From Aphrocallistes beatrix (Eukaryota; Porifera; Hexactinellida; Sceptrulophora; Aphrocallistidae): a stretch of DNA of 64,000 nucleotides. A program made the translations under genes and the position numbers. Of this stretch, positions 1 to 64,000 are shown one piece after another (position 1 is the stretch's first letter; every line of letters begins with the position of its first letter). Under the pieces are notes generated by a model. The model was not told where the DNA came from. It worked only from the letters and a program-made list of their open reading frames with translations, and searched no databases. The DNA is taken from the NCBI GenBank assembly GCA_963281255.1, contig OY725489.1, forward strand, positions 6,138,523 through 6,202,522. The letters are read 5' to 3'.

Positions 1-92
1 CTATGTGTGAGAGCTATTCTGGTACTGCCAAAAGTGATCCGATTAAACGGTTGACCCGATTAACCAGTGACCCTATTTAGCGGAGTCGACTG
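1..92 (-). mobile_element. Terminal fragment of a pogo/Tigger-like element
   Basis: Read on the minus strand from base 92, the sequence starts CAGTCGACTCCGCTAAATAG and matches the start of another fragment at 38530 (CAGTTGACTCCGCTTAATAG). A CAGT-type start followed by a CG-containing terminal repeat is usual for Tc1/mariner/pogo elements. Only one end lies in the window. No transposase is visible. The superfamily is inferred from the terminal motif only. Confidence 0.4.
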
Positions 93-370
93 CATTTCTT
101 TGAAGTATTAATAACGATGACAATATATTGTAGTGTCGTACAATGATTTCTATTGTGAGAGTCAAGCAGTACATAGTATTGTGTAGAAAAGGTGTGAAAA
201 TTGTTTCCATTTTTTGCAGAGGTCTGAAGTTTCACTTAGATCTTCGAACTTAATCGTATATTCATCATTTGACACCGATAGCCAATTTTTGTACCTCTAC
301 GACTGCCAATTCTTCATTCAACTCGGACAAACATACAAACAAAAAATCCTAAGATTTTAATATATAGGAT
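93..370 (-). mobile_element. Helitron-like family 2 (Hel-2), terminal part
   Basis: This stretch aligns with 36855-37142, the right part of a more complete copy. It ends in TTTTAATATATAGGAT, which on the minus strand reads TCCTATATATTAAAA, a TC start followed by an AT-rich run as in many Helitron 5' ends. It directly abuts the hairpin end of a Hel-1 copy at 373. No ORF is present, so it is non-autonomous. The Helitron assignment is inferred from end structure. Confidence 0.5.
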
Positions 371-372
371 AC

Positions 373-609
373 AAACTCGCTTCGCTTGCTTGCGCTGCGC
401 GTTTGGCGGACACTTTGTGTCCGCCAGAGGCTCCCTTCGGTCGCCTAGGGTCACATTGATAAATTATAAGGGACAAAACATCTCTAAATATGTCTGTCTT
501 ACTGTTAAAATCGATATTACTCGAAAAATCATGAAATTTGTCAATTTTGAAATTTTTTGATGCATAATGATGACGTCATAACAGAGTGATGAGTCATCAT
601 TTTTTGAAG
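373..609 (-). mobile_element. Helitron-like family 1 (Hel-1), hairpin end
   Basis: This is the palindrome-rich end of the commonest repeat in the window. It has GC-rich hairpins (GGCGGACACTTTGTGTCCGCC-type and GGCTCCCTTCGGTCGCC), then ATTATAAGGGA and TGATGACGTCATAA. It aligns with the copies at 21147, 27813, 52711 and 58734 until about base 609. There the 18-bp satellite takes over instead of the usual second half. The opposite end of the same family appears at 7069-7091, so the satellite may lie inside one Hel-1 copy. Confidence 0.6.
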
Positions 610-2707
610 TTATATGCGGAATTACAAGAATTTACGGGATTGTTAGAGCTAGTGAGATGCATTAATTACCAGGATTGTAAGACCGAACGGGATTGGAATA
701 CTTAGCGAGAGTGTAGGAACTAGCGAGATTGTAGGATTTGACGGGATTCAAAGTCTTAGAGGGATTGTAGGAGCCAGCTGGATTGCAAAACTTAGTGGGA
801 TAGTAGGACCTAGCGGGATTGTAGGACCTTTCAGAATTGTAAGACTTTGCGGAATGCCAAGAATTTACGGGATTGTAATAGCACCGGAAAGCAAGAATTA
901 GCGGGATTGTAAGACTTGGAGGGATTTTAGAACTTAACAGGAGGACTGTAATACTTAGTCGAATCCCAGGAATTTAAGGGATTGTTAGAGCTAGCGAGAT
1001 GCAGGAATAGCAAGATTGTAAGAGTTAACGGGATTGTAGGACCTAGCTTGATTACAAGACTTAGCGAGATTGTAGGACCTAGCGGGGTTGTAAGGTTTTG
1101 CCTGATTCCTGGATTTAACGGGAATATAGGACCTTGCCAGATTGCAAGACTTAGCGGGATTGTAAGGCCTAGCGAAAATCCAGGCATTTAAGTGATGGTT
1201 ACAGCTAGCCAAATCCAGGAATTAGCATTTTTGCAAGACTTGGGGGGTTGGAGTACCTTGCGGAATTCCAGAATTTAACTGGATTGTTATCCCTTGCGGG
1301 ATTGAAGAATTTATTGGGATTGTAGGACCTAGCGGGATTGTAATACTTAACGGAATTCCAGGATTTAAGGGATTGTCGGCCCTATCGGAATTGTGAGAGC
1401 TAGCAGGATTGTAAGACTTAACGAGATTGTAGGATCTAGCGCGATTTTAACACTTAGCGAGATTGCAGCAACTAACGGGACTCAAGTGATTGTAAGAATT
1501 AACGGAATTCCATTAATTTACGGGATTGTTATACCTAGCGCGAAGCCTGATTTAGCGAGATTGTATGACCATGAGGGATTGCAAGCTTAGCGGAATTCCT
1601 GGATTTAGCAGAAATATTGAACAAAGCGGGATTGTAATACTTAGCGAAATTGTAGAACCTAGCGGGATTGCAAGACTTTGCGGGATTGTAGGACCTAGCG
1701 GGATTGTAAGACTTACCTGGATCTTAGGAACTTGCGAGATTGTAAGACTTAGCGTAATGCCAGAAATTTACGGAATTGTTATAGCAACGGAAAGCAGGGA
1801 TTAGGGGGACTGTAAGACTTAGTGGGATTGTGCAACCAAACGGGACTGTAACACTTAGTGTATTTCCAGGAATTTAAAGGATTGTTAGAGCTAGCGGGAT
1901 GCAGGAATTAGCAGGATTGGAAGATTCATTGGGATTGTAGGACCTAGCGGGATATTAGGATATAACGTGATTATAGAACTTAGCAAAATTTTAAGACCTC
2001 GCTAGTTTGCTAGACTTAGCGAGATTGTTGGATCAAGAGGGATTGTAAGGCTTAGCTGAATTCCTGGTTTTAACGGAAATATAGGGCGTAGCAGGATTGG
2101 TAAACTTAGAGGGTGCTTAGGACAAAGCGGGATTTTAAGACTTAGCGGAATTCCACGATTTACGAGATTGTAGGTCCTAGGGGGATTGCAAGCCTTAGCG
2201 GGATTGTAAGACTTAGCGAAATTCCAGGATTAAAGGGATTGTGGGACTCGCGGGATTGTAGGAGCTAGCAGGATTGTAAGAGTTATCGAGTTTGTTGGCC
2301 TTAGCGCTTTTGTAAGACTTAGCGAGATCGTAGGACTTAGAGGGATTGTAAGACTTTGCGAAATTCCAGGAATTCACGGATTGCAAGAGCTAGCGGGATT
2401 GCAGGAGTTAACTGGATTGTAGGTCCTAGCGAAATTTCAGGATTTGGCATGATTGTAAGACCTAGCGAGATTGGAAGATTTAGTGAGATTGCAGGACCTA
2501 GCGGGATTGTAAGACTTACCCAGATTATAGGACCTAGAGGGATTATAGGGCCTAACTAGATTGTAAGAGCGGAATCGAGGAATTTACGGGGTTGTTAGAG
2601 CATGCGTGATGAAGGAATTAGTGGGATTGTAAGATTTAGCGAGATTGCAGGACCCACCGGGATTGCAAGAGATAGCGGTATTGTTGGAATTAGCGGAATT
2701 CAAGGTT
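610..2707. repeat. Degenerate 18-bp-period satellite array, part 1
   Basis: Imperfect head-to-tail monomers of about 18 bp follow AGCGGGATTGTAGGACCT. Variants alternate, such as AGCGGAATTCCAGGATTT, ACGGGATTGTTAGAGCT and AGCGGGATGCAGGAATT, which suggests an older higher-order unit of several monomers. Because 18 is divisible by 3, each monomer keeps the same frame. One plus frame and two minus frames lack stops, giving spurious periodic ORFs of the SGIVGP type on plus and the NPARSY or IPLGPT type on minus. These are not genes. The array is cut at 2708 by a TTAA element. Confidence 0.9.
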
Positions 2708-2711
2708 TTAA

Positions 2712-3230
2712 AGATACCGCCCTCGAAAAATCCTTAGGTTTGGCTCGCAGCATGTGTTAAGAAGAGAGATAGATAAGATGTTAAGCGTGGACACGTAAAT
2801 CCTCTAAAAAATAATAACCCATGCCAAACCGCTTTTGGTTCTCATTTCTAGTTTTTGAGTTACTGCGTCTCAAAGTCGTTTTTCGTTTTTCGCTAGTGCA
2901 TCTGAACGGTTGACAATCCTTCAGTATGTAAATTTGTTTAACATACCATAGGAACTAATGCTTTCAAAATCGAATCATTGATAGTCTATCATATTGGCCA
3001 CCTCATAGGAACAAAAAAAGTTTACAATGACAAAATTGTAAATTTTATATTGATTTGAAAAAAATGTGCCAAAAAACACGAAAAACATTCGTTTTTGGGT
3101 AAATCAAAAATAGTATCGCAAAGTTATAAGATATCGAAAATCGAGTGGTACTACGTTCATCGTGTAACGATATGAAACAACTCTTGAAATTTTCAACCCT
3201 CTATCTCAAACCATCTTTGACTTAAAATAT
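2712..3230 (-). mobile_element. Truncated piggyBac-like non-autonomous element (pB-1)
   Basis: TTAA at 2708-2711 is followed by AGATACCGCCCTCGAAAAA, one base from the family terminus GGATACCGCCCTCGAAAAA. The body aligns with the right halves (in reverse) of the full copies at 21992-23802 and 55758-57681. The copy breaks off near 3230 in the middle of the family sequence, where the satellite resumes. No ORF is present. Confidence 0.75.
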
Positions 3231-5598
3231 TTAAGCGATATTGTAAGATGTAGCGTATATTGTAAGACGTAGCGTAACTCTAGGAATTTGCAGGATTGGT
3301 ACAGCTAGTGGGATTCAGTAATTAGCGGCATTGCTAGACTTAGCGGTGATGTAATAAGAAACATTAGAAGTAGAATCTCCTAGAAGAGATTCACGTTGGG
3401 TGGCATTTCAAGATTATCGTACTTATTGCCTAGCTTTACTTGTTAGCTTTAGTTTACAGATCTCAATCAGTATTTCTCTGTTTGAACATTATGTACAATT
3501 AACCATTCCTTGTTCGAAATAATTGACGGATCTCCGATCGCACAACAGAAGAATTGTAGAACCTAGCCGAATTCCATGTTTTACGTGATTGTTTGAGTTC
3601 TGTAAAGTCGGAACTAGCGGGGTTGTAAGATCTAGCGAGATTGTAAGATCTAGCGGGATAGTAAGACTTCGCGGGATTGTAGGACTTAGCAAGGTGAGGA
3701 CCTAGCGGGATTATAATACTTGGTGGAATTCAAGATTTTCACGGATTGTAGGAACTAGCGGGAATACAAGACTTAGCGGAATTCCAGGAATATACGGGAT
3801 TGTTAGAGCTCGTGGGGGGGAAGGAATTAGTGGGATTGTTAGAACCCCGTAAAAGTCGGAACGATCGGGTTTGTAAGACCTAGTGAGATTATAAGAACTA
3901 GCGGGATAGAATCACTGAGCGGGCTAGTAGAACCTAGCGGGATTATAATACTTAGCTGAATTCCAAGAATTTACGGGATTGTTAGAGCTGGCGGGATGCA
4001 GGAATTAGCGAGATTTAGGACCTAGCGAGATTGCAAGATTTAGCGGGATTTTAGGACTTTGCGGAATTCTAGCATTTGACGGGATTGTTAGACCAAGCGG
4101 GATTGCAGGATTCAACGGGATTGTAATACCTAGCTGGATTGTAAGACTTAGCGGATTTCCAGGATTTAAGGTTATTGTTAGAGCTCCTGGATGCAGGAAT
4201 TGATGGGATTGTAAGTCATAGCGGGATTGTAGGACCCAGCGGAATTCAATGATTTAAGGGGATTGTTGGACCAAGCGGGATTGAAAGATTTAACGGGATT
4301 ATATTACCTAGCGGGATTGTAGGTCCTAGCGTAAATTCAGGATTGAAAGGGATTGTTAGTTCTCCGGGATGCAGGAAATTTCGGGATTGTAAGATCTATT
4401 GATATTGTAGGGTCTAACGATATTGCAGGAATTAGCGTGATTGTAAGATCTTTTGAAATTATATAGCCTAACGGGATTGCAACACTTATAAGACTTAGTG
4501 GAATTCAAGGTTTTAACGGGATTGTAGCAACTAGCGGGATTGCAAGAATTAGCAGGATTATAGGACCTAGTGGGATTGAATGGCTTAGTGAGATTGTAAG
4601 ATCTAGTGGGATTGTATGCCTTAGCCAAATTCCAGGAATTAACGGGATTGTTAGAGTTAGCAGGATGCAAGAATTAGAGGGATTGTAAGACTTAGCGGGA
4701 TTGTGGGACCTCGCGGAATTCAAACATTTAATGGGATTGTCAGACCAAGCAGGATGCTGTATTTAACGCAATTTGAGTACCTAGCGGTGTTATAATACTT
4801 AGCGGGATTGTAGGGGCTAGCAAGATTGTAAGACTTGGTGGAATACTAGGTTTTAACGGGATTGTTAAAGCTGTGGATTGTTGGATCAAGAGGGATTATA
4901 AGAATTTGCGTGATTCGTAGGACCTAGCTGAATTCCATTATTTAACGGGACTGTTAAACCAAGCGGGATTAATAGGCATTGTAGGATCTAGAGCGAATCC
5001 AAGACTTAGCAAGATTGTAGGGCCTAGTGGAATTGAAGAATTTACCGCATTCCACGATTTAACACGATTGTTATAGCTCTGGGATGCCGGGATTAGAGGG
5101 ATTGTAAGACTTAGCGGGACTGTAAAACCTAGCGGCATTGCAAGACCTAGCTGGATTGCAAGACTTAGCGAGATTGGAGCACCAAGTGTGATTGTACGAC
5201 TTTGCGGAATTGTAGGACCTTGCGGGGTTATAATACTTAGCGACATTGCAAGACCTAGCTGGATTGCAAGATTTGGCGAGATTGGAGCATCAAGTGGGAT
5301 TGTACGACTTAGCGGAATTGCAGGATTTAACTGGAATGTAGGACCTAGAGGGATTATAATACTTTGCGGGATTGTAGGACCTAGCGGTACTGTAAGACTT
5401 AGAGGAATTCCAGGATTTATGGGATTGTAGGACCTAGCAGGATTGTTACATTTATCGGAATCCAGGAATTTACAGGATTGTAGGACCTAGCGGGATTGTA
5501 ATACTTAGCGGGATTGTAGGACCGACCGGAATTGCAAGAGTTAGCGGGATTGCAAACTAAGCAAGATTGTAGGACCAAGTGGGATTGCATGATTTATT
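3231..5598. repeat. Degenerate 18-bp-period satellite array, part 2
   Basis: This continues the AGCGGGATTGTAGGACCT-type array after the inserted TTAA element. It is interrupted at roughly 3345-3555 by unrelated sequence in which I recognise nothing. Monomers stay 17-18 bp and diverge strongly from each other, so the array is old or fast-evolving. Open frames on both strands (for example 4356-4670 minus and 5188-5430 plus) are by-products of the 6-codon period. The array ends in the palindrome at 5599-5643. Confidence 0.9.
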
Positions 5599-5643
5599 GG
5601 ATTTCTAGCATCCGTATTCAGTGAATACGGATGCTAGAAATCC
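5599..5643. repeat. 45-bp near-perfect palindrome closing the satellite
   Basis: Two 22-bp arms, the left one beginning GGATTTCTAGCATCC, are separated by a single G and are exact reverse complements. The match extends imperfectly outward to about 5585-5658. Two shorter palindromes follow at once, GTGAATACTATTCAC and TAAGATCGATCTTA. The left arm belongs to the last satellite monomer and the right arm is its inverted copy. Confidence 0.9.
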
Positions 5644-5658
5644 GCTAAATCTTGCAGT

Positions 5659-6049
5659 GAATACTATTCACTAAGATCGATCTTAAGATACTTAAAAATA
5701 ACGTTAAGGTTAATATGATTAGAATATATTGCATTATACTAATCAAATACAAAAGTCATTGAGTTTTAATATATAAAATATCGTCTGCATTGCATACTCT
5801 CTCAGTTGTTGACCCATTAATTTTTATTCACTTCTGTATAAAGAAAGGTACGGCTTAGCATCTCAGCCTGTATATGGTAAATATTTAATTTCAGCTTCGC
5901 CTCTTCAAATATACAGGAGTATTTTCCTATTTTTTTATCATATTGGTGTACCACTAACAATATATAGCTAGCGGATGGGAACTTACATTGAAAGAACTCC
6001 AAACTTCAATGAAATACGTAATTGATTTTCTGTAGGAGAAAATCGAACT
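5659..6049. other. No recognisable feature
   Basis: AT-rich sequence between the end of the satellite and a TTAA-element fragment. A short open frame on the minus strand (5817-6002) has no recognisable domain and no supporting signals. I see no gene here. Confidence 0.5.
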
Positions 6050-7068
6050 GAAAATCGATCAGTTAAATAGCAAAGGTGGAAAAGTGCAAAAAAACACGAA
6101 AACCGTCCGTTTTTTTGGTAAATCAGCAATAATATCGCTAAGTTACAAGATATCGAAATCGAGTGGTCATACGTTCATCATATAACGATATTGAACAACT
6201 GTTGAAAATTTCGACCCTCTATCTCAAACCAATTTCGACTTTTTATATTTTAAAAACGGTCAATTTTGACATTTTAAAGTCGCGAGATATAGGGATTTAA
6301 AGTTTAAAGGCTAAGAACAATGTAAAATGAGTTATTTAAGATAAATAAAAGCATTCACTAGCATTTAATCGCATTTATAATGATGATCTGAATATATTCC
6401 CACAAAATCTTTGGAAAATAGCAAAAGTACACTGAAAATGTTCAAATTCCTTGAGTCCTCTAAACCCGAAAAATTTGAGCTAATTGTGAATATTAATTCA
6501 TATTCCAAACACTACAAAGTATATTAGGAAATTAGAACGAAAGCCTAGGACTTTTAGTTTCCAATTTAGGATTTTTAAAAAGTGCTACGTCATAAAAATC
6601 TAAAACTCAACATTCCATATGATGTATTGCTATTATTATCAATGAATAATATACAGTACCCGGACAAAAATATTCGACCACCACGAAACCCCCGTACAAA
6701 TAGTATTATAGTGGGTTAATTCATAAAGGAATATGTGCTCAAACTGTATGAATACTCTATTTTTGATCTCTAATTAATAATCTACACATTCTAATTACGC
6801 ATATTTGAGAGCCTCAACTCAATTATTAACTCTCAAGTTTTAAAATATCTACCTTTGATACCTGATACTACTTGTTCCTAGTCACGGCCATTATATAGTC
6901 ACGGCCATTATATATGGTGGACTTTAGGGGGGTTCACTCCTAAAATCAAAATAAATACTGTCCAACTAGCACAATTAGAATGTAGAACACTCAGTAATAC
7001 ATTAGAATTAACAATAAAAAGTTTTGCTGTTTTTTTTACATCAGCTAAAGATTTCGAAGGCGGTATCC
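6050..7068 (-). mobile_element. pB-1 TTAA element, left-truncated and internally altered
   Basis: From about 6050 to 6640 the sequence follows the body of the pB-1 family (for instance the stretch around AAGATATCGAAATCGAGTGG). From about 6880 it follows the family terminus, ending CGAAGGCGGTATCC at 7068 next to TTAA (7069-7072). Between these lies sequence not shared with the full copies, including a short direct repeat of TAGTCACGGCCATTATATA at 6890-6925. The left terminus is missing. Confidence 0.65.
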
Positions 7069-7091
7069 TTAATCGAGTTTCAATAGTAGGG
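7069..7091 (-). mobile_element. Hel-1 terminal remnant after a TTAA insertion
   Basis: TTAATCGAGTTTCAATAGTA matches the Hel-1 end seen complete at 27672-27696, 28324-28350 and 53951-53976. The preceding pB-1 element used the TTAA that lies inside this Hel-1 terminus. This places the Hel-1 end on the far side of the satellite from the hairpin end at 373. Confidence 0.6.
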
Positions 7092-8230
7092 ATAGTATTC
7101 TGTCACCTCCTTATTCTGGTGCATTCCGGGTTGAAAGAACATTGTTTATAATTAATGTAATTAATCAATGTAGAACCATTGAACATATGCCTAGACAAAT
7201 AGATATATTCACTTGACTGTGCAATCAAACAGTATTCGAGATGTATGTCAATAATACAAACAGGATACATTAGTTCTCTTTTGGTAAAATATGAACGGTT
7301 ATAATGAATAGCAAGTATACCACAATATAATATGTATAATACAAGTAGACCATATTTTAATGTCTTTATTTGCATAGTTTGACACCTTTGAATAGATTTT
7401 CAAACCGATGTGGATATTTGGGTTCAACGATTTTTATATGGTTCTCGAAGGTGTAGATTCCGAATATTGTGCTTTCGAGGGTCCATGATAAATATTTTGT
7501 TTGTTTTTATCATAAAAACCTTCAAATTTGGCAGCGGTATTCACAAGCATCCCATAGTATCTATTTTCTTATGATTATAGACCTTTTAACAGGATGAAGT
7601 ATTTCGTGTGAATCTGGTTATTTTAGATCGTTGTAAGTTCCTATTACTTCATCCTTTAACTTACCTTGAACGTCTATAAATTATAGAGAAGCTAGAAATT
7701 AGAGAACGTGAATTAAGCATAGTCGACCACTTCTAATATCTCATGATGGTGGTACTTATGGATGGCTCAACTTCTTGCAATGTTATTAACGTGCCTACAA
7801 GCGCGTCTAATACATAAAGTTGAAATGATTAATGCTTTTTTGTGAGTAGCAAGTGTCATTAGATATCTCATTGCCTTAGTAACCACAAAATAATAAACAA
7901 TCGAATAATTGTAAGATTTATGCTAGAGTTCAAATAAATTTTGGTCAACTATATCATATACAGTATGTCCAATAATTATTGCAACGCATCATTTTTTCTA
8001 TTTCAACCACTGCTATAGTATAGTTCTATTTAATAAGTAATAGTTATTGTGTAATTAATATAGAATACTTTCATATTTATTGTTTCTGGGTAAGAAATCT
8101 CCAGAGTGTTTCAATAATTATTGAAAATGCTAGTATAAGAACATGTCCAACTAGTATCTAAGTGGACGCTTGCCACAGGAAATCTAGCTGGTAGTATAGT
8201 ATTAAAGCTCGCTACATTTCTATCCTTTTA
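7092..8230. other. No gene recognised
   Basis: About 1.1 kb of AT-rich sequence. The longest open frame (7103-7375 minus, 90 residues) matches no family I recognise and has no clear coding composition. I see no repeats shared with the rest of the window here. Confidence 0.5.
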
Positions 8231-8450
8231 CTGTAAACTGGGGCGACTTTGACCCTAAGAGGTTGCTTTGTCCCCACAATAGCAATTTTAATAAAATATA
8301 CACAAACTTATGAATGATATTATGTTGAATGGAATTCTCAATGAATCCAAAGGTATTTATACCGCAATATTTCTAAATTTGAGTTTATTTTATTAAAATT
8401 GCTATTGTGGGACAAAGCAACCTCTTAGGGCCAAAGTCCCCCCAGTTTAG
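8231..8450. mobile_element. 220-bp MITE with long terminal inverted repeats
   Basis: The left end CTGTAAACTGGGGCGACTTT and the reverse complement of the right end CTAAACTGGGGGGACTTTGG continue as matching arms for about 65 bp each (both contain CCTAAGAGGTTGCTTTGTCC). Flanking CCTTTT occurs at 8224-8229 and 8451-8456 and may be the target duplication. There is no coding capacity. The superfamily is uncertain. Confidence 0.75.
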
Positions 8451-8639
8451 CCTTTTGTTTCAAAGCTTAAATGGAGCATTTGGCTGAAAATAGCTTAAAA
8501 TGAATTCGCCAAGTGGAGAAAATTAGGCGCTGAATAATATAAGGGCAAGAGAACTAAGTTCACGATTAATGAAGAAAATGAACAAATTTAACTACATATA
8601 GAAGGACAAAATGTAGATACAGCAATGTCTTCGGATTCT

Positions 8640-8995
8640 GGATAAATAAAGTTGAAAAAGCCGTCGCAATTCCATAATGAGTCGAAGTTTTCTTCCGAGG
8701 TCAGAAGTTAATGGAGCCATAGCCAATATTCCAACATGGCAAAATCAGCTTTCTTCGTCTGGCAGTTTCTTCAATTAATTCGTAATCAGACAACTTGTCA
8801 CTGTAAAGCTGGAAATTTCAGTTTTTCGACTACTACTCAGTCTTTTTAGCTGATAGAAGGTTGAAGATTTTGTAGACTGTATATTAATAATCTTCACATA
8901 TCATATGATACAAATATCGTTGACAAATGATTACTCATCATTCTGTTATGGCGTCATCATTATCCTTCAAAAGTAAAAATTGAAATTTAATTTGT
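8640..8995. mobile_element. Hel-1 internal fragments in opposite orientations
   Basis: Bases 8655-8785 resemble the Hel-1 segment around GAGCCATAGCCAA and GGCAGTTTCTTCAAT in the usual orientation. Bases 8885-8990 resemble the Hel-1 segment containing ACTCATCATTCTGTTATG in reverse orientation. Both are diverged and lack ends. They sit just upstream of the gypsy LTR at 9013. Confidence 0.5.
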
Positions 8996-9012
8996 GATTT
9001 TACGAATGATAT

Positions 9013-9237
9013 TGTTGTGTAGTTCTATCCTGGACCATAGAGCTAGTACTTAGTAGGCGTGGCATATAGTAGTGAACGTCTTTAGTTTAGTTATCACTGA
9101 AACTTTTTTGTTAGTTTTGATTGCAATATATTGCTTAGTATCTTGTGTTTACCCTAATTAGTAGTTATCAATTATACACACGAATACCTTGAGTCAACTC
9201 CACACTCACGCCAACCAATCGGATCGTACGTACAACA
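9013..9237 (+). repeat. 5' LTR of the gypsy-type element
   Basis: Starts TGTTGTGTAGTTC and ends GTACAACA. It aligns over its whole length with 15648-15875 with numerous differences. Shared internal blocks include GAACGTCTTTAGTTT and CCAACCAATCGGATCGTA. The flanking ATAT is at 9009-9012. Confidence 0.8.
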
Positions 9238-9283
9238 TAACTGACAAATAGTCAGAAAGCCACCATCAATAATCCGCCATCAA

Positions 9284-10980
9284 TCAACATTGTACTTCCC
9301 ATGGAAAGGAAAACGCTCGAGGATTTTGATAGGTTGTTAGTCTCCGAAGTTAGTGCCTACACATTTACCGGATAGGGCAAGGAAGCAGTTATTAAGTTGT
9401 TACTAGCGTAAATCTCCCGTCGGGTAGCGGAACGCACACTAACAGTAGAAGTCTCCGAAACCCACCCACCCTGGAAGAGGCTTTTGCTCTCCTCAAAACG
9501 AATCTAAACCCACCGATGGATGTTTACAGAAAACTCGCCTATACCATGATATGCATTGGAACAGCAATGAATAGGTGGATTACTTTCTCATTCGCGTGTT
9601 GAGGGAAGCTAAACACTCAAAACATACGACGCTACAGGCGTATAACAACATGATATTCCAGGTACCCGAAAGGATTGAGCTGGCATCTGGGACCTGGTTA
9701 GAGACGAGTGGGTCGGACCCAGACATTTCCGATGATGATATCAGAACCTTTGAGGTAAAATGCGGACTCCGCTCATTGAAAAAGGGATTCATACGGATTG
9801 TAGATTGAGGGGAAATGAACAGATTAGGGCTATTCATGTAGCGACAGTGATATACCATCATACAGAAACGCCCCAGGATGGTCATTTCTCGATTCGAAGC
9901 CCGAAATGATCAGAGAATAACGTCCTCTAGAGGAACACGCGGCAGTTACTTAAGGGCGGCGGGGTATAATCGAATGAGAATTTCAAATGTTATTTGTCTA
10001 AACAGTAAGGACACTGAGGGCATAATAGTCCACAGTTGATTTACAATAATTACGGAAGCAAAGGTCATGGCCTGGTGATCGTAATTGCACACTCATTAGT
10101 AGAAGTATGAGATTCCAAAGTCGGAGTAAGCTGAGTCAGATCGCGAATTAACTCGATACTGAGGGAGTCAACCTATCCAAGCGAGGTGAAGCACTGAAGA
10201 ATCAGTCTCACTGCAGGTCATAATTGCAGGGCATATAATTACTGCCCTTCCTAATTCAAAAGCAAGTCCGTTCTTCATGGACAGGATGACACTGTGACAA
10301 CTGGGGTTGGAGAAAATATTCGTAAAGGACGACAACAAAGTTGATGGACCATGTAAACACCGGAGGCTGTTGAAGGTCACGTGGACGTTCCAGGAAAGGT
10401 CAAACATGAAGATCTTATAACTCCCGATAAAGGTAAGAGAAAATAAAGAACCCACCCTTTTGCTGGGACGGGAGTTTCTAAATACTTTTGGGAGAGTCAC
10501 TTTTGTTTTCCACTGGATCGAGTTAGGATCAACACGGGTCCCGTATATAGCTTCTATAATAGGAAGAGATCCTATCTCAGGGCAGAAACAGTGATAAGGT
10601 ATGAAGCACTGGTTCCAGTAGAAATATCTTCGGAAACGTTGGACATTGAAAGCAAACTCAATAAGACAACGGAATCAGTTGTTAGTGTTGTCCCAGGAGT
10701 ATCTTGTTCGTTCCTCGGCTAATCCCAAAACCTGAGAGAACTAACATGGAGAAACATTATAATCGATACGGGCTCTAGCGCGCCGATCAAGTCTCGATTG
10801 CATAGGTCTACCAAATTGAAAACTGGAAATAGAGGAACCAGTGAAATGCTCAAGAGTGGAGTTTGTAGAGCCTCAGAGTTGCCTTGAGCGAGTAATGATT
10901 TGCTTGTAAAAAGCGAGACAACTCGCTACGATTCGCAATAGATACCTCCGCCAAAACGATATTACAAAGAAGGATACCAA
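9284..10980 (+). other. Presumed gag/protease region of the gypsy element, unreadable
   Basis: By position this is where gag and protease would lie. Only short open frames survive, such as 9575-9808 on plus (77 residues), and none shows a zinc knuckle or protease motif that I recognise. Minus-strand frames (10168-10500, 9580-9885) are probably shadows. The assignment rests on position alone. Confidence 0.35.
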
Positions 10981-11290
10981 TAGTCTTCTTCCAAATCAAC
11001 AACATATATTAAATAAATTGAGCGGGGACTGCTATTTCACCTCGCTTGACGTTACCAGTGCGTATTGGTGTGTATCCGTCAACGAGCCTGATGTAGAGGA
11101 AAACAGCTATTTATACTTCAAAAAGGCAATACGAGATGCTGGCCATGCCGTTTGGATTATGTAATAGCCAATCGACAAACCAGCGTCTCATGGATCGAAC
11201 GTTAGCCGGATTGAAATTCGACGAATCCTATGTCAATAATTGTTTGAACCTTTGCAAATCGTTCGAGCAAAATGTAAGACATGTCCGAGC
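10980..11290 (+). pseudogene. Gypsy reverse transcriptase fragment
   Basis: Translation on the plus strand gives recognisable Ty3/gypsy reverse-transcriptase blocks in order. These are a palm segment of the form FTSLDVTSAYW, then a match to the RLMDR-LAGLKF block, then a stretch aligned with the catalytic Y-x-D-D box that here reads YVNN. The loss of both aspartates would abolish polymerase activity. An in-frame stop falls between the blocks near 11160. Sequence downstream to 11858 should hold the rest of RT and RNase H, but I cannot follow a consistent frame there. The open minus-strand frame 11299-11724 is probably coincidental. Confidence 0.65.
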
Positions 11291-12213
11291 TAGAAGGACT
11301 AAGAGAGGCTAGAATACAGCAACGCTTGGGGAAATATCACTTTAGCGTTAACTTCTACCGTGCTTACATCCAGTAGATGTTGTAAGTTGTAAGTTGCGCA
11401 TCCGTTGTACGCTTTATCCAAGAAGAAACACACGTGAGTGTGACTTCCCCAGATCGTATACTTTGTGAACCTGTCCAGTAGTGTCCGGTAGAAGAGATTT
11501 TTTATTTTAACAAATTGATGATTCTGAGGATAAAAATTGTTGAAAAAGGACAGCTCATTCAAGAAGGCAGTGGGCAATTGAGACGGGAGTGGGGCCTGGG
11601 GATTAATCCTCTTCGATCCTGTTCCGAGTTTACTTTTATTTTGGGATTTGGTAGTTGATTGGTTCTCTTGGAAACCACTGAAATAATATACGTACTTCCC
11701 GAAGATTGTGTTTGATGAAGTCATTGCAATTAACGATATACTCTCTATAAGAAGATGACTACTATACTATATCTTGTATATTTCGATTGTCTATTAGTAC
11801 ACAGGCTAATAAGAAGGAAAGGATGTGGCAAGGTCTCTAATACTTGGAATACAGTTAAGGAAACCGCCCTGGAAAATCCTTAGGCTTGGGTTACAGTCGG
11901 GTTTATCTAGGTGCTCAGTTGGCACTTATAGGTGCCTGCCTGGTATCGTCCGAGCAGCCAAGGTGCTTGCAGTGTGATTCGTTTTTGGTGCTGGGTTGCC
12001 ACTATCTATGGAATTACAAGATAAACCCCTGTTTGGGTGCTATATAACTTTCATCACCGTCGATTCTTTTCGTTTTTCGCTAGCACATCCTAATGTAGAC
12101 AATCCTTCACTCTGTGAATTGTTTTGAACACACCATAAGAACAAATGCTTCCAAAATCGAAACATAGATAATCCATCATATTTGCCACCTCATAGGACCA
12201 AAAGAAAGTTCAA

Positions 12214-12330
12214 CCCGATTTAGCCTAGGAATTTTGCTTACTCATCTCCGGTCAAGTCATTCTCAACGGGGAAGCCATAGTAATGTGGGGTAGTTACTAT
12301 AAATAGAAAATACCCCAATGCATTTTCGGG
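12214..12330 (+). mobile_element. pB-2, 117-bp TTAA MITE, copy 1
   Basis: Starts CCCGATTTAGCCTAGG and ends GCATTTTCGGG, followed by TTAA at 12331-12334. The left flank reads TTCAA, a probable mutated TTAA. It is nearly identical to 13413-13528 in inverted orientation. In the uninterrupted relative (56060-56080) the flanking pB-1 sequence is continuous, which confirms the insertion. Confidence 0.8.
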
Positions 12331-13412
12331 TTAAAAAGACAAAAATTGTAAATTTATCTGGGTTTTAAAAAAAAACGGTCAAAAAAACCTTCAAAAACGT
12401 ATTTTTTTGGTAAATCAGCAATAATAATGTTTTAAGACATCGAAAAAAAGTGGTCCTAAGTTCATCATATAACGATGTGGAACAATTCTTAAAATTTTCA
12501 ACCCTCTATCTCAAACCAATTTTGACTTAAAATTTTTTATAGACGGTCAGTAAAAAGTATAATCCATCAGTTTAGAATGAATGAGGAACTTCTAAAAAGG
12601 AAATTAGGAAATTAGAACGAAAGTCTACAACTTTTAGTTTCCAAGTTAGGATTTTCGAAAAATGCTACGTCATCACATTATAAAAGTCTAAAACTCAACA
12701 TTCCATAGGATGTATTGCTATTATTATCAATGAATAATATATATACCATTATAAAAAGTATATTTGGAGTTGAGAACTAAGAATTTGGGCTCATATTAAC
12801 TGAGATAGAGAAATATCTCATTTGGACCTTAAATAAGAGCCTTTTGACTGAATGAAGGAGGTCCAATGCCAGAACTTCCAAATAATTATCAATAGTGTTC
12901 CAATTTTTTAGCAAACATTATTAATGACAATTGTATTGACATTTTAGCATAATAGCCACATTTGGGAAGATATTTCATGATTAGATTCGCCATTTTCTAA
13001 TATATTCAAAGTTTTCCATAGAATTTGTATTACACTAAAGTCAATAATAAGTCGAGAAATATTTTTTTTGACTAAGAAATATTTGAGGGACTTATATATT
13101 ATTATATATATCATTTATTTAAGATTGCAATAGATTGTATATCTTCAATAGTTTTTAAGATATGACATCGGCCTCTTTTGAGACCTTGGTATTATGCCCG
13201 AACTTTAACTATAATAAGCAATCCCAACCTAATATTCGGATCTGGACAAAGTTTTTGAATTGACCAGAATTTTATTTCTGATACAATTCTCTTTAAAATT
13301 CTGATATCAAGCTGGTCATTTCCCAAGCAATATAGAAATAAATTTATATAGAGCTGATTTTGATTGGATCTGATTGCCTTTTTTCTAATTCTTTGTGTTA
13401 AATTATCTTTAA

Positions 13413-13528
13413 ACCGAAAATGCATTTGGGTATTTTTTATTTATAGTAACTACCCCACATTCCTATGGCTTCCCGTTGAGAATGGCTTGACCGGAGATGA
13501 GTAAGCAACATCCCTAGGCTAAATCGGG
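13413..13528 (-). mobile_element. pB-2, 116-bp TTAA MITE, copy 2
   Basis: The inverted counterpart of 12214-12330, with TTAA on both sides (13409-13412 and 13529-13532). Read on the minus strand it starts CCCGATTTAGCCTAGG. Two copies of the same MITE in opposite orientation inside one host element form a potential 1.3-kb composite hairpin. Confidence 0.85.
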
Positions 13529-13795
13529 TTAAGGTGCCAAACAATGTTGAGGTCCATAAAACAAAAAAATATTAAATAAATACACAACTAATAGATGAAT
13601 TCATCGAAAAACCGCCAACAATTTTCAATTTTTAGTAACGCTCAACTTTAAGGAGCTACCTCATTAAAATCCAAATAAATACCGTCCAACTAGCAAGATT
13701 AGATGGTAGAACACTGAATAATAAAATGAAATTATCAGTAGAAATTTTTTTGTTTTTTTACCTCAGGCAAAGTTTTTCGAAAGGGGTATCCTTAA

Positions 13796-14329
13796 AGACT
13801 TCATTACCTGACTACTTATAAAGTCGATTTACCCTCGAAAGTGACGTTTATGAACTTCACTTATCTAAAATTTAGCTTCTTGTCGACTGCTCGAGGCACA
13901 GTCTGATCTCAAATGATGAAAGGAAGACCGGAGTGGATTCATGCTAGTTACGAGTAATTATTGTCACATTATTGTCATTGATTCAGGTTTTGACATACCC
14001 ATGGAAGAGTTTGAAACAAAATATTGACAAAGACAACGAGGTAGAGAGTGTACTACGAACTAAAGGATAGAATGAGATGCGAGCGGATATCACTAACATC
14101 TATTTACTATTATTTTAAATAGTACGTTGCAAATGAAAAACATATTTTGTTCAGTATGATACGAAATTACACAAGTTGAATTCAATAAATTGGTAGATTT
14201 AGGAGTCGGAAATATCAGGAAAAGGCAGTCTTAAGGACATTAACTAGCTTGTAAGCTAAGCAGATATATTTTTAAGAATTTAAATCACCATCCTCTACTT
14301 TATCCATGGACTAGGCCTTTTATTGAGTA
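13796..14329 (+). other. Gypsy internal region without readable frame
   Basis: This sequence should correspond to the RNase H to integrase interval. A segment at about 13995-14225 (around GAGTTTGAAACAAAATAT and GATTTAGGAGT) recurs in diverged form at 63010-63110, so a second gypsy fragment exists there. No domain is readable. Confidence 0.4.
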
Positions 14330-14970
14330 GGCTATTGCTGGAGATATTGCGAAGAACTTATTTTTGGTATTGCATAACCCGGGACGTCAAATTGTATTGT
14401 AAAAGCTGCATGGTGTGCCAAAAAGCGTAAGCTAAGATATATCCGCACAGCCATTAGAGACTTTCAAGGATGAGAAATAGATACCAGAAGATACCATCGC
14501 CTTAATATAGCAACGCTTCCTTAGGGAGACAGAGTGCCGTTACTTCATGCTATTTGTAGATCTGTTCTCACACTATATAGAACTGGCGCCCTTCGCATCT
14601 AGCCCTCCGGGACCATTGTAAAGGAAATCAATCAGATTTGATTTACAATGGCCACTGAGTTCCCAAGATGTTGTTGACCGATCAGGAACAGAACTTTGAT
14701 GGGCGGGAGGTGCGAAATATGTGTGACACATTAGGTATAGAGAAAAGACAACCGTGTACCACCCACAAACATATGGAATTACCGAGAGTAACATAAGGAC
14801 AATAATGCAGGCCATCAGATGTCTCCTGATGGAACGGAAAATGAAATCTAGTAAGTCTTGGCCCAAGACACTTCCGGAAGTTAGTTTTCTCTTGAATAGA
14901 ATGACGAATGCTTCGACGAAGATCTCTCTTCATATGCTCATCTTGGACGTAGCCCAAGGACGTCCATAGA
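14330..14970 (+). pseudogene. Gypsy integrase fragment
   Basis: A zinc-binding-type segment reads CKSCMVCQKA near 14395-14430. The catalytic-core strand reading YFMLFVDLFSHYIELAPF lies near 14545-14590. The open frame 14754-14969 begins with YHPQTYGITES, the conserved YHPQTDGQTE-type block of gypsy integrases. The blocks occur in the right order but in different frames with stops between them, so no functional integrase can be made. The minus-strand frames at 14573-15101 are shadows. Confidence 0.7.
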
Positions 14971-15647
14971 CGTTGCTTTATTTCGGGGGCCAAGGGAATC
15001 CACAGAATCCGCAGGATCTCAATAGGATTATTCGCAGAGACTATGGAAGATATTGATCGGATTAACTGAAGAAGCTCGGAAGAGTAGAAATAAGAGCACA
15101 TAAGCTGCTAAAACCAGTTATGATAAGGGGAAAATAGACCTAGAACTGAAGGCAGGAGATACCGTACTGCAGAATAAGGAGGTTACAGGATCATTGGACC
15201 CAAAGTTTGAAGGGCTATATACCATTATATACCATTATCAGGAAAGAGGGTAAGGACGTACGGCTCAGTCTTCCAGAGAGGGATAAATGGATACATTTCA
15301 ACAGAACGATTCGAGAAAGTTCAATTGAATCTTCACCAGCTACCGCATAGGGACAAAGAAACGTTCGACCCGCTTATATATACGAGGAGACATGGAAAGA
15401 AATTAGGAGAAAGACGTATTAGAGCGTAGTGACTTATTAACTTTGCTGGATGATGAATGAGACCTGAGAAGTGGTCTTCTAGAAAATTGAAGTCCTATAA
15501 AGGATCTATCGAAAGATACGATAGACAAAGGGTCAAGGGCTGAAGCTAAGACTCGACGGTACCCGGTCGGACACGGAAGTCACAGAACTTCACTGTGAAG
15601 TCGTACAGTAGAGTAGCAAACAACACGCCACAAAAAGGGAGACATGT

Positions 15648-15875
15648 TGTTGTGCAGTTTAAACTGGACCATGGAGTTTGTACTTATCAGGTGTGACATA
15701 TAGTGAACGTCTTTAGTTTGGTATAATCACTAGAATCTTTTTGTTATTTATGCATTACAGTGCATTATTACATTACTATCTTGTGTTCATAGCTAATTAC
15801 TCGTCATCAAATATACACACGACTACATTGCGGCAATTATACACTCGCGCAACCAATCGGATCGTAAGGACAACA
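15648..15875 (+). repeat. 3' LTR of the gypsy-type element
   Basis: Starts TGTTGTGCAGTTT and ends GGACAACA. It pairs with 9013-9237 and is followed by ATAT. The polypurine-like tract lies immediately upstream (about 15631-15643). Confidence 0.8.
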
Positions 15876-15879
15876 ATAT

Positions 15880-16358
15880 CGATTAAAACAGTCAGTCAGA
15901 AGTAGGTACAAGTATTTAGAGATGTTATCTAATCTAGCTTATAATTATACAGTATGAGCCTAGGCGCCAAGCTGTCTCATCTTGGGGTTAATCAGATTGA
16001 CTAACACATACAGTCCCAAATTTTTGGTATCTTGATTTTTGAAGACAATCCCATCCCATCCGAGAAATTGGGGGAAGATATGGGGACATTTTTTAGAACT
16101 TGCTTCGCTGGACTTTTTTAAAATTCGTTCTAGTGATTGAAAATGTATATACAATCAATGTACTCATGAATTTCAACATATTAATTATTCATTATTTAAA
16201 ATGTGTAAAGATATTCATCAAATTTCAGTCATTAGTCAAAAGAAACAGTATATATACACTCTCTAAAGTTAATAAACATCTGATTGTTATCATAAAAAAT
16301 GTATATTCCGTCTTCATACAAATCTTCTCATTCCACGTGTTTGTATAAATACATCAAG
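15880..16358. other. No gene recognised before the gap
   Basis: AT-rich sequence with short open frames on both strands (15960-16154 minus, 16100-16348 plus). I recognise no domain in either. Confidence 0.5.
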
Positions 16359-16558
16359 NNNNNNNNNNNNNNNNNNNNNNNNNNNNNNNNNNNNNNNNNN
16401 NNNNNNNNNNNNNNNNNNNNNNNNNNNNNNNNNNNNNNNNNNNNNNNNNNNNNNNNNNNNNNNNNNNNNNNNNNNNNNNNNNNNNNNNNNNNNNNNNNNN
16501 NNNNNNNNNNNNNNNNNNNNNNNNNNNNNNNNNNNNNNNNNNNNNNNNNNNNNNNNNN
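16359..16558. other. Assembly gap, exactly 200 N
   Basis: A run of 200 undetermined bases. The round number suggests a fixed-size placeholder, so the true distance between the flanks is unknown. ORF calls spanning it are meaningless. Confidence 1.
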
Positions 16559-16749
16559 AAACAAATTTTACTTTTCTTATAGTTGAGAAGGTTTTGGAAC
16601 ATTTTTATTCAGAAAAAATATTGATTATTTATAACATGTTATATTAACTTAATAAACTAGAACAATATAAATGATAATTAGTGGTAAACTATTCTATCTT
16701 TGAGATTTATATGATAGTATTTGTGTGATAAGGATATCTTAAATAATGC

Positions 16750-18217
16750 AAGCGCGCTTCACTTGCATGCGCTGCGCGGTTTGCGGACACTGTGTCCGCA
16801 GAGTCGCCCTGTGGGTGGCTGGATTTACTAAATCTAACCATAGCCTACTCTAATAATGCCTCACAGTAGACTGAAAATCATGGACTAGGGATGAAGTAGT
16901 AGCCGAATGGATGAATACACGATTAATTTAAAATCGTTAACCATGCAGAATAGGCATTAAGAATGTATTACCAGCATATATAAACATGGTATCAAAGTAC
17001 ATATATCCGTTGGAAAAATTTCGATTAGTCATCATATCATTGCGCAACAGGTCATTTTAAGCACGATTTTGCCAATTTTCTAGGCTGTTTTAACCCTATT
17101 TCTAAATGCTATTAAGGTGTGATTTTTATGTAGAACCAAGATTAGTACGAGTTGATTTGAAAATTTTAGAATTTTTCAATGGAATGTTGCTACATTCCTG
17201 CGTTGCTATGGTAAAGCGTTTTGGTCAGTTTGGGCCATTTCGTGCAAACTGTAGTAGCTAGATCTTCAAATTCGATCGTGTTTGGTAGGCAATGGCCTAC
17301 TTCCTATTAGGTGACAATACAACTTGAACTTCTAAATTCAACGGATTTTGAGTTATGGGTTGATTTTAAGAATGTGACCAAAACACTAAATTGTCGCATA
17401 ACTCTATAGTCTGTGAATTTAAAAGTTTAAATTGTATTATTACCTAATAGGAAGTAGCCAATTGCCTATCAAACACGATCAAATTTGAAGATCTAGCTAC
17501 TACAGTTTGCACGAAAAGGCCCAAACTGACCAAAATGCTTTACCATAGCAACGTAGGAATGTAACAACATTTCATTGAAAAATTCTAAATTTTTCAAATC
17601 AACTCGTACTAATCTTAGTTCTACACAAAGATTCTACCTTAATAACATTTAGAAGTTGGCTTAAAACAGCTTAGAAAATTGCCAAAATCGTGCTTAAAAT
17701 GACCTGTTGCGCAATGATATGATGACTAATCGAAATTTTGACAACGGATATATGTACTTTGATGCCATGTTTATATATGCTGGTAATACATTCTTAATGC
17801 CTATCCTACATGGTTGACGATTTTATGCTAATCGTGTATTAATCCATTCGGCTATTACCGCATCCTTGGTTATTTTACTGTGAGGCATTATTAGAGTAGG
17901 CTATGATCTAACCTATTTTAGGATTTTTTTCACTTTATATAAATATTGTACACAAAAGTTAACGAATAATAATTTATCATATTAATCCGAAAATACGTAT
18001 AATATTCTAAATCTATGCCACTGAAAATCCCATGTCAACCATTGGAAGCCAAACTCTAGCCTATTTTTATAATTTTTTACTTTATGTATCTAATGTAAAC
18101 AAATAATTTATCATACTGTACTGAAAATATGATATTCGAAAAATACACCCCTATAAAAACATATAACCCGTTGAAAACTAGTCTCTAGCATATTTTTCAA
18201 AATTCGTCAAATGGTGT
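16750..18217 (-). mobile_element. Hel-2 Helitron-like copy split by a foldback element
   Basis: The hairpin end AAGCGCGCTTCACTTGCATG with CGGACACTGTGTCCG and GAGTCGCCCTG is at 16750-16831. The sequence then resumes at 17913 and matches 36470-36790 of the better-preserved Hel-2 copy (for example around TCTCTAGCATATTTTTC). The opposite TC-type end is not found, so the copy is truncated near 18217. Confidence 0.55.
16839..17905. mobile_element. Foldback element, about 500-bp arms
   Basis: Almost the whole 1,067 bp folds on itself. The left arm (16839 to about 17345, starting CATAGCCTACTCTAATAATG) is the diverged reverse complement of the right arm (about 17410-17905, ending GAGTAGGCTATG). The spacer is about 60 bp and also partly self-complementary (GAGTTATG / CATAACTC). 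A 7-bp direct repeat ATCTAAC flanks it at 16832-16838 and 17906-17912. It has no coding capacity. The host is a Hel-2 copy. The superfamily could be Mutator-like or hAT-like foldback, and the sequence does not decide. Confidence 0.9.
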
Positions 18218-18458
18218 GAAAAACGCCGACATATAAGTAAACCGTATAAAGTTTGAGTTCAAACAATAAGTGACTACTCGTACTAGACTAAACCTTCTAC
18301 ATAGCATACCTACGTATGAGCCTAATGAGAATATCTTCGATGTGTGAGTCAATGACGACTGTGACAGAATGATCGATGTTTGTGCTCTGAAACCAGTATT
18401 AATTATTGTTTGATTGATTTTTTTGACCCCCGGGCTAAGTGTAATGTTACGCCTATGC

Positions 18459-18524
18459 CATAGACACATGTGTCGTGTACCATAGACACATGTGTCATGT
18501 ACCGTAGGCACATGTGTCATGTAC
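18459..18524. repeat. Three-copy 22-bp tandem repeat
   Basis: Three units of CATAGACACATGTGTCATGT plus AC, with one to three changes each. Each unit contains the palindrome ACACATGTGT. The minus-strand ORF across it (18197-18520) is a by-product. Confidence 0.9.
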
Positions 18525-19843
18525 TTTTTAATACCTCATATTTTTTGACTTTTTTTTTCGACGTATTATCTAAAACTTTGAAGATGGAATCAATTAAAAA
18601 ATATGTACGGTAATATTTAAAGCATTAGGCTTAGAGCTTATATTATGGTAACATAAAGTTTATAGAATGAACAAATTCTGAGAACGAAATTATAAAAGTT
18701 TGTGAGGATTGTCATTTTAACTATTAGTGAAGACCGCATACAACACTAAGTCATTCATCCATGGTTCAAAACAATATTAAATTTATATTAACAATCTAAA
18801 TTCATTATGATCAATTTTGGAATTGATTGAAATATATATATATATTGTGGTTCAATAATCAAATGCAACATGTTATTATATCTGAAAATTTCAAACTTTT
18901 CAAATAATTATTCTGCACGAAAAAGTCAGAATTGTGAAAAATAAACATGCAAGCATTTACCACAAATTTTTCGGACTCTTACATTCTGATCCATGGTACA
19001 ATTAAAATCAGTAAAAAGTGAATACAAACTTCTAATACGAATATTGTTATCCATAGTTTAAGGTATGGTTCCATTGAATTCAGACACCAAAGATGCAAAT
19101 GTTGAAAAACCACGAGATTGAGACGTCATTGCCACGTCTATATAATTAGAAATTTCAGTTTTGCACACTCCAATTTAGGTCATTGAAGGCTGTAGTAGGT
19201 GTAAATCAAAATGCCCAGAAGCATATACTACCACCATCCACCAAATCAGTGCGCAAGTTAGGCCTGCCTTCCCAGATGAGCGAAGACCCCATGAGTTGCG
19301 ATTTGCAAGTTACGACTGATAAATAATAGGGCAGATATTGTTATTTATATTCATTGCTTGAGCATACAATTGCATCGACATGTGTGGTCTAGCCCTTCCT
19401 TCCAGGTGATGAGATACGAGTAATATAGGAAATATCATCAGCAATTCTCAGAAAAGTGAAGTGTATATAGGAACGCAATAGATAGTTTATGAATATTACT
19501 GAGAAGCATTCCAATATTGTAAGTTAAACGGATGTTAAAACAAGTTAGTGACAATGAAAATTAATCAAAAATGTAATATTAGGAATTTTACATCACTTTA
19601 AAATTTGCCAAAACCTAAAACATAATCACAAATATTACTCAAGTACTATCGTTTTATATCTAAAATTGGACAATTGAAGAAAAGTATGAATATACGTGAT
19701 ACAATTTGAGTGCAGCACCAGTAGGGAGATGATCTTATAGCATGGAGGAAGTATCTCGTCCGTATGTTTGCATAATTGGAACTTAATAGTAGAAATGTAA
19801 TTAATCATCCGTAAATTCCTGATCGGTTCCACCAAGTTTCGTT
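18525..19843. other. No gene recognised
   Basis: About 1.3 kb of AT-rich sequence with a short (TA) run near 18835. The open frame 19635-19835 (minus) has no recognisable domain. I see no repeat relationship to the rest of the window. Confidence 0.5.
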
Positions 19844-19851
19844 ACTGAGGT

Positions 19852-20077
19852 CAGGGCTGTATCAACCCATTTTGAGTTGGGAAAATCATATCAATGAGTT
19901 GATTATAGCCGTCATATGAAAATGAATTGTTGAAACCAGTTCATTTAGTACGAATGCATCATTCCGAAAGTGAGTGGGCTGTAGACAACTAATTTTTTGA
20001 AAGAGTTGAATGAGTTGTGGTCAAGAAATTTCCATGAAAAATGACTTGTTTTTGCCAACTGGGTTGATTCATCCCTG
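19852..20077. mobile_element. hAT-type MITE, 226 bp
   Basis: The left end CAGGGCTGTATCAACCCA and the reverse complement of the right end CAGGGATGAATCAACCCA match at 16 of 18 positions. The flanks ACTGAGGT (19844-19851) and ACTGAGAT (20078-20085) agree at 7 of 8 positions, as an 8-bp hAT duplication would. There is no ORF. Confidence 0.8.
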
Positions 20078-20235
20078 ACTGAGATAATCTGGAATGGAGT
20101 ATTCCGTAAATTAGGCAATTACATATATAATTTCGGAAAGTTTCCGTCAAGTTCCATAAATTAGGGACTCAGATTTCAAATAAAAATGACAATTTGGTGA
20201 TCTTTCCAGTGATGTAGATTATATGAAAGACAGAC

Positions 20236-20345
20236 ATGTTTAGAGTGATTATCAACCTTATAATTAACCAGTGTGATCCCAGGGGCCCAAAGGGCGCATC
20301 TGGGGAACACAAAGTGTCCGCAAGCAATTGAAGCGAGCTTGTGTT
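20236..20345 (+). mobile_element. Degraded Hel-1 hairpin-end fragment, reversed
   Basis: Sequence such as CTTATAATTAACCAGTGTGA, ACACAAAGTGTCCGC and AGCGAGCTTGTG corresponds to the reverse complement of the Hel-1 hairpin end. It is diverged and has lost most of the other end. Confidence 0.5.
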
Positions 20346-20705
20346 TCTGTAAGTTAAGATGCAAGCCATAAATTCTAAACCTTCAAACCGGTTGCTACGT
20401 TATAGGCTTATACGCATTGAAATTAATAACAAACGCTAGTTCAGTCTAAGAATAGATATATTACATCTATAGAACATGTCTAAATTCAGTAAGACTCATA
20501 CACAGACACAAACGTACTATTGCAACTGCAAATGGATAGCTATTGAATAGAGATAAAGACAATAAATTTGCTCAAATTACGCATCCAGAAGAAGTAAATC
20601 ATAAAAGTCATTCTACAAAATAAATCTGAAATTGTATAATAAAATGTTGGGAAAAATGAGTACATATCAACGTGCATGTAACTTCCTCCCTAGTGATGAT
20701 TTCTA

Positions 20706-21112
20706 GTTTGTGCCAGGAAAGTTACGAATTGGGGAGTGCAATCGCCGGCCAAAAGAAAATTCACTTGTGCAGAGACGTCATCGAACACATCTGGAGTGGA
20801 GGCGAGAGTAAACAGCTCCAGCTTACATTTCGAACAGAACGAAATACATTGACTACCCATATCCGTCGTAGACGCCATCATTCTGATTATAGGCTAGACA
20901 TCTTCGCGTCCTACACTGATGAACAATTCATGCAAGAATTTGGATGTGACCAGTTTCATGCATACAAAGAGCATGTTAAACAATACGGTAAAGCATTCCG
21001 GTGGAATCCACCGAAGCAAACATTAGAGCAAAGGCAAGAAAAATTCAAGCAACAGTATTTGCCAACAGAAAAAAGGTTCTACTACCCACAATTAGAGATA
21101 CTCACTTACTTT
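20706..21112 (+). CDS. Likely internal exon of an unidentified host gene
   Basis: A continuous frame (part of the open frame 20672-21124) encodes about 136 residues with a balanced, charged composition unlike the transposon debris around it. Basic, aromatic and acidic clusters include HIRRRRHHSD, DEQFMQEFGCDQFHAYKEH and a Gln/Lys-rich segment ending EKRFYYPQLE. The left boundary shows a pyrimidine tract and TTTCTAG, as in a 3' splice site. On the right the frame runs into GTATGTATGT, a good 5' splice-site match. A Hel-1 element starts 35 bp into the presumed intron. I do not recognise the family. The alternative is a chance or pseudogene ORF starting at the ATG at 20672. Confidence 0.5.
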
Positions 21113-21659
21113 GTATGTATGTAACAATCATGTGATTCATTGCAACAAGCGCGCTTCGCTTGCTTGCGCTGCGCGGCTGGCAGACACTTCGTGTCTGCCG
21201 GAGGCTCCCTTCGGTCGCCTGGAGGTGAGATTGGTTAATTATAAGGGAGATATCATCTCTAAATATGTCCATCTTAGTTTTAAAATCGATATCACTCGAA
21301 AAAACACCAAATTTGTCAATGTATAAAATGTTGATGAGTAATGATGACGTCATAGCAAAGTGATGAGTCATCATTTTTTGATGATAGTCGCATCATATGC
21401 GAGACGTGTTAGTATACAGATTCTATCAAAATTCCAGCCTTCTATCTCCTATAATGGCTGAGCTATGCCCGAATAACTGTGTTGCTTAACTTTTAAAAAT
21501 ATGACAATGACGTCATAATTCCATGATGAGTCGACGTTTTGGTCTGAGCTCAGAACTTACTGGAGCCATAGCCAAAAGACTCCCACATGCCAAAAATTAG
21601 CTTTCTGTGCCCCCCATTTTCTTCAATCATTTCGTTACAGATATATATATAAATAAACA

Positions 21660-21874
21660 CAGTCGAAATCGGGTTATTTTGACACCGGGTTTTTTTGTCC
21701 CATTGGGTTATTTTGTCGTCAAGTCAGTGTAAAAATTGTTTTATTCATAATTCAATTATAAAATAATCGGATATTTTTGTCTTCGGTTTTTTTTGTCTTA
21801 TCGGATTATTTTGTCTATCTAGGGTGTAAACAATTGATAATTTGTTGACTTATTTTGTCCTTTATTTTATATTA
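21660..21874 (+). mobile_element. Extra left end of the pogo-like MITE
   Basis: CAGTCGAAATCGGGTTATTT followed by about 100 bp nearly repeated at 21875. It reaches further into the element body (AATTATAAAATAATCGG, TCTTCGG) before the second left end begins. Either one copy inserted into another or a partial tandem duplication. Only one right end exists. Confidence 0.6.
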
Positions 21875-21991
21875 CAGTCGAAATCGGGTTATTTTGACAC
21901 CGGTTTTTTTTGTCCCATTGGGTTATTTTGTCGTCAAGTCAGTGTAAAAATTGTTTAATTCATACAAGGCTGGATTCGGTTAACCGGTTAA

Positions 21992-23802
21992 GGATACCGC
22001 CCTCGAAAAACATCGCCTGACATATAAAAAAACGGTGAATTTTTTTATTGTTAATTCCATCGGATTATTGAGTAGTCTACCATCTAATCGTACTTGTTGG
22101 ACGGTATTTATTTTGATATTCTAGAAATGAGCACCTAAAGCTCAGTCGTACTAAAAATCGGAAAGTTATTCGTGGTTTTGCGGCACTTAAAATCCAATCA
22201 AAAATATCTTTATAAGGGACTTCTTTTCTAAAATGCTCGGGAAATGGCCGTAGTGATATTAGCTATTGTGTATAGAAAAAAATTCTGAAACATTTTTTAA
22301 AAAAATTTGTTCAGATCCGAACATTAGTTCGTAAGTTATAGTGTATTGCAGGTAAAGTTCGGACATCAAACCTCTCTATGGCCCCGAAAGTGCTCGATGT
22401 TAATGCTTAAAAACTATTGAAGATATATAATCTATTAGAATCTTAAATGAAAGGATATATATGATAATATATAGGTTCCTCAAACATCTCTTTGTCAAAA
22501 AGTAAATATTTCTTGACTTATCAACGATTTTATTGTAATACAAATTCTATGGAGAACTTTGAATATATTAGAAAATGGCGAATCTTGTCATGAAATAAGT
22601 TCCCAAAAGTAGCTATTATACCCAAAAAACAATGCAATAGTCACTAGCAATGTAAACAGAAATTTGGATGGACTCAACATGATTATTTTGGAAGTTCAAA
22701 GCATTTATCTCCAAAATTCGGTCAAAGCCCCACATTTATGGTCCAAAAACAGATTCCTCAATATCTCGTGAAATATTTACCCAAATGCGTAGCTCTCAAT
22801 TCCTAATATACTTTTCAAGACGGTATATATCTGATTCTTAAATAATAAGTGTACTACATGGAATGGAATGCTAACTTTTAAATTTTTATCACGTGATGAC
22901 GTAGCATTTTTCGAAAATCCTAACTTGAAAACTAAAAGTACTAGACTCTCACTCTAACTTCCTAATATACTTTTCAGAAGCTCTTTATTCATTCTAAACC
23001 GGTGAATTATACTTTGTAATGCTAGGAATATGAATTATATTCCCTAATTGGTTCAAAATATTCGGGGTTATTGGCCTCAAGGTAATTTGTGAATTTTCAG
23101 TATAATTTTGCTATTTTCACCAAAATCTGTTGAAATACATCTAATTCATTTGTATACATGTGATTAAATGTCCATGGATGCTTTTATTTATCGTTTATAG
23201 CTCATTTTACATCGTTCTTAACGTTGAAACTTCAAATCCCTATATCTCGGGACTTTAAAATTCCAAAATTGACCGTCTTTCACAAATTTTGACTCAAAAT
23301 TGCTTTGAGATAGAGGTTTGAAAATTTCAGGAGTTGTTCCATATCATTAGGCGATGAGCGTAGGACCACTCGATTTTCGATATTTTATAAATTTGTGATT
23401 TTATTGCTGATTTCCAAAGAAAATCGGGCATTTTTCGCCGTTTTTTGGCAATTTCCCCCTATGAAATTAACAATTTTGGTTATTTTAACTTTCTTTTGGT
23501 TCTATGCCATAGCAAATTTTATAGACTATATGTGAATAAATTTTCGAACCATTTGATCCAAACATGTGCTTTAAAAAAATCACAGAGTGCAGGAGGGCTT
23601 ACCATTAAGATGTGCTAGGGAAAAACGGAAAAAACCGACTTTGAGACGCTGTAACTCAAAAACTAGAAATGCGAACCAAAAACTGTTTGGCATGTCTCAA
23701 GATTTTTTAATTGCACTACATGCCCACGCTTAACATCTTATATATCTCTATTCTTGATATATGCTGTAAGCCAAACCTATGGATTTTTCACGGGCGGTAT
23801 CC
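21992..23802 (+). mobile_element. pB-1 piggyBac-like element, full length 1,811 bp
   Basis: Flanked by TTAA (21988-21991 and 23803-23806). Termini are GGATACCGCCCTCGAAAAA on the left and the complement of GGATACCGCCCGTGAAAAA on the right. TTAA duplication is the hallmark of the piggyBac superfamily. No frame above 70 codons shows any transposase feature, so it is non-autonomous. Diverged copies at 24021, 11859, 55442 and 55758 define the family. Confidence 0.85.
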
Positions 23803-25890
23803 TTAACCGCCATCAATCCCGGTTAACGGTTAAGGAAATCCTCGATCGGTTAACCGATCGGCTTTATTTTATAAATATTTACACTAATTTCATTGTTTTT
23901 CTACGGAGATTCATGAATATTGCTTCTAAAAATTTGATAATACAGTATAATTCCTATTTTATAATAATATAATATATTTCGAGACCACTGAAAATTATAT
24001 AATTATTAATACCAGGTTAAGGATACCGCCCTCGAAAAACATCGCAAAACATTAAAAAAAATTGTGGAATTTTTTATTGTCAATTCCATCGGATTATTGA
24101 GTAGTCTACCATCTAATCGTACTTGTTGGACGGTATTTATTTTGATATTCTAGAACTGGGCACCTAAAGCTCAGGCGTACTAAAAATCGGAAAGTTATTC
24201 GTGATTTTGCGGCGCATTCATCAATTATTTTCTAACTTATCTGATATTTTTTCAATTATACGAACCTCAAAATGGTTTTGGCCCCTTTAAATATTATAAA
24301 ACAGATGAATTTAGAAAAAGAGGCACCTGAAATCCAATCAAAAATATCTTTATGAGGGACTTCATTTCTAAAATGCTCGGGAAATGGCCGTTGTGATATT
24401 AGCTATTGTGTATAGAAAAAAATTCTGAACATTTTAAAAAAAAGTTTGTTGAGATCGGACCATTAGTTCGTAAGTTATAGTATATTGTAGGTAAAGTTCG
24501 GACATCAAACCACTCTATGGCCCCCAAAGTGCTCGATGTCAATGCTTAAAAACTATTGAAGATATATAATCAATAATAATCTTAAATGAAAGGATATATA
24601 TGATAATATATAGGCTCCTCAAACATCTCTTTGTCAAAAAGTAAATATTTCTTGACTAATCATCGTTTTTGTTATAATACAAATTCTATGGAGAACTTTG
24701 AATATATTAGAAAATGGTGAATCTTGTCATGAAATAAGTTCCCAAAAGTAGCTATTATACTCAAAAAACAATGCAATAGTCACTAGCAATGTATACAGAA
24801 ACTTTGAAGCACCCAACATGATTATTTTGGAAGTTCAAAGCATTTATCTCCAAATTTCGGTCAAAGCCCCCCCATTTATGGTCCAAAAACATATTCCTCC
24901 ATATCTCGGGAAATATACACCAAAATTCTTAACTCTCAATTCCTAATATACTTTTCAAGACGGTATATATCTGATTCTTAAATAATAAATGTACTACATG
25001 GAATGGAATGCTAAGTTTCAAATTTTTATCACGTGATGACGTAGCATTTTTCGAAAATCCTAACTTGAAAACTAAAAGTCGTAGACTCTCGCTCTAACTT
25101 CCTAATATACTTTTTGGTAGCTCTTTATTCATTCTAAACCGATGAATTATACATTGTACTGCTAGGAATATGATTTACATTCCCTAATTGGTTCAAAATA
25201 TTCGGGGTTAGGGGCCTCATGGTAATTTGTGAATTTTCAGTATAATTTTGCTATTTTCACCAAAATGTTGGAATACATCTAATTAATTAGTATACACGCG
25301 ATTAAATGTCCATGGATGCTTTTATTTTTCGTTAATAGCTCATTTTACATCGTTCTTACCATCAAAACTTCAAATCCCTATATCTCGGGACTTTAAAATT
25401 CCAAAATTGACCGTCTTTCAAAAATTTTAACTCAAAATTGCTTTGAGATAGATGTTTGAAAATTTCAGGAGTTGTTCCATATCATTAGGCGATGAGCGTA
25501 GGACCACTCAATTTTTGATATTTTATAAATTTGTGATTTTTTGCTGATTTGCAAAGAAAATCGGGCTTTTTTCGCCGTTTTTTGGCCCTTTTTATTCGGA
25601 CACCGATAAAATTTTAACTTTCTTTTGGTCCTATGAAGTGGCAAATATGATAGACTATCTATGAATAAATTTTCGAAGCATTTGATCCAAACATGTGCTT
25701 TAAAAAAATCACAGAGTGCAGGAGGGCTTACCATTAAGATGTGCTAGGGAAAAACGGAAAAAAACGACTTTGAGACGCTGTAACTCAAAAACTAGAAATG
25801 CGAGCCAAAAACTGTTTGGCATGTCTCAATATTTTTTAATTGCACTACTTGCCCACGCTTAACATCTTATATATCTCTATTCTTGATATA

Positions 25891-27267
25891 CACTGGCGGT
25901 CATAAATAATTACTCACTTTGCCATATATAGAATTTAGCATAGATCTAGTAAGCTTTAACTTCCAAAATCAAGTATGATCTTATTATTCAACCATTATAT
26001 TGATACAGTATCAACTAATAACCGTAATAATCAAGTTGAAATTAGAAACTCAGATTTATATAACCAACTTGAATTCTGATCTCGGATTGAACAAATTTCT
26101 ATTATTAGCCAAAAATGTCTATCTATAAGCGAAGAATCGCCATAGAAAACCGAAGAAAGATTGTTGCACTAGATCAGGAAGGTTATTCTCAGAGACAAAT
26201 AGCTGATCGAGTTGAGTGTTGCCAAAAAAGCGTGTCTCTTATTCTCAAGAAGGAAAAAACGAATGGTAGCCTAGCGGATCGGCCAATTCCAGGAAGGGCT
26301 AGAAAAACGACCCGACGAGAAGACAGTCTACTAGTGCGGAAGAGCAAAGCAGATCGATTTAAGACTGCTCCTCAGATAAGAAATGAAATAAGGCGTGAAC
26401 ATGGAATAGATATTTCCATTTCTACCACCCAGAGGAGGTTGCGCGAGGTTGCGCGAGGTTGGACTTATCGGAAGCAAGCCTAGGAGAAAACCGAGATTGA
26501 CCGTCAAACACAAGAAGGCTCGTATAGCCTATGCTAGAGTTCATCGAGATTGGACTCCTGCACAATGGGCACGGGTTATTTTTAGCGACTCATCAAGATT
26601 CTTGTTGTATAGAAGTGATGGTCGGGTATATGTGCGACGAATGCCTGGGGAAGAATTTCATGAGACCTGCGTTCAAACTACAGTGAAACATGGGGGCGGT
26701 GGCATCATGGTATGGGGATGTATGACTGCAAATGGAATAGGATTACTCTGTGATGTTAAGGGGAGTTTGAATGGCAGATCCTACATCGATATTTTGGATA
26801 ATAACCTTATTCCATCAATTCATTTATATGCTTTAACCAACAACTGCCAGTTCCAGCAGGATAATTCCCCTTGTCACAGGTCTTCCCTTGTCAAAGAATG
26901 GTTTGAGTCCAATGGGATCGATGTGATGGATTGGCCAGCACAATCTCCCGATCTGAATCCTATCGAGAATCTCTGGGATCACATTGGAACGACTATACAC
27001 GAATACAACCCTGCAAATCATAAGGAACTTCTCTCAGCAATTCATGAAGCTTGGAATGGCATAACCATAGAAAGACTCTCCAAGCTGTATGACAGCATGC
27101 CTCGAAGGTGTGCAGCAGTTATTAAAGCTATGGGGGGCCCAACTAGGTATTAGCATCGTATTTGATATAATAATAGTTAGTTAGTAGTTATAAATAAACC
27201 GTACATGGTAATTATCTTACGAAAAAGATGAAATATTCAAGTGAGTAATTATTTATGACCGCCAGTG
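25891..27267 (+). mobile_element. Tc1-family transposon (DD34E), 1,377 bp
   Basis: Inverted repeats of about 29 bp start CACTGGCGGTCATAAATAAT at both ends, with TA duplicated at 25889-25890 and 27268-27269. The interrupted pB-1 sequence CTTGATATA-TGCTGTAAG is continuous in the sister copy at 23752-23770, proving the insertion. It encodes one transposase broken by a frameshift and is the innermost and therefore youngest element of the nest. Confidence 0.95.
26115..27153 (+). pseudogene. Tc1-type transposase, single frameshift
   Basis: The N-terminal part (26115-26483) has the paired-like helix-turn-helix (GYSQRQIADRVECCQKSV) and a GR-rich linker. The C-terminal part (from 26449 to the stop at 27151-27153) has the catalytic triad: D in VIFSDSSRF, D in FQQDNSPCHRS and E in PDLNPIENLWD, with 34 residues between the second D and the E. 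Two frames are joined at a 10-bp tandem duplication, GAGGTTGCGC, around 26436-26456. This duplication alone explains the frameshift. Combined length is about 345 codons, normal for Tc1. Apart from this lesion the frame looks well preserved. Confidence 0.9.
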
Positions 27268-27489
27268 TATGCTGTAAGCCAAACCTATGGATTTTTCACG
27301 GGCGGTATCCTTAAAGATTAGTCCAAAAATCCATATTTTACTAATTTATATTGACATCGGTTAACCGGTTAACCGCCCTGGAGGAAACCAAAATGACTGA
27401 ACCCTAAAATCGGTTAACCAACCCCAGTCCTGATTCATAATCCAATTATAAAATAATCGGAATTTTTTGTTTAACGGATTTTTTTCTCT

Positions 27490-27608
27490 ATCGGAATTTT
27501 TTGTCCATCGGGTTATTTTGTCTATCGGATTATTTTGTCTATTAGTTTATTTTGTCTATCGGGTTATTTTGTCTACCGGGTTATTTTGTCTATCGGGTTA
27601 TTTTGTCG
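27490..27608. repeat. Seven 17-bp repeats next to the pogo-like right end
   Basis: Units follow ATCGGGTTATTTTGTCT with small changes. The core TCGGGTTATTTTG is the same as in the terminal inverted repeat, so these may be extra transposase-binding sites. The repetitive plus-strand frame 27467-27664 is a by-product. Confidence 0.85.
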
Positions 27609-27812
27609 TTTTGGCAGTGCAATCAAATGGACAAAATAACCCGATTTCGACTGTATATAAATAAATATACATTAATCGAGTTTTAATAGTAAGGATTACT
27701 TTACAACTATTAGTACATAGTATAACTATTATTATAATAAAGTACTTGTTGATAAATTAAGTAATAATATCACTAGACGTACATAATACCATTTGTCTGC
27801 TTCATATATTAC

Positions 27813-28350
27813 AAGCGCGCTTCGCTTGCTTGCGCTGCGCGGCTGGCGGACACTTCGTGTCCACCGGAGGCTCCCTTCGGTCGCCTGGAGGTAACATTGG
27901 TTAATTATAAGGTGGATAACATCCCTAAATACGTCTGTCCTACTGTGATAATCGATATCGCACGAAAAATCACCAAATTTATCAATTTTTAACATTTTGA
28001 TGAGTAATGATGACGTTATAACAAAGTGATGAGTCATCATTTTTTGATGATAGTTGCATCATATGTGAGACGTGTTAGTATACAGATTATATTTAAATTT
28101 CAGCCTTCTATCTCCTATAACGGCTGAGTTATGCCCGAATAACTGTGTTGCTTAACTTTTGAAAATGTGACAATGACGTCATAATTACATGATGAGTCGA
28201 CATTTTCGTCTGAGCTCAGAACTTACTGGAGCCATAGCCAAAAGACCCCCATATGCCAAAAATCAGCTTTCTGCGACTGGCAGTTTCTTCAATCAATTCG
28301 TTACAGATATATATATATATATACAATAATCGAGTTTTAATAGTAAGGAT
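27813..28350 (-). mobile_element. Hel-1 Helitron-like copy, complete, 538 bp
   Basis: An uninterrupted copy running from the hairpin end AAGCGCGCTTCGCTTGCTTG to TCGAGTTTTAATAGTAAGGAT, with a short (TA)n before the latter. It contains two TGACGTTA/TGACGTCA sites and TGAGTCATCA. There is no ORF. It lies 116 bp from the preceding Hel-1 copy in the same orientation. Confidence 0.7.
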
Positions 28351-29284
28351 TATATTGGATCTATGATCCTATGTAATATTGTAGCACAGTTCTAAAATGA
28401 GTGCTGGAGTCTGGCCTGGCGCAAGTGGCATTCACAGACCTGAGTATAAAAGACATATTTCCCTGGCTTTTCCATGGAATTCGCATTTTAAATCTAGAAC
28501 ATTTTTGAGAGGAGCTTGTAAGTAGTATACTCGAGTGGTTATACGGGAGGGTTGATTTGAAATTATTTGATGTATCACACAGTAATACTTAACATATTAT
28601 CTAGAATAAGAAATATAATATTCTATTGATTGTAGATAGAAGATAATTGATGAAATACTACATGCGATAAAAACTATTTTTAGGTAAAACTTTCAAAATC
28701 AATTTACGAGATTTAATAAACGGGAGAAGGGGCTAGAAAGAAGACAACAATTAATAAGCGGGGGCCATTTTATTCGGATGCCTAGAGTAGACCCATCAGA
28801 TATTTGCAGCCACAAATGCGACAAATGACTTTGAATACAAGGTATCGTTCCGATTGTTTTGTTATTTACTCTACTATAAATAGTGATATCCCTGCCAAAC
28901 TATCTTATTCGGCAAACTTAGCCCCTAGCAACATCATTGCAGCATTGGAATGTGACAACATTCCATTCTTAAAACTTGTTTGAACCCTATCGAGTGATCC
29001 CTCTTGCGACGCCGCTCGGTCTAAATTTGACAATGATTTGTGAATAGGGAATTTCGTCCAAATAGTAAGATTGCAATAATTTGTTTTGAACCACAGGCAC
29101 AGGGTCGAGAGACTTTCTCATAATAAATGTCGTCTATTTCAAATTCATCCCTTTTGGTCTACAAGACTACAAATGGCTACATATCAACGAGATTAAAATT
29201 TAGACGTTTACGAATATAATCAACAAAAATACTAGATAGATAAAGATCCTTGATGGTGTTTGGATTAACTCTACTTTCAACATA
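28351..29284. other. No gene recognised
   Basis: About 0.9 kb without long open frames or repeats shared with the rest of the window. Confidence 0.5.
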
Positions 29285-29292
29285 TTATATGC

Positions 29293-29493
29293 CAGCGGTT
29301 CCCAAACTGGGGTGCATGAACCCCCTAGAAGTGCACGCGACAAGGATTAGAACTGAATTTTGAGCATTTTTAACAGAATTATTTTTGAAGTTTTATGCAC
29401 ATTACTCCTAGATCCTGGCAAAGGTCCTGGGGTACACAAAATAATGTTTAAGTGTCAGGAGGTGCACGAGGTAAAAGGGGTTGGGAATCACTG
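29293..29493. mobile_element. hAT-type MITE, 201 bp
   Basis: The left end CAGCGGTTCCCAAACTGGGG and right end AAGGGGTTGGGAATCACTG are the CAGNGGTTC-type termini typical of hAT MITEs. The flanks TTATATGC (29285-29292) and TTTTATGC (29494-29501) agree at 7 of 8 positions. Short open frames across it on both strands are not genes. Confidence 0.8.
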
Positions 29494-29917
29494 TTTTATG
29501 CGAACAAAAAGGTTCTTTACAGACCACACAAGGTTGCGCGTTATTGGGAGGTGCCCCATTCAAGGCTCCATTTTCCATCCCAGACAATAATATGTCACAA
29601 AATCGATGCAAACATAACAATAGATATGTAAGGACGTTACAACCAATTGTAATTGGAATTTAGGTTAGTAAGAAATTGAGAAGTGCACACACCATCCATA
29701 ATTGGGAAAATTCAAAAAATATCAACATGTGCCTATGTACTGTACATGGCTAGCTATATTTAGAATTCTGTCACCACATTACAAGAAACTAGTTCTATTA
29801 TTAGCATTAGCATGTGAGGTGGAACAATTATGGGCACTACAACTGTAGTTAATTTTAACGAGTTACACCAAATCAATATAAGTATGGAAATAATTAATGT
29901 CATAACTAATTCAAAAA

Positions 29918-32294
29918 ATGTCTTCTTCAGAGCAAGAAACTATTTCTACATTTCGCAGCGCAGATCTCCCGAAGGTTTGCATTCCGGCTGATTTTGAATC
30001 TACCATACAATCAAGTGGGTCTGACAATGAAGGTGATTTCATATTCAAAGTCCCAACAACCCCAACTGATTTAACACCAGCTACATCCACGCCTACTGAG
30101 CTCGGATCTACTCTCTCTCAAGTAACCCTCTCTTCGCAGACATCCCAAGAATCGGATAACACGGCACCAGCTACCCCAGTTCATACCAAAAAGCGAGGAC
30201 ATAAACTCAACACTGGGAGGTTTCGGAAGGGTGATGAAGTCAAAAGAAAATCTACTTTCACAACATCCACCACAAAGCGAATACCGCTTCCTACTAGCAC
30301 TCCGAAATTTAAAACACTATTACAGCAAGTGTTGTTTCCTCAGCCCAATAAACGCCTCAGTATTATGGTACAGAAGGATGGAGCTCAATCATTTCGTGAT
30401 CTCTACGTTCCTCATGGCTCGCAAATAATTGATATCGATATACTGAGTACGGTATTTTCTCTATTAAGATGCACTGAGGCACACAGCACTGGTAAATTGA
30501 ATCTATATCAATATGCTTTTCGTGATGGGCTACAATCATATCTCTTGTTGAAATGCAGTCGCTGCCATCTTGTGCTTGCTGAATTTCCCACATCCTGTCC
30601 GGTTGGAATGAAACCTAATGAAGCCGTGAACGATCCTCAAATGCTTTCCCGGAAAAAGTCGGAAGTCAACGTTAGAGCTTTACTAGCAGCACAATGTACT
30701 TCCATGAGCTGGAGTGATTTTCTACTGACCTGCAATCTCCTTGATATATAAAATACCTGGCATAGAATGTCCAAGTCTCTCCTCGCGCAATTGGTCCTTT
30801 CTATAGATAAAATATGCCAGCAATCCATGTCCATGACAGCAAAAGAAGTGAGAGCCAAAGCTGAGTCATCTAACATTCCTGGTTGCAAGGTATGCGCGGT
30901 GAGCTTTGACGGATCTTGGCACAGGCGCGGTCATTTAGTAATCAAGGATTCGCCGGGGCTATTGAAGTCAAAACGGGGAAAGTCCTTGACTACGTCATTT
31001 ACGAACGCGTGTGTAACAAATGTATCAGATGAACGGAAGAACGTAAGAAAGAAAACCCAGAGGAATACATCGAATACTGGGAGAAACATTCGAGCGAATG
31101 CCCAGCTAACTTCTCTGGAACAAGTGAGGCGATGGAATCTTCTGCTGCAATAGAAATCTGGGGTAGAACAGTTGACAAGTATTCCTAGCCTAAACTACAT
31201 ATGGTGGAGACTCAAACTCTTTCATAAGGTTGGAAGAAAATAATCCTTACAAAGGAATGGAAGTTATCCGGAAAGAGGAATGTCTTGGGCACACGCAAAA
31301 ACGATTAAAGAAACACCTCAAAAAGAAGACAACTACGAAAACAATGCCCTCCAAGCCAATACCTGCATCAAAAGTCGAGAGAATTGCTCATCTATACGCT
31401 CTTGTTATTGGCAAGAACAGAGGCAGAACACCACTAGACATTCAAAACGCCCTTTACACACTGATGAATCATTTGTTCGAGGAGCACGATCGTTGCCCAC
31501 ACTCAAAAGAATCCTGGTGTTACTTTCAAAAGGGCCTCGCAATTTTAGCTGAGAATACCTCTCTTCCACCTCCCATACTCCGACAATCCTATCTGAATAA
31601 AGACGAGTATTCACGCCTGGAAAATGTTTTCAAGAAATTTGCAAGCATTGAAATGTGTTCCGCTCTGACAATGGGATTAACACAGAACTGTAATGAGTCG
31701 CTACATTCAGTTGTATGGCATAATGCTCCAAAGACAAAACTTGTAGGATAAAAGTCGCTTCAAGCCGGTGCTGCTATTGCTGTGTGCACTTTCAATGAAG
31801 GTTCAATGATGCTTGCTGCCATTCTGTCAAATCAAGCGGTACATTGCAGACGTATAACTCTTGAACACTTAGCATCGATGGATAAAGAAAGGAACCGCTG
31901 TAAACTTAAAGCCGTTATGGCTGCTCAAAAGAGGCGTCGGAGAGTTCTTAAATCCCAATTTATTGCAGCCGAATCCTCTAGGCATAGACGTGAAAAGGAT
32001 ACTACGACCTATAAATCTGGAGGTTTTGGTACTGAGCTTTAATCTGTTGCCATGAAAGAATTACCTTCCACGAGTGTTAACCCTGATGACTGTGAAACAG
32101 TTTGCGAGGAATGTGAACAACATGGCTGCCCAACCGGGTGAAAGAGGGCGAATGATGGCTGGTTAGGTTGCGAGTTCTGCCTGAGATGGTTTCACTGTGG
32201 ATGCGTCAATACCAGTCTAAAGGACGTGGGAGATGATCCTTATATCTGTAGGAAATGTGACTTGGAATTCGAGTCATGTGTAGAAGCTTTATAA
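29918..32294 (+). pseudogene. Mutator-like transposase with C-terminal PHD finger, decayed
   Basis: One long reading path, broken by stops and at least one frameshift. The N-terminal 277 residues (29918-30751) are Ser/Thr-rich, then carry a CX2C pair in LLLKCSRCHLVLAEFP and a conserved MSWSDF segment. After a TAA at 30749 the same frame continues with VSFDGSWHRRGH, the DGSWxxRGH block of Mutator-type transposases. A frameshift follows near 30935. The frame 31230-31751 contains RKEECLGHTQKRLKKHL, SWCYFQKG and LTQNCNESLHSVVWHNAP; a TAA at 31749 interrupts it and it runs on to 32041. A PHD-like finger follows (CEECEQHGCP ... GCEFCLRWFHCGC ... CRKC) with further stops at 32039 and 32140. A relative lies at 43992-44989. 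Family naming is from recalled motifs. Confidence 0.75.
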
Positions 32295-34004
32295 TTATCG
32301 TTTCTGTAGTAGCATGCCACCATTAGAATAGTATGATATACTTGTTTGCTCATTTATACTACAATAAATATCTATGCATCAATCTAGGCCAGGGAATTTG
32401 AAACTGCGTCACTAATATTAAAAATAATGGTCGACATACCGTTAGAAAAGCACCTCAAAAACAGTCAATAATAGTATTGAAATTGGAAAAATACAGTCAG
32501 GATCGCATATTATTATGAACTGCATGGGGATCCAAAATATTTTCACAATAAGTGCGAATATCGAATACCACTTTTACTAAATTACATACAGGCTTATTAG
32601 CCGTTGAGATTTCTTTTCTAGCGGAAAATACACGTCTACACAAAAAGGTGTCAAAATATGATTAAATTTTATGATAATAGTTTTCCAAGATCACGCAGAC
32701 GTGCGTTCGACACCGTCCATCAATAAAGAATCTCCTATAATAGGAGTTGCACTAGAAATTAGAATTTTAAAACAATACAAATGCATCACAACAGCAGGAG
32801 GCCGCAGGGGGGAAGATTGTGATTTTTGTGATTTTCTTGTACAGAATTCAATCTTTTTAGAAAGTAGTATCAGAATGTATTTGTGGAAACGAATATCTTT
32901 AAGATTGGAATTTGTCCTAACATTGGAATTTGGGATTTTTTCAGTACACATAGCAATAGTTTTATTAATAAATTAAACTTACGTTCTTGCTAGTAGGTGA
33001 AGTAGGCAAGTCATCAATGCAAATTGATACAGCGAATTAGCTAATTGTTGAATCCTGATGACAGAGAAAGATTATAACTATATATTATCTACATATCTAT
33101 TTATGTGTATATACAGAAAATATTTTTTTAGTTACGCACATATGTTAAAAATAGGCATTGAAATGGCGTAAACGAAGTTCATATGGGAGAATTTTCATTC
33201 TGGATCAATTGTCAAGTTTCCTAATTTTCAACTTCAACTCGGAAATTTGGAAAAACGGAACCAGGAGCACATGGTTGTGAAACAAGATTCCCCAATAAAG
33301 CCCATTTCGAATGAATACAGTAGACATTGGATCCTTGTATAAATGTAATGCCGATTCTTGGTAAAATTCGATCTGGTATATATATTTTTTAAGGCCATCC
33401 TGGGCTAAGATTCGAAATAAAATCAAAAATTTCAAATTTCATTCTGATGCCTAATTTGTATTCCTATATATTTGTATAATCTAGTTCTTGATTATCTTTT
33501 CAAAATATCCCGTATTTATTCCAATGTGACGATTTTTAATAACCTGCAGAATTCTTTTTTTTTCTGAATTTATCCAAATTTCTATATTTGTATATTTACA
33601 AAGTTACTCACAGTGATTTTTAGATTCAGTATAGTAAAGATGTATTGATCGATTGATTGTTCTATACTGAATGCTCTAAATTGCTCAGTACTTATACTGT
33701 TTACTTTCAGTTAGAGACTCTAATAGAATGCTTCCGTCACTTTCACAATTTGACTTTACATTATTACTGACTAATACAAAAATATTCAATTACTTGTATG
33801 AAATACATTATATCCATTTCAAAATATGAATGTAATAGCATCCTTTTATTTGAATAATATTATATTACTACATAAATGAATATTCAAGTTATTCCAACGA
33901 TGTTAAAATATCCGTAGATTTCATAAATATTTTGAAATATATTTCAGGTACAACAATTCATATATCATAATTTGTAATCCTGAATTTGCTCTTTCACTGA
34001 ACCA
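32295..34004. other. No gene recognised
   Basis: About 1.7 kb of AT-rich DNA. The frames 32671-32976 (plus), 32691-32951 (minus) and 33205-33435 (minus) show no domain that I recognise, and overlapping frames on both strands argue against coding. Confidence 0.5.
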
Positions 34005-34828
34005 ATGGCATCGAAGAACGTTCTAGATCCAGATTCTGTATCATCAAGTGATGAAGAATCTATTTGCGATATTTTAAACGTTCCTATCAGTTCTCAAAAT
34101 ATTATCGATGAATGGTCCTCCCAGGATACCAAGGACTCAGTATTTATCATGCTTCCCTCAATTTGCCTCCTCCCTGTGACACTAAAACATTCAATTTAGC
34201 ACAGAAGTCTTTGTTTTGGCTGCAGAATACGTGGCGAATCTTTCCATGGATAGTGCAAGAGATCGTTTACACATATTACAATCAGTTGGCCCATCGGCTT
34301 CTCATGTTCGCATTGTTGCCTCCTACTACGGGTGTTACCAGATGCGTAGTGGTAAGGCAGGCGGGGGTTTTAGCCGTTAATGTTTTGCCTCTGCAATAGC
34401 TGTCGACACTGCTGAGGTTATTTCGTATGGGATTGGATGCAATTCATGCCACATTTGCACTTTATACGAGAATAAACTGAAATCAAATTCGACCTCGCCG
34501 CAGATTACGATACTTTATTGAAAAACATCAGAAAACCTGGCAAGCAAACTATTCTCATCTGTCTTCAGTTCAACTTGAAATCGAACACGTCTTCCTATTC
34601 AAAAACCTCCTAGTCATCAGGGTCACCCGTATTTTAATCGGAATCTTGCGCTATTTGCGGTGGTACGCAGGATTGCATCGTTGGTTTTGGTATCGGCTTT
34701 TGTGATGAAGTAATTGATTGGATCCTGTGTAACATTTGCGATCTTTGGTATCATGTCAAATGTCTCGGCCTAAATATTGAAGATGTTCAAGATCTCCCTG
34801 AATGGAATTGTTTAGACTGTACGTAGTC
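34005..34828 (+). pseudogene. Second Mutator-like/PHD-type transposon remnant
   Basis: Begins with an acidic N-terminus (MASKNVLDPDSVSSSDEESI) and soon loses frame. In another frame there is a segment reading GCYQMRSGKAGGGFSR, then GIGCNSCHICTLYENKL, which resembles N-terminal blocks of Mutator-like proteins. A cysteine-rich tail at about 34650-34828 reads CAICGG, then LCNICDLWYHVKCLG, then WNCLDC, a PHD-type finger ending at TAG. The middle of the transposase is missing, so this is a short deleted derivative. It is not closely related to 29918-32294. Confidence 0.5.
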
Positions 34829-36375
34829 TCTCCGAATTGTTTCTGCATTTATCATGAGCAAATTCATTCTTTAGATTATCGTGAATTGAATTAAGTTGAA
34901 AACCCCATTAATAATAATAGAGAGTATGATAAAAACAATGATAAAATATGTTCAAAAATAATGCAGTTTGTTACATTGTGTAGCTTTTTTCAGAAAAAGT
35001 AAGTGAGATATATCTTAGCATTTGTACAATTAAACTATTCATATAATAAGCAACCTTGACTACTAGAAGTATAGTGAAAGTTCTATTATTGAACACAATA
35101 CATATTGAAACCATTAAATTTCTGCTATTTTAGGATATTTTGCCCTCGTTATCAGATTATGAGGTCAATATATTTTTAGATATTAGAGCATGAAAGTCCA
35201 TTCTAGTAGTCAAGTTTCCTTAGCCTATATATTGCATAATAAACACCTAAGAACAATGAATTGACTAACACATGAGTTAGTGGAGCATGCATAACTACGA
35301 AATCGACGGTATAGGAATTTAGTATTACGTAATTTAGAACCATGGCCCTAGAGAGGTAGAAATATGATATGGGAGCAAATTGATTGCACAATATTGATCT
35401 TAGACTACTCAGTGAAGTAACCTAATTATGAAATTGAAATATAACAAAAATAAATTCTAGGCCCTGGGTGGCCTTAAGCCTCAAATCGCATGTGCGTATG
35501 TGCGTTTACTTTCAATGCAATCTTATTACCAGAGTTTTCTGTATAATATATTAATTAGAAAAATTAATCTATGACTAATTTGAATGCGTATTATTCGAAT
35601 CTGTAATCCAATTAGCTATATCCCATACCGTTTAGAAGTAACCGTCTTCATGAATAGACACATTTTAGCATTATTTGTATGAGAAAGAAGTGTTGAAATA
35701 CTTTTGTCCGCTTAGTGTATATGGCCCAAATTGGTCCAAATTAGTTCAATATAATTTCCAATAACGAGTGAAGTACGACGTTCCATATTGATCATGACAA
35801 CTACTATACTAGGAGTTGCAGTAAAATATAAAATTTATTGCTTAATTTAGAAAGTTATGGATATGAGACTTTCCGTTTCAAGAATGTGTCCTTTTTTTGG
35901 CGACACCAGGTGGTACAAGTGGCTCTAAGTGTCGAAATATTAGCATTGAAATTCTAAAAATTGAAATTAATGTTTAGAACACCTTTAGGAATTAAATTTT
36001 TGATATAAAACAAAATACCCATAGGAAAGGCCAACCTTAAGCCCGTGTAGACTAGAAAAAAAAGAAAATTTGCCCCCAACTCTGCCGCCGCCGTCTCTAA
36101 TGCCCCCACCACCTCTCCTGCCTCCCTCCTTCTCAAGAATCTGTTTCTAGATTAAAAATAATTATATAATACGGAATAGCAAGCAAATAAATTTCTATCA
36201 ACCGAACACTCGTTTCTAATTGTTTTAATAAATAGTAACTTTCCAAGGAACCAAAGTGTTCGGATAACCGAGGATATGCAGTCTTGATCCAAGAGAAGTA
36301 TACTAATTAAAATTAGTGATGGGCTAAGAAAATATTTGAAATATTTTATATTTGTTCTGGCCTTATATTATATAC
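34829..36375. other. No gene recognised
   Basis: AT-rich sequence with a local purine/pyrimidine-biased segment at 36060-36130 (CCGCCGCCGTCTCTAATGCC region). The open frame 35954-36136 (minus), Ala/Glu-rich at its start, arises from that bias. Confidence 0.5.
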
Positions 36376-37142
36376 AAGCACGCTTCGCTTGCTTGCGTTC
36401 CACAGCAAGCAGACACTGCGTGTCCGCAGAGTCGCCCTGCGGGCGCATAGAGTCACTCAATCAAACATATTTTGGAATTGTTTTCCTTTAAATAAATATT
36501 GTAAACGAAGGTCGACGAATAATTTTTCATATGGATCCGAAAATATAATATTCAAAAGCTACAGCACTAAAATCCCATGTCAACCGTTGAAAGCAAGTTT
36601 CTAGCATATTTTTGAGATTTGTTTACTTTATGTATCTATTGTAAACAAAAGTAAACAAATAATTTATCATATAGATCTGAAAATATGAATTTCGAAATCT
36701 ACACCCCTGAAAACCCCAAGTCACCCGTTGGAAGCTAGTCTCTAGCATTACTTTCAAAATTCTTCAAATGGTGTGAAAATATGTATGCAGATAAATATGC
36801 AGATAATCTTTTTTATTGCCATACTCTATAATACATTTAAGATATCAAACATAAGTTGTAGCTTTGAAGTGTTAATAACAATGACGATCTATTGTAGTGT
36901 AGTACTTGTACAATGATTTCTATTGTGATAGTGTAGTCATTTATTTTGTATAGAATAGGTGCGAAAAATTGTTTCCCATTTTTTTGCAGAGATGTGAAAA
37001 TTTCGCTTAGATCTTAGAACTTAATCGTAGTCATATCATTTGACACCTACATGTCAATTTTAACACCTCTATGACTTCCCAATTCTTCAGTCAATTCGGA
37101 CAAACACACAAAAAAAAATCCTAGCATTTTAATATATAAGAT
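36376..37142 (-). mobile_element. Hel-2 Helitron-like copy, 767 bp
   Basis: The hairpin end AAGCACGCTTCGCTTGCTTG with CAGACACTGCGTGTCCGC and GAGTCGCCCTGCGGGCGC is at the left, and CCTAGCATTTTAATATATAAGAT at the right. On the minus strand the right end reads TCTTATATATTAAAATGC, a typical Helitron-like 5' terminus. The body aligns with 93-370 and 17913-18217. It is non-autonomous, with no ORF. Confidence 0.6.
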
Positions 37143-37215
37143 TTGCATGTTTTTTCATTTGTAAGAGAGATCCACAGCGATCTCTGAACAAAATTCTGCA
37201 TCCCTTACCATCTAA

Positions 37216-37590
37216 CTACAACACCTTTACCTGCATCCTGACTGCCTTCTGAATGGCAGTAGCAGTAAGCTCGTAACTCTAGCTACCTCCTTCATTCCAA
37301 CTTCAGATCGTCTCTCCCACCTAGAGAAGCTGCACCGCCACAACGCACAGCTTAACGACTCAGTTCCCGTCTCTCCTGCCTTCGTCAACTTAGTCATATT
37401 CACAGATGATTCAGAATGGGTTCGGCTGATCAGAGCTGAGTACCAGAGTGTCACTCCCTGTCCCATACCCCCAACCCCGACCCCTCGCCCCCTCTCCTCC
37501 GAGACTTGCTCCAGGCGGTGGACTGTTTCTCTATTTGTTATTAGGCAAAAAACAAAAGTAATTAATCACTTGACCATTGGGAGGGTGTGA
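37216..37590 (+). CDS. GC-rich coding-like frame, unidentified
   Basis: A stop-free frame of about 124 codons without a clear start, in the most GC-rich stretch of the window. Translation includes SDRLSHLEKLHRHNAQLNDS, then a segment with VNLVIFTDDSEWVRLIRAEYQ, and a Pro/Thr-rich run before TGA at 37588. Composition looks protein-like and could be a host exon or a fragment of a retrotransposed gene. The opposite strand is also open over 37227-37466, so coding is not proven. It begins just after a Hel-2 element, so capture by a Helitron-like element is possible. I do not recognise the family. Confidence 0.35.
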   Translation, partial: LQHLYLHPDCLLNGSSSKLVTLATSFIPTSDRLSHLEKLHRHNAQLNDSVPVSPAFVNLVIFTDDSEWVRLIRAEYQSVTPCPIPPTPTPRPLSSETCSRRWTVSLFVIRQKTKVINHLTIGRV

Positions 37591-37810
37591 GAAGCTCCAT
37601 GGGGAGGCGAATAATTTTGAAGGAAGAAATCCACTTGTGGAGTTGAAGGTGTGGGGTTATAGACACCGGGGGCTGTGAATACCCCAAGTGGCTGGTTGTG
37701 TATCTGGCCGGTTCGGTCGGAGAGTTTTGCACGGCTGGAGTGCGCCCTGCAGACAGAGGGGGACGTGCTGCAGTCACATTTCTCAGTCCCACTAATTCCA
37801 AATGAAAGGA
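37591..37810. other. Continuation of the GC-rich island
   Basis: Open on both strands (37562-37801 and 37566-37823 minus; an open plus frame over about 37640-37800). No domain recognised. The sharp fall in GC on both sides marks a foreign or selectively constrained segment. Confidence 0.3.
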
Positions 37811-38480
37811 ACATAAATTTCAATTACGGTATCAATGTTTGTTACTAGACCAGGCTTGGAGTACCAAAATGTAGATATCAGATGTATGAATAAATGATCT
37901 ACATATATCATTGCCGTCTCAAAGCCAAATAATCTACAATCAATTGGTTAGAAATAATATTGATCTCTCACATGTGAAGCATTTTGGACCATGGATAAGA
38001 ACAATTGGCTTTGGAAAGTATTTTACTTTATCATCATTCGTCATTGGACCATGGATAAATGACTTACTTATATTATATCTCCCGCTTCTGTATCTGAATG
38101 ATCTTTTTATTCATTATTAGTATAAATATAATGAAGATTTAGCTCCAAACCCCTTGTAAATCCTTAAGGACTCCTTTTCTAACCTTCCTGCAAAAGAAAA
38201 TAAACTTGAAAATTTGAAAAAAATTCTTTATATACAAATAATAGTAGTATACGGGAGCGTTATTAATAGAACCTATGACAGCTTGATGAAGTGATAATTA
38301 TAGCAGATACGAATTATTAACTGTACGTAGAATGCCCAGTATTTTATGGCTTCATTTGCATAGAAAATGATCGAGAGACATCCGCGATATCGGAGACACT
38401 GTATCCCCAGTGGGCATTCTACGGTTTTAAGGAATCTATCATATATCTACATTAAAACATATGCGTTTTGTATGCAAATC
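37811..38480. other. No gene recognised
   Basis: AT-rich. A short direct repeat of TTGGACCATGGATAA occurs at 37983 and 38043. The plus-strand frame 37911-38120 covers it and shows no domain. Confidence 0.5.
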
Positions 38481-38507
38481 CTTACTATTAAACTCGATTA
38501 ATGTTTA
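38481..38507 (+). mobile_element. Hel-1 TC-end remnant, reversed
   Basis: TCCTTACTATTAAACTCGATTAATG is the Hel-1 5'-type terminus on the plus strand (one A fewer than in other copies). It is followed by a short AT run and then by a pogo-like terminus at 38530. The rest of the Hel-1 copy is not visible. Confidence 0.6.
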
Positions 38508-38529
38508 TTTGTGTAAAAATATATATACA

Positions 38530-38822
38530 GTTGACTCCGCTTAATAGGGTCACTGTCCATCGTTTAAAAATAAACAATACTGTAGACTTCATTTGTATAT
38601 TTCAAATCTAAGCATGGCAAGAAGAGAATTCCTTCAGTACTACTAGTAAATAGAAACCAGATTCTAAAAATAAACAATATTGTTACTCCAGTTCTACACA
38701 AGTATTTTGTATATATATTCATATGACCAATTTTACGAATTCAAACGATCGAGTTCATGGCAAAGAAGAGAATTCCTTCAGTACTAAATAGAAACCAGAG
38801 TCTAAAAATAAACAATACTGTA
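38530..38822 (+). mobile_element. Pogo/Tigger-like terminal fragment with internal duplication
   Basis: CAGTTGACTCCGCTTAATAG matches, in inverse orientation, the terminus at 92. Within it, about 70 bp (AGAAGAGAATTCCTTCAGTA region) occur twice, at 38620-38690 and 38765-38822. The adjacent intact pogo-like element inserts at a TA at its right edge. There is no coding sequence. Confidence 0.45.
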
Positions 38823-38950
38823 TACACTGCAGTATCGATTTTACGAATTATTTCCAAATGTGATCGATTTTACGAATTTCTTTCTTCAAATTCGTTTATT
38901 AAGAATTATAATATTAGCATCTTGAACAACAATTTTGGTTGTATATTATA

Positions 38951-39107
38951 CATTCGAAACCGGTTATTTCTTACTATTTCTTTACAGGTTCAAATAGAAA
39001 GAAAAAAACGATAGTAAGAAAAAACGATGGAAATTAATATAGATTTGGAATTTTTTATATAATTAAGATTCTGAAATAGTAAGAAAAAAAGATAAAACGG
39101 TTTCGAC
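38951..39107. mobile_element. Small MITE in the pogo-like element
   Basis: The left arm ATTCGAAACCGGTTATTTCT and the reverse complement of the right arm AGTCGAAACCGTTTTATCTT both continue to CTTACTATTTC. Total length is about 157 bp. Exact ends and target duplication are unclear. Confidence 0.5.
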
Positions 39108-39133
39108 TATCAATAATACATACGTAGTACATA

Positions 39134-40489
39134 CAGTATGCGGCCATATTTATTTAGAATGACTAAAATGTAGATATATGGAAAATAGAGGAGGTTCATT
39201 GTACTTTTTAAACTGCAATCTAATGATACATAAGTAGGGGCTAATATTTAATTTTAAAACCATGGTTATCCAATACCATATTGCATCTTTTAGGCATTGA
39301 CTCCCAGTATGGACGTAAAAAATCAGGATCTATGTTTTCCCAGATTTTTTGAAGACGTTTCTTCAGTTCTCCAATGGTCGTCGGACGCTTGTGCGGGAGT
39401 CGATTTAGTTGGTATTTAATCCAGGCCAACAGATTTTCAATCGGATTTAAATCCGGACTTTGGCTGGGCCATATGAAGGTATTCTTGGGCATTTTTTCTT
39501 TCATCCATGCTTTGGCAACGTTAGAACTGTGCTTAGGGTCGTTATCTTGGACCAAAAACCATTTATTCTCATGGAAAACCTTGGCTTGGTCTAATAAATG
39601 CCACTCTAGGATCTTACAAAAGGATGACCCAGTCAAGTTTTGACTAAATATGCATAAAGGAAATGTCCCACACGAGGAGAAGGTAGCCCAGATGTGTATT
39701 TTAGACGAGTGTTTTGTTGTAGGATAAAATCGTTTTTTGTTCCCCTTTGTCCATATCTTTACACGACCTCTTGATAACCAAAATGAAGCTTCATCTGCGA
39801 AAATCGCATGCTGCCATCGAGTACGCTTATTTTTCTTGGCCCATAAAATGCGTTTAGACCTGTTAGCTTCACTAAGCATTGGTACAGCTGTCGGGAAACC
39901 CTTATGGTATTTAAGTTTTTTTGCGGATCGACGCACGGTACGAATGGAAGCTGTACCCCCTGAAGAAAGTATTTTGGCATGTATATCATGCAATGTAATT
40001 GCTCCATTACTTCTTCTGATTTGTTGCGATACTTTGTATTTGATTGCATCGTGTACAACTGGAGGTCTACCAGCCCCCTTTTGATGGTTTAGTGTGGCAT
40101 CTTTGATCATTCGCTTTCTTGTATTATAAACTGTGGCCAATGAAACATCAACTATTTGAGAAATCTCTTTAGGAGTGTGTTTTTTTCCATCAATTAGTGT
40201 TTTAATTTGTTGTCTCTTTGAATATTGCGACATGAATTCAATAAAGGAATCTAACTTATTTTAGAAAGATACACAGAAAATAATTAAACATTCCGATGAC
40301 GTCACCAATATTTAAAATAAAAAAGTATACACGAATAATATTTTAGAAAGTGAGAAGTCATGTTTTTCGAAAGAGCATTTTCATACAAGAGTTATACAGG
40401 CAGTATGATGTTGATAATTTAACTTGGTTGTGTATAAATCGTAATAATACTGTATTCTTGGTTTTCTAAATAAATATGGCCGCATACTG
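39134..40489 (-). mobile_element. Tc1/mariner element with intact transposase (DD35E)
   Basis: Perfect 26-bp inverted repeats begin CAGTATGCGGCCATATTTAT at both ends. TA flanks both sides (39132-39133 and 40490-40491). The 1,356-bp element has a single uninterrupted ORF on the minus strand. Perfect repeats plus an intact ORF suggest a recent insertion, possibly still mobile. It is nested in the pogo-like element. Confidence 0.95.
39241..40233 (-). CDS. Tc1/mariner transposase, intact, DD35E
   Basis: 330 residues, a normal length for this superfamily, and the only complete transposase frame in the window. It should bind the element's inverted repeats in the nucleus and catalyse cut-and-paste transposition into TA sites. 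Residues 1-45 form a helix-turn-helix (PKEISQIVDVSLATVYNTRK). A GRPP motif at 55-58 precedes a second helical region to about residue 115. The catalytic triad is D147 (IFADEASF), D230 (VQDNDPKHSS) and E266 (PDLNPIENLL), with 35 residues between the last two, hence DD35E rather than the DD34E of the element at 25891. The start at 40233 gives the expected N-terminus (MSQYSKRQQIKTLIDGKKHT). No lesion is visible. Confidence 0.95.
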   Translation of the reverse strand: MSQYSKRQQIKTLIDGKKHTPKEISQIVDVSLATVYNTRKRMIKDATLNHQKGAGRPPVVHDAIKYKVSQQIRRSNGAITLHDIHAKILSSGGTASIRTVRRSAKKLKYHKGFPTAVPMLSEANRSKRILWAKKNKRTRWQHAIFADEASFWLSRGRVKIWTKGNKKRFYPTTKHSSKIHIWATFSSCGTFPLCIFSQNLTGSSFCKILEWHLLDQAKVFHENKWFLVQDNDPKHSSNVAKAWMKEKMPKNTFIWPSQSPDLNPIENLLAWIKYQLNRLPHKRPTTIGELKKRLQKIWENIDPDFLRPYWESMPKRCNMVLDNHGFKIKY

Positions 40490-41008
40490 TATACAAATAC
40501 CGTAGTATTTCACTTCTCAATTACTAACAATTTACAAACTTATACAATCTATTTTAAAGTAAATACTATTTACATCTGAGTTGAGTTCTCAAGTAATTGT
40601 TGTATGGAGTTTTCTATATGATTAGGCTAAAATTGCAGTAAATCCCCTAATGTTTTTCGGGTTTTACGAACTGAAACATTAAGCATTCTAACCACATTCT
40701 GATATTCAAGAGTTCTACTGCTATTCTCAAATAGGCCCATACTATTCATCTTTCATTATGTAATTTTGTATATGTGTATGTATATCTCTTGCCGATATTA
40801 TTCTTTTGACTGGATTTAATTATAATTAAGAAATTATCATAATCATTTTTTGAGCTATCGTTTGTACCACCGCCAAGTAATGAACCTAGTTATGCATATC
40901 CAGATCTACCCATGTCAGGATGGGCAATGGAGAATGTTTGACTAATTAGAACTAAAAACTCGTTTGCTAAGACAATAAACTTGCCTAGACCATAATTAAG
41001 ACCTTTAA

Positions 41009-41111
41009 ATTACCTGGGTCATTTCTATTTATGGCAAATACCCCACACTTCTAAGGTTTCCCCGCCCAAATTGACTTAATCGGAAATGAGTTAGCAAAAA
41101 TCTAGTGCCAT
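41009..41111 (-). mobile_element. pB-2 TTAA MITE, diverged copy 3
   Basis: TTAA on both sides (41005-41008 and 41112-41115). The order of blocks (CTATTTATGG, ACCCCACA, GGTTTCCCCG, GAAATGAGTTAGCAA) follows the pB-2 copies at 12214 and 13413 with many substitutions. It lies 53 bp upstream of the pogo-like transposase start, so it could affect that gene's promoter. Confidence 0.65.
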
Positions 41112-41164
41112 TTAAGATTAAATATTATATTTTTTAGATTTTAAAATAAGGAATCGTTGATTTA

Positions 41165-42727
41165 TTGATGGCATCTCAGATAATGAATAAGAAGAAGCGA
41201 TCTTCTTATAGTTTACTAATTAAACTAGGCGTCTATCAAAAACTTAAAGCTGGGGTATCACCATCTGTTATTCAATCTCAGTATGGCATTGGAAGATCCT
41301 CAATAAGTGAGATCAAACACATTACCGGACCAAAAATTGAAGCTTTTCTCAAAGCAAACCCACGCATGAATATTAGAAGAACAATGAAAGGGACAAAATT
41401 TCCGGAAGTTGAAAGAGCACTGAAACTTTTTTTTGATCAACAGCGGGAGCTAGGAAAGCCACTATCTGGCACTCTGTTGCAAGAGAAAGCTAGTATATTT
41501 CACGAAAAGCTATCTTTGGAAGGAAAATTATCTACTATATATGATAAATCTATGGATAAATCTATGGTCAAATTAGGTAGTGGGTTTCTACATAAATTTA
41601 AAAAACGTCATGGCATTCGCAGTATGACCTGCGTAGGTGAAAAGGGAACCGCCGATAAAAATTCTGTCGATCTGTTTGTAAAGTCTTTTAAAGAGATAAC
41701 AGAAAATTATTCACGCCACCAAATATACAACGTGGATGAGACGGGTCTCTGTTGGTGAGCAGTCTCGACCAAGACGTTGGCTGGGCCGGATGAATTAAAA
41801 GCTGAAGGAGGTAAAGTTGACAAAGAGCGTGTCACATTGATGGCCTGTGCCAACGCATCAGGGACGCATAAACTAGATTTAGTTTTTATACATAAATATG
41901 AAAACCCCAGGGCTCTAAAGCACATCGATAAAACTAAACTACCGGTTATCTATTTTAATCAAGCAAAAGCTTGGATGACTGGACACCTCTTCGAAAAATG
42001 GTTTTATGATCATTTCGTTCCAGCTGTTAGAGAGTATTTAAAGCTATCAGGATTGGAAGATAAAGCTATATTGACGCTAGATAATGCCCCAAGCCACACG
42101 AAGTTTATTACTTCAAATGGTAATGATTCTAATATACAGTGTATTTTTTTCCCACCGAACACCACTTCACTTATCCAACCGATGGATCAAGGTGTCTTAG
42201 ACACAATTAAGAGGCACTATAGAAAAAAGTTTATGCGCACTGCCCTTAGCGAGGATAATGAATCTAAAACCTTAGCTGAGGTGAAGAAAATTATAACAAT
42301 CAAAGACGCCATCTTTTGGTCAGCTGAGGCATGGTCCGAAATAACACCCCACAATATTAGTTCGAGCTGGAACATGATCCTCCCTCCTTCTTCCTATCAA
42401 CTTCCACAAGATAACCAGGTCAGTATTGATGGCATTGATGGTGATATAACTTCAGATTGGACAATTGAAGGTGAGGATCAAGATGATGAAGTATTCAATG
42501 ATGATGAAATTATTGAATATATTCAAAGCGAAACGATTAAAGAGGAACCTAGTCAAGAACTGATTGAGGTACCCAAAATCTTGCCGATTAGAGATGCTAT
42601 TAATTTGTTAAATGATATTGTTCCTACTTTGGAAAATGATTCTGAGAGTACCAGGAATGAAATATCAGTTTTTCGGGATGTAGTGTCAAGGTGGACCCTT
42701 CAACTGTCTACTACAAATATAGTTTAG
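41165..42727 (+). pseudogene. Pogo/Tigger-type transposase, one in-frame stop
   Basis: A single frame of about 520 codons broken only by TGA at 41756-41758. N-terminal residues 12-65 form a CENP-B-type helix-turn-helix (SYSLLIKLGVYQKLKAG ... GRSSISEIK). Residues about 75-150 form the second DNA-binding domain (SGTLLQEKA ... GFLHKFKKRHGIR). The catalytic aspartates are D191 in YNVDETGL, then LTLDNAPSH and QPMDQGVLDTIK, the DDD pattern of pogo/Tigger. The C-terminal tail is acidic (EDQDDEVFNDDE). The stop falls six residues after the first aspartate, so only a DNA-binding fragment would be made without readthrough. A short in-frame duplication of GATAAATCTATG lies near 41545. Confidence 0.9.
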
Positions 42728-42857
42728 TAATTACGTATTGCGTGTGCTTGTAAATGCATACTTCCAACATTTATTAGTTCGCTCATATACTAGTAAGAGC
42801 ATCTTTTCTACATTGTCAAATTTATTTTGATATATTATATAATTTACGAACTTTTTT

Positions 42858-43384
42858 TCGATTTAACGAACAAAATGTATCGATTTAACGAACAAAATGT
42901 ATCGATTTAACGAACAAAATGTACCGATTTAACGAACAAAATGCATCGATTTAACGAACAAATTGCATCGATTTAACGAACAAATTGCATCGATTTAACG
43001 AACAAAATGCATCGATTTAACGAACAAAATGCATCGATTTAACGAACAAAATGCATCGATTTAACGAACAAATTGCATCGATTTAACGAACAAAATGTAT
43101 CGATTTAACGAACAAAATGCATCGATTTAACGAACAAAATGCATCGATTTAACGAACAAATTGTATCGATTTAACGAACAAAATGCATCGATTTAACGAA
43201 CAAAATGCATCGATTTAACGAACTAATTGTATCGATTTAACGAACAAAATGTATCGATTTAACGAACAAATTGCATCGATTTAACGAACAAAATGCATCG
43301 ATTTAACGAACAAAATGCATCGATTTAACGAACAAAATGTATCGATTTAACGAACAAAATGCAGCGATTTAACGAACAAATTGT
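42858..43384. repeat. 24 copies of a 22-bp repeat near the pogo-like right end
   Basis: Units read TCGATTTAACGAACAAAATG plus two variable bases, with very few changes across about 24 tandem copies. The core CGATTTAACGAA resembles CGATTTTACGAA of the terminal inverted repeat. A single inverted copy (TTCGTTAAATCGA) closes the array at 43397-43410 within a hairpin (TCCAAGCA ... TGCTTGGA). There are no spacers, so this is not a CRISPR array. Confidence 0.95.
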
Positions 43385-43873
43385 CCAAGCAGAAAGTTCG
43401 TTAAATCGATATTTTTGCTTGGATATAAAGACTATTCTAATCTATAGCCATATGATTCTGATGAATTGTGGTTGATTTAGATGTAGTATTATTATTGTAT
43501 CATATGATGCATTGCGCAAAACGGAACTTGATGTTGGTACTATGTACTGCAACTAGTTCAGTTAATACATAAATGTTGACTCTGCTATCTTCTGCATCAG
43601 GTTCTTTGAGTGTAAGTATTGAGATTATTTCACTATCTTTCAGATAAAAATTTAAGGCACTGACTAGTACTGCGTTTCTTGTGTAACTTAATTAATTAAA
43701 TAAACGGTTAATGAAATTTTGTTAATAAGGAAAAAAGGAAAAAAAATTAATTTCCAACCACAAGTTTTGAGCAAAAAAATAAATTAAGTCACTAAAGATG
43801 ATCGATTTTACGAAATGTTCGATTTTACGAACAGTTTCGGTCCCGAGTTGTTCGTAAAATCGATACTGCAGTG

Positions 43874-43912
43874 TACTTAATTTGAGAGAATTCCTTTCTC
43901 TCAAATTAAGTA
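43874..43912. repeat. Hairpin at the pogo-like right target site
   Basis: TACTTAATTTGAGAG and its exact reverse complement CTCTCAAATTAAGTA are separated by 9 bases. The left arm begins with the TA target of the pogo-like element, so this element chose, or created by later rearrangement, a palindromic target. Confidence 0.85.
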
Positions 43913-43991
43913 TTTAGAAGTGCTGACTTCCCTCTGGTTAGAATCCCGTCTCCCTTCGCTTCTAGTATAGAATCAAGTGACTCTGGCTCAG

Positions 43992-44989
43992 TTGGAATGA
44001 TTTCTTACTCTCGTGCAATCTCCTTGTGATACAGAATACCTGGAAGCAAATGAACAAAGTTTCCCTCTTGAAATTGGTCGAATCAGCAAATACAATCTGT
44101 CAGCAATCCATGTCCATGTCAGCTAAACTTTTACGCGACACAGCCGACACGTCAAATATCCCAGACTGTAAGAATTGTACTGTAAGTTACGACGGTTCAT
44201 GGCATCAGAGAGGACACTATTCGAATCAAGGATTCGCGGCTGCAATTGAGGTATACTCGTATAGCGGTAAAGTATTAGACTACGTCCTCTATGAACGCGT
44301 GTGCAGCAAATGTCTGAAATGGACTGAAGAGAGGAACAAAGACGATCCAGATGAGTATGGTGAAAATTTGTGTTCCGCATTGACACTTGGTTTAACACAA
44401 AATGCCAATGAATCCCTACATTCAGTTCTCTGGCACAATGCTCCTAAAGGAAAACGGGTAGGACAATACTCTCTCCAAGCTTCTGCGTCAATAGCTGTGT
44501 CAACTTTCAATGAAGGCTCATTGATACTCGGATCAATCTTAGTGGATATTGAGGTGCAATGTACTAATGTGACTCTAGCTCACCTCGTAACGATGGATAA
44601 GGAACGGAATCGATGCAAGAGAAAGGCTGTTAAGGATACTCAGAAAAGACGCTAGCGTCTTCGGAAGAGTCAATTCCTGATTGCCGAATCTTCAGGGCGT
44701 AAACGCAAAAAAGACGCGACTACGTATAAATCTGGATGCTTTGGTAGTGAGCTATCCTCTTCTGGCCCTTAAAGACGTCACTGCTCCCATCCTTGTCGTT
44801 AACAAGGATGATAAGGAAACATGCGAGTAATGCGGAATGCATGATTGTCCAATTCTGAGAGGCCAGAAGAATGATGACTGGGTGGGATGTGATTTCTGTG
44901 AAAGTTGGTATCACACTGGCTGTGAAGATGTATGGTTAGCGGATATAGGTGATGACCCTTATATCTGTAGGAAATGCGAGCAAGAGTGA
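43992..44989 (+). pseudogene. Mutator-like/PHD transposase, internally deleted copy
   Basis: Related to 29918-32294 but shorter. It begins near WNDFL and continues through 44026-44655 with VSYDGSWHQRGHYSNQGFAA, CSKCLKWTEE and then directly LCSALTLGLTQNANESLHSV. The roughly 190 residues that separate these blocks in the other copy are missing; the join is at DEYGEN-LCSALT near 44365. The DGSW block and the NESLHS block remain. After a TAG at 44653 the frame continues (KSQFLIAESS) and a PHD-type finger survives at 44822-44986 (GCDFCESWYHTGC ... CRKC), with stops upstream. The deletion is in frame, which is compatible with a non-autonomous derivative. Confidence 0.75.
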
Positions 44990-45261
44990 AATAAAGTATA
45001 ATCTACACATCTATATCATTTCTGTAGTATCATGCCATCATTAAAATAAACACATCCCTTTGTTCTTTAATAAAATCGGTAATATATACATTAATTCGGA
45101 AAACAATGCATCAAATTATTGGGGGCTTTTTTTGAAAATATAAATTTACCAGGGCATAGCTGGGGTACAGGTGAATTATTTCAGGGTGAAACACGACGGC
45201 GCTATAGAGTCGATTACCAATACCTTACACATTAATGAAAGTACCAAACTATAATGTTGAA

Positions 45262-45312
45262 TTAGCACACGCGCGCTAATGAACACTTCGTGCTCTCAGA
45301 GTCGCCCTGGAA
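45262..45312 (-). mobile_element. Hel-2-like hairpin-end remnant
   Basis: CACGCGCGCT, GAACACTTCGTGCTC and AGAGTCGCCCTGG resemble the hairpin end of Hel-2 (GAGTCGCCCTG). No other end is found. It lies upstream of a coding-like segment. Confidence 0.4.
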
Positions 45313-45499
45313 AAATAAAAACTTTTAGAAGTCCTTACAGGGGCTACTATTCGATAATATGTATACGGTCATTTATATTTGCATTGAGATAAAATACTAA
45401 TAATTACTTTCTTTCCTCTCTTCCATCTCCCTTGCCCTCCTCCTCCAATAGCTTCTTTGAGACACCGGCAAGTAAAGTGTGTGTAACACGGGAGGGAGT

Positions 45500-45829
45500 A
45501 GTAGCCTTTCAGTTGATATATTACCTTTTGCTGAATGCAGGGTCGCGCTTGGTGCTACCATACAATTGTCAATAGCAGCATCGGCAAGGCGATCGTAGTG
45601 AAGCTAGTCGTACTCCACCCAGCTAAAAACGAACGTTTCTCTCTCTAGGTTCCAAACATACGCACAGGAAAAGCGTAGCTCGTGGATGGAACTTCACAGG
45701 AATCTTAAAAGACTGTCCTTGAGTCTCACCAGCACATTCAGCTGCAAAATCCATTTCGATCAACGCTTCGATATAAGCACTAGTGTAATTATGAAGTAAC
45801 TTGTAAAATTGATCCGGCTGCAGCTGGAC
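45500..45829 (-). pseudogene. Coding-like fragment of an unidentified gene
   Basis: On the minus strand an open stretch at 45623-45829 reads in a protein-like manner (QPDQFYKLLHNYTSAYIEAL, then MDFAAECAGETQGQSFKIPV). It is preceded by TAG and followed after a stop by GTTTTTAG, which resembles a 3' splice site. A second piece (DRLADAAIDNCMVAPSATLH) ends in AAAG-GTAATA, a 5' splice-site-like sequence near 45533. Base composition is higher in GC than the flanks. It could be decayed host exons or a gene fragment carried by a Helitron-like element. No family recognised. Confidence 0.35.
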
Positions 45830-46260
45830 CTACCACCGACTCATCATGGAATTATGACGTCATTGTCACATTTTTAAAAGTTAAGCAACAGAGTTATTCG
45901 AGCATCACTCAGCCATTATAGGAGGAGATAAAAGGCTGAAATTTTAATAGAATCTGTATACTAACATACCTCACATATGATGCAACTATCATCAAAAAAT
46001 GACGACTCATCACTCTGTTATGACGTCATCATTACACATCAAAAATTTTAAAATTGGTCAATGTTCGGTATTATGGTACCATGAAACCGTTTCACGGTAT
46101 CTTAAATCGTTTTTAGTTGGTTTCACGGCTGTTTCACATTTGAAACTGTTTCACCATAGAATAATGTTGGGAATTGTTCAGTAACCACAATCACTGACTA
46201 GACTAGTGGAATAACTTGAATAAATTATGAGTAATCATTTATAAAACCTAGACAGACTAT

Positions 46261-48550
46261 TTGGATAGCATGACGTCTCAGAGAAGAAGGAATCAAGGTA
46301 AATTTGTATCCACACCAGTTGATGGTCATGATGTTTGGAAGTTATTCAAAATTCTTCTCCCTCCTGGGAGCCCAAAGTTAAAGAATATGGCCATTCTGTA
46401 TAGTAGTGGAGAACTTCCATGTGGTTTTGAGGAAAATCCCGAATCTTTTCTAGACCGTAATAAGCCTCCTATCAGGGCCCCCGTTGTAGTTTGTTATCGC
46501 TGTGGCATAAGCTTTTCCGGATTCCCAGGAAGGTGCAAGGAGCATCTTTTTGTGAAATGCAAAAAGAAGGAAAACTTGATTGCATACACACTTGATCAGC
46601 GAGAAATATTGCGGCAAGTAGAGGCTGAATATGACAGAGACCTTCCTGACACTCCTTCGAAAAAGAAACAGAGAATAGATGACGGCGTGAACGAATCAGA
46701 ATCGGTTAGTATTCCAAATAGTTATTGTATGAGCGAAAATCGTGTATCGAGGCTTCGATCTTATTTAGTTCGATTCGCACTGACTACTCATGCCGGAATT
46801 AACGCATTAGACAATTATTGGTTGGCTCAAGCTATGGAGACCTTGCGTCCAAAGTGTACGACTACAGCAGGTATCAGCGCATCTAATCTTACAACATCTC
46901 AAATTCCGAAAGAATTTGTCAAGGCAGAGAAAGTGCTAGGCCAAGCAATTGTAAATTCAGATTTCACAGTTATTGAGGTAGATGGGTGGGGACCTTCGAA
47001 GAAACGTTCATCCCTATGGTTTCAGTTACTTGGTCTTACAGTTCTTAACAATAATACTCCGGACTTAGGAGTATGCATGTATATGACGGGAGAAAAGGGT
47101 ATGGGTGCATCTATACATGATGCACAGAGGCATGCAGATTGTATATGGGATCTTTGGACCGATGCCAAGAAAAAGATTCAATTTACAGATTGTCATTTAC
47201 CAAAGCAAATTATGTCAGATGGTGAGCCTGTGATGCAACGAGCACTAGTTAACTTCGCTGAGAGATTTGAAATTGCTGAGAAATTTAGCATTTCGAAAGG
47301 AAGATGTCTAACACATCTTGCACATCTGTGTACACGAGACCTTGGCAAAGAAAGTACAGTGGGTAAACACGACAATAAACAACTGCGCAATTATCGTTGC
47401 TGCATTCAGACACAGTACTAAAGCCAGCGCTGCTCTAGAAGACTGCATTCGAGAACAAGCAAAAGCATCTAATGAGGTGATTTGTGCAAAGTTCTCACGC
47501 CTATTATATCGGATATGCAAACTAGAGGTATCTGTGTTGCTTGACATTTCGCCCTGAATTGGATTCAACTATCACTCATGTATGAGTGGGCTAAAGAGAA
47601 CTGCTCAATCAGGGATCATAATAAGTTGCTGAAACAAATTGTTATCAGATTTCAAGAACTTTTTTTCACAAAAGGAGTTCTTATTGGCATACTTGTTCTC
47701 TGGGACTTACAGAGGGTTTGGGATTATTAAGAACAGTGGTGGCTCAAATGGAGAACTAACTGTAGTCGCACGTCCTTATGTGCAGGAGGCCTGGAGATAT
47801 GTCGCTAAGCATATTATTAAGCTTAAAACTCTAGCCAACTTTGAAAAGTCATCAGAGCGTCTTCACCAAATGCTAAAGTGCATGGTAAACCAGACGAATC
47901 AAGAACCCATGTGGCGTGTATTGGGGACGTGTAATGATGTTCAAAGATGGAGGCAAATGGCGAAAAGTCAACCCATAGATGATGTCATCAACAAAGCTGC
48001 CCTGCACAGTTGTTCTCTCATTCCTAATAGTACAGAGTGTGAGAGAAGTTTCTCCAAATGTGGTTTGGCAAGTGCTGGCAACAAAGGGAAGAAAGGCACT
48101 AAAGTCATTCTCGCACACCATCAAATTGCCCAAGCTGCTGATATTTGGAAAGAAAATGAGATTGAAATTGCTACTCCAGGTTCAATCTCTGCTAGATTAC
48201 TGAGAAAGTCTACTCATAAACACGAGAGAGTGGCTTCATGGGAATACATGGTGCCTTTGGTAGATGAAGATTTGGTTGAAGCATTGTTAGATAGTCCTTG
48301 GATAGCTTCAGACACTTCTGACAGTGAAGCAGAAGAGGAACAAACTGATGATGTAGTAGTAGTTAGAAAATTATTGACGTTCAGAGTTAGTGAAGAGCAA
48401 TTTGCGGCTTGGAAGTGGCATAATAGTGCAGAAATGCCAGGCTTTTGGAATAAGTATTCTAATTGTAGTAGTGCTCAAGTTAATCCTGTAGATATCGGTA
48501 GTGTGATCGAGTATGAAGCTGACCTGTATGGAGGCGAACAAGACTGGTAG
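46261..48550 (+). pseudogene. hAT transposase, several frameshifts
   Basis: The first frame (46261-47421, to about residue 375) has a CX2C zinc-finger-like segment (VVCYRCGISFSGFPGRCKEH, a probable DNA-binding finger). It is followed by the catalytic-core start EVDGWGPSKKRSSLW with the first acidic residue. The path then shifts near 47385 (INNCAIIVAAFRHSTKAS), shifts again near 47555 (WIQLSLMYEWAKENC) and once more near 47650. It then follows 47639-48550. The C-terminal part has the hAT dimerisation signature IPNSTECERSFSKCGL and an acidic tail. Total length would be about 760 codons, in the usual hAT range. At least three frame changes make it inactive, although introns cannot be fully excluded. 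Confidence 0.85.
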
Positions 48551-48769
48551 TCGACTAGTGGAGAAGAAAGATCAGAGGGACACAAGACTAAATTTACAAA
48601 TTATTTTAGTTATTTCTATTATTCTTAGCTTCAATTATTTACTGGTAGTAAAAGCAGTATTTATAACCAACTTCAGTTTATTATTAACATATAATATCTA
48701 TATTAGACTAATTTTGTTCAACTGTATTATTACAACCGTGTTTTATTCGAAAACATGAAAAGTCGAACT

Positions 48770-49020
48770 ACCGTGAAACCACCTTGAAACCAATCACCGT
48801 GAAACCTTCGGTGAAACTACCTTGAAACCACGATGAAACGACCTTGAAACCCCGTGAAACCACCAAGAAACGACCTTGAAACCCCGTGAAACCACCAAGG
48901 AACGGTTTCACACTATAAATATCGCGAACAAGAAAATGACTGATAATGAAACGGTGAAACTGCCTTGAAACGACAGTGAAACGGTTTCAATATATGAATA
49001 CAGTGAAACATTGTTTCACG
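48770..49020. repeat. Subterminal GTGAAAC/CTTGAAAC repeats of the hAT element
   Basis: More than fifteen copies of a GTGAAACC or CTTGAAAC motif in the last 270 bp. Inverted copies (GTTTCAC) lie within the first 100 bp of the element (46080-46160). Short repeated motifs inside both ends are typical transposase-binding sites in hAT elements. Confidence 0.85.
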
Positions 49021-49128
49021 GTTTACCGTGATACCGAACACTGAAATTGGTGATTTTTTGAGTGATATAGATTTTAACACTACGATGGACATATTTATAG
49101 ATGCTATCTCCCTTATAATTAACCAATG

Positions 49129-52100
49129 CATGGCTTACTATATATACGGCTAGCTAAGCTAAGAATTGCCAAAATAATTTCCAGGCCATTGATTATATTC
49201 TGTTTGATCATGAATAATTGCAGATATCATTACAAATTCAAGTGTAAATAGGTTTTCACATACGACGGAAACATCTAGAATATTTTTGAGAATGATTTCT
49301 CACTAAATTTAACCACTATGACGCAGCAAAAAATAACATCCATATATGGTAATGTATTAATACAGTATATGGCACTAAGAACAAACATAGGAGTGAGTAG
49401 GAGTATCGTTTATAGATATGAGGAGTGATACATGAAAAGAATTAAACTGAAGATACTAATTATATAATATACTGTTGTAACACACTTAAGTTTGACATTT
49501 ACGCCGTATGTTTGATTTGAAAGCAGTAACTTGGTCCTTACGCCGAGTTTCACAGACCTGTTTCCTTAAGTTATTAAAGTAAATGTTGGAAACGCTTTTG
49601 TTAACTGATTCTTTTGACTTTTCTGAGTGATCTACACAAGCAAAGCTAGAATCCCAATCAACTGTTGCTATACTGAGTAGTGTCTGTGCTAGAGATTTCC
49701 AAGGAAATCTGGAATTTCTAATTTCTAATTCCGAAACTTCAAGCAAACAAAATGCACTCAATACATAGTGTTATAATGAAGTACAGGGTAGAGTCAAACC
49801 ACCTTGATTTAAGTTGCTAACATACTCCGACGAAATAAGATTGTTGTTCAAGGAGCTCAAACAGACAGGACAGTGGGTATGTTCTGATAGCTTCAAAGAT
49901 ATATACCCTGAGATGTAAACGACTACTTGTTGAGAAGCATCAGTCAGCTGTAAATGATCGTAATCATTAATGAGCATGTTCCTTGCAAAGTCATAGATTG
50001 ATGAATTATAATGAGCTGTAATTGATAAAGAAGTGATATCAATATTTCGAGAGATTTCAACTTGATTATTGACTCAGATCTGATCACCTCTTGCAAACTG
50101 ACCAAAAAGCGTCCACCACTCAGTTGCCGATAATGTGAAAACCTCCTCTCAAGTGGATCACTTTGCAAACGGCCAGTTAATACATAATCATAACCTTCTG
50201 TAAGTAGGTCAAGAGATAATTCAGAGATAGCATAGTTGGTCTGTATTAAGGCTTTGAAGGTTTGCATAGACAATCCAAATTTCCCCGAGTCCTGCCACGT
50301 CATTAGCCAATTACTGAATGAACAAAGGAATTCTGTTTTAGAGTCATTTGAAACTAAAGCATTACCTTGACGAAAAGGGTGAAAGCGTTCCTTCGAATTT
50401 ACAGAGAGCCACCAAATCCGAATTAGATTTAAAAATCCAGGAGTAACTTCCTCTTTAGGAAGGTATAAGCGAAGTGCACTTATAGTTGATTCGTGGAAAA
50501 TAGCAAGAGCTAAGGAAACAGATTGCTTGTTATTTCCTGGATGAAGTACAGAGTAGTTGATCTTATTTGCAGCACGGAGGTGTGCAGATAAGCTTAAGTC
50601 TTTCTCGTGAATTGTGTGAAAATGGGACCACCGTACAAATCCTGATTGAAAGGAAATATTGATATTTACAGAGGAAAAGTGGAAGGATGGAATATCAAAA
50701 AATTTATTTGCTACTAGATTATTCCTGATGTTTTTGATCAAGTGGCAGGTATCAAAGAGAAGATAAATATACTCATCAGGAAGGTAAGGGTTAATGATTT
50801 TGTAATCTTTGTCCTGAACTTTGTAATTCATTAAGAGACGAGTGTAAGCATTCACATTTGTTGAGTGGTTATCTGAAACGATTGCTCTGATTCTGAACCG
50901 AGATTGTGTGAGTAATAACAAACATTTATCCAGATTCCCATAAACGATATCACCCGAGTTTTTAACTAGAGGTACTGCTGAGATCACAAATGGGATCGAC
51001 TTCATGAGTGATACAACCATAAAGCATAATATACTTGTGTACGTTTCCAAATCAGGATTACAACCAACCAATGTATGCCCATTAAATTGAACTTGAGATT
51101 GGAGATGCATTTCATCAAGTAAAATTGCAACATCATTGCCAATAAAGTTTGAGTCACGTAGAAATTGAAGTGCATGGCAGTTGTCTATAGAAGGGGATTT
51201 AAGCTTTCGAAGTAGTGAGTTGCTTGGGAGAGGAATGTATTTCTTAAGAAAACTATAAGCGGAATTAGAAGTATATCTAAGCATTAGAGAGAAACGCAGA
51301 ACCTGTGATGAGTACTTCGGTCTACCGCGAGGACTGAAATAACAAAGTTGAATTAGCTCCTTTATAACATCGACATCATACTTTGAGTTAAAATTCCGAC
51401 AATAACTTGGTAAATTCTCAAGAGCATCTAAATGTGTTAGTTTGTGGTCAGTAGAATTTTGGATATAACTAGGAAGAGGAATCTGTGAATTTTCAAAACT
51501 TAGTTTAACTTGGAAGTCTGTGTAGATAGTAATACATTCCTTTACACTAGCAAGCCCAGAGCGAATAACAAGATGGTAAGCAGTTACGAAACTGTCTTCT
51601 ATGTGTAGTTTAAAACTGGCAAACTCAGGAGATTTTTCGAGGAAATCAACAACATCCTGAAACTTTTGAATTCTGTACTTTTCCTCGTAGATGGAAATTT
51701 GATCTGGTTGTAAGGCGCGGACTTTCGGTGGTGGACGTGAATTAGTAGGGATAATAGCCTGACTAAGAGCAGTTGAAGGTGGATGGATAGTAGGAATTGG
51801 TTTGATATTGTAATTCAATCTTGTGAAATTCTGGGGAGTAAGTTTCAGGAATTTATCATCAAAATGAAGCGAACAAATGAAAGAATTTTTAGTTATAACA
51901 AAGTCTGCAGGTCTGTTGAGAAAACGCAACCATTTACCAGACAATTCTTTGTCCTGAGGAAACTTGTAGCAAGGGTTATTAGGTCCATCCTTATAGTCAG
52001 AGTTGCAACCAACAACAGAACATTTATTAGGCATCAATAATGTGATTTCTAATTGAGAATTGAATGCTAAATAGTAAATTCTGCATAAGATAAGCTATAT

Positions 52101-52665
52101 ACTTGTACTATTAACCCTAAATTTATAACATAAGTTGTGAGAACCTTTAACTAGGTTAGTCATGGGGTTGTACGGATAATATATTATAGTAAAACGTAGA
52201 AAATAGGTTTCGAAATGTATTATGATTGTAAAAAGAATTTTATCTATTTATTCATTCATCAAATTCTTAAACTTGTGGTTTGATATCAACAAAATATAGA
52301 GCTAAGTCATAACGATGTTGTGTGATCATAAAACGATTTTGATGAGTATTTACTAGTTTATATTAAGTAGAATGTTAATAGAGATAAATTTTCTTGTTAA
52401 ATCGCAGGAAAAATTGAGCTAAAAGCATCTAAATTAGTACAATACCATATATGGATGTTATTTTTTGCTGCGTCATAGTGGTTAAATTTAGTGAGAAATC
52501 ATTCTCAAAAATATTCTAGATGTTTCCGTCGTATGTGAAAACCTATTTACACTTGAATTTGTAATGATATCTGCAATTATTCATGATCAAGCAGAATATA
52601 ATCAATGGCCTGGAAATTATTTTGGCAATTCTTTGCTTAGCTAGCCGTATATATAGTAAGCCATG
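49129..52665 (-). mobile_element. P/THAP9-like transposon with long inverted repeats
   Basis: Both ends start CATGGCTTACTATATATACG and form inverted repeats of about 230 bp (49129 to about 49360 and about 52433 to 52665) with only a few differences. The direct repeat ACCAATG flanks the element (49122-49128 and 52666-52672). The CATG start matches the terminal bases of P-type elements, and the encoded THAP-domain transposase confirms the superfamily. It is inserted in a Hel-1 copy. The near-identity of its arms indicates a recent insertion. Confidence 0.95.
49486..52037 (-). pseudogene. P-element/THAP9-like transposase, one frameshift and one stop
   Basis: The main frame (52037-49944, 697 residues) starts with a THAP zinc finger: C6, C11, C55 and H58 in the C-x4-C...C-x2-H pattern, with W36 conserved. 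Then follow P-type transposase blocks, ILLDEMHLQSQ, VGCNPDLETYTS, FDTCHLIKNIRNNL and LQSDPLERRFSHYRQLSGG. Near 50065 the path shifts by one base, and the C-terminal part continues through 49977-49771 (DASQQVVVYISGYISLKL and CPVCLSSL). It is interrupted by TAA at 49771-49773 and ends at 49486 (IYFNNLRKQVCETRRKDQ). Full length would be about 850 residues, close to known THAP9-type proteins. Only two lesions separate it from an open frame, so it is young. Start at ATG 52037 or 52034. Confidence 0.9.
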
Positions 52666-52756
52666 ACCAATGTGACCTCAGGCGACCGAAGGGAGCCTCC
52701 GGTGGACACTAAGTGTCCGCCGGAGGCTCCCTTCGGTCGCCTGAGGTCACATTGGT
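52666..52756. repeat. 91-bp palindrome joining two Hel-1 copies
   Basis: ACCAATGTGACCTCAGGCGA at the left reads back as the complement of the right end TCGCCTGAGGTCACATTGGT. The arms are about 45 bp with at most one mismatch and centre on GACACTAAGTGTC. Each arm is the Hel-1 GC-rich hairpin region, in opposite orientations. Either two copies recombined at this point or a hairpin was copied into an inverted dimer. Confidence 0.95.
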
Positions 52757-53976
52757 TAATTATAAGGGAGATAGCATCTATAAATATGTCCATCGTGGTG
52801 TTAAAATCGATATCACTCAAAAAATCACAAATTTTGTCAATTTAAAAAATTTTGATGTGTAATGATGACGTCATAACAGAGTGATGAGTCGTCATTTTTT
52901 TATGATAGTTGCATTATATGTGAGGTATGTTAGTATACAGATTCTACAGGGTGGCTCATAAGTTCTGATACAAGCTTCATTATGTATAAAATGATTTATA
53001 GTAAAACAATCTTAGCTATTATGGTCTTTAGAGATTCTAAATCGAATATTCTCGATGATTTTAGAAGACTTTTTCAGTCTAAGACCTGGAACTGTGTTTT
53101 GTGTGGTGACTTTTATGGGGGGGAAATGTGTCCTGGCACGCAGCGAAAATCGAGAATCAAGGTCGCTACTTCTGTAAAAAATGTCTTTATCATCGATGTC
53201 CTATGACGATTTAGCACCAGATACCTTTCATTCACCATGGAAATATTTAATAAATCCATTGAATTCATCATCAGAAACGAGAGAAAGATATTATTTTACG
53301 AGATCAAATTAGGTACATTTCGCAAAATCACCCAAAATTTCACTTTTTTCACATCTCCAAAAATCTGATCCAAATGGTTTTCAATATGTACTGATATAAA
53401 CATCCAATATTCCTACAAATTTAGAGTGTTCGAGGGAAATGTGAGAGCCAAAATTTCGTAGAACTAGAAGACTCTAGAAAGATCATTTGAAAAGCAGTGG
53501 GTCCTGATACCCGATTTTCGCTGAGTGCCAGGACACATTTTTTCTCCATAAAAATCACCATACAAAACACAGATCCAGGTGTTAGACTGGAAAAGTCTTA
53601 TATTCGATTTAGAATCTCTAAAGACCATAATAGCTAAGGTTGTTTGAGTATAAGAAATTTTATACCCAATAAGGTTGTCACAGAACTTGTGAGCCACCCT
53701 GTATTAAAATTTCAGCCTTCTATCTCCTATAATGGCTGAGTTATGCTCGAATAACTGTGTTGCTTAACTTTTAAAAATGTGACAATGACGTCATAATTCC
53801 ATGATGAGTCGACATTTTGCTCTGAGCTCAGAACTTACTGGAGCCATAGCCAAAAGACTCCCACATGCCAAAAATTAGCTTTCTATGACATGCAGTTTCT
53901 TCAATCAATTCGTTCGAGAGAGATATATGTGTGTATATATATATATACACATTAATCGAGTTTTAATAGTAAGGAT
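52711..53976 (-). mobile_element. Hel-1 copy, right member of the head-to-head pair
   Basis: Starts at the palindrome centre, lacks the outermost AAGCGCGCTTCGC terminus, follows the family to 52946, is interrupted by a MITE (52947-53701), and ends normally at AATAGTAAGGAT (53976) after a short (TA)n/(TG)n run. Confidence 0.7.
52947..53701. mobile_element. Foldback MITE, mariner type, 755 bp
   Basis: Both ends start CAGGGTGGCTCA and form arms of about 220 bp. TA flanks it (52945-52946 and 53702-53703), and the host Hel-1 sequence TTCTATTAAAATTTC is continuous in other copies. The two similar ORFs in opposite strands (52982-53206 plus and 53464-53697 minus, both containing FRDSKSNI) are the arms read outward and inward, not separate genes. 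An older coding origin of the arms is possible. Confidence 0.9.
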
Positions 53977-53984
53977 TATGTTCT

Positions 53985-55263
53985 AAAAAAAAGGATATAT
54001 GCAAAAATAGATATGTTCCTCAAACATTTCTTTGTCAAAAAATAACTATTTCTCGACTACAAATTCAATGGAGAACTTTGGATATGATAGAAAATGGAGA
54101 ATCTAGAGATTAAATATACAAAGGTGGCTATTATGCTAAATTATGAATACATTTGGAGATATTTTGATAATTATTTTGAAAGTTCCGGCCTTGGACCTCC
54201 CAAATTCGGTCAAAACCCCCCATTTAGGCTCCAAAAAGAGATATCTCTCTATATCTGTAAATATAGTCAAAATTCTTAATTCTCACATCCAAATATCCTC
54301 ACTATTAAAACTCTTTTTTACAGAGAAAGTACTTCCAAACCTAATCAAAAACGCGGAAGAGCTCCGAGCCAAGGTTAAAACGAGGGGAATAAAATTATTG
54401 ATATATAATGCTAGCTCCCATACAGCCAAGCTCACTAAAAATTTCTTGGAATCAGAGGGGTTAGATTTACTTCCCCACCCACCCTACTTCACCAGACCTA
54501 GCTCCCTGTTATTTTTGGCTATTCCCCAAGCTCAAAATCTACCTTCAGGCAGGGAACTTGAGCCGAAACAAACCCTCGGGTCGGCCCTGTACCACTGCTT
54601 CAAATCCATCCCCGAAGAAGAGTACAGAAATGCATTCATAAAGTAGGTAGAAAGATTGAAACGCTGTGTAGAATTAGGAGGGGGGTATTTCGAATAAATA
54701 ATACATTGAAACATATTCTATGACATTTATTTATTATTTTATGGTATGACCCGCAAGACTTTTTGAATGCCCTAGTATATGATTCATTGATAATAATTAC
54801 GTACACTATATCTATGGAATGTAAGTTTTTGATTTTCGTTATATTTTGACGTAGCATTTTCGAAAATCCTAACTTCGAAACTAAATGTCGTATACTTTTG
54901 CTCTAACTTCCTAAAATACTTTTTGGAAGCTCAATATTCATGTTAAACTGATAGATTATACTTCGTAGTGCTAGGATTGTGAATTATTATTCATAATTAT
55001 CTCAAAATATTCAGGTTAGGGACCTCAAGGAAATTTCTGGATTTTCAGTGTACTTTTACCATTTTATGTAAATATTTGGTTCGAATATAGCTAAATCAGC
55101 AGTATAAATGCGAATAAATGTCTGTGAAAGCTTTTGTTCATTTTTATTCACTAATTTTACATTCTTCTTAACATATAAACTTAAAATCTTTATATCTCGG
55201 GACTTTAAAATTTCAAAATTGACCGTCTTTACAGATTTTAAGTCAAAATTGGTGTCAACTAGT
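53985..55263 (+). mobile_element. Old pB-1 element remnant
   Basis: Diverged pB-1 sequence in the forward orientation without termini. The blocks around TTCCTCAAACATTTCTTTG (54010) and TCGGGACTTTAAAATTTC (55195) are in the family's order. It is interrupted by the mariner fragment at about 54300-54710. Confidence 0.65.
54310..54700 (+). pseudogene. Mariner-type transposase, C-terminal fragment
   Basis: From about residue 56 of the frame 54143-54646 the translation matches the end of mariner transposases: LLIYNASSHTAKLTKNFLES, LLPHPPYFTRPSSLLFLAIP and FKSIPEEEYRNAFIK. After TAG (54644) the same frame gives VERLKRCVELGGGYFE and then TAA. The expected second aspartate (YDNAS-type) is missing, reading IYNAS, and the expected SPDLAPCD block reads TRPSSL, so two catalytic positions are lost. 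The first half is absent. It is inserted in an old pB-1 element. Confidence 0.8.
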
Positions 55264-55757
55264 ACTAGGAAAGAGTATGATAATTTCAGGATTTATGTTA
55301 CTCTTAATGTGGATTACAACATATTTTTCGGTGTTAGAAAGGTAACTTCGTTTTACCAATTTATGCTTAATATATTCGCTTATAAGCGCTCCACCAATAT
55401 GAATTTGAGCACTGCACCCCTGCTGATTCGTGTGACATTAAGGATACCGCCTCGAAAAAACATATGATTTGCATAACAGCATACGATGAAAGTAGAGCTA
55501 TAAGAGATGTTAAGCGTGGGGAGGTATCTCCATCAAGAAATACTGGGACATTCCAAACCGTTTTTAATTCTCATTTCTAGATTTTGAGATACAGTGTCTC
55601 AAAGTCTGTTTTTTAATTTTCCGCTAGCACATCTTAATGGTAGAAATTTAGGCACTCAATGAATTGTTTAGGACATACCAAGGAATGAAACGCTTCCAAA
55701 ATCGAATCATAGATAGTCTACCATATTTGCAACTTCATAGGACCAGAAGAAAGTTAA

Positions 55758-57681
55758 GGATACCGCCCGTGAAAAATCCATAGGTTTGGCTTACAGCATA
55801 TATCAAGAATAGAGATATATAAGATGTTAAGCGTGGGCAGGTAGTGCAATTAAAAAATATTGAGACATGCCAAACAGTTTTTGGTCGGCATTTCTAGTTT
55901 TTGAGTTACAGCGTCTCAAAGTCGGTTTTTTTCAGTTCTTCCCTAGCACATCTTAATGGTAAGCCCTCCTCCACTCTGTGATTTTTTTAAAGCACATGTT
56001 TGGATCAAATGCTTCGAAAATTTATTCATAGATAGTCTATCATATTTGCCACTTCATAGGACCAGAAGAAAGTTTAAATTAGAAAAATTGTAAATTTCAT
56101 CGGTATCCGAATAAAAAGGGCCAAAAAACGGCGAAAAAAGCACGATTTTCAATGGAAATCAGCAATAAAATGACAAATTTGTAAGATATCGAAAATCGAG
56201 TGGTCCTACGCTCATCGCTAATGATGTGGAACAACTCCTGAAATTTTCAGACCTCTATCTCAAGGCAATTTTGAGTTAAAATTTTTGAAAGACAGTCAAT
56301 TTTGGAATTTTAAAGTCCCGAGATATAGGGATTTGAAGTTTTGATGTTAAGAACGATTTAAAATGAGCTATTAACGATAAATTAAAGCATCCATGGACAT
56401 TTAATCGCATGTATACTAATGAATTAGATGTATTCCAACAGATTTTGGTGAAAATAGCAAAATTATACTGAAAATTCACAAATTACCATGAGACCTCTAA
56501 CCCCGAATATTTTGAACCAATTAGGGAATATAATTCATATTCCTAGCAGTACAAAGTATAATTCATCGGTTTAGAATGAATAAAGAGCTTCTAAAAAGTA
56601 TATTAGGAAGTTAGAGCGAGAGTCTACGACTTTAGTTTTCAAGTTAGAATTTTCGAAAAATGCTACGTCATCACGTGATAAAAATTTGAAACTCAGCATT
56701 CCATTCCATGTAGTACACTTATTATATAAGAATCAGATAGATACCGTCTTGAAAAGTATATTAGGAATTGAGAGCTAAGAATTTGGCGGTATATTTCCCG
56801 AGATATGGAGGAATCTGTTTTTGGACCATAAATGGGGGCTTTGGCCGAATTTTGGAGATAAATGCTTTGCACTTCCAAAATAATCATGTTGAGTGCTTCA
56901 AAATTTCTGCATACATTGCTAGTGATTATTGCATTGTTTTTTGAGTATAATAGCTACTTTGGGAACTTATTTCATGACAAGATTCGCCATTTTCTAATAT
57001 ATTCAAAGTTCTTCATAGAATTTGTATTACAATAAAATCGATGATAAGTCAAAAAATATTTACTTTTTGACAAAGAGATGTTTGAGGAACCTATATATTA
57101 TCATATATATCCTTTCATTTAAGATTATAATAGATTACATATCATCAATAGTTTTTAAGCATTTACATCAAGCACTTTCGGGGCCATAGAGAGGTTTGAT
57201 GTCCGAACTTTACCTACAATATACTATAACTTACGAACTAATGGTCGGATCTGAACAAATTTTTTAAAAAAATGTTCAGAATTCTTTTCTATACACAATA
57301 GCTAATATCACAACGGCCATTTCCCGAGCATTTTAGAAATGAAGTCCCTCATAAAGATATTTTTGATTGGATTTTAAGTGCCTCTTTTTCTAAATTCATC
57401 TGTTTTATAATATTTAAAGGGGCCAAAACCATTTGAGTTTCATATAATTTAAAAAATATCAGATAAGCTGGAAAATAATTGATGATTGCCCCGCAAAACC
57501 ACGAATAACTAGCCGATTTTTAGTACTACTGGCTTTAGGTGCTGATTTCTAGAATATCAAAATAAATACCGTCCAACAAGTACGATTAGATGGTAGACTA
57601 CTCAATAATCCAATGGAATTAACAATAAAAAATTCCACCATTTTTTTTTATGTCAGGCGATGTTTTTCGAGGGCGGTATCC
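55758..57681 (-). mobile_element. pB-1 TTAA element inserted in its own family
   Basis: TTAA at 55754-55757 and 57682-57685. Termini are GGATACCGCCCGTGAAAAA and the complement of GGATACCGCCCTCGAAAAA. The outer copy resumes at 57686 (TGACAAATATTGTAAATTTT) exactly where it was cut after GACCAGAAGAAAG. It is 1,924 bp and has no ORF; frames such as 56276-56479 are incidental. Confidence 0.9.
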
Positions 57682-58733
57682 TTAAAATGACAAATATTGT
57701 AAATTTTATCGGTGTCCGAAAAAAAAGGGCCAAAAAGCGGCGAAAAATGTCTGTTTTTTTTGGGAAATCATGAATAAAATCACCGAGTTAGAATATATCC
57801 AAAAAATGGTGGTCCTACGTTCATCGCCTAATGATATGAAACAACTCTTGAAATTTTCAAACTTCTATCTCAAACCAAATTTGAGAAATAATTCTATAAA
57901 GACGGTCAATTTTGAAATTTTAAAGTCCCGAGATATAGAGATTTTAAGTTTAGGTGTTAAGAAGAATGTAAAATGAGTTGTTAATAATGCACATAAGCAT
58001 CCACAGACATTCATTCGCATCCATACTGCTGATTTAGGTATATTAAAGCCAAATATTTACCAAAAATAGCAAAAGTACCCTGAAAATCCACAAATTTCCT
58101 TGAGGCCCCTAACTCCGAATAATTTGAGATAATTGTAGATAATATTTCATATTCCTGGCATTGCGAAGTATAATCTATCAGTTTAGAATGAAAAAAAGGT
58201 TCCAAAAAGTATATTAGGAAGTTAGAGCGAAAGTCTACGACTTTTAGTTTCGAAGTTAGGATTTTCGAAAAATGCTACGTCATCATATGACAAAAATCTA
58301 AAACTTAACATTCCATAGGGTGTAGTGCAATTATTATCAAAGAATCATATATGTACACTCGTAAAAAGTATATTAGGAAGTGAGAACTAAGAATTTAGAA
58401 CTAAGAATTCTCTTTGGACCCTAAATGGGGGTTTTTGACCGAATCTGCGAGGTCCAATGCCAGAACTTTCGAAATAATTATCAAAAGTTCTCCAATTTTT
58501 CTGTACATATTATTAACGGCAATTGTATTCATTATTTAGCATAATAGCTAAATTTGGACACATATTTAATGATTAGATTCGCCATTTTCTAATAGATTCA
58601 AAGTTCTCCATAGAATTTGTATTACAATTAAATCAATGATAAGTCGAGAATTATTTATTTTTTGACAAAGGAATGTTCGAGGAACCTATATATTTTCACA
58701 TATATCCTTTTATTTAAGGATATAATATATTAC

Positions 58734-59223
58734 AAGCGCGCTTCGCGCTTGCTTGCGCTGCGCGACTGGCGGACACAAAGTGTCCGCCGGAGGCTCCCTT
58801 CGGTCGCCTGGAGTCACATTGGTTAATTATAAGGGAGATAACATCTCTAAATATGTCTGTCCTACTGTGCTAATCGATATCACTCGAAAAATCACCAAAT
58901 TTGTGAATTTAAAAATTTTTTATGCGTAATGATGACGTCATAACAAAGTGATGAGTCATCATTTTTTGATAGTTGCATCATATGTGAGACATGTTAGTAT
59001 ACAGATTCTATTAAAATTTCAGCCTTCTATCTCCTATAATGGCTGAGTTATGCCCGAATAACTGTGTTGCTTAACTTTTAAAAATGTGACAATGACGTCA
59101 TAATTCCATGATGAGTCGACATTTTCGTCTGAGCTCAGAACTTACTGGAGCCATAGCCAAAAGACTCCCACATGCCAAAAATCAGCTTTCTGCGCCTGGC
59201 AGTTTCTTCAATCAATTCGTAAC

Positions 59224-59298
<75 letters not shown>

Positions 59299-59327
59299 AA
59301 TATTAATCGAGTTTTAATAGTAAGGAT
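58734..59327 (-). mobile_element. Hel-1 Helitron-like copy with long (TA)n
   Basis: Runs from AAGCGCGCTTCGCGCTTGCT to AATAGTAAGGAT. The interrupted pB-1 sequence ATTAC-ATATC is continuous in the inner pB-1 copy (57128-57140). The insertion therefore added no target duplication, which fits rolling-circle (Helitron) insertion and not cut-and-paste. The plus ORF at 59108-59317, ending in an Ile-Tyr run, is the microsatellite in translation. Confidence 0.75.
59226..59296. repeat. (TA)n microsatellite inside Hel-1
   Basis: About 35 dinucleotide units at the position where other Hel-1 copies carry only 5 to 10. Hypervariable internal microsatellite of the family. Confidence 0.95.
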
Positions 59328-60159
59328 ATATCTATAATAGTTTTTAAGATCTGACATCAGCCTCTTTCGGGACCTTAGAGGGATATTATGGCCGAACTTT
59401 ACCTATAATATGCGATATCTCAAGAACAAATGGTCGGATCCGAACCAATTTTTTTTTGAAACGATTAGAATTTTATATCTGACTCAGTGATCGCTAAATA
59501 TCTGAGATCAAACTTGCGATTTCCCGAGGATTATATAAATGAACTCCCTTATAGAGCTATTTTGTTTGGATTTTATTTGCCCATTCTTTTAAATCTTTGT
59601 GTTTTATAATCTCCAAAGGTGCTAAAACAATGTTAAGGTTCATATCATTAAAAAAATATCAAATAAGTTAAAAACTAATTGGTAAATGAGTTAAAATCCT
59701 CTAATAATTTTCCAATTTTTATTAACGCTAAACTTTAGGGGGTTATTTCGCAAAAAATAAAAAAAAATGCCGTCCAAATAGTGCTATCAGATGGTAGACC
59801 GATCAGTAATACAATGAAATTAGCAATAAAACATTTTGCAGTTTTTTTTTACGCCAGGCAAGATTTTTCGAGGGCGGTATCCTTAACATTCCAATATCAT
59901 TGGAATGTAGTTTGTGATAAGCAAAACAAGATTATTGAATCCTCGTTTTAAAATTAGATCGTATGCATCAAGCAAACCACAAAAATTCGAAATTCAAATT
60001 TGTTTTTCTTAGTTACCAGACTGCACATTGAATGAGCTATTGAATAATTAAGTATTTATGTAAGCATTCTAATTTGCGCTTAAAAACTTCCATACAGTGT
60101 CTACTAAAAACTGGGTAGATAATATTATAAGGAGCAGGCTTTACATTTTGAGGATCGCC

Positions 60160-60412
60160 GGAATTTGTCCTAAAAAAGGACTGGAATTTGTTCCATAAAA
60201 GGACTGGAATTTGTCCTAAAATTCTGTATACTGAAATTTGTCCAAAAGAAAATCGAATATTAGAATTTGTCCTAACTGGCTATTGGAATTAGTCCTAAAC
60301 TTTAAATATTGGAATTTGTCCTAAACTTTAAATAGTGGAATTTGTCCTAAACTTTTAATACTGGAATTTGTCTTAAACTTTAAATATTGGAATTTGTCAT
60401 AAACACTAAGTT
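60160..60412. repeat. Subterminal GGAATTTGTCCTAAA repeats
   Basis: About nine diverged copies with a period near 26 bp in the right half (TTGGAATTTGTCCTAAACTT then TAAATA). The same motif occurs inverted at the other end of the Mutator-like element. Confidence 0.9.
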
Positions 60413-60535
60413 GTTATTAAATTGTACTACCTAATTCTTGGAAATATTGGTGTTTAATATGACAATTATAATATCAGAAATGAGACTAGAAGATAGTAGG
60501 ATTATGATAAAAAATAATACATATATAAATCTTGA

Positions 60536-62148
60536 TTATTGGAAAATCTTTACTACTCCTTTGATGATATTTCTGCAAATGGGACAATCAGCCTTTATTT
60601 CTATCAACCGATCTGCACATGTTTTGCAAAAACCACCATGAACATAGTTATCATGTAACAGAAGTTTTCACTCCTGGGGAATAAGCAAACATTACAATGT
60701 TCGGAGTTGTCTTCATTCTCATTGGAAACATCTGATATATTGTCAGAAATACCTTGAACATGTAGTTGTACGTTCACATTTCCAAGATTGTAGTCATCAT
60801 GACCGATAGTTAAAGATATTGCATTTAGATATTCGAGTGGACTTAGCAAACCATTTAAATATTCATCTTTACAGTTATTTCTGCGATCTGTTTTTGCTTT
60901 TGTTAATGAGCTAGCTCCTCTAGTAGTTTCAAGACCTCATAAGAGCCGTTGCAACTCCAAATCATTATCAGAAATTATGTCGTGCAAATATATTCCATGA
61001 ACTTCCAAATGTTTGGGTGGGATATTTTATGTAAGAATTTAATGTTTTATGGGATGACTCCGCCCCAATATTGTTGCATTTTCATAATAGAAAACAGATA
61101 AGTTACGATGGTCATTCATCATCCATGTTTTAGTAAATATATTCTAAACTTCTTAACCATTTCCTTTTCTGAATCTAATAGCCCTAACAAAGGAATCTCT
61201 AAACTCAGAGAAACAGGTAGTATTTCTTCTTCCGGGAGTATTGGCAACCCAATGAGCTTGAGAACCCATTGTCAAAAATTTTGATTTTTCCTATATAACT
61301 TTGACAGACCAATTTTCTGAATCTTATCATAAATGACTTTGGTATAGTGGAACCAACACCCTATTATCGTAATCGAGGGAAAGAACTGTGTAAAAGAATT
61401 CTTAGTAATTGTTCGAAATCTCCAATTGCAAAAGTTGGGTTAAAGTTCGGTAATAATTGCCGGATTGTTAATAGTAACAGCGTTGTACAATTTTTCAGCT
61501 TTGTTTGTCATTAATATATGGAGTACGGGTAGAGCATGACGATTGATGCTAACAAAAATGGTAAAAAGTTGATAAAACAACCTTGGGACAGCTTTAAATG
61601 TTGAGTCGTATTGAATATTTTTTGACTCCTTTAAAATGCCAATCATACGAATTGATCCAAAAATCATTGCTGTTTGATCAAATTGAAATACTGTTTGTAG
61701 ATGAATAGTTGAATATTGTGTTTCTTGCAGGAATGTATCAAATCCTTGATCAGATGACGGTAATTTTGGTTGTCGAATTTTTCCTCTTAAACATGCTGCT
61801 TTCAAGACTTCTAAATGTTACTGATGACACACCATCGACATCCCGACAGCATTCATTAAATATTTCTCGAAAATTACCAGTGGAAACTTCCGCTTTGCGC
61901 TTAATTACATTACTGATCTTTATTTTATTGCTATTATGAGAGTCCGAATCATGATTATGGAGCCTAGTTAACTCGAATAGATTCGTAATTTTATTGATTT
62001 TGGAAATGGATGGGCAGGAATGCTTTCTAAATAATGCACATCTTAGATAAATACTATTTTCACATTCTCTAGATTTTACATAGCGAAAACCTTCACATTC
62101 ATAGTTGATTGAATTTAGCTTTTTACCTTCGACCACTGAATATTCCAT
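60536..62148 (-). pseudogene. FLYWCH + Mutator transposase + RING-like finger, decayed
   Basis: The first frame (62148-61750) starts with a FLYWCH-type zinc finger: YVKSRECENSIYLRCALFRKHSCPS then TRLHNHDSD supply the spaced cysteines and HxH. A frameshift leads into 61805-61440, with NIQYDSTFKAVPRLFYQLFTI and LPVLHILMTNKAEKLY, the MULE transposase-domain start with its first aspartate. The middle is unreadable. At the end, 60849-60604 carries CNVCLF. After one more frame change it reads GGFCKTCADRL then CPICR before TAA at 60536, a RING-like cysteine pattern. The order FLYWCH, transposase, RING suggests a transposase fused to two zinc modules. Several frameshifts make it non-functional. Confidence 0.75.
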
Positions 62149-62764
62149 GATATGATTGAAAGAAATATAAATAATATTGATAACTACGAAATATCACTAG
62201 TTTATATACGTATATAGTATATTGTATGTATTGTTTAGATTTGACGGAATCAATACAAGACACAACGTGTTTGAAAGCTTTTTGGAATTAATCAATGGAA
62301 TCACTAATATAATTGGTGTAAAGCATTCAACAAACATGGAAGTGTCATATCAAAACCGCTCTATTAATTTAGGACAAATTCCAGTACTTAGAATTTAGGA
62401 CAAATTCCAATGTCAATTAGGACAAATTACGGTTTCCCAGTCTAAGTATTATGAGTATAATATTTTGCAGAGTGATTACTTATGCAATCGACAATAACTT
62501 CAATTTTAAAAAAAAGTTTCAATTTCTGAAACAGAACGGTTGTAATAGTAAAAAACAAAAAAATCGGACGTTTTTTTGAAATGGTCTCATAATTGATAAA
62601 AAGGGCATAACAAAGGCAAATATTTTTTCCAAAGGTAGAAATTTCAAAAAAGATGCATCAATAGCTGTTCTAATAGATGGAATACCTCACTAATTGGGGG
62701 CATGAAATGATCCCGATTTCTTGTTTTACGAAGTGTGACTAATAATAACATACACAGTCGATCA

Positions 62765-63008
62765 AACCTCCAGCCTTCCAACACCTAAAATGCCCGATTT
62801 AAAAACGAAGAAATTTTTAATGATAAAAAGGTGACAATGACGTCATAATTCCCTGATGAGTCGACATTTCCTGAGGTCAGAACATGGTAAAACCATTGCC
62901 AAAAGACTCCAACATTGCGAAATCAGCTATCTGTGCCTGGCAGTTTCTTCAATCAAATAATTACAGTTATAAATAAATACACATTAACCGAATTTTACGA
63001 GTAAGAAT
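62765..63008 (-). mobile_element. Hel-1 right part, diverged
   Basis: Aligns with the last 250 bp of Hel-1 (GTGACAATGACGTCATAATT, GAGTCGACATTT, TGGCAGTTTCTTCAATCAA) and ends ACATTAACCGAATTTTACGA then GTAAGAAT, a mutated TC-type end. Confidence 0.65.
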
Positions 63009-63009
63009 C

Positions 63010-63110
63010 AATTAGGGCCGTCAAATCCACGAAAGAGTTGGAAACAAAATATGGATGAAGAGTCAGAGATTGATGATTTAGGAGTAGATAATATCGGGAA
63101 AGGAAAGTTT
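63010..63110 (+). mobile_element. Short gypsy-related fragment
   Basis: GAGTTGGAAACAAAATAT and GATTTAGGAGTAGATAATAT correspond to segments at about 14010 and 14200 of the gypsy-type element, brought closer together by a deletion. No coding content. Confidence 0.4.
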
Positions 63111-63177
63111 TATAAACTCATGGCTTCATTGTTACATTTTGTATAATCAGAAATTTCAGTTTTTGTGCATAACTAAA

Positions 63178-63290
63178 CCATTTTAGATGATAGAAGGCTG
63201 AAATTTTAATAGAATGTGTATATTAATATACTTTACATATTAATATACTATCATAAAAATGATGGCTCATCACTTTCCGCGTTTGTGAAA
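63178..63290 (+). mobile_element. Hel-1 internal fragment, reversed
   Basis: TAGATGATAGAAGGCTGAAA, TTTTAATAGAATGTGTATA and GATGGCTCATCACTTT correspond to the reverse complement of the Hel-1 middle part. The ends are absent. Confidence 0.5.
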
Positions 63291-64000
63291 GATATGGGTG
63301 CGACGTGATCGCTCAGTTCTTGGTAGAACTGATGAGGGTGGTCTATATGGACTTTAATGTGTTGTTGTTCTTTAGCTATTAACTTCGCTATTATTAGCTC
63401 TTGAGAAGTCTTTAAGGTTGGCCTTTCCTATAATAGCTAACTTTTGACTTTTTCAAACGATTCATTTAATTTTTTCAGTGCAGATTTGAATCGCAGAGTT
63501 ATCTGCAAAACTGCATTAATATTTGAAATAATTAAAGAGATAAAAATTTTTAAAAAAATTTGGTCATTTTACAAGTAAGAAATCGGAAACAATATGCTTA
63601 CAATCCATTAGAAACTTTTCAAATTCCTTCATGAATCGATGATCTAACTAAAGAACAGACAGATTTTTGAAATTTTGAAAATTGTTAAAAATTCACACCA
63701 AAACACCCGAGGAATTTTATTTTTAGTAATTTTGACACTATTTTTTTATAATTCTCTTTTTATTCCTAATATCAAAATTCTGTCTGTTCATTATGTTCTA
63801 CTCTTCGAGATCTATCAGAAACTGTTAAGTTTTCGTCCCAATGTTGAATTTACAAAAAGTTATCACCTTTATAATTGCTGAAAAAAAAGTCTCAGAAATT
63901 AGGATTTAGAAAATATTTATATATGTCCCTCAATTTCCATTAGTTTTAACTGCTTTGGAATATTAAATAACATGCAAATATCCTTATTCGACAACTTATA
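63291..64000. other. No gene recognised
   Basis: AT-rich sequence to the window edge. The frame 63675-63881 (plus) shows a hydrophobic stretch but no family that I recognise. Confidence 0.5.

Follow-up and report, generated by a model that had tools for sequence, protein, structure and literature searches.

Structure of the Hel-1 pair

The window, a 64,000-nucleotide stretch of contig OY725489.1 from the hexactinellid sponge Aphrocallistes beatrix, contains between positions 45837 and 53976 two inverted copies of a Helitron-like element, Hel-1, which have a single hairpin, hairpin b, in common. As the earlier note described, the copies are joined at this hairpin as a near-perfect 91-bp palindrome (52666-52756), with 45-nt arms that are 98% complementary, 1 nt between them, and Hel-1 recognised by blast on both sides. 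The palindrome has a folding energy of −61.1 kcal/mol, against a mean of −14.2 for shuffled sequences (z −19.6; 0/200 shuffles equal). Hairpin b itself, GGTGGACACTAAGTGTCCGCC, occupies 52701-52721, is centred on 52711 and corresponds to positions 498-518 of the 551-bp Hel-1 consensus.

By blast against this consensus, the left copy lies on the plus strand and matches positions 165-518 in three pieces (about 45837-46058, 49044-49128 and 52666-52721); its 5' 164 bp are also lacking. The right copy lies on the minus strand and matches positions 518-1 in two pieces, 52701-52946 (its inner part, past the hairpin centre, being 52712-52946) and an outer part at about 53702-53975, which reaches an intact 5' TC terminus, AGTAAGGA followed by T at 53975/53976. 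Both arms stop at consensus position 518, where hairpin b ends. The 33-nt 3' tail is missing from both: AAGCGCGCTTCGC, allowing at most one mismatch, occurs five times in the window and nowhere within 45837-53976, bearing out the reported loss of both outermost termini. The label of head-to-head has to be corrected, as the 3' ends lie together and the pair is tail-to-tail (3'-to-3').

Three different DNA transposons interrupt the pair and arrived after it was joined, in the order of events already proposed. The left arm contains a hAT-like transposon (46059-49043, plus strand) with ends CAATGTTCGG and CCGAACACTG, flanked by an 8-bp target duplication, AAATTGGT, at 46051-46058, the final 8 bp of the outer Hel-1 piece, and at 49044-49051. 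The hAT superfamily makes target duplications of 8 bp. The reading frame of the element is split into two pieces of 386 and 303 amino acids, neither of which matched a Pfam family at E 0.1; we call it hAT-like rather than hAT because the duplication is present but a Pfam transposase domain was not found. A second element (49129-52665, minus strand) has terminal inverted repeats of 233 bp, identical at 229/233 positions, and a 7-bp duplication, ACCAATG, which ends the Hel-1 piece 49044-49128 and recurs at 52666-52672, where it forms the first seven nucleotides of the 91-bp palindrome; the remainder of the palindrome is the Hel-1/Hel-1 joint. Its 697-residue open reading frame (49944-52037, minus strand) contains THAP, P-transposase helix-turn-helix, RNase H N-terminal and GTP-binding insertion domains, with Pfam matches to PF05485 (1.3e-10), PF21787 (6.5e-10), PF12017 (8.8e-06) and PF21788 (1.1e-05) that all pass the Pfam cut-offs. 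Target duplications of the P element superfamily are 8 bp long; with 7 bp the element is named P-like. The third insertion, in the right arm (52947-53701), is an inverted-repeat element flanked by TA, with ends TACAGGGTGGC and GCCACCCTGTA, Tc1/mariner-like by its TA duplication only. The region 45837-53811 was also considered as one transposon with long terminal inverted repeats into which the palindrome had later inserted. This was rejected, since other loci have Hel-1 flanking the hairpin on both sides and the limits of the P-like element are set by 233-bp repeats and a 7-bp duplication of its own.

Relationship of Hel-1 to Helitrons

Hel-1 is about 551 bp long, with a 5' TC and hairpins near its 3' end. 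The strongest of these, b, is a 21-nt palindrome separated from the 3' terminus by 33 nt, and a short palindrome, c, sits at the terminus itself. Fifteen full monomers, chosen by the motifs TCCTTACTATTAA and GCGCTTG, have the first as their 5' end and, in 15/15, a 3' end of CTTG followed by T. Insertion is between A and TC in 14/15, the exception being a tandem junction CTTG/TCC, without target duplication. Precise head-to-tail junctions of Hel-1 copies, as are known for Helitrons, were found in two loci. Canonical Helitrons, in the accessible portions of two reports, start with TC, end with CTRR, have a palindrome of 16-20 nt about 11 nt before the 3' end and insert between A and T without duplication (PMC4067079, PMC4778049). 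Hel-1 resembles these elements (Helraiser and Helibat) in its 5' TC, its insertion between A and T and its GC-rich 3' hairpins, and differs in the distance of the hairpin from the 3' end (33 nt) and in ending with CTTG rather than CTRR, for which reason it is called Helitron-like. The literature searched on Helitrons and transposon palindromes, available to us in part, yielded no description of inverted Helitron dimers centred on the hairpin. In maize, two dissimilar Helitrons lie side by side, as do the Hel-1 copies here, but they are arranged head-to-tail (the abstract says head-to-head) and joined as CTAG/TC, and the accessible part of that report describes no common hairpin (PMC2267711).

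Recurrence of hairpin-centred palindromes

A wide pattern for hairpin b matches 1,933 places in the genome, mostly monomers among the matches listed, and a stricter pattern for dimers with their arms outward from b was used instead. It matches 23 places (control, 0), 18 of which were examined, and nine of these are dimers in which both arms reach the same 21-nt hairpin b and stop there. Arms were assigned by blast against the consensus; a loose local aligner was dropped, as it ran through unrelated sequence. At a further locus, L051, the left arm reaches b and the right copy begins at consensus position 399 beside a 6-nt remnant. It was left out of the count, and could represent a tenth dimer that was subsequently cut next to the joint.

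The centre does recur, then, as the earlier note anticipated, but its corollary, that recurrence at the same nucleotide would support a replication mechanism, does not follow, because the identical centre would result from any process in which the 21-nt palindromic hairpin served as a short homology. The 13-nt sequence suggested as a search string for this centre, GACACTAAGTGTC, is no marker of dimers: it occurs exactly at 70 places (control, 4) as the hairpin-b centre of ordinary copies. Eight of these loci (L001-L008) look like single 3' ends, and two of the 70 are examined dimers, namely the present locus and L010 (C12:1918809).

Assembly or amplification artefacts at so strong a hairpin have also to be considered, hairpins and inverted repeats being classic sources of chimeras. 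With nine dimers at separate places, seven of them with diverged arms, and three later insertions with target duplications at the present locus, we regard an artefact as scarcely credible.

Kinship of the arms

In seven of the nine dimers, the identity between the two arms is 0.806-0.924, compared with a family norm of 0.884 (s.d. 0.046, 51 monomers), and 31-74% of arm-monomer pairs are equally close or closer. In these dimers the two arms resemble each other no more than ordinary members of the family do, which means that each dimer unites two different copies. Less in keeping with this, in the tree of 68 leaves the common ancestor of the arms spans only six leaves for L053 (support 0.876) and four for L013 (support 0.16). 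Exclusive sister arms are found in L054, although this locus, set beside L049, resembles one copy of an inverted-repeat element. At the present locus the arms share 97.0% identity, exceeding the similarity of 99% of arm-monomer pairs. Their common ancestor spans only three of the 68 leaves, so that they are not exclusive sisters; these values would fit descent from one source copy too.

Such closeness is what might be expected if synthesis on a single copy, during rolling-circle or host replication, met b, folded back and recopied the element in reverse. The right Hel-1 copy of L049 looks like a local template switch of this kind, as beside its b the upstream sequence recurs once more in inverted form before the normal tail continues (L049:1490-1544). 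A template switch within one rolling-circle product, the first of the two origins put forward in the earlier note, predicts sister arms, however, and is not favoured given the unrelated arms of seven of the nine dimers. Even at the present locus, the sole substitution that is common to both arms and absent from monomers falls at an alignment shift (position 387); the variant at a second candidate site, 424, also occurs in monomer L020, and 219G is found in the left arm and L020 but not in the right arm. Host replication should presumably have copied the flank as well, and the flanks of L011 do not, by eye, look like inverted copies. We consider this origin unlikely, and replication does not appear to be the best fit for the dimers.

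Unrelated arms would be explained if two single-stranded Hel-1 intermediates annealed through the self-complementary b, primed each other and inserted at one AT as a dimer with two 5' ends. The 5'-5' dimers would then be transposition products, and the hairpin would act not only as the stop signal it is taken for but also as a dimerisation site. L011, in which both arms reach the exact 5' TC and the dimer is flanked by A before TC and T after GA, would be accounted for, and Helraiser is reported, in the part of the study available, to gain new 3' ends by premature truncation once its palindrome or right end has been removed (PMC4778049). On the other hand, A before TC at both ends is equally expected from two independent insertions, and both 5' ends are intact only in L011, one of the nine dimers. 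Nor does this scheme predict palindromes with tails outward from b, for which 109 places match the pattern (control, 0; one examined in sequence), or the b-to-b deletion in L027 (below). We therefore hold both the scheme and the double role of the hairpin to be improbable.

Proposed deletion between hairpins

The loci L029 (C11) and L027 (C13) are paralogous, L027:1-2090 corresponding to L029:1-2103 at 99.0% identity. In L029, one Hel-1 copy, B, is nested in inverted orientation within a TA repeat of another, A, and is intact, with b of B at 2083-2103 and b of A at 3017-3037. In L027, the tail of A follows directly after the B side of b, and the approximately 0.93 kb between the hairpins is missing. 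The right flank of A was located at C13:954459, C11:3089813 and C7:4262730; at C11 it lies 14 nt past the last position of L029, the spacing expected if the A tail is intact. The distance from the first hairpin to this flank is 623 at C13, 1570 at C11 and 1564 at C7 (the long spacing at C7 being known from coordinates only). The C11/C13 pair shows a plain b-to-b deletion, of the mirror-image kind. Counting against deletion, the loop in L027 is TTC, whereas those in L029 are TTT (B) and GAA (A), so there is no exact match.

Hairpin or cruciform cleavage in two distant copies followed by joining of their 5' arms, a chromosomal rearrangement, would presumably likewise unite different copies exactly at the hairpin. 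The only case with paralogues is a local deletion in which both flanks are retained, and we judge such a rearrangement highly improbable.

The dimers are probably best explained by short-homology deletion between the hairpins of neighbouring inverted Hel-1 copies. As b is palindromic, it becomes a direct repeat when two copies lie inverted next to each other, and deletion from one b to the other would leave just one. From a tail-to-tail start, the product would be a single b between two 5' arms, neither of which keeps its tail, as seen in the window; from a head-to-head or nested start, it would be a single b between two tails. The deletion might proceed by annealing, by end-joining or by slippage during replication, aided by pairing of the inverted bodies. 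Possible precursors that keep both tails exist among the loci examined: tail-to-tail pairs in L043 (53-bp gap) and L049 (292-bp gap), and nested or head-to-head pairs in L029, L040 and L015. L049 and L054 have a flank in common, with matched pieces 93-96% alike, which is suggestive of before and after; as such a pair of the 5'-5' type they were rejected, the left copy beside b reading CTCTGG in L049 and CTGCGG in L054.

A cassette with inverted repeats, set between two 25-bp direct repeats, is excised in yeast so that one direct repeat remains, and the available part of that report puts the shortest inverted repeat that supports effective deletion at 800 bp (PMC3748122). The likeness lies in the short direct repeats (21 bp for Hel-1), the inverted repeats between them, as in L029, and the one repeat that remains; in Hel-1, by contrast, the direct repeats are the element's own palindromic hairpins, supplied automatically by inverted copies. 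Counting against deletion, the Hel-1 bodies, at about 0.5 kb, are shorter than the yeast minimum, and the tail-to-tail arrangement places the inverted repeats on the outer sides of the direct ones. Palindromes centred on hairpin a, counted as pattern matches only, number 22 with arms outward and 1 with tails outward. This bias, opposite to that at b (nine confirmed dimers against 109 pattern places), is not explained by simple deletion. For a form centred on c, with a 10-bp palindrome in common, no place fits in the one register searched (centre AAGCGCGCTT).

We infer that the present locus arose by a b-to-b deletion like the one seen in the C11/C13 pair. Palindrome-mediated recombination, which the earlier note offered as the alternative to a template switch, is close to what these paralogues show.

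Implications

The Hel-1 pair looks like a recurrent scar and not a new kind of element. Elements with palindromic ends would have a simple route to near-perfect palindromes wherever two copies lie inverted, and with the hairpin already serving as a direct repeat, the process would require no dedicated enzyme; inverted Helitron pairs need not be products of replication. Deletion from b to b would also bear on how element sequence is lost from genomes rich in Helitrons, and the 1,933 places that match the hairpin-b pattern make the rates of dimer formation and deletion measurable.

Hel-1 and the inverted pair

The Hel-1 consensus, built from the window copies and the fetched loci, is 551 bp long, starting with TCCTTACTATTAAAACTCG and ending with GAAGCGCGCTTG. 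Among 15 full monomers, chosen by the presence of both end motifs, an A precedes the TC in 14 and a T follows the 3' end in all 15; the single monomer without the A directly abuts another copy (CTTG/TCC). The 3' region contains hairpin a, which is imperfect, the strong hairpin b of 21 nt (consensus 498-518) and, at the extreme 3' end, a short palindrome c. Two copies were folded as single-stranded DNA: both form a and b, and one also forms c. Hel-1 behaves as a Helitron, yet its 3' end departs from the CTRR and hairpin-spacing criteria, and it is therefore named Helitron-like. Perfect head-to-tail junctions (CTTG/TCC), with zero host bases between the copies, are present at L008:1552-1553 and L017:1589-1590 and resemble the circle junctions reported for Helraiser (PMC4778049). 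The element's own TA repeat (consensus about 25-57) receives further Hel-1 copies, inverted, at L027, L029 and L040.

In the pair at 45837-53976 of the window (the whole window being C2:6138523-6202522 of genome G000), the left copy matches consensus 165-518 in three pieces and the right copy consensus 518 to 1 in two, with hairpin b (52701-52721) common to both. This dimer is a real feature. The anatomy proposed in the earlier note is correct overall, including the missing outermost terminus of each copy (the tails, consensus 519-551), but the joined ends are 3' ends, not heads. The three different DNA transposons it described are also present. Two of them interrupt the left arm: a hAT-like element (8-bp duplication AAATTGGT) and, 39 bp from the centre, a P-like element (7-bp duplication ACCAATG). 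The right arm is interrupted by a TA-flanked element. The P-like element has an open frame of 697 amino acids with THAP and P-transposase domains.

Elsewhere in the window, Hel-1-like 3' tails at 16749-16823 and 36375-36456 (78-81% identity, no match to the Hel-1 body) probably belong to another Helitron-like family whose 3' end is related. The former adjoins an inverted repeat at 16884-17870 (483 nt, 21-nt spacer, 89% complementary); the 200 consecutive N at 16359-16558 are a gap or masked stretch.

Hairpin-centred dimers in the genome

Over the 100.5 Mb searched (28 contigs), 23 places match the strict pattern for a b-centred dimer with arms outward, against none for the control pattern. We read 18 in sequence, all except C8:3566919, C11:4713482, C13:1132391, C14:3084700 and C16:2168422. 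Nine are dimers (the window locus, L010-L014, L038, L053 and L054), and nine (L039-L043, L049-L052), mutated monomers or other joints, were not counted as such. All nine dimers meet at hairpin b; the recurrence at one centre for which the earlier note called is real. L051 is a possible tenth dimer in which a later cut fell next to the joint: at 1330-1935 an arm extends to b and is followed by an inverted Hel-1 beginning only at consensus 399. L052 is joined at b without being an inverted dimer: one Hel-1 is cut where b ends, and a same-orientation copy from consensus 65 follows (1009-1824). The hairpin-a-centred arms-outward pattern matches 22 places, a second-subfamily dimer pattern one (pattern match alone), and the c-centred pattern none in the one register searched.

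Over consensus 166-497, arm-to-arm identity is 0.970 at the window locus, 0.976 in L054, 0.924 in L010, 0.913 in L011, 0.843 in L012, 0.895 in L013, 0.806 in L014, 0.841 in L038 and 0.813 in L053; monomer identity averages 0.884 (s.d. 0.046, n = 51). In a tree of 68 of the 69 arms and monomers (the right arm of L014, too short, was left out), the L054 arms are exclusive sisters, and in four of the other seven dimers the arms' common ancestor spans 45 to 68 leaves. That of L013 spans 4 leaves (support 0.16) and that of L053 6 (support 0.876); L014 is unplaceable. Most of the nine dimers therefore unite two different Hel-1 copies.

The window arms belong to one sublineage, clustering with a single monomer, L020, and only 2% of monomer pairs are as close. 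Two sites (387 and 424) were flagged as common to both arms and rare elsewhere; 387 falls at an alignment shift, and the 424 variant is also in L020, as is 219G of the left arm. Snap-back of a single copy is an unlikely source of this pair, and cross-primed intermediates are a very improbable one. The replication reading in the earlier note is judged the less likely one; most dimers join different copies.

Origin of the dimers

Because b is a palindrome, inverted Hel-1 copies hold it as a direct repeat, and deletion from one b to the other would leave a single b. Tail-to-tail neighbours would yield the structure seen in the window; nested or head-to-head neighbours would yield the mirror image, with tails outward. 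The tails-outward b pattern matches 109 places (control 0): 5 exact and 15 with one mismatch among the matches listed, and 89 with two by subtraction. One, L027, was read in sequence; its paralogue L029 retains both elements, with element B lying inverted inside the TA repeat of element A. The right flank is common to contigs C13, C11 and C7, and a 0.93-0.95 kb stretch is absent from C13 alone (C7 from coordinates only). Among 76 3' ends in the fetched loci, with overlapping loci such as L044/L045 counted twice, minus-then-plus neighbours number 11 (several are fragments) versus 2 tail-to-tail pairs in which both tails are present, which agrees with tails-outward products being in excess. In yeast, inverted repeats stimulate deletion between the short direct repeats that flank them, although the system of PMC3748122 required an inverted repeat of at least 800 bp, and Hel-1 is shorter (0.5 kb). 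We favour, with some reserve, deletion between the hairpins of two neighbouring copies as the origin of the window pair, L027/L029 being the paralogue case.

Hairpin-a centres have the opposite bias (22 arms outward versus 1 tails outward, pattern matches), which does not fit the deletion model; a subfamily whose hairpin a is perfect, or the spread of a single copy, may be their source. The loop of the L027 joint does not fit exactly either, being identical to neither of the L029 loops at 2083-2103 and 3017-3037: L027 has TTT (1501-1521) and TTC (2070-2090), and L029 has TTC (1501-1521), TTT (2083-2103) and GAA (3017-3037), the reverse complement of TTC. Such loops may be prone to flipping or to rapid change. 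The L027 product carries a 5' TC end as well as a 3' end, so a short mobile form may have given rise, by copying, to some of the remaining 108 tails-outward places.

In the right Hel-1 of L049 (1490-1544), b is lengthened by upstream sequence copied in inverted orientation, after which the tail is normal. The arrangement resembles a genuine local template switch, a process that may therefore also act at b. L049 also contains an inverted repeat element with a Hel-1 in each arm (590-1192 and 1423-2050) and inverted flanks AAGTTAGGCCAGTTTGTA, a flank shared by L054; C16:2168422 has the same 33-nt centre as its extended b.

The dimers are no new kind of element; they are a scar that recurs in a Helitron-like family and is instructive for its mechanism.
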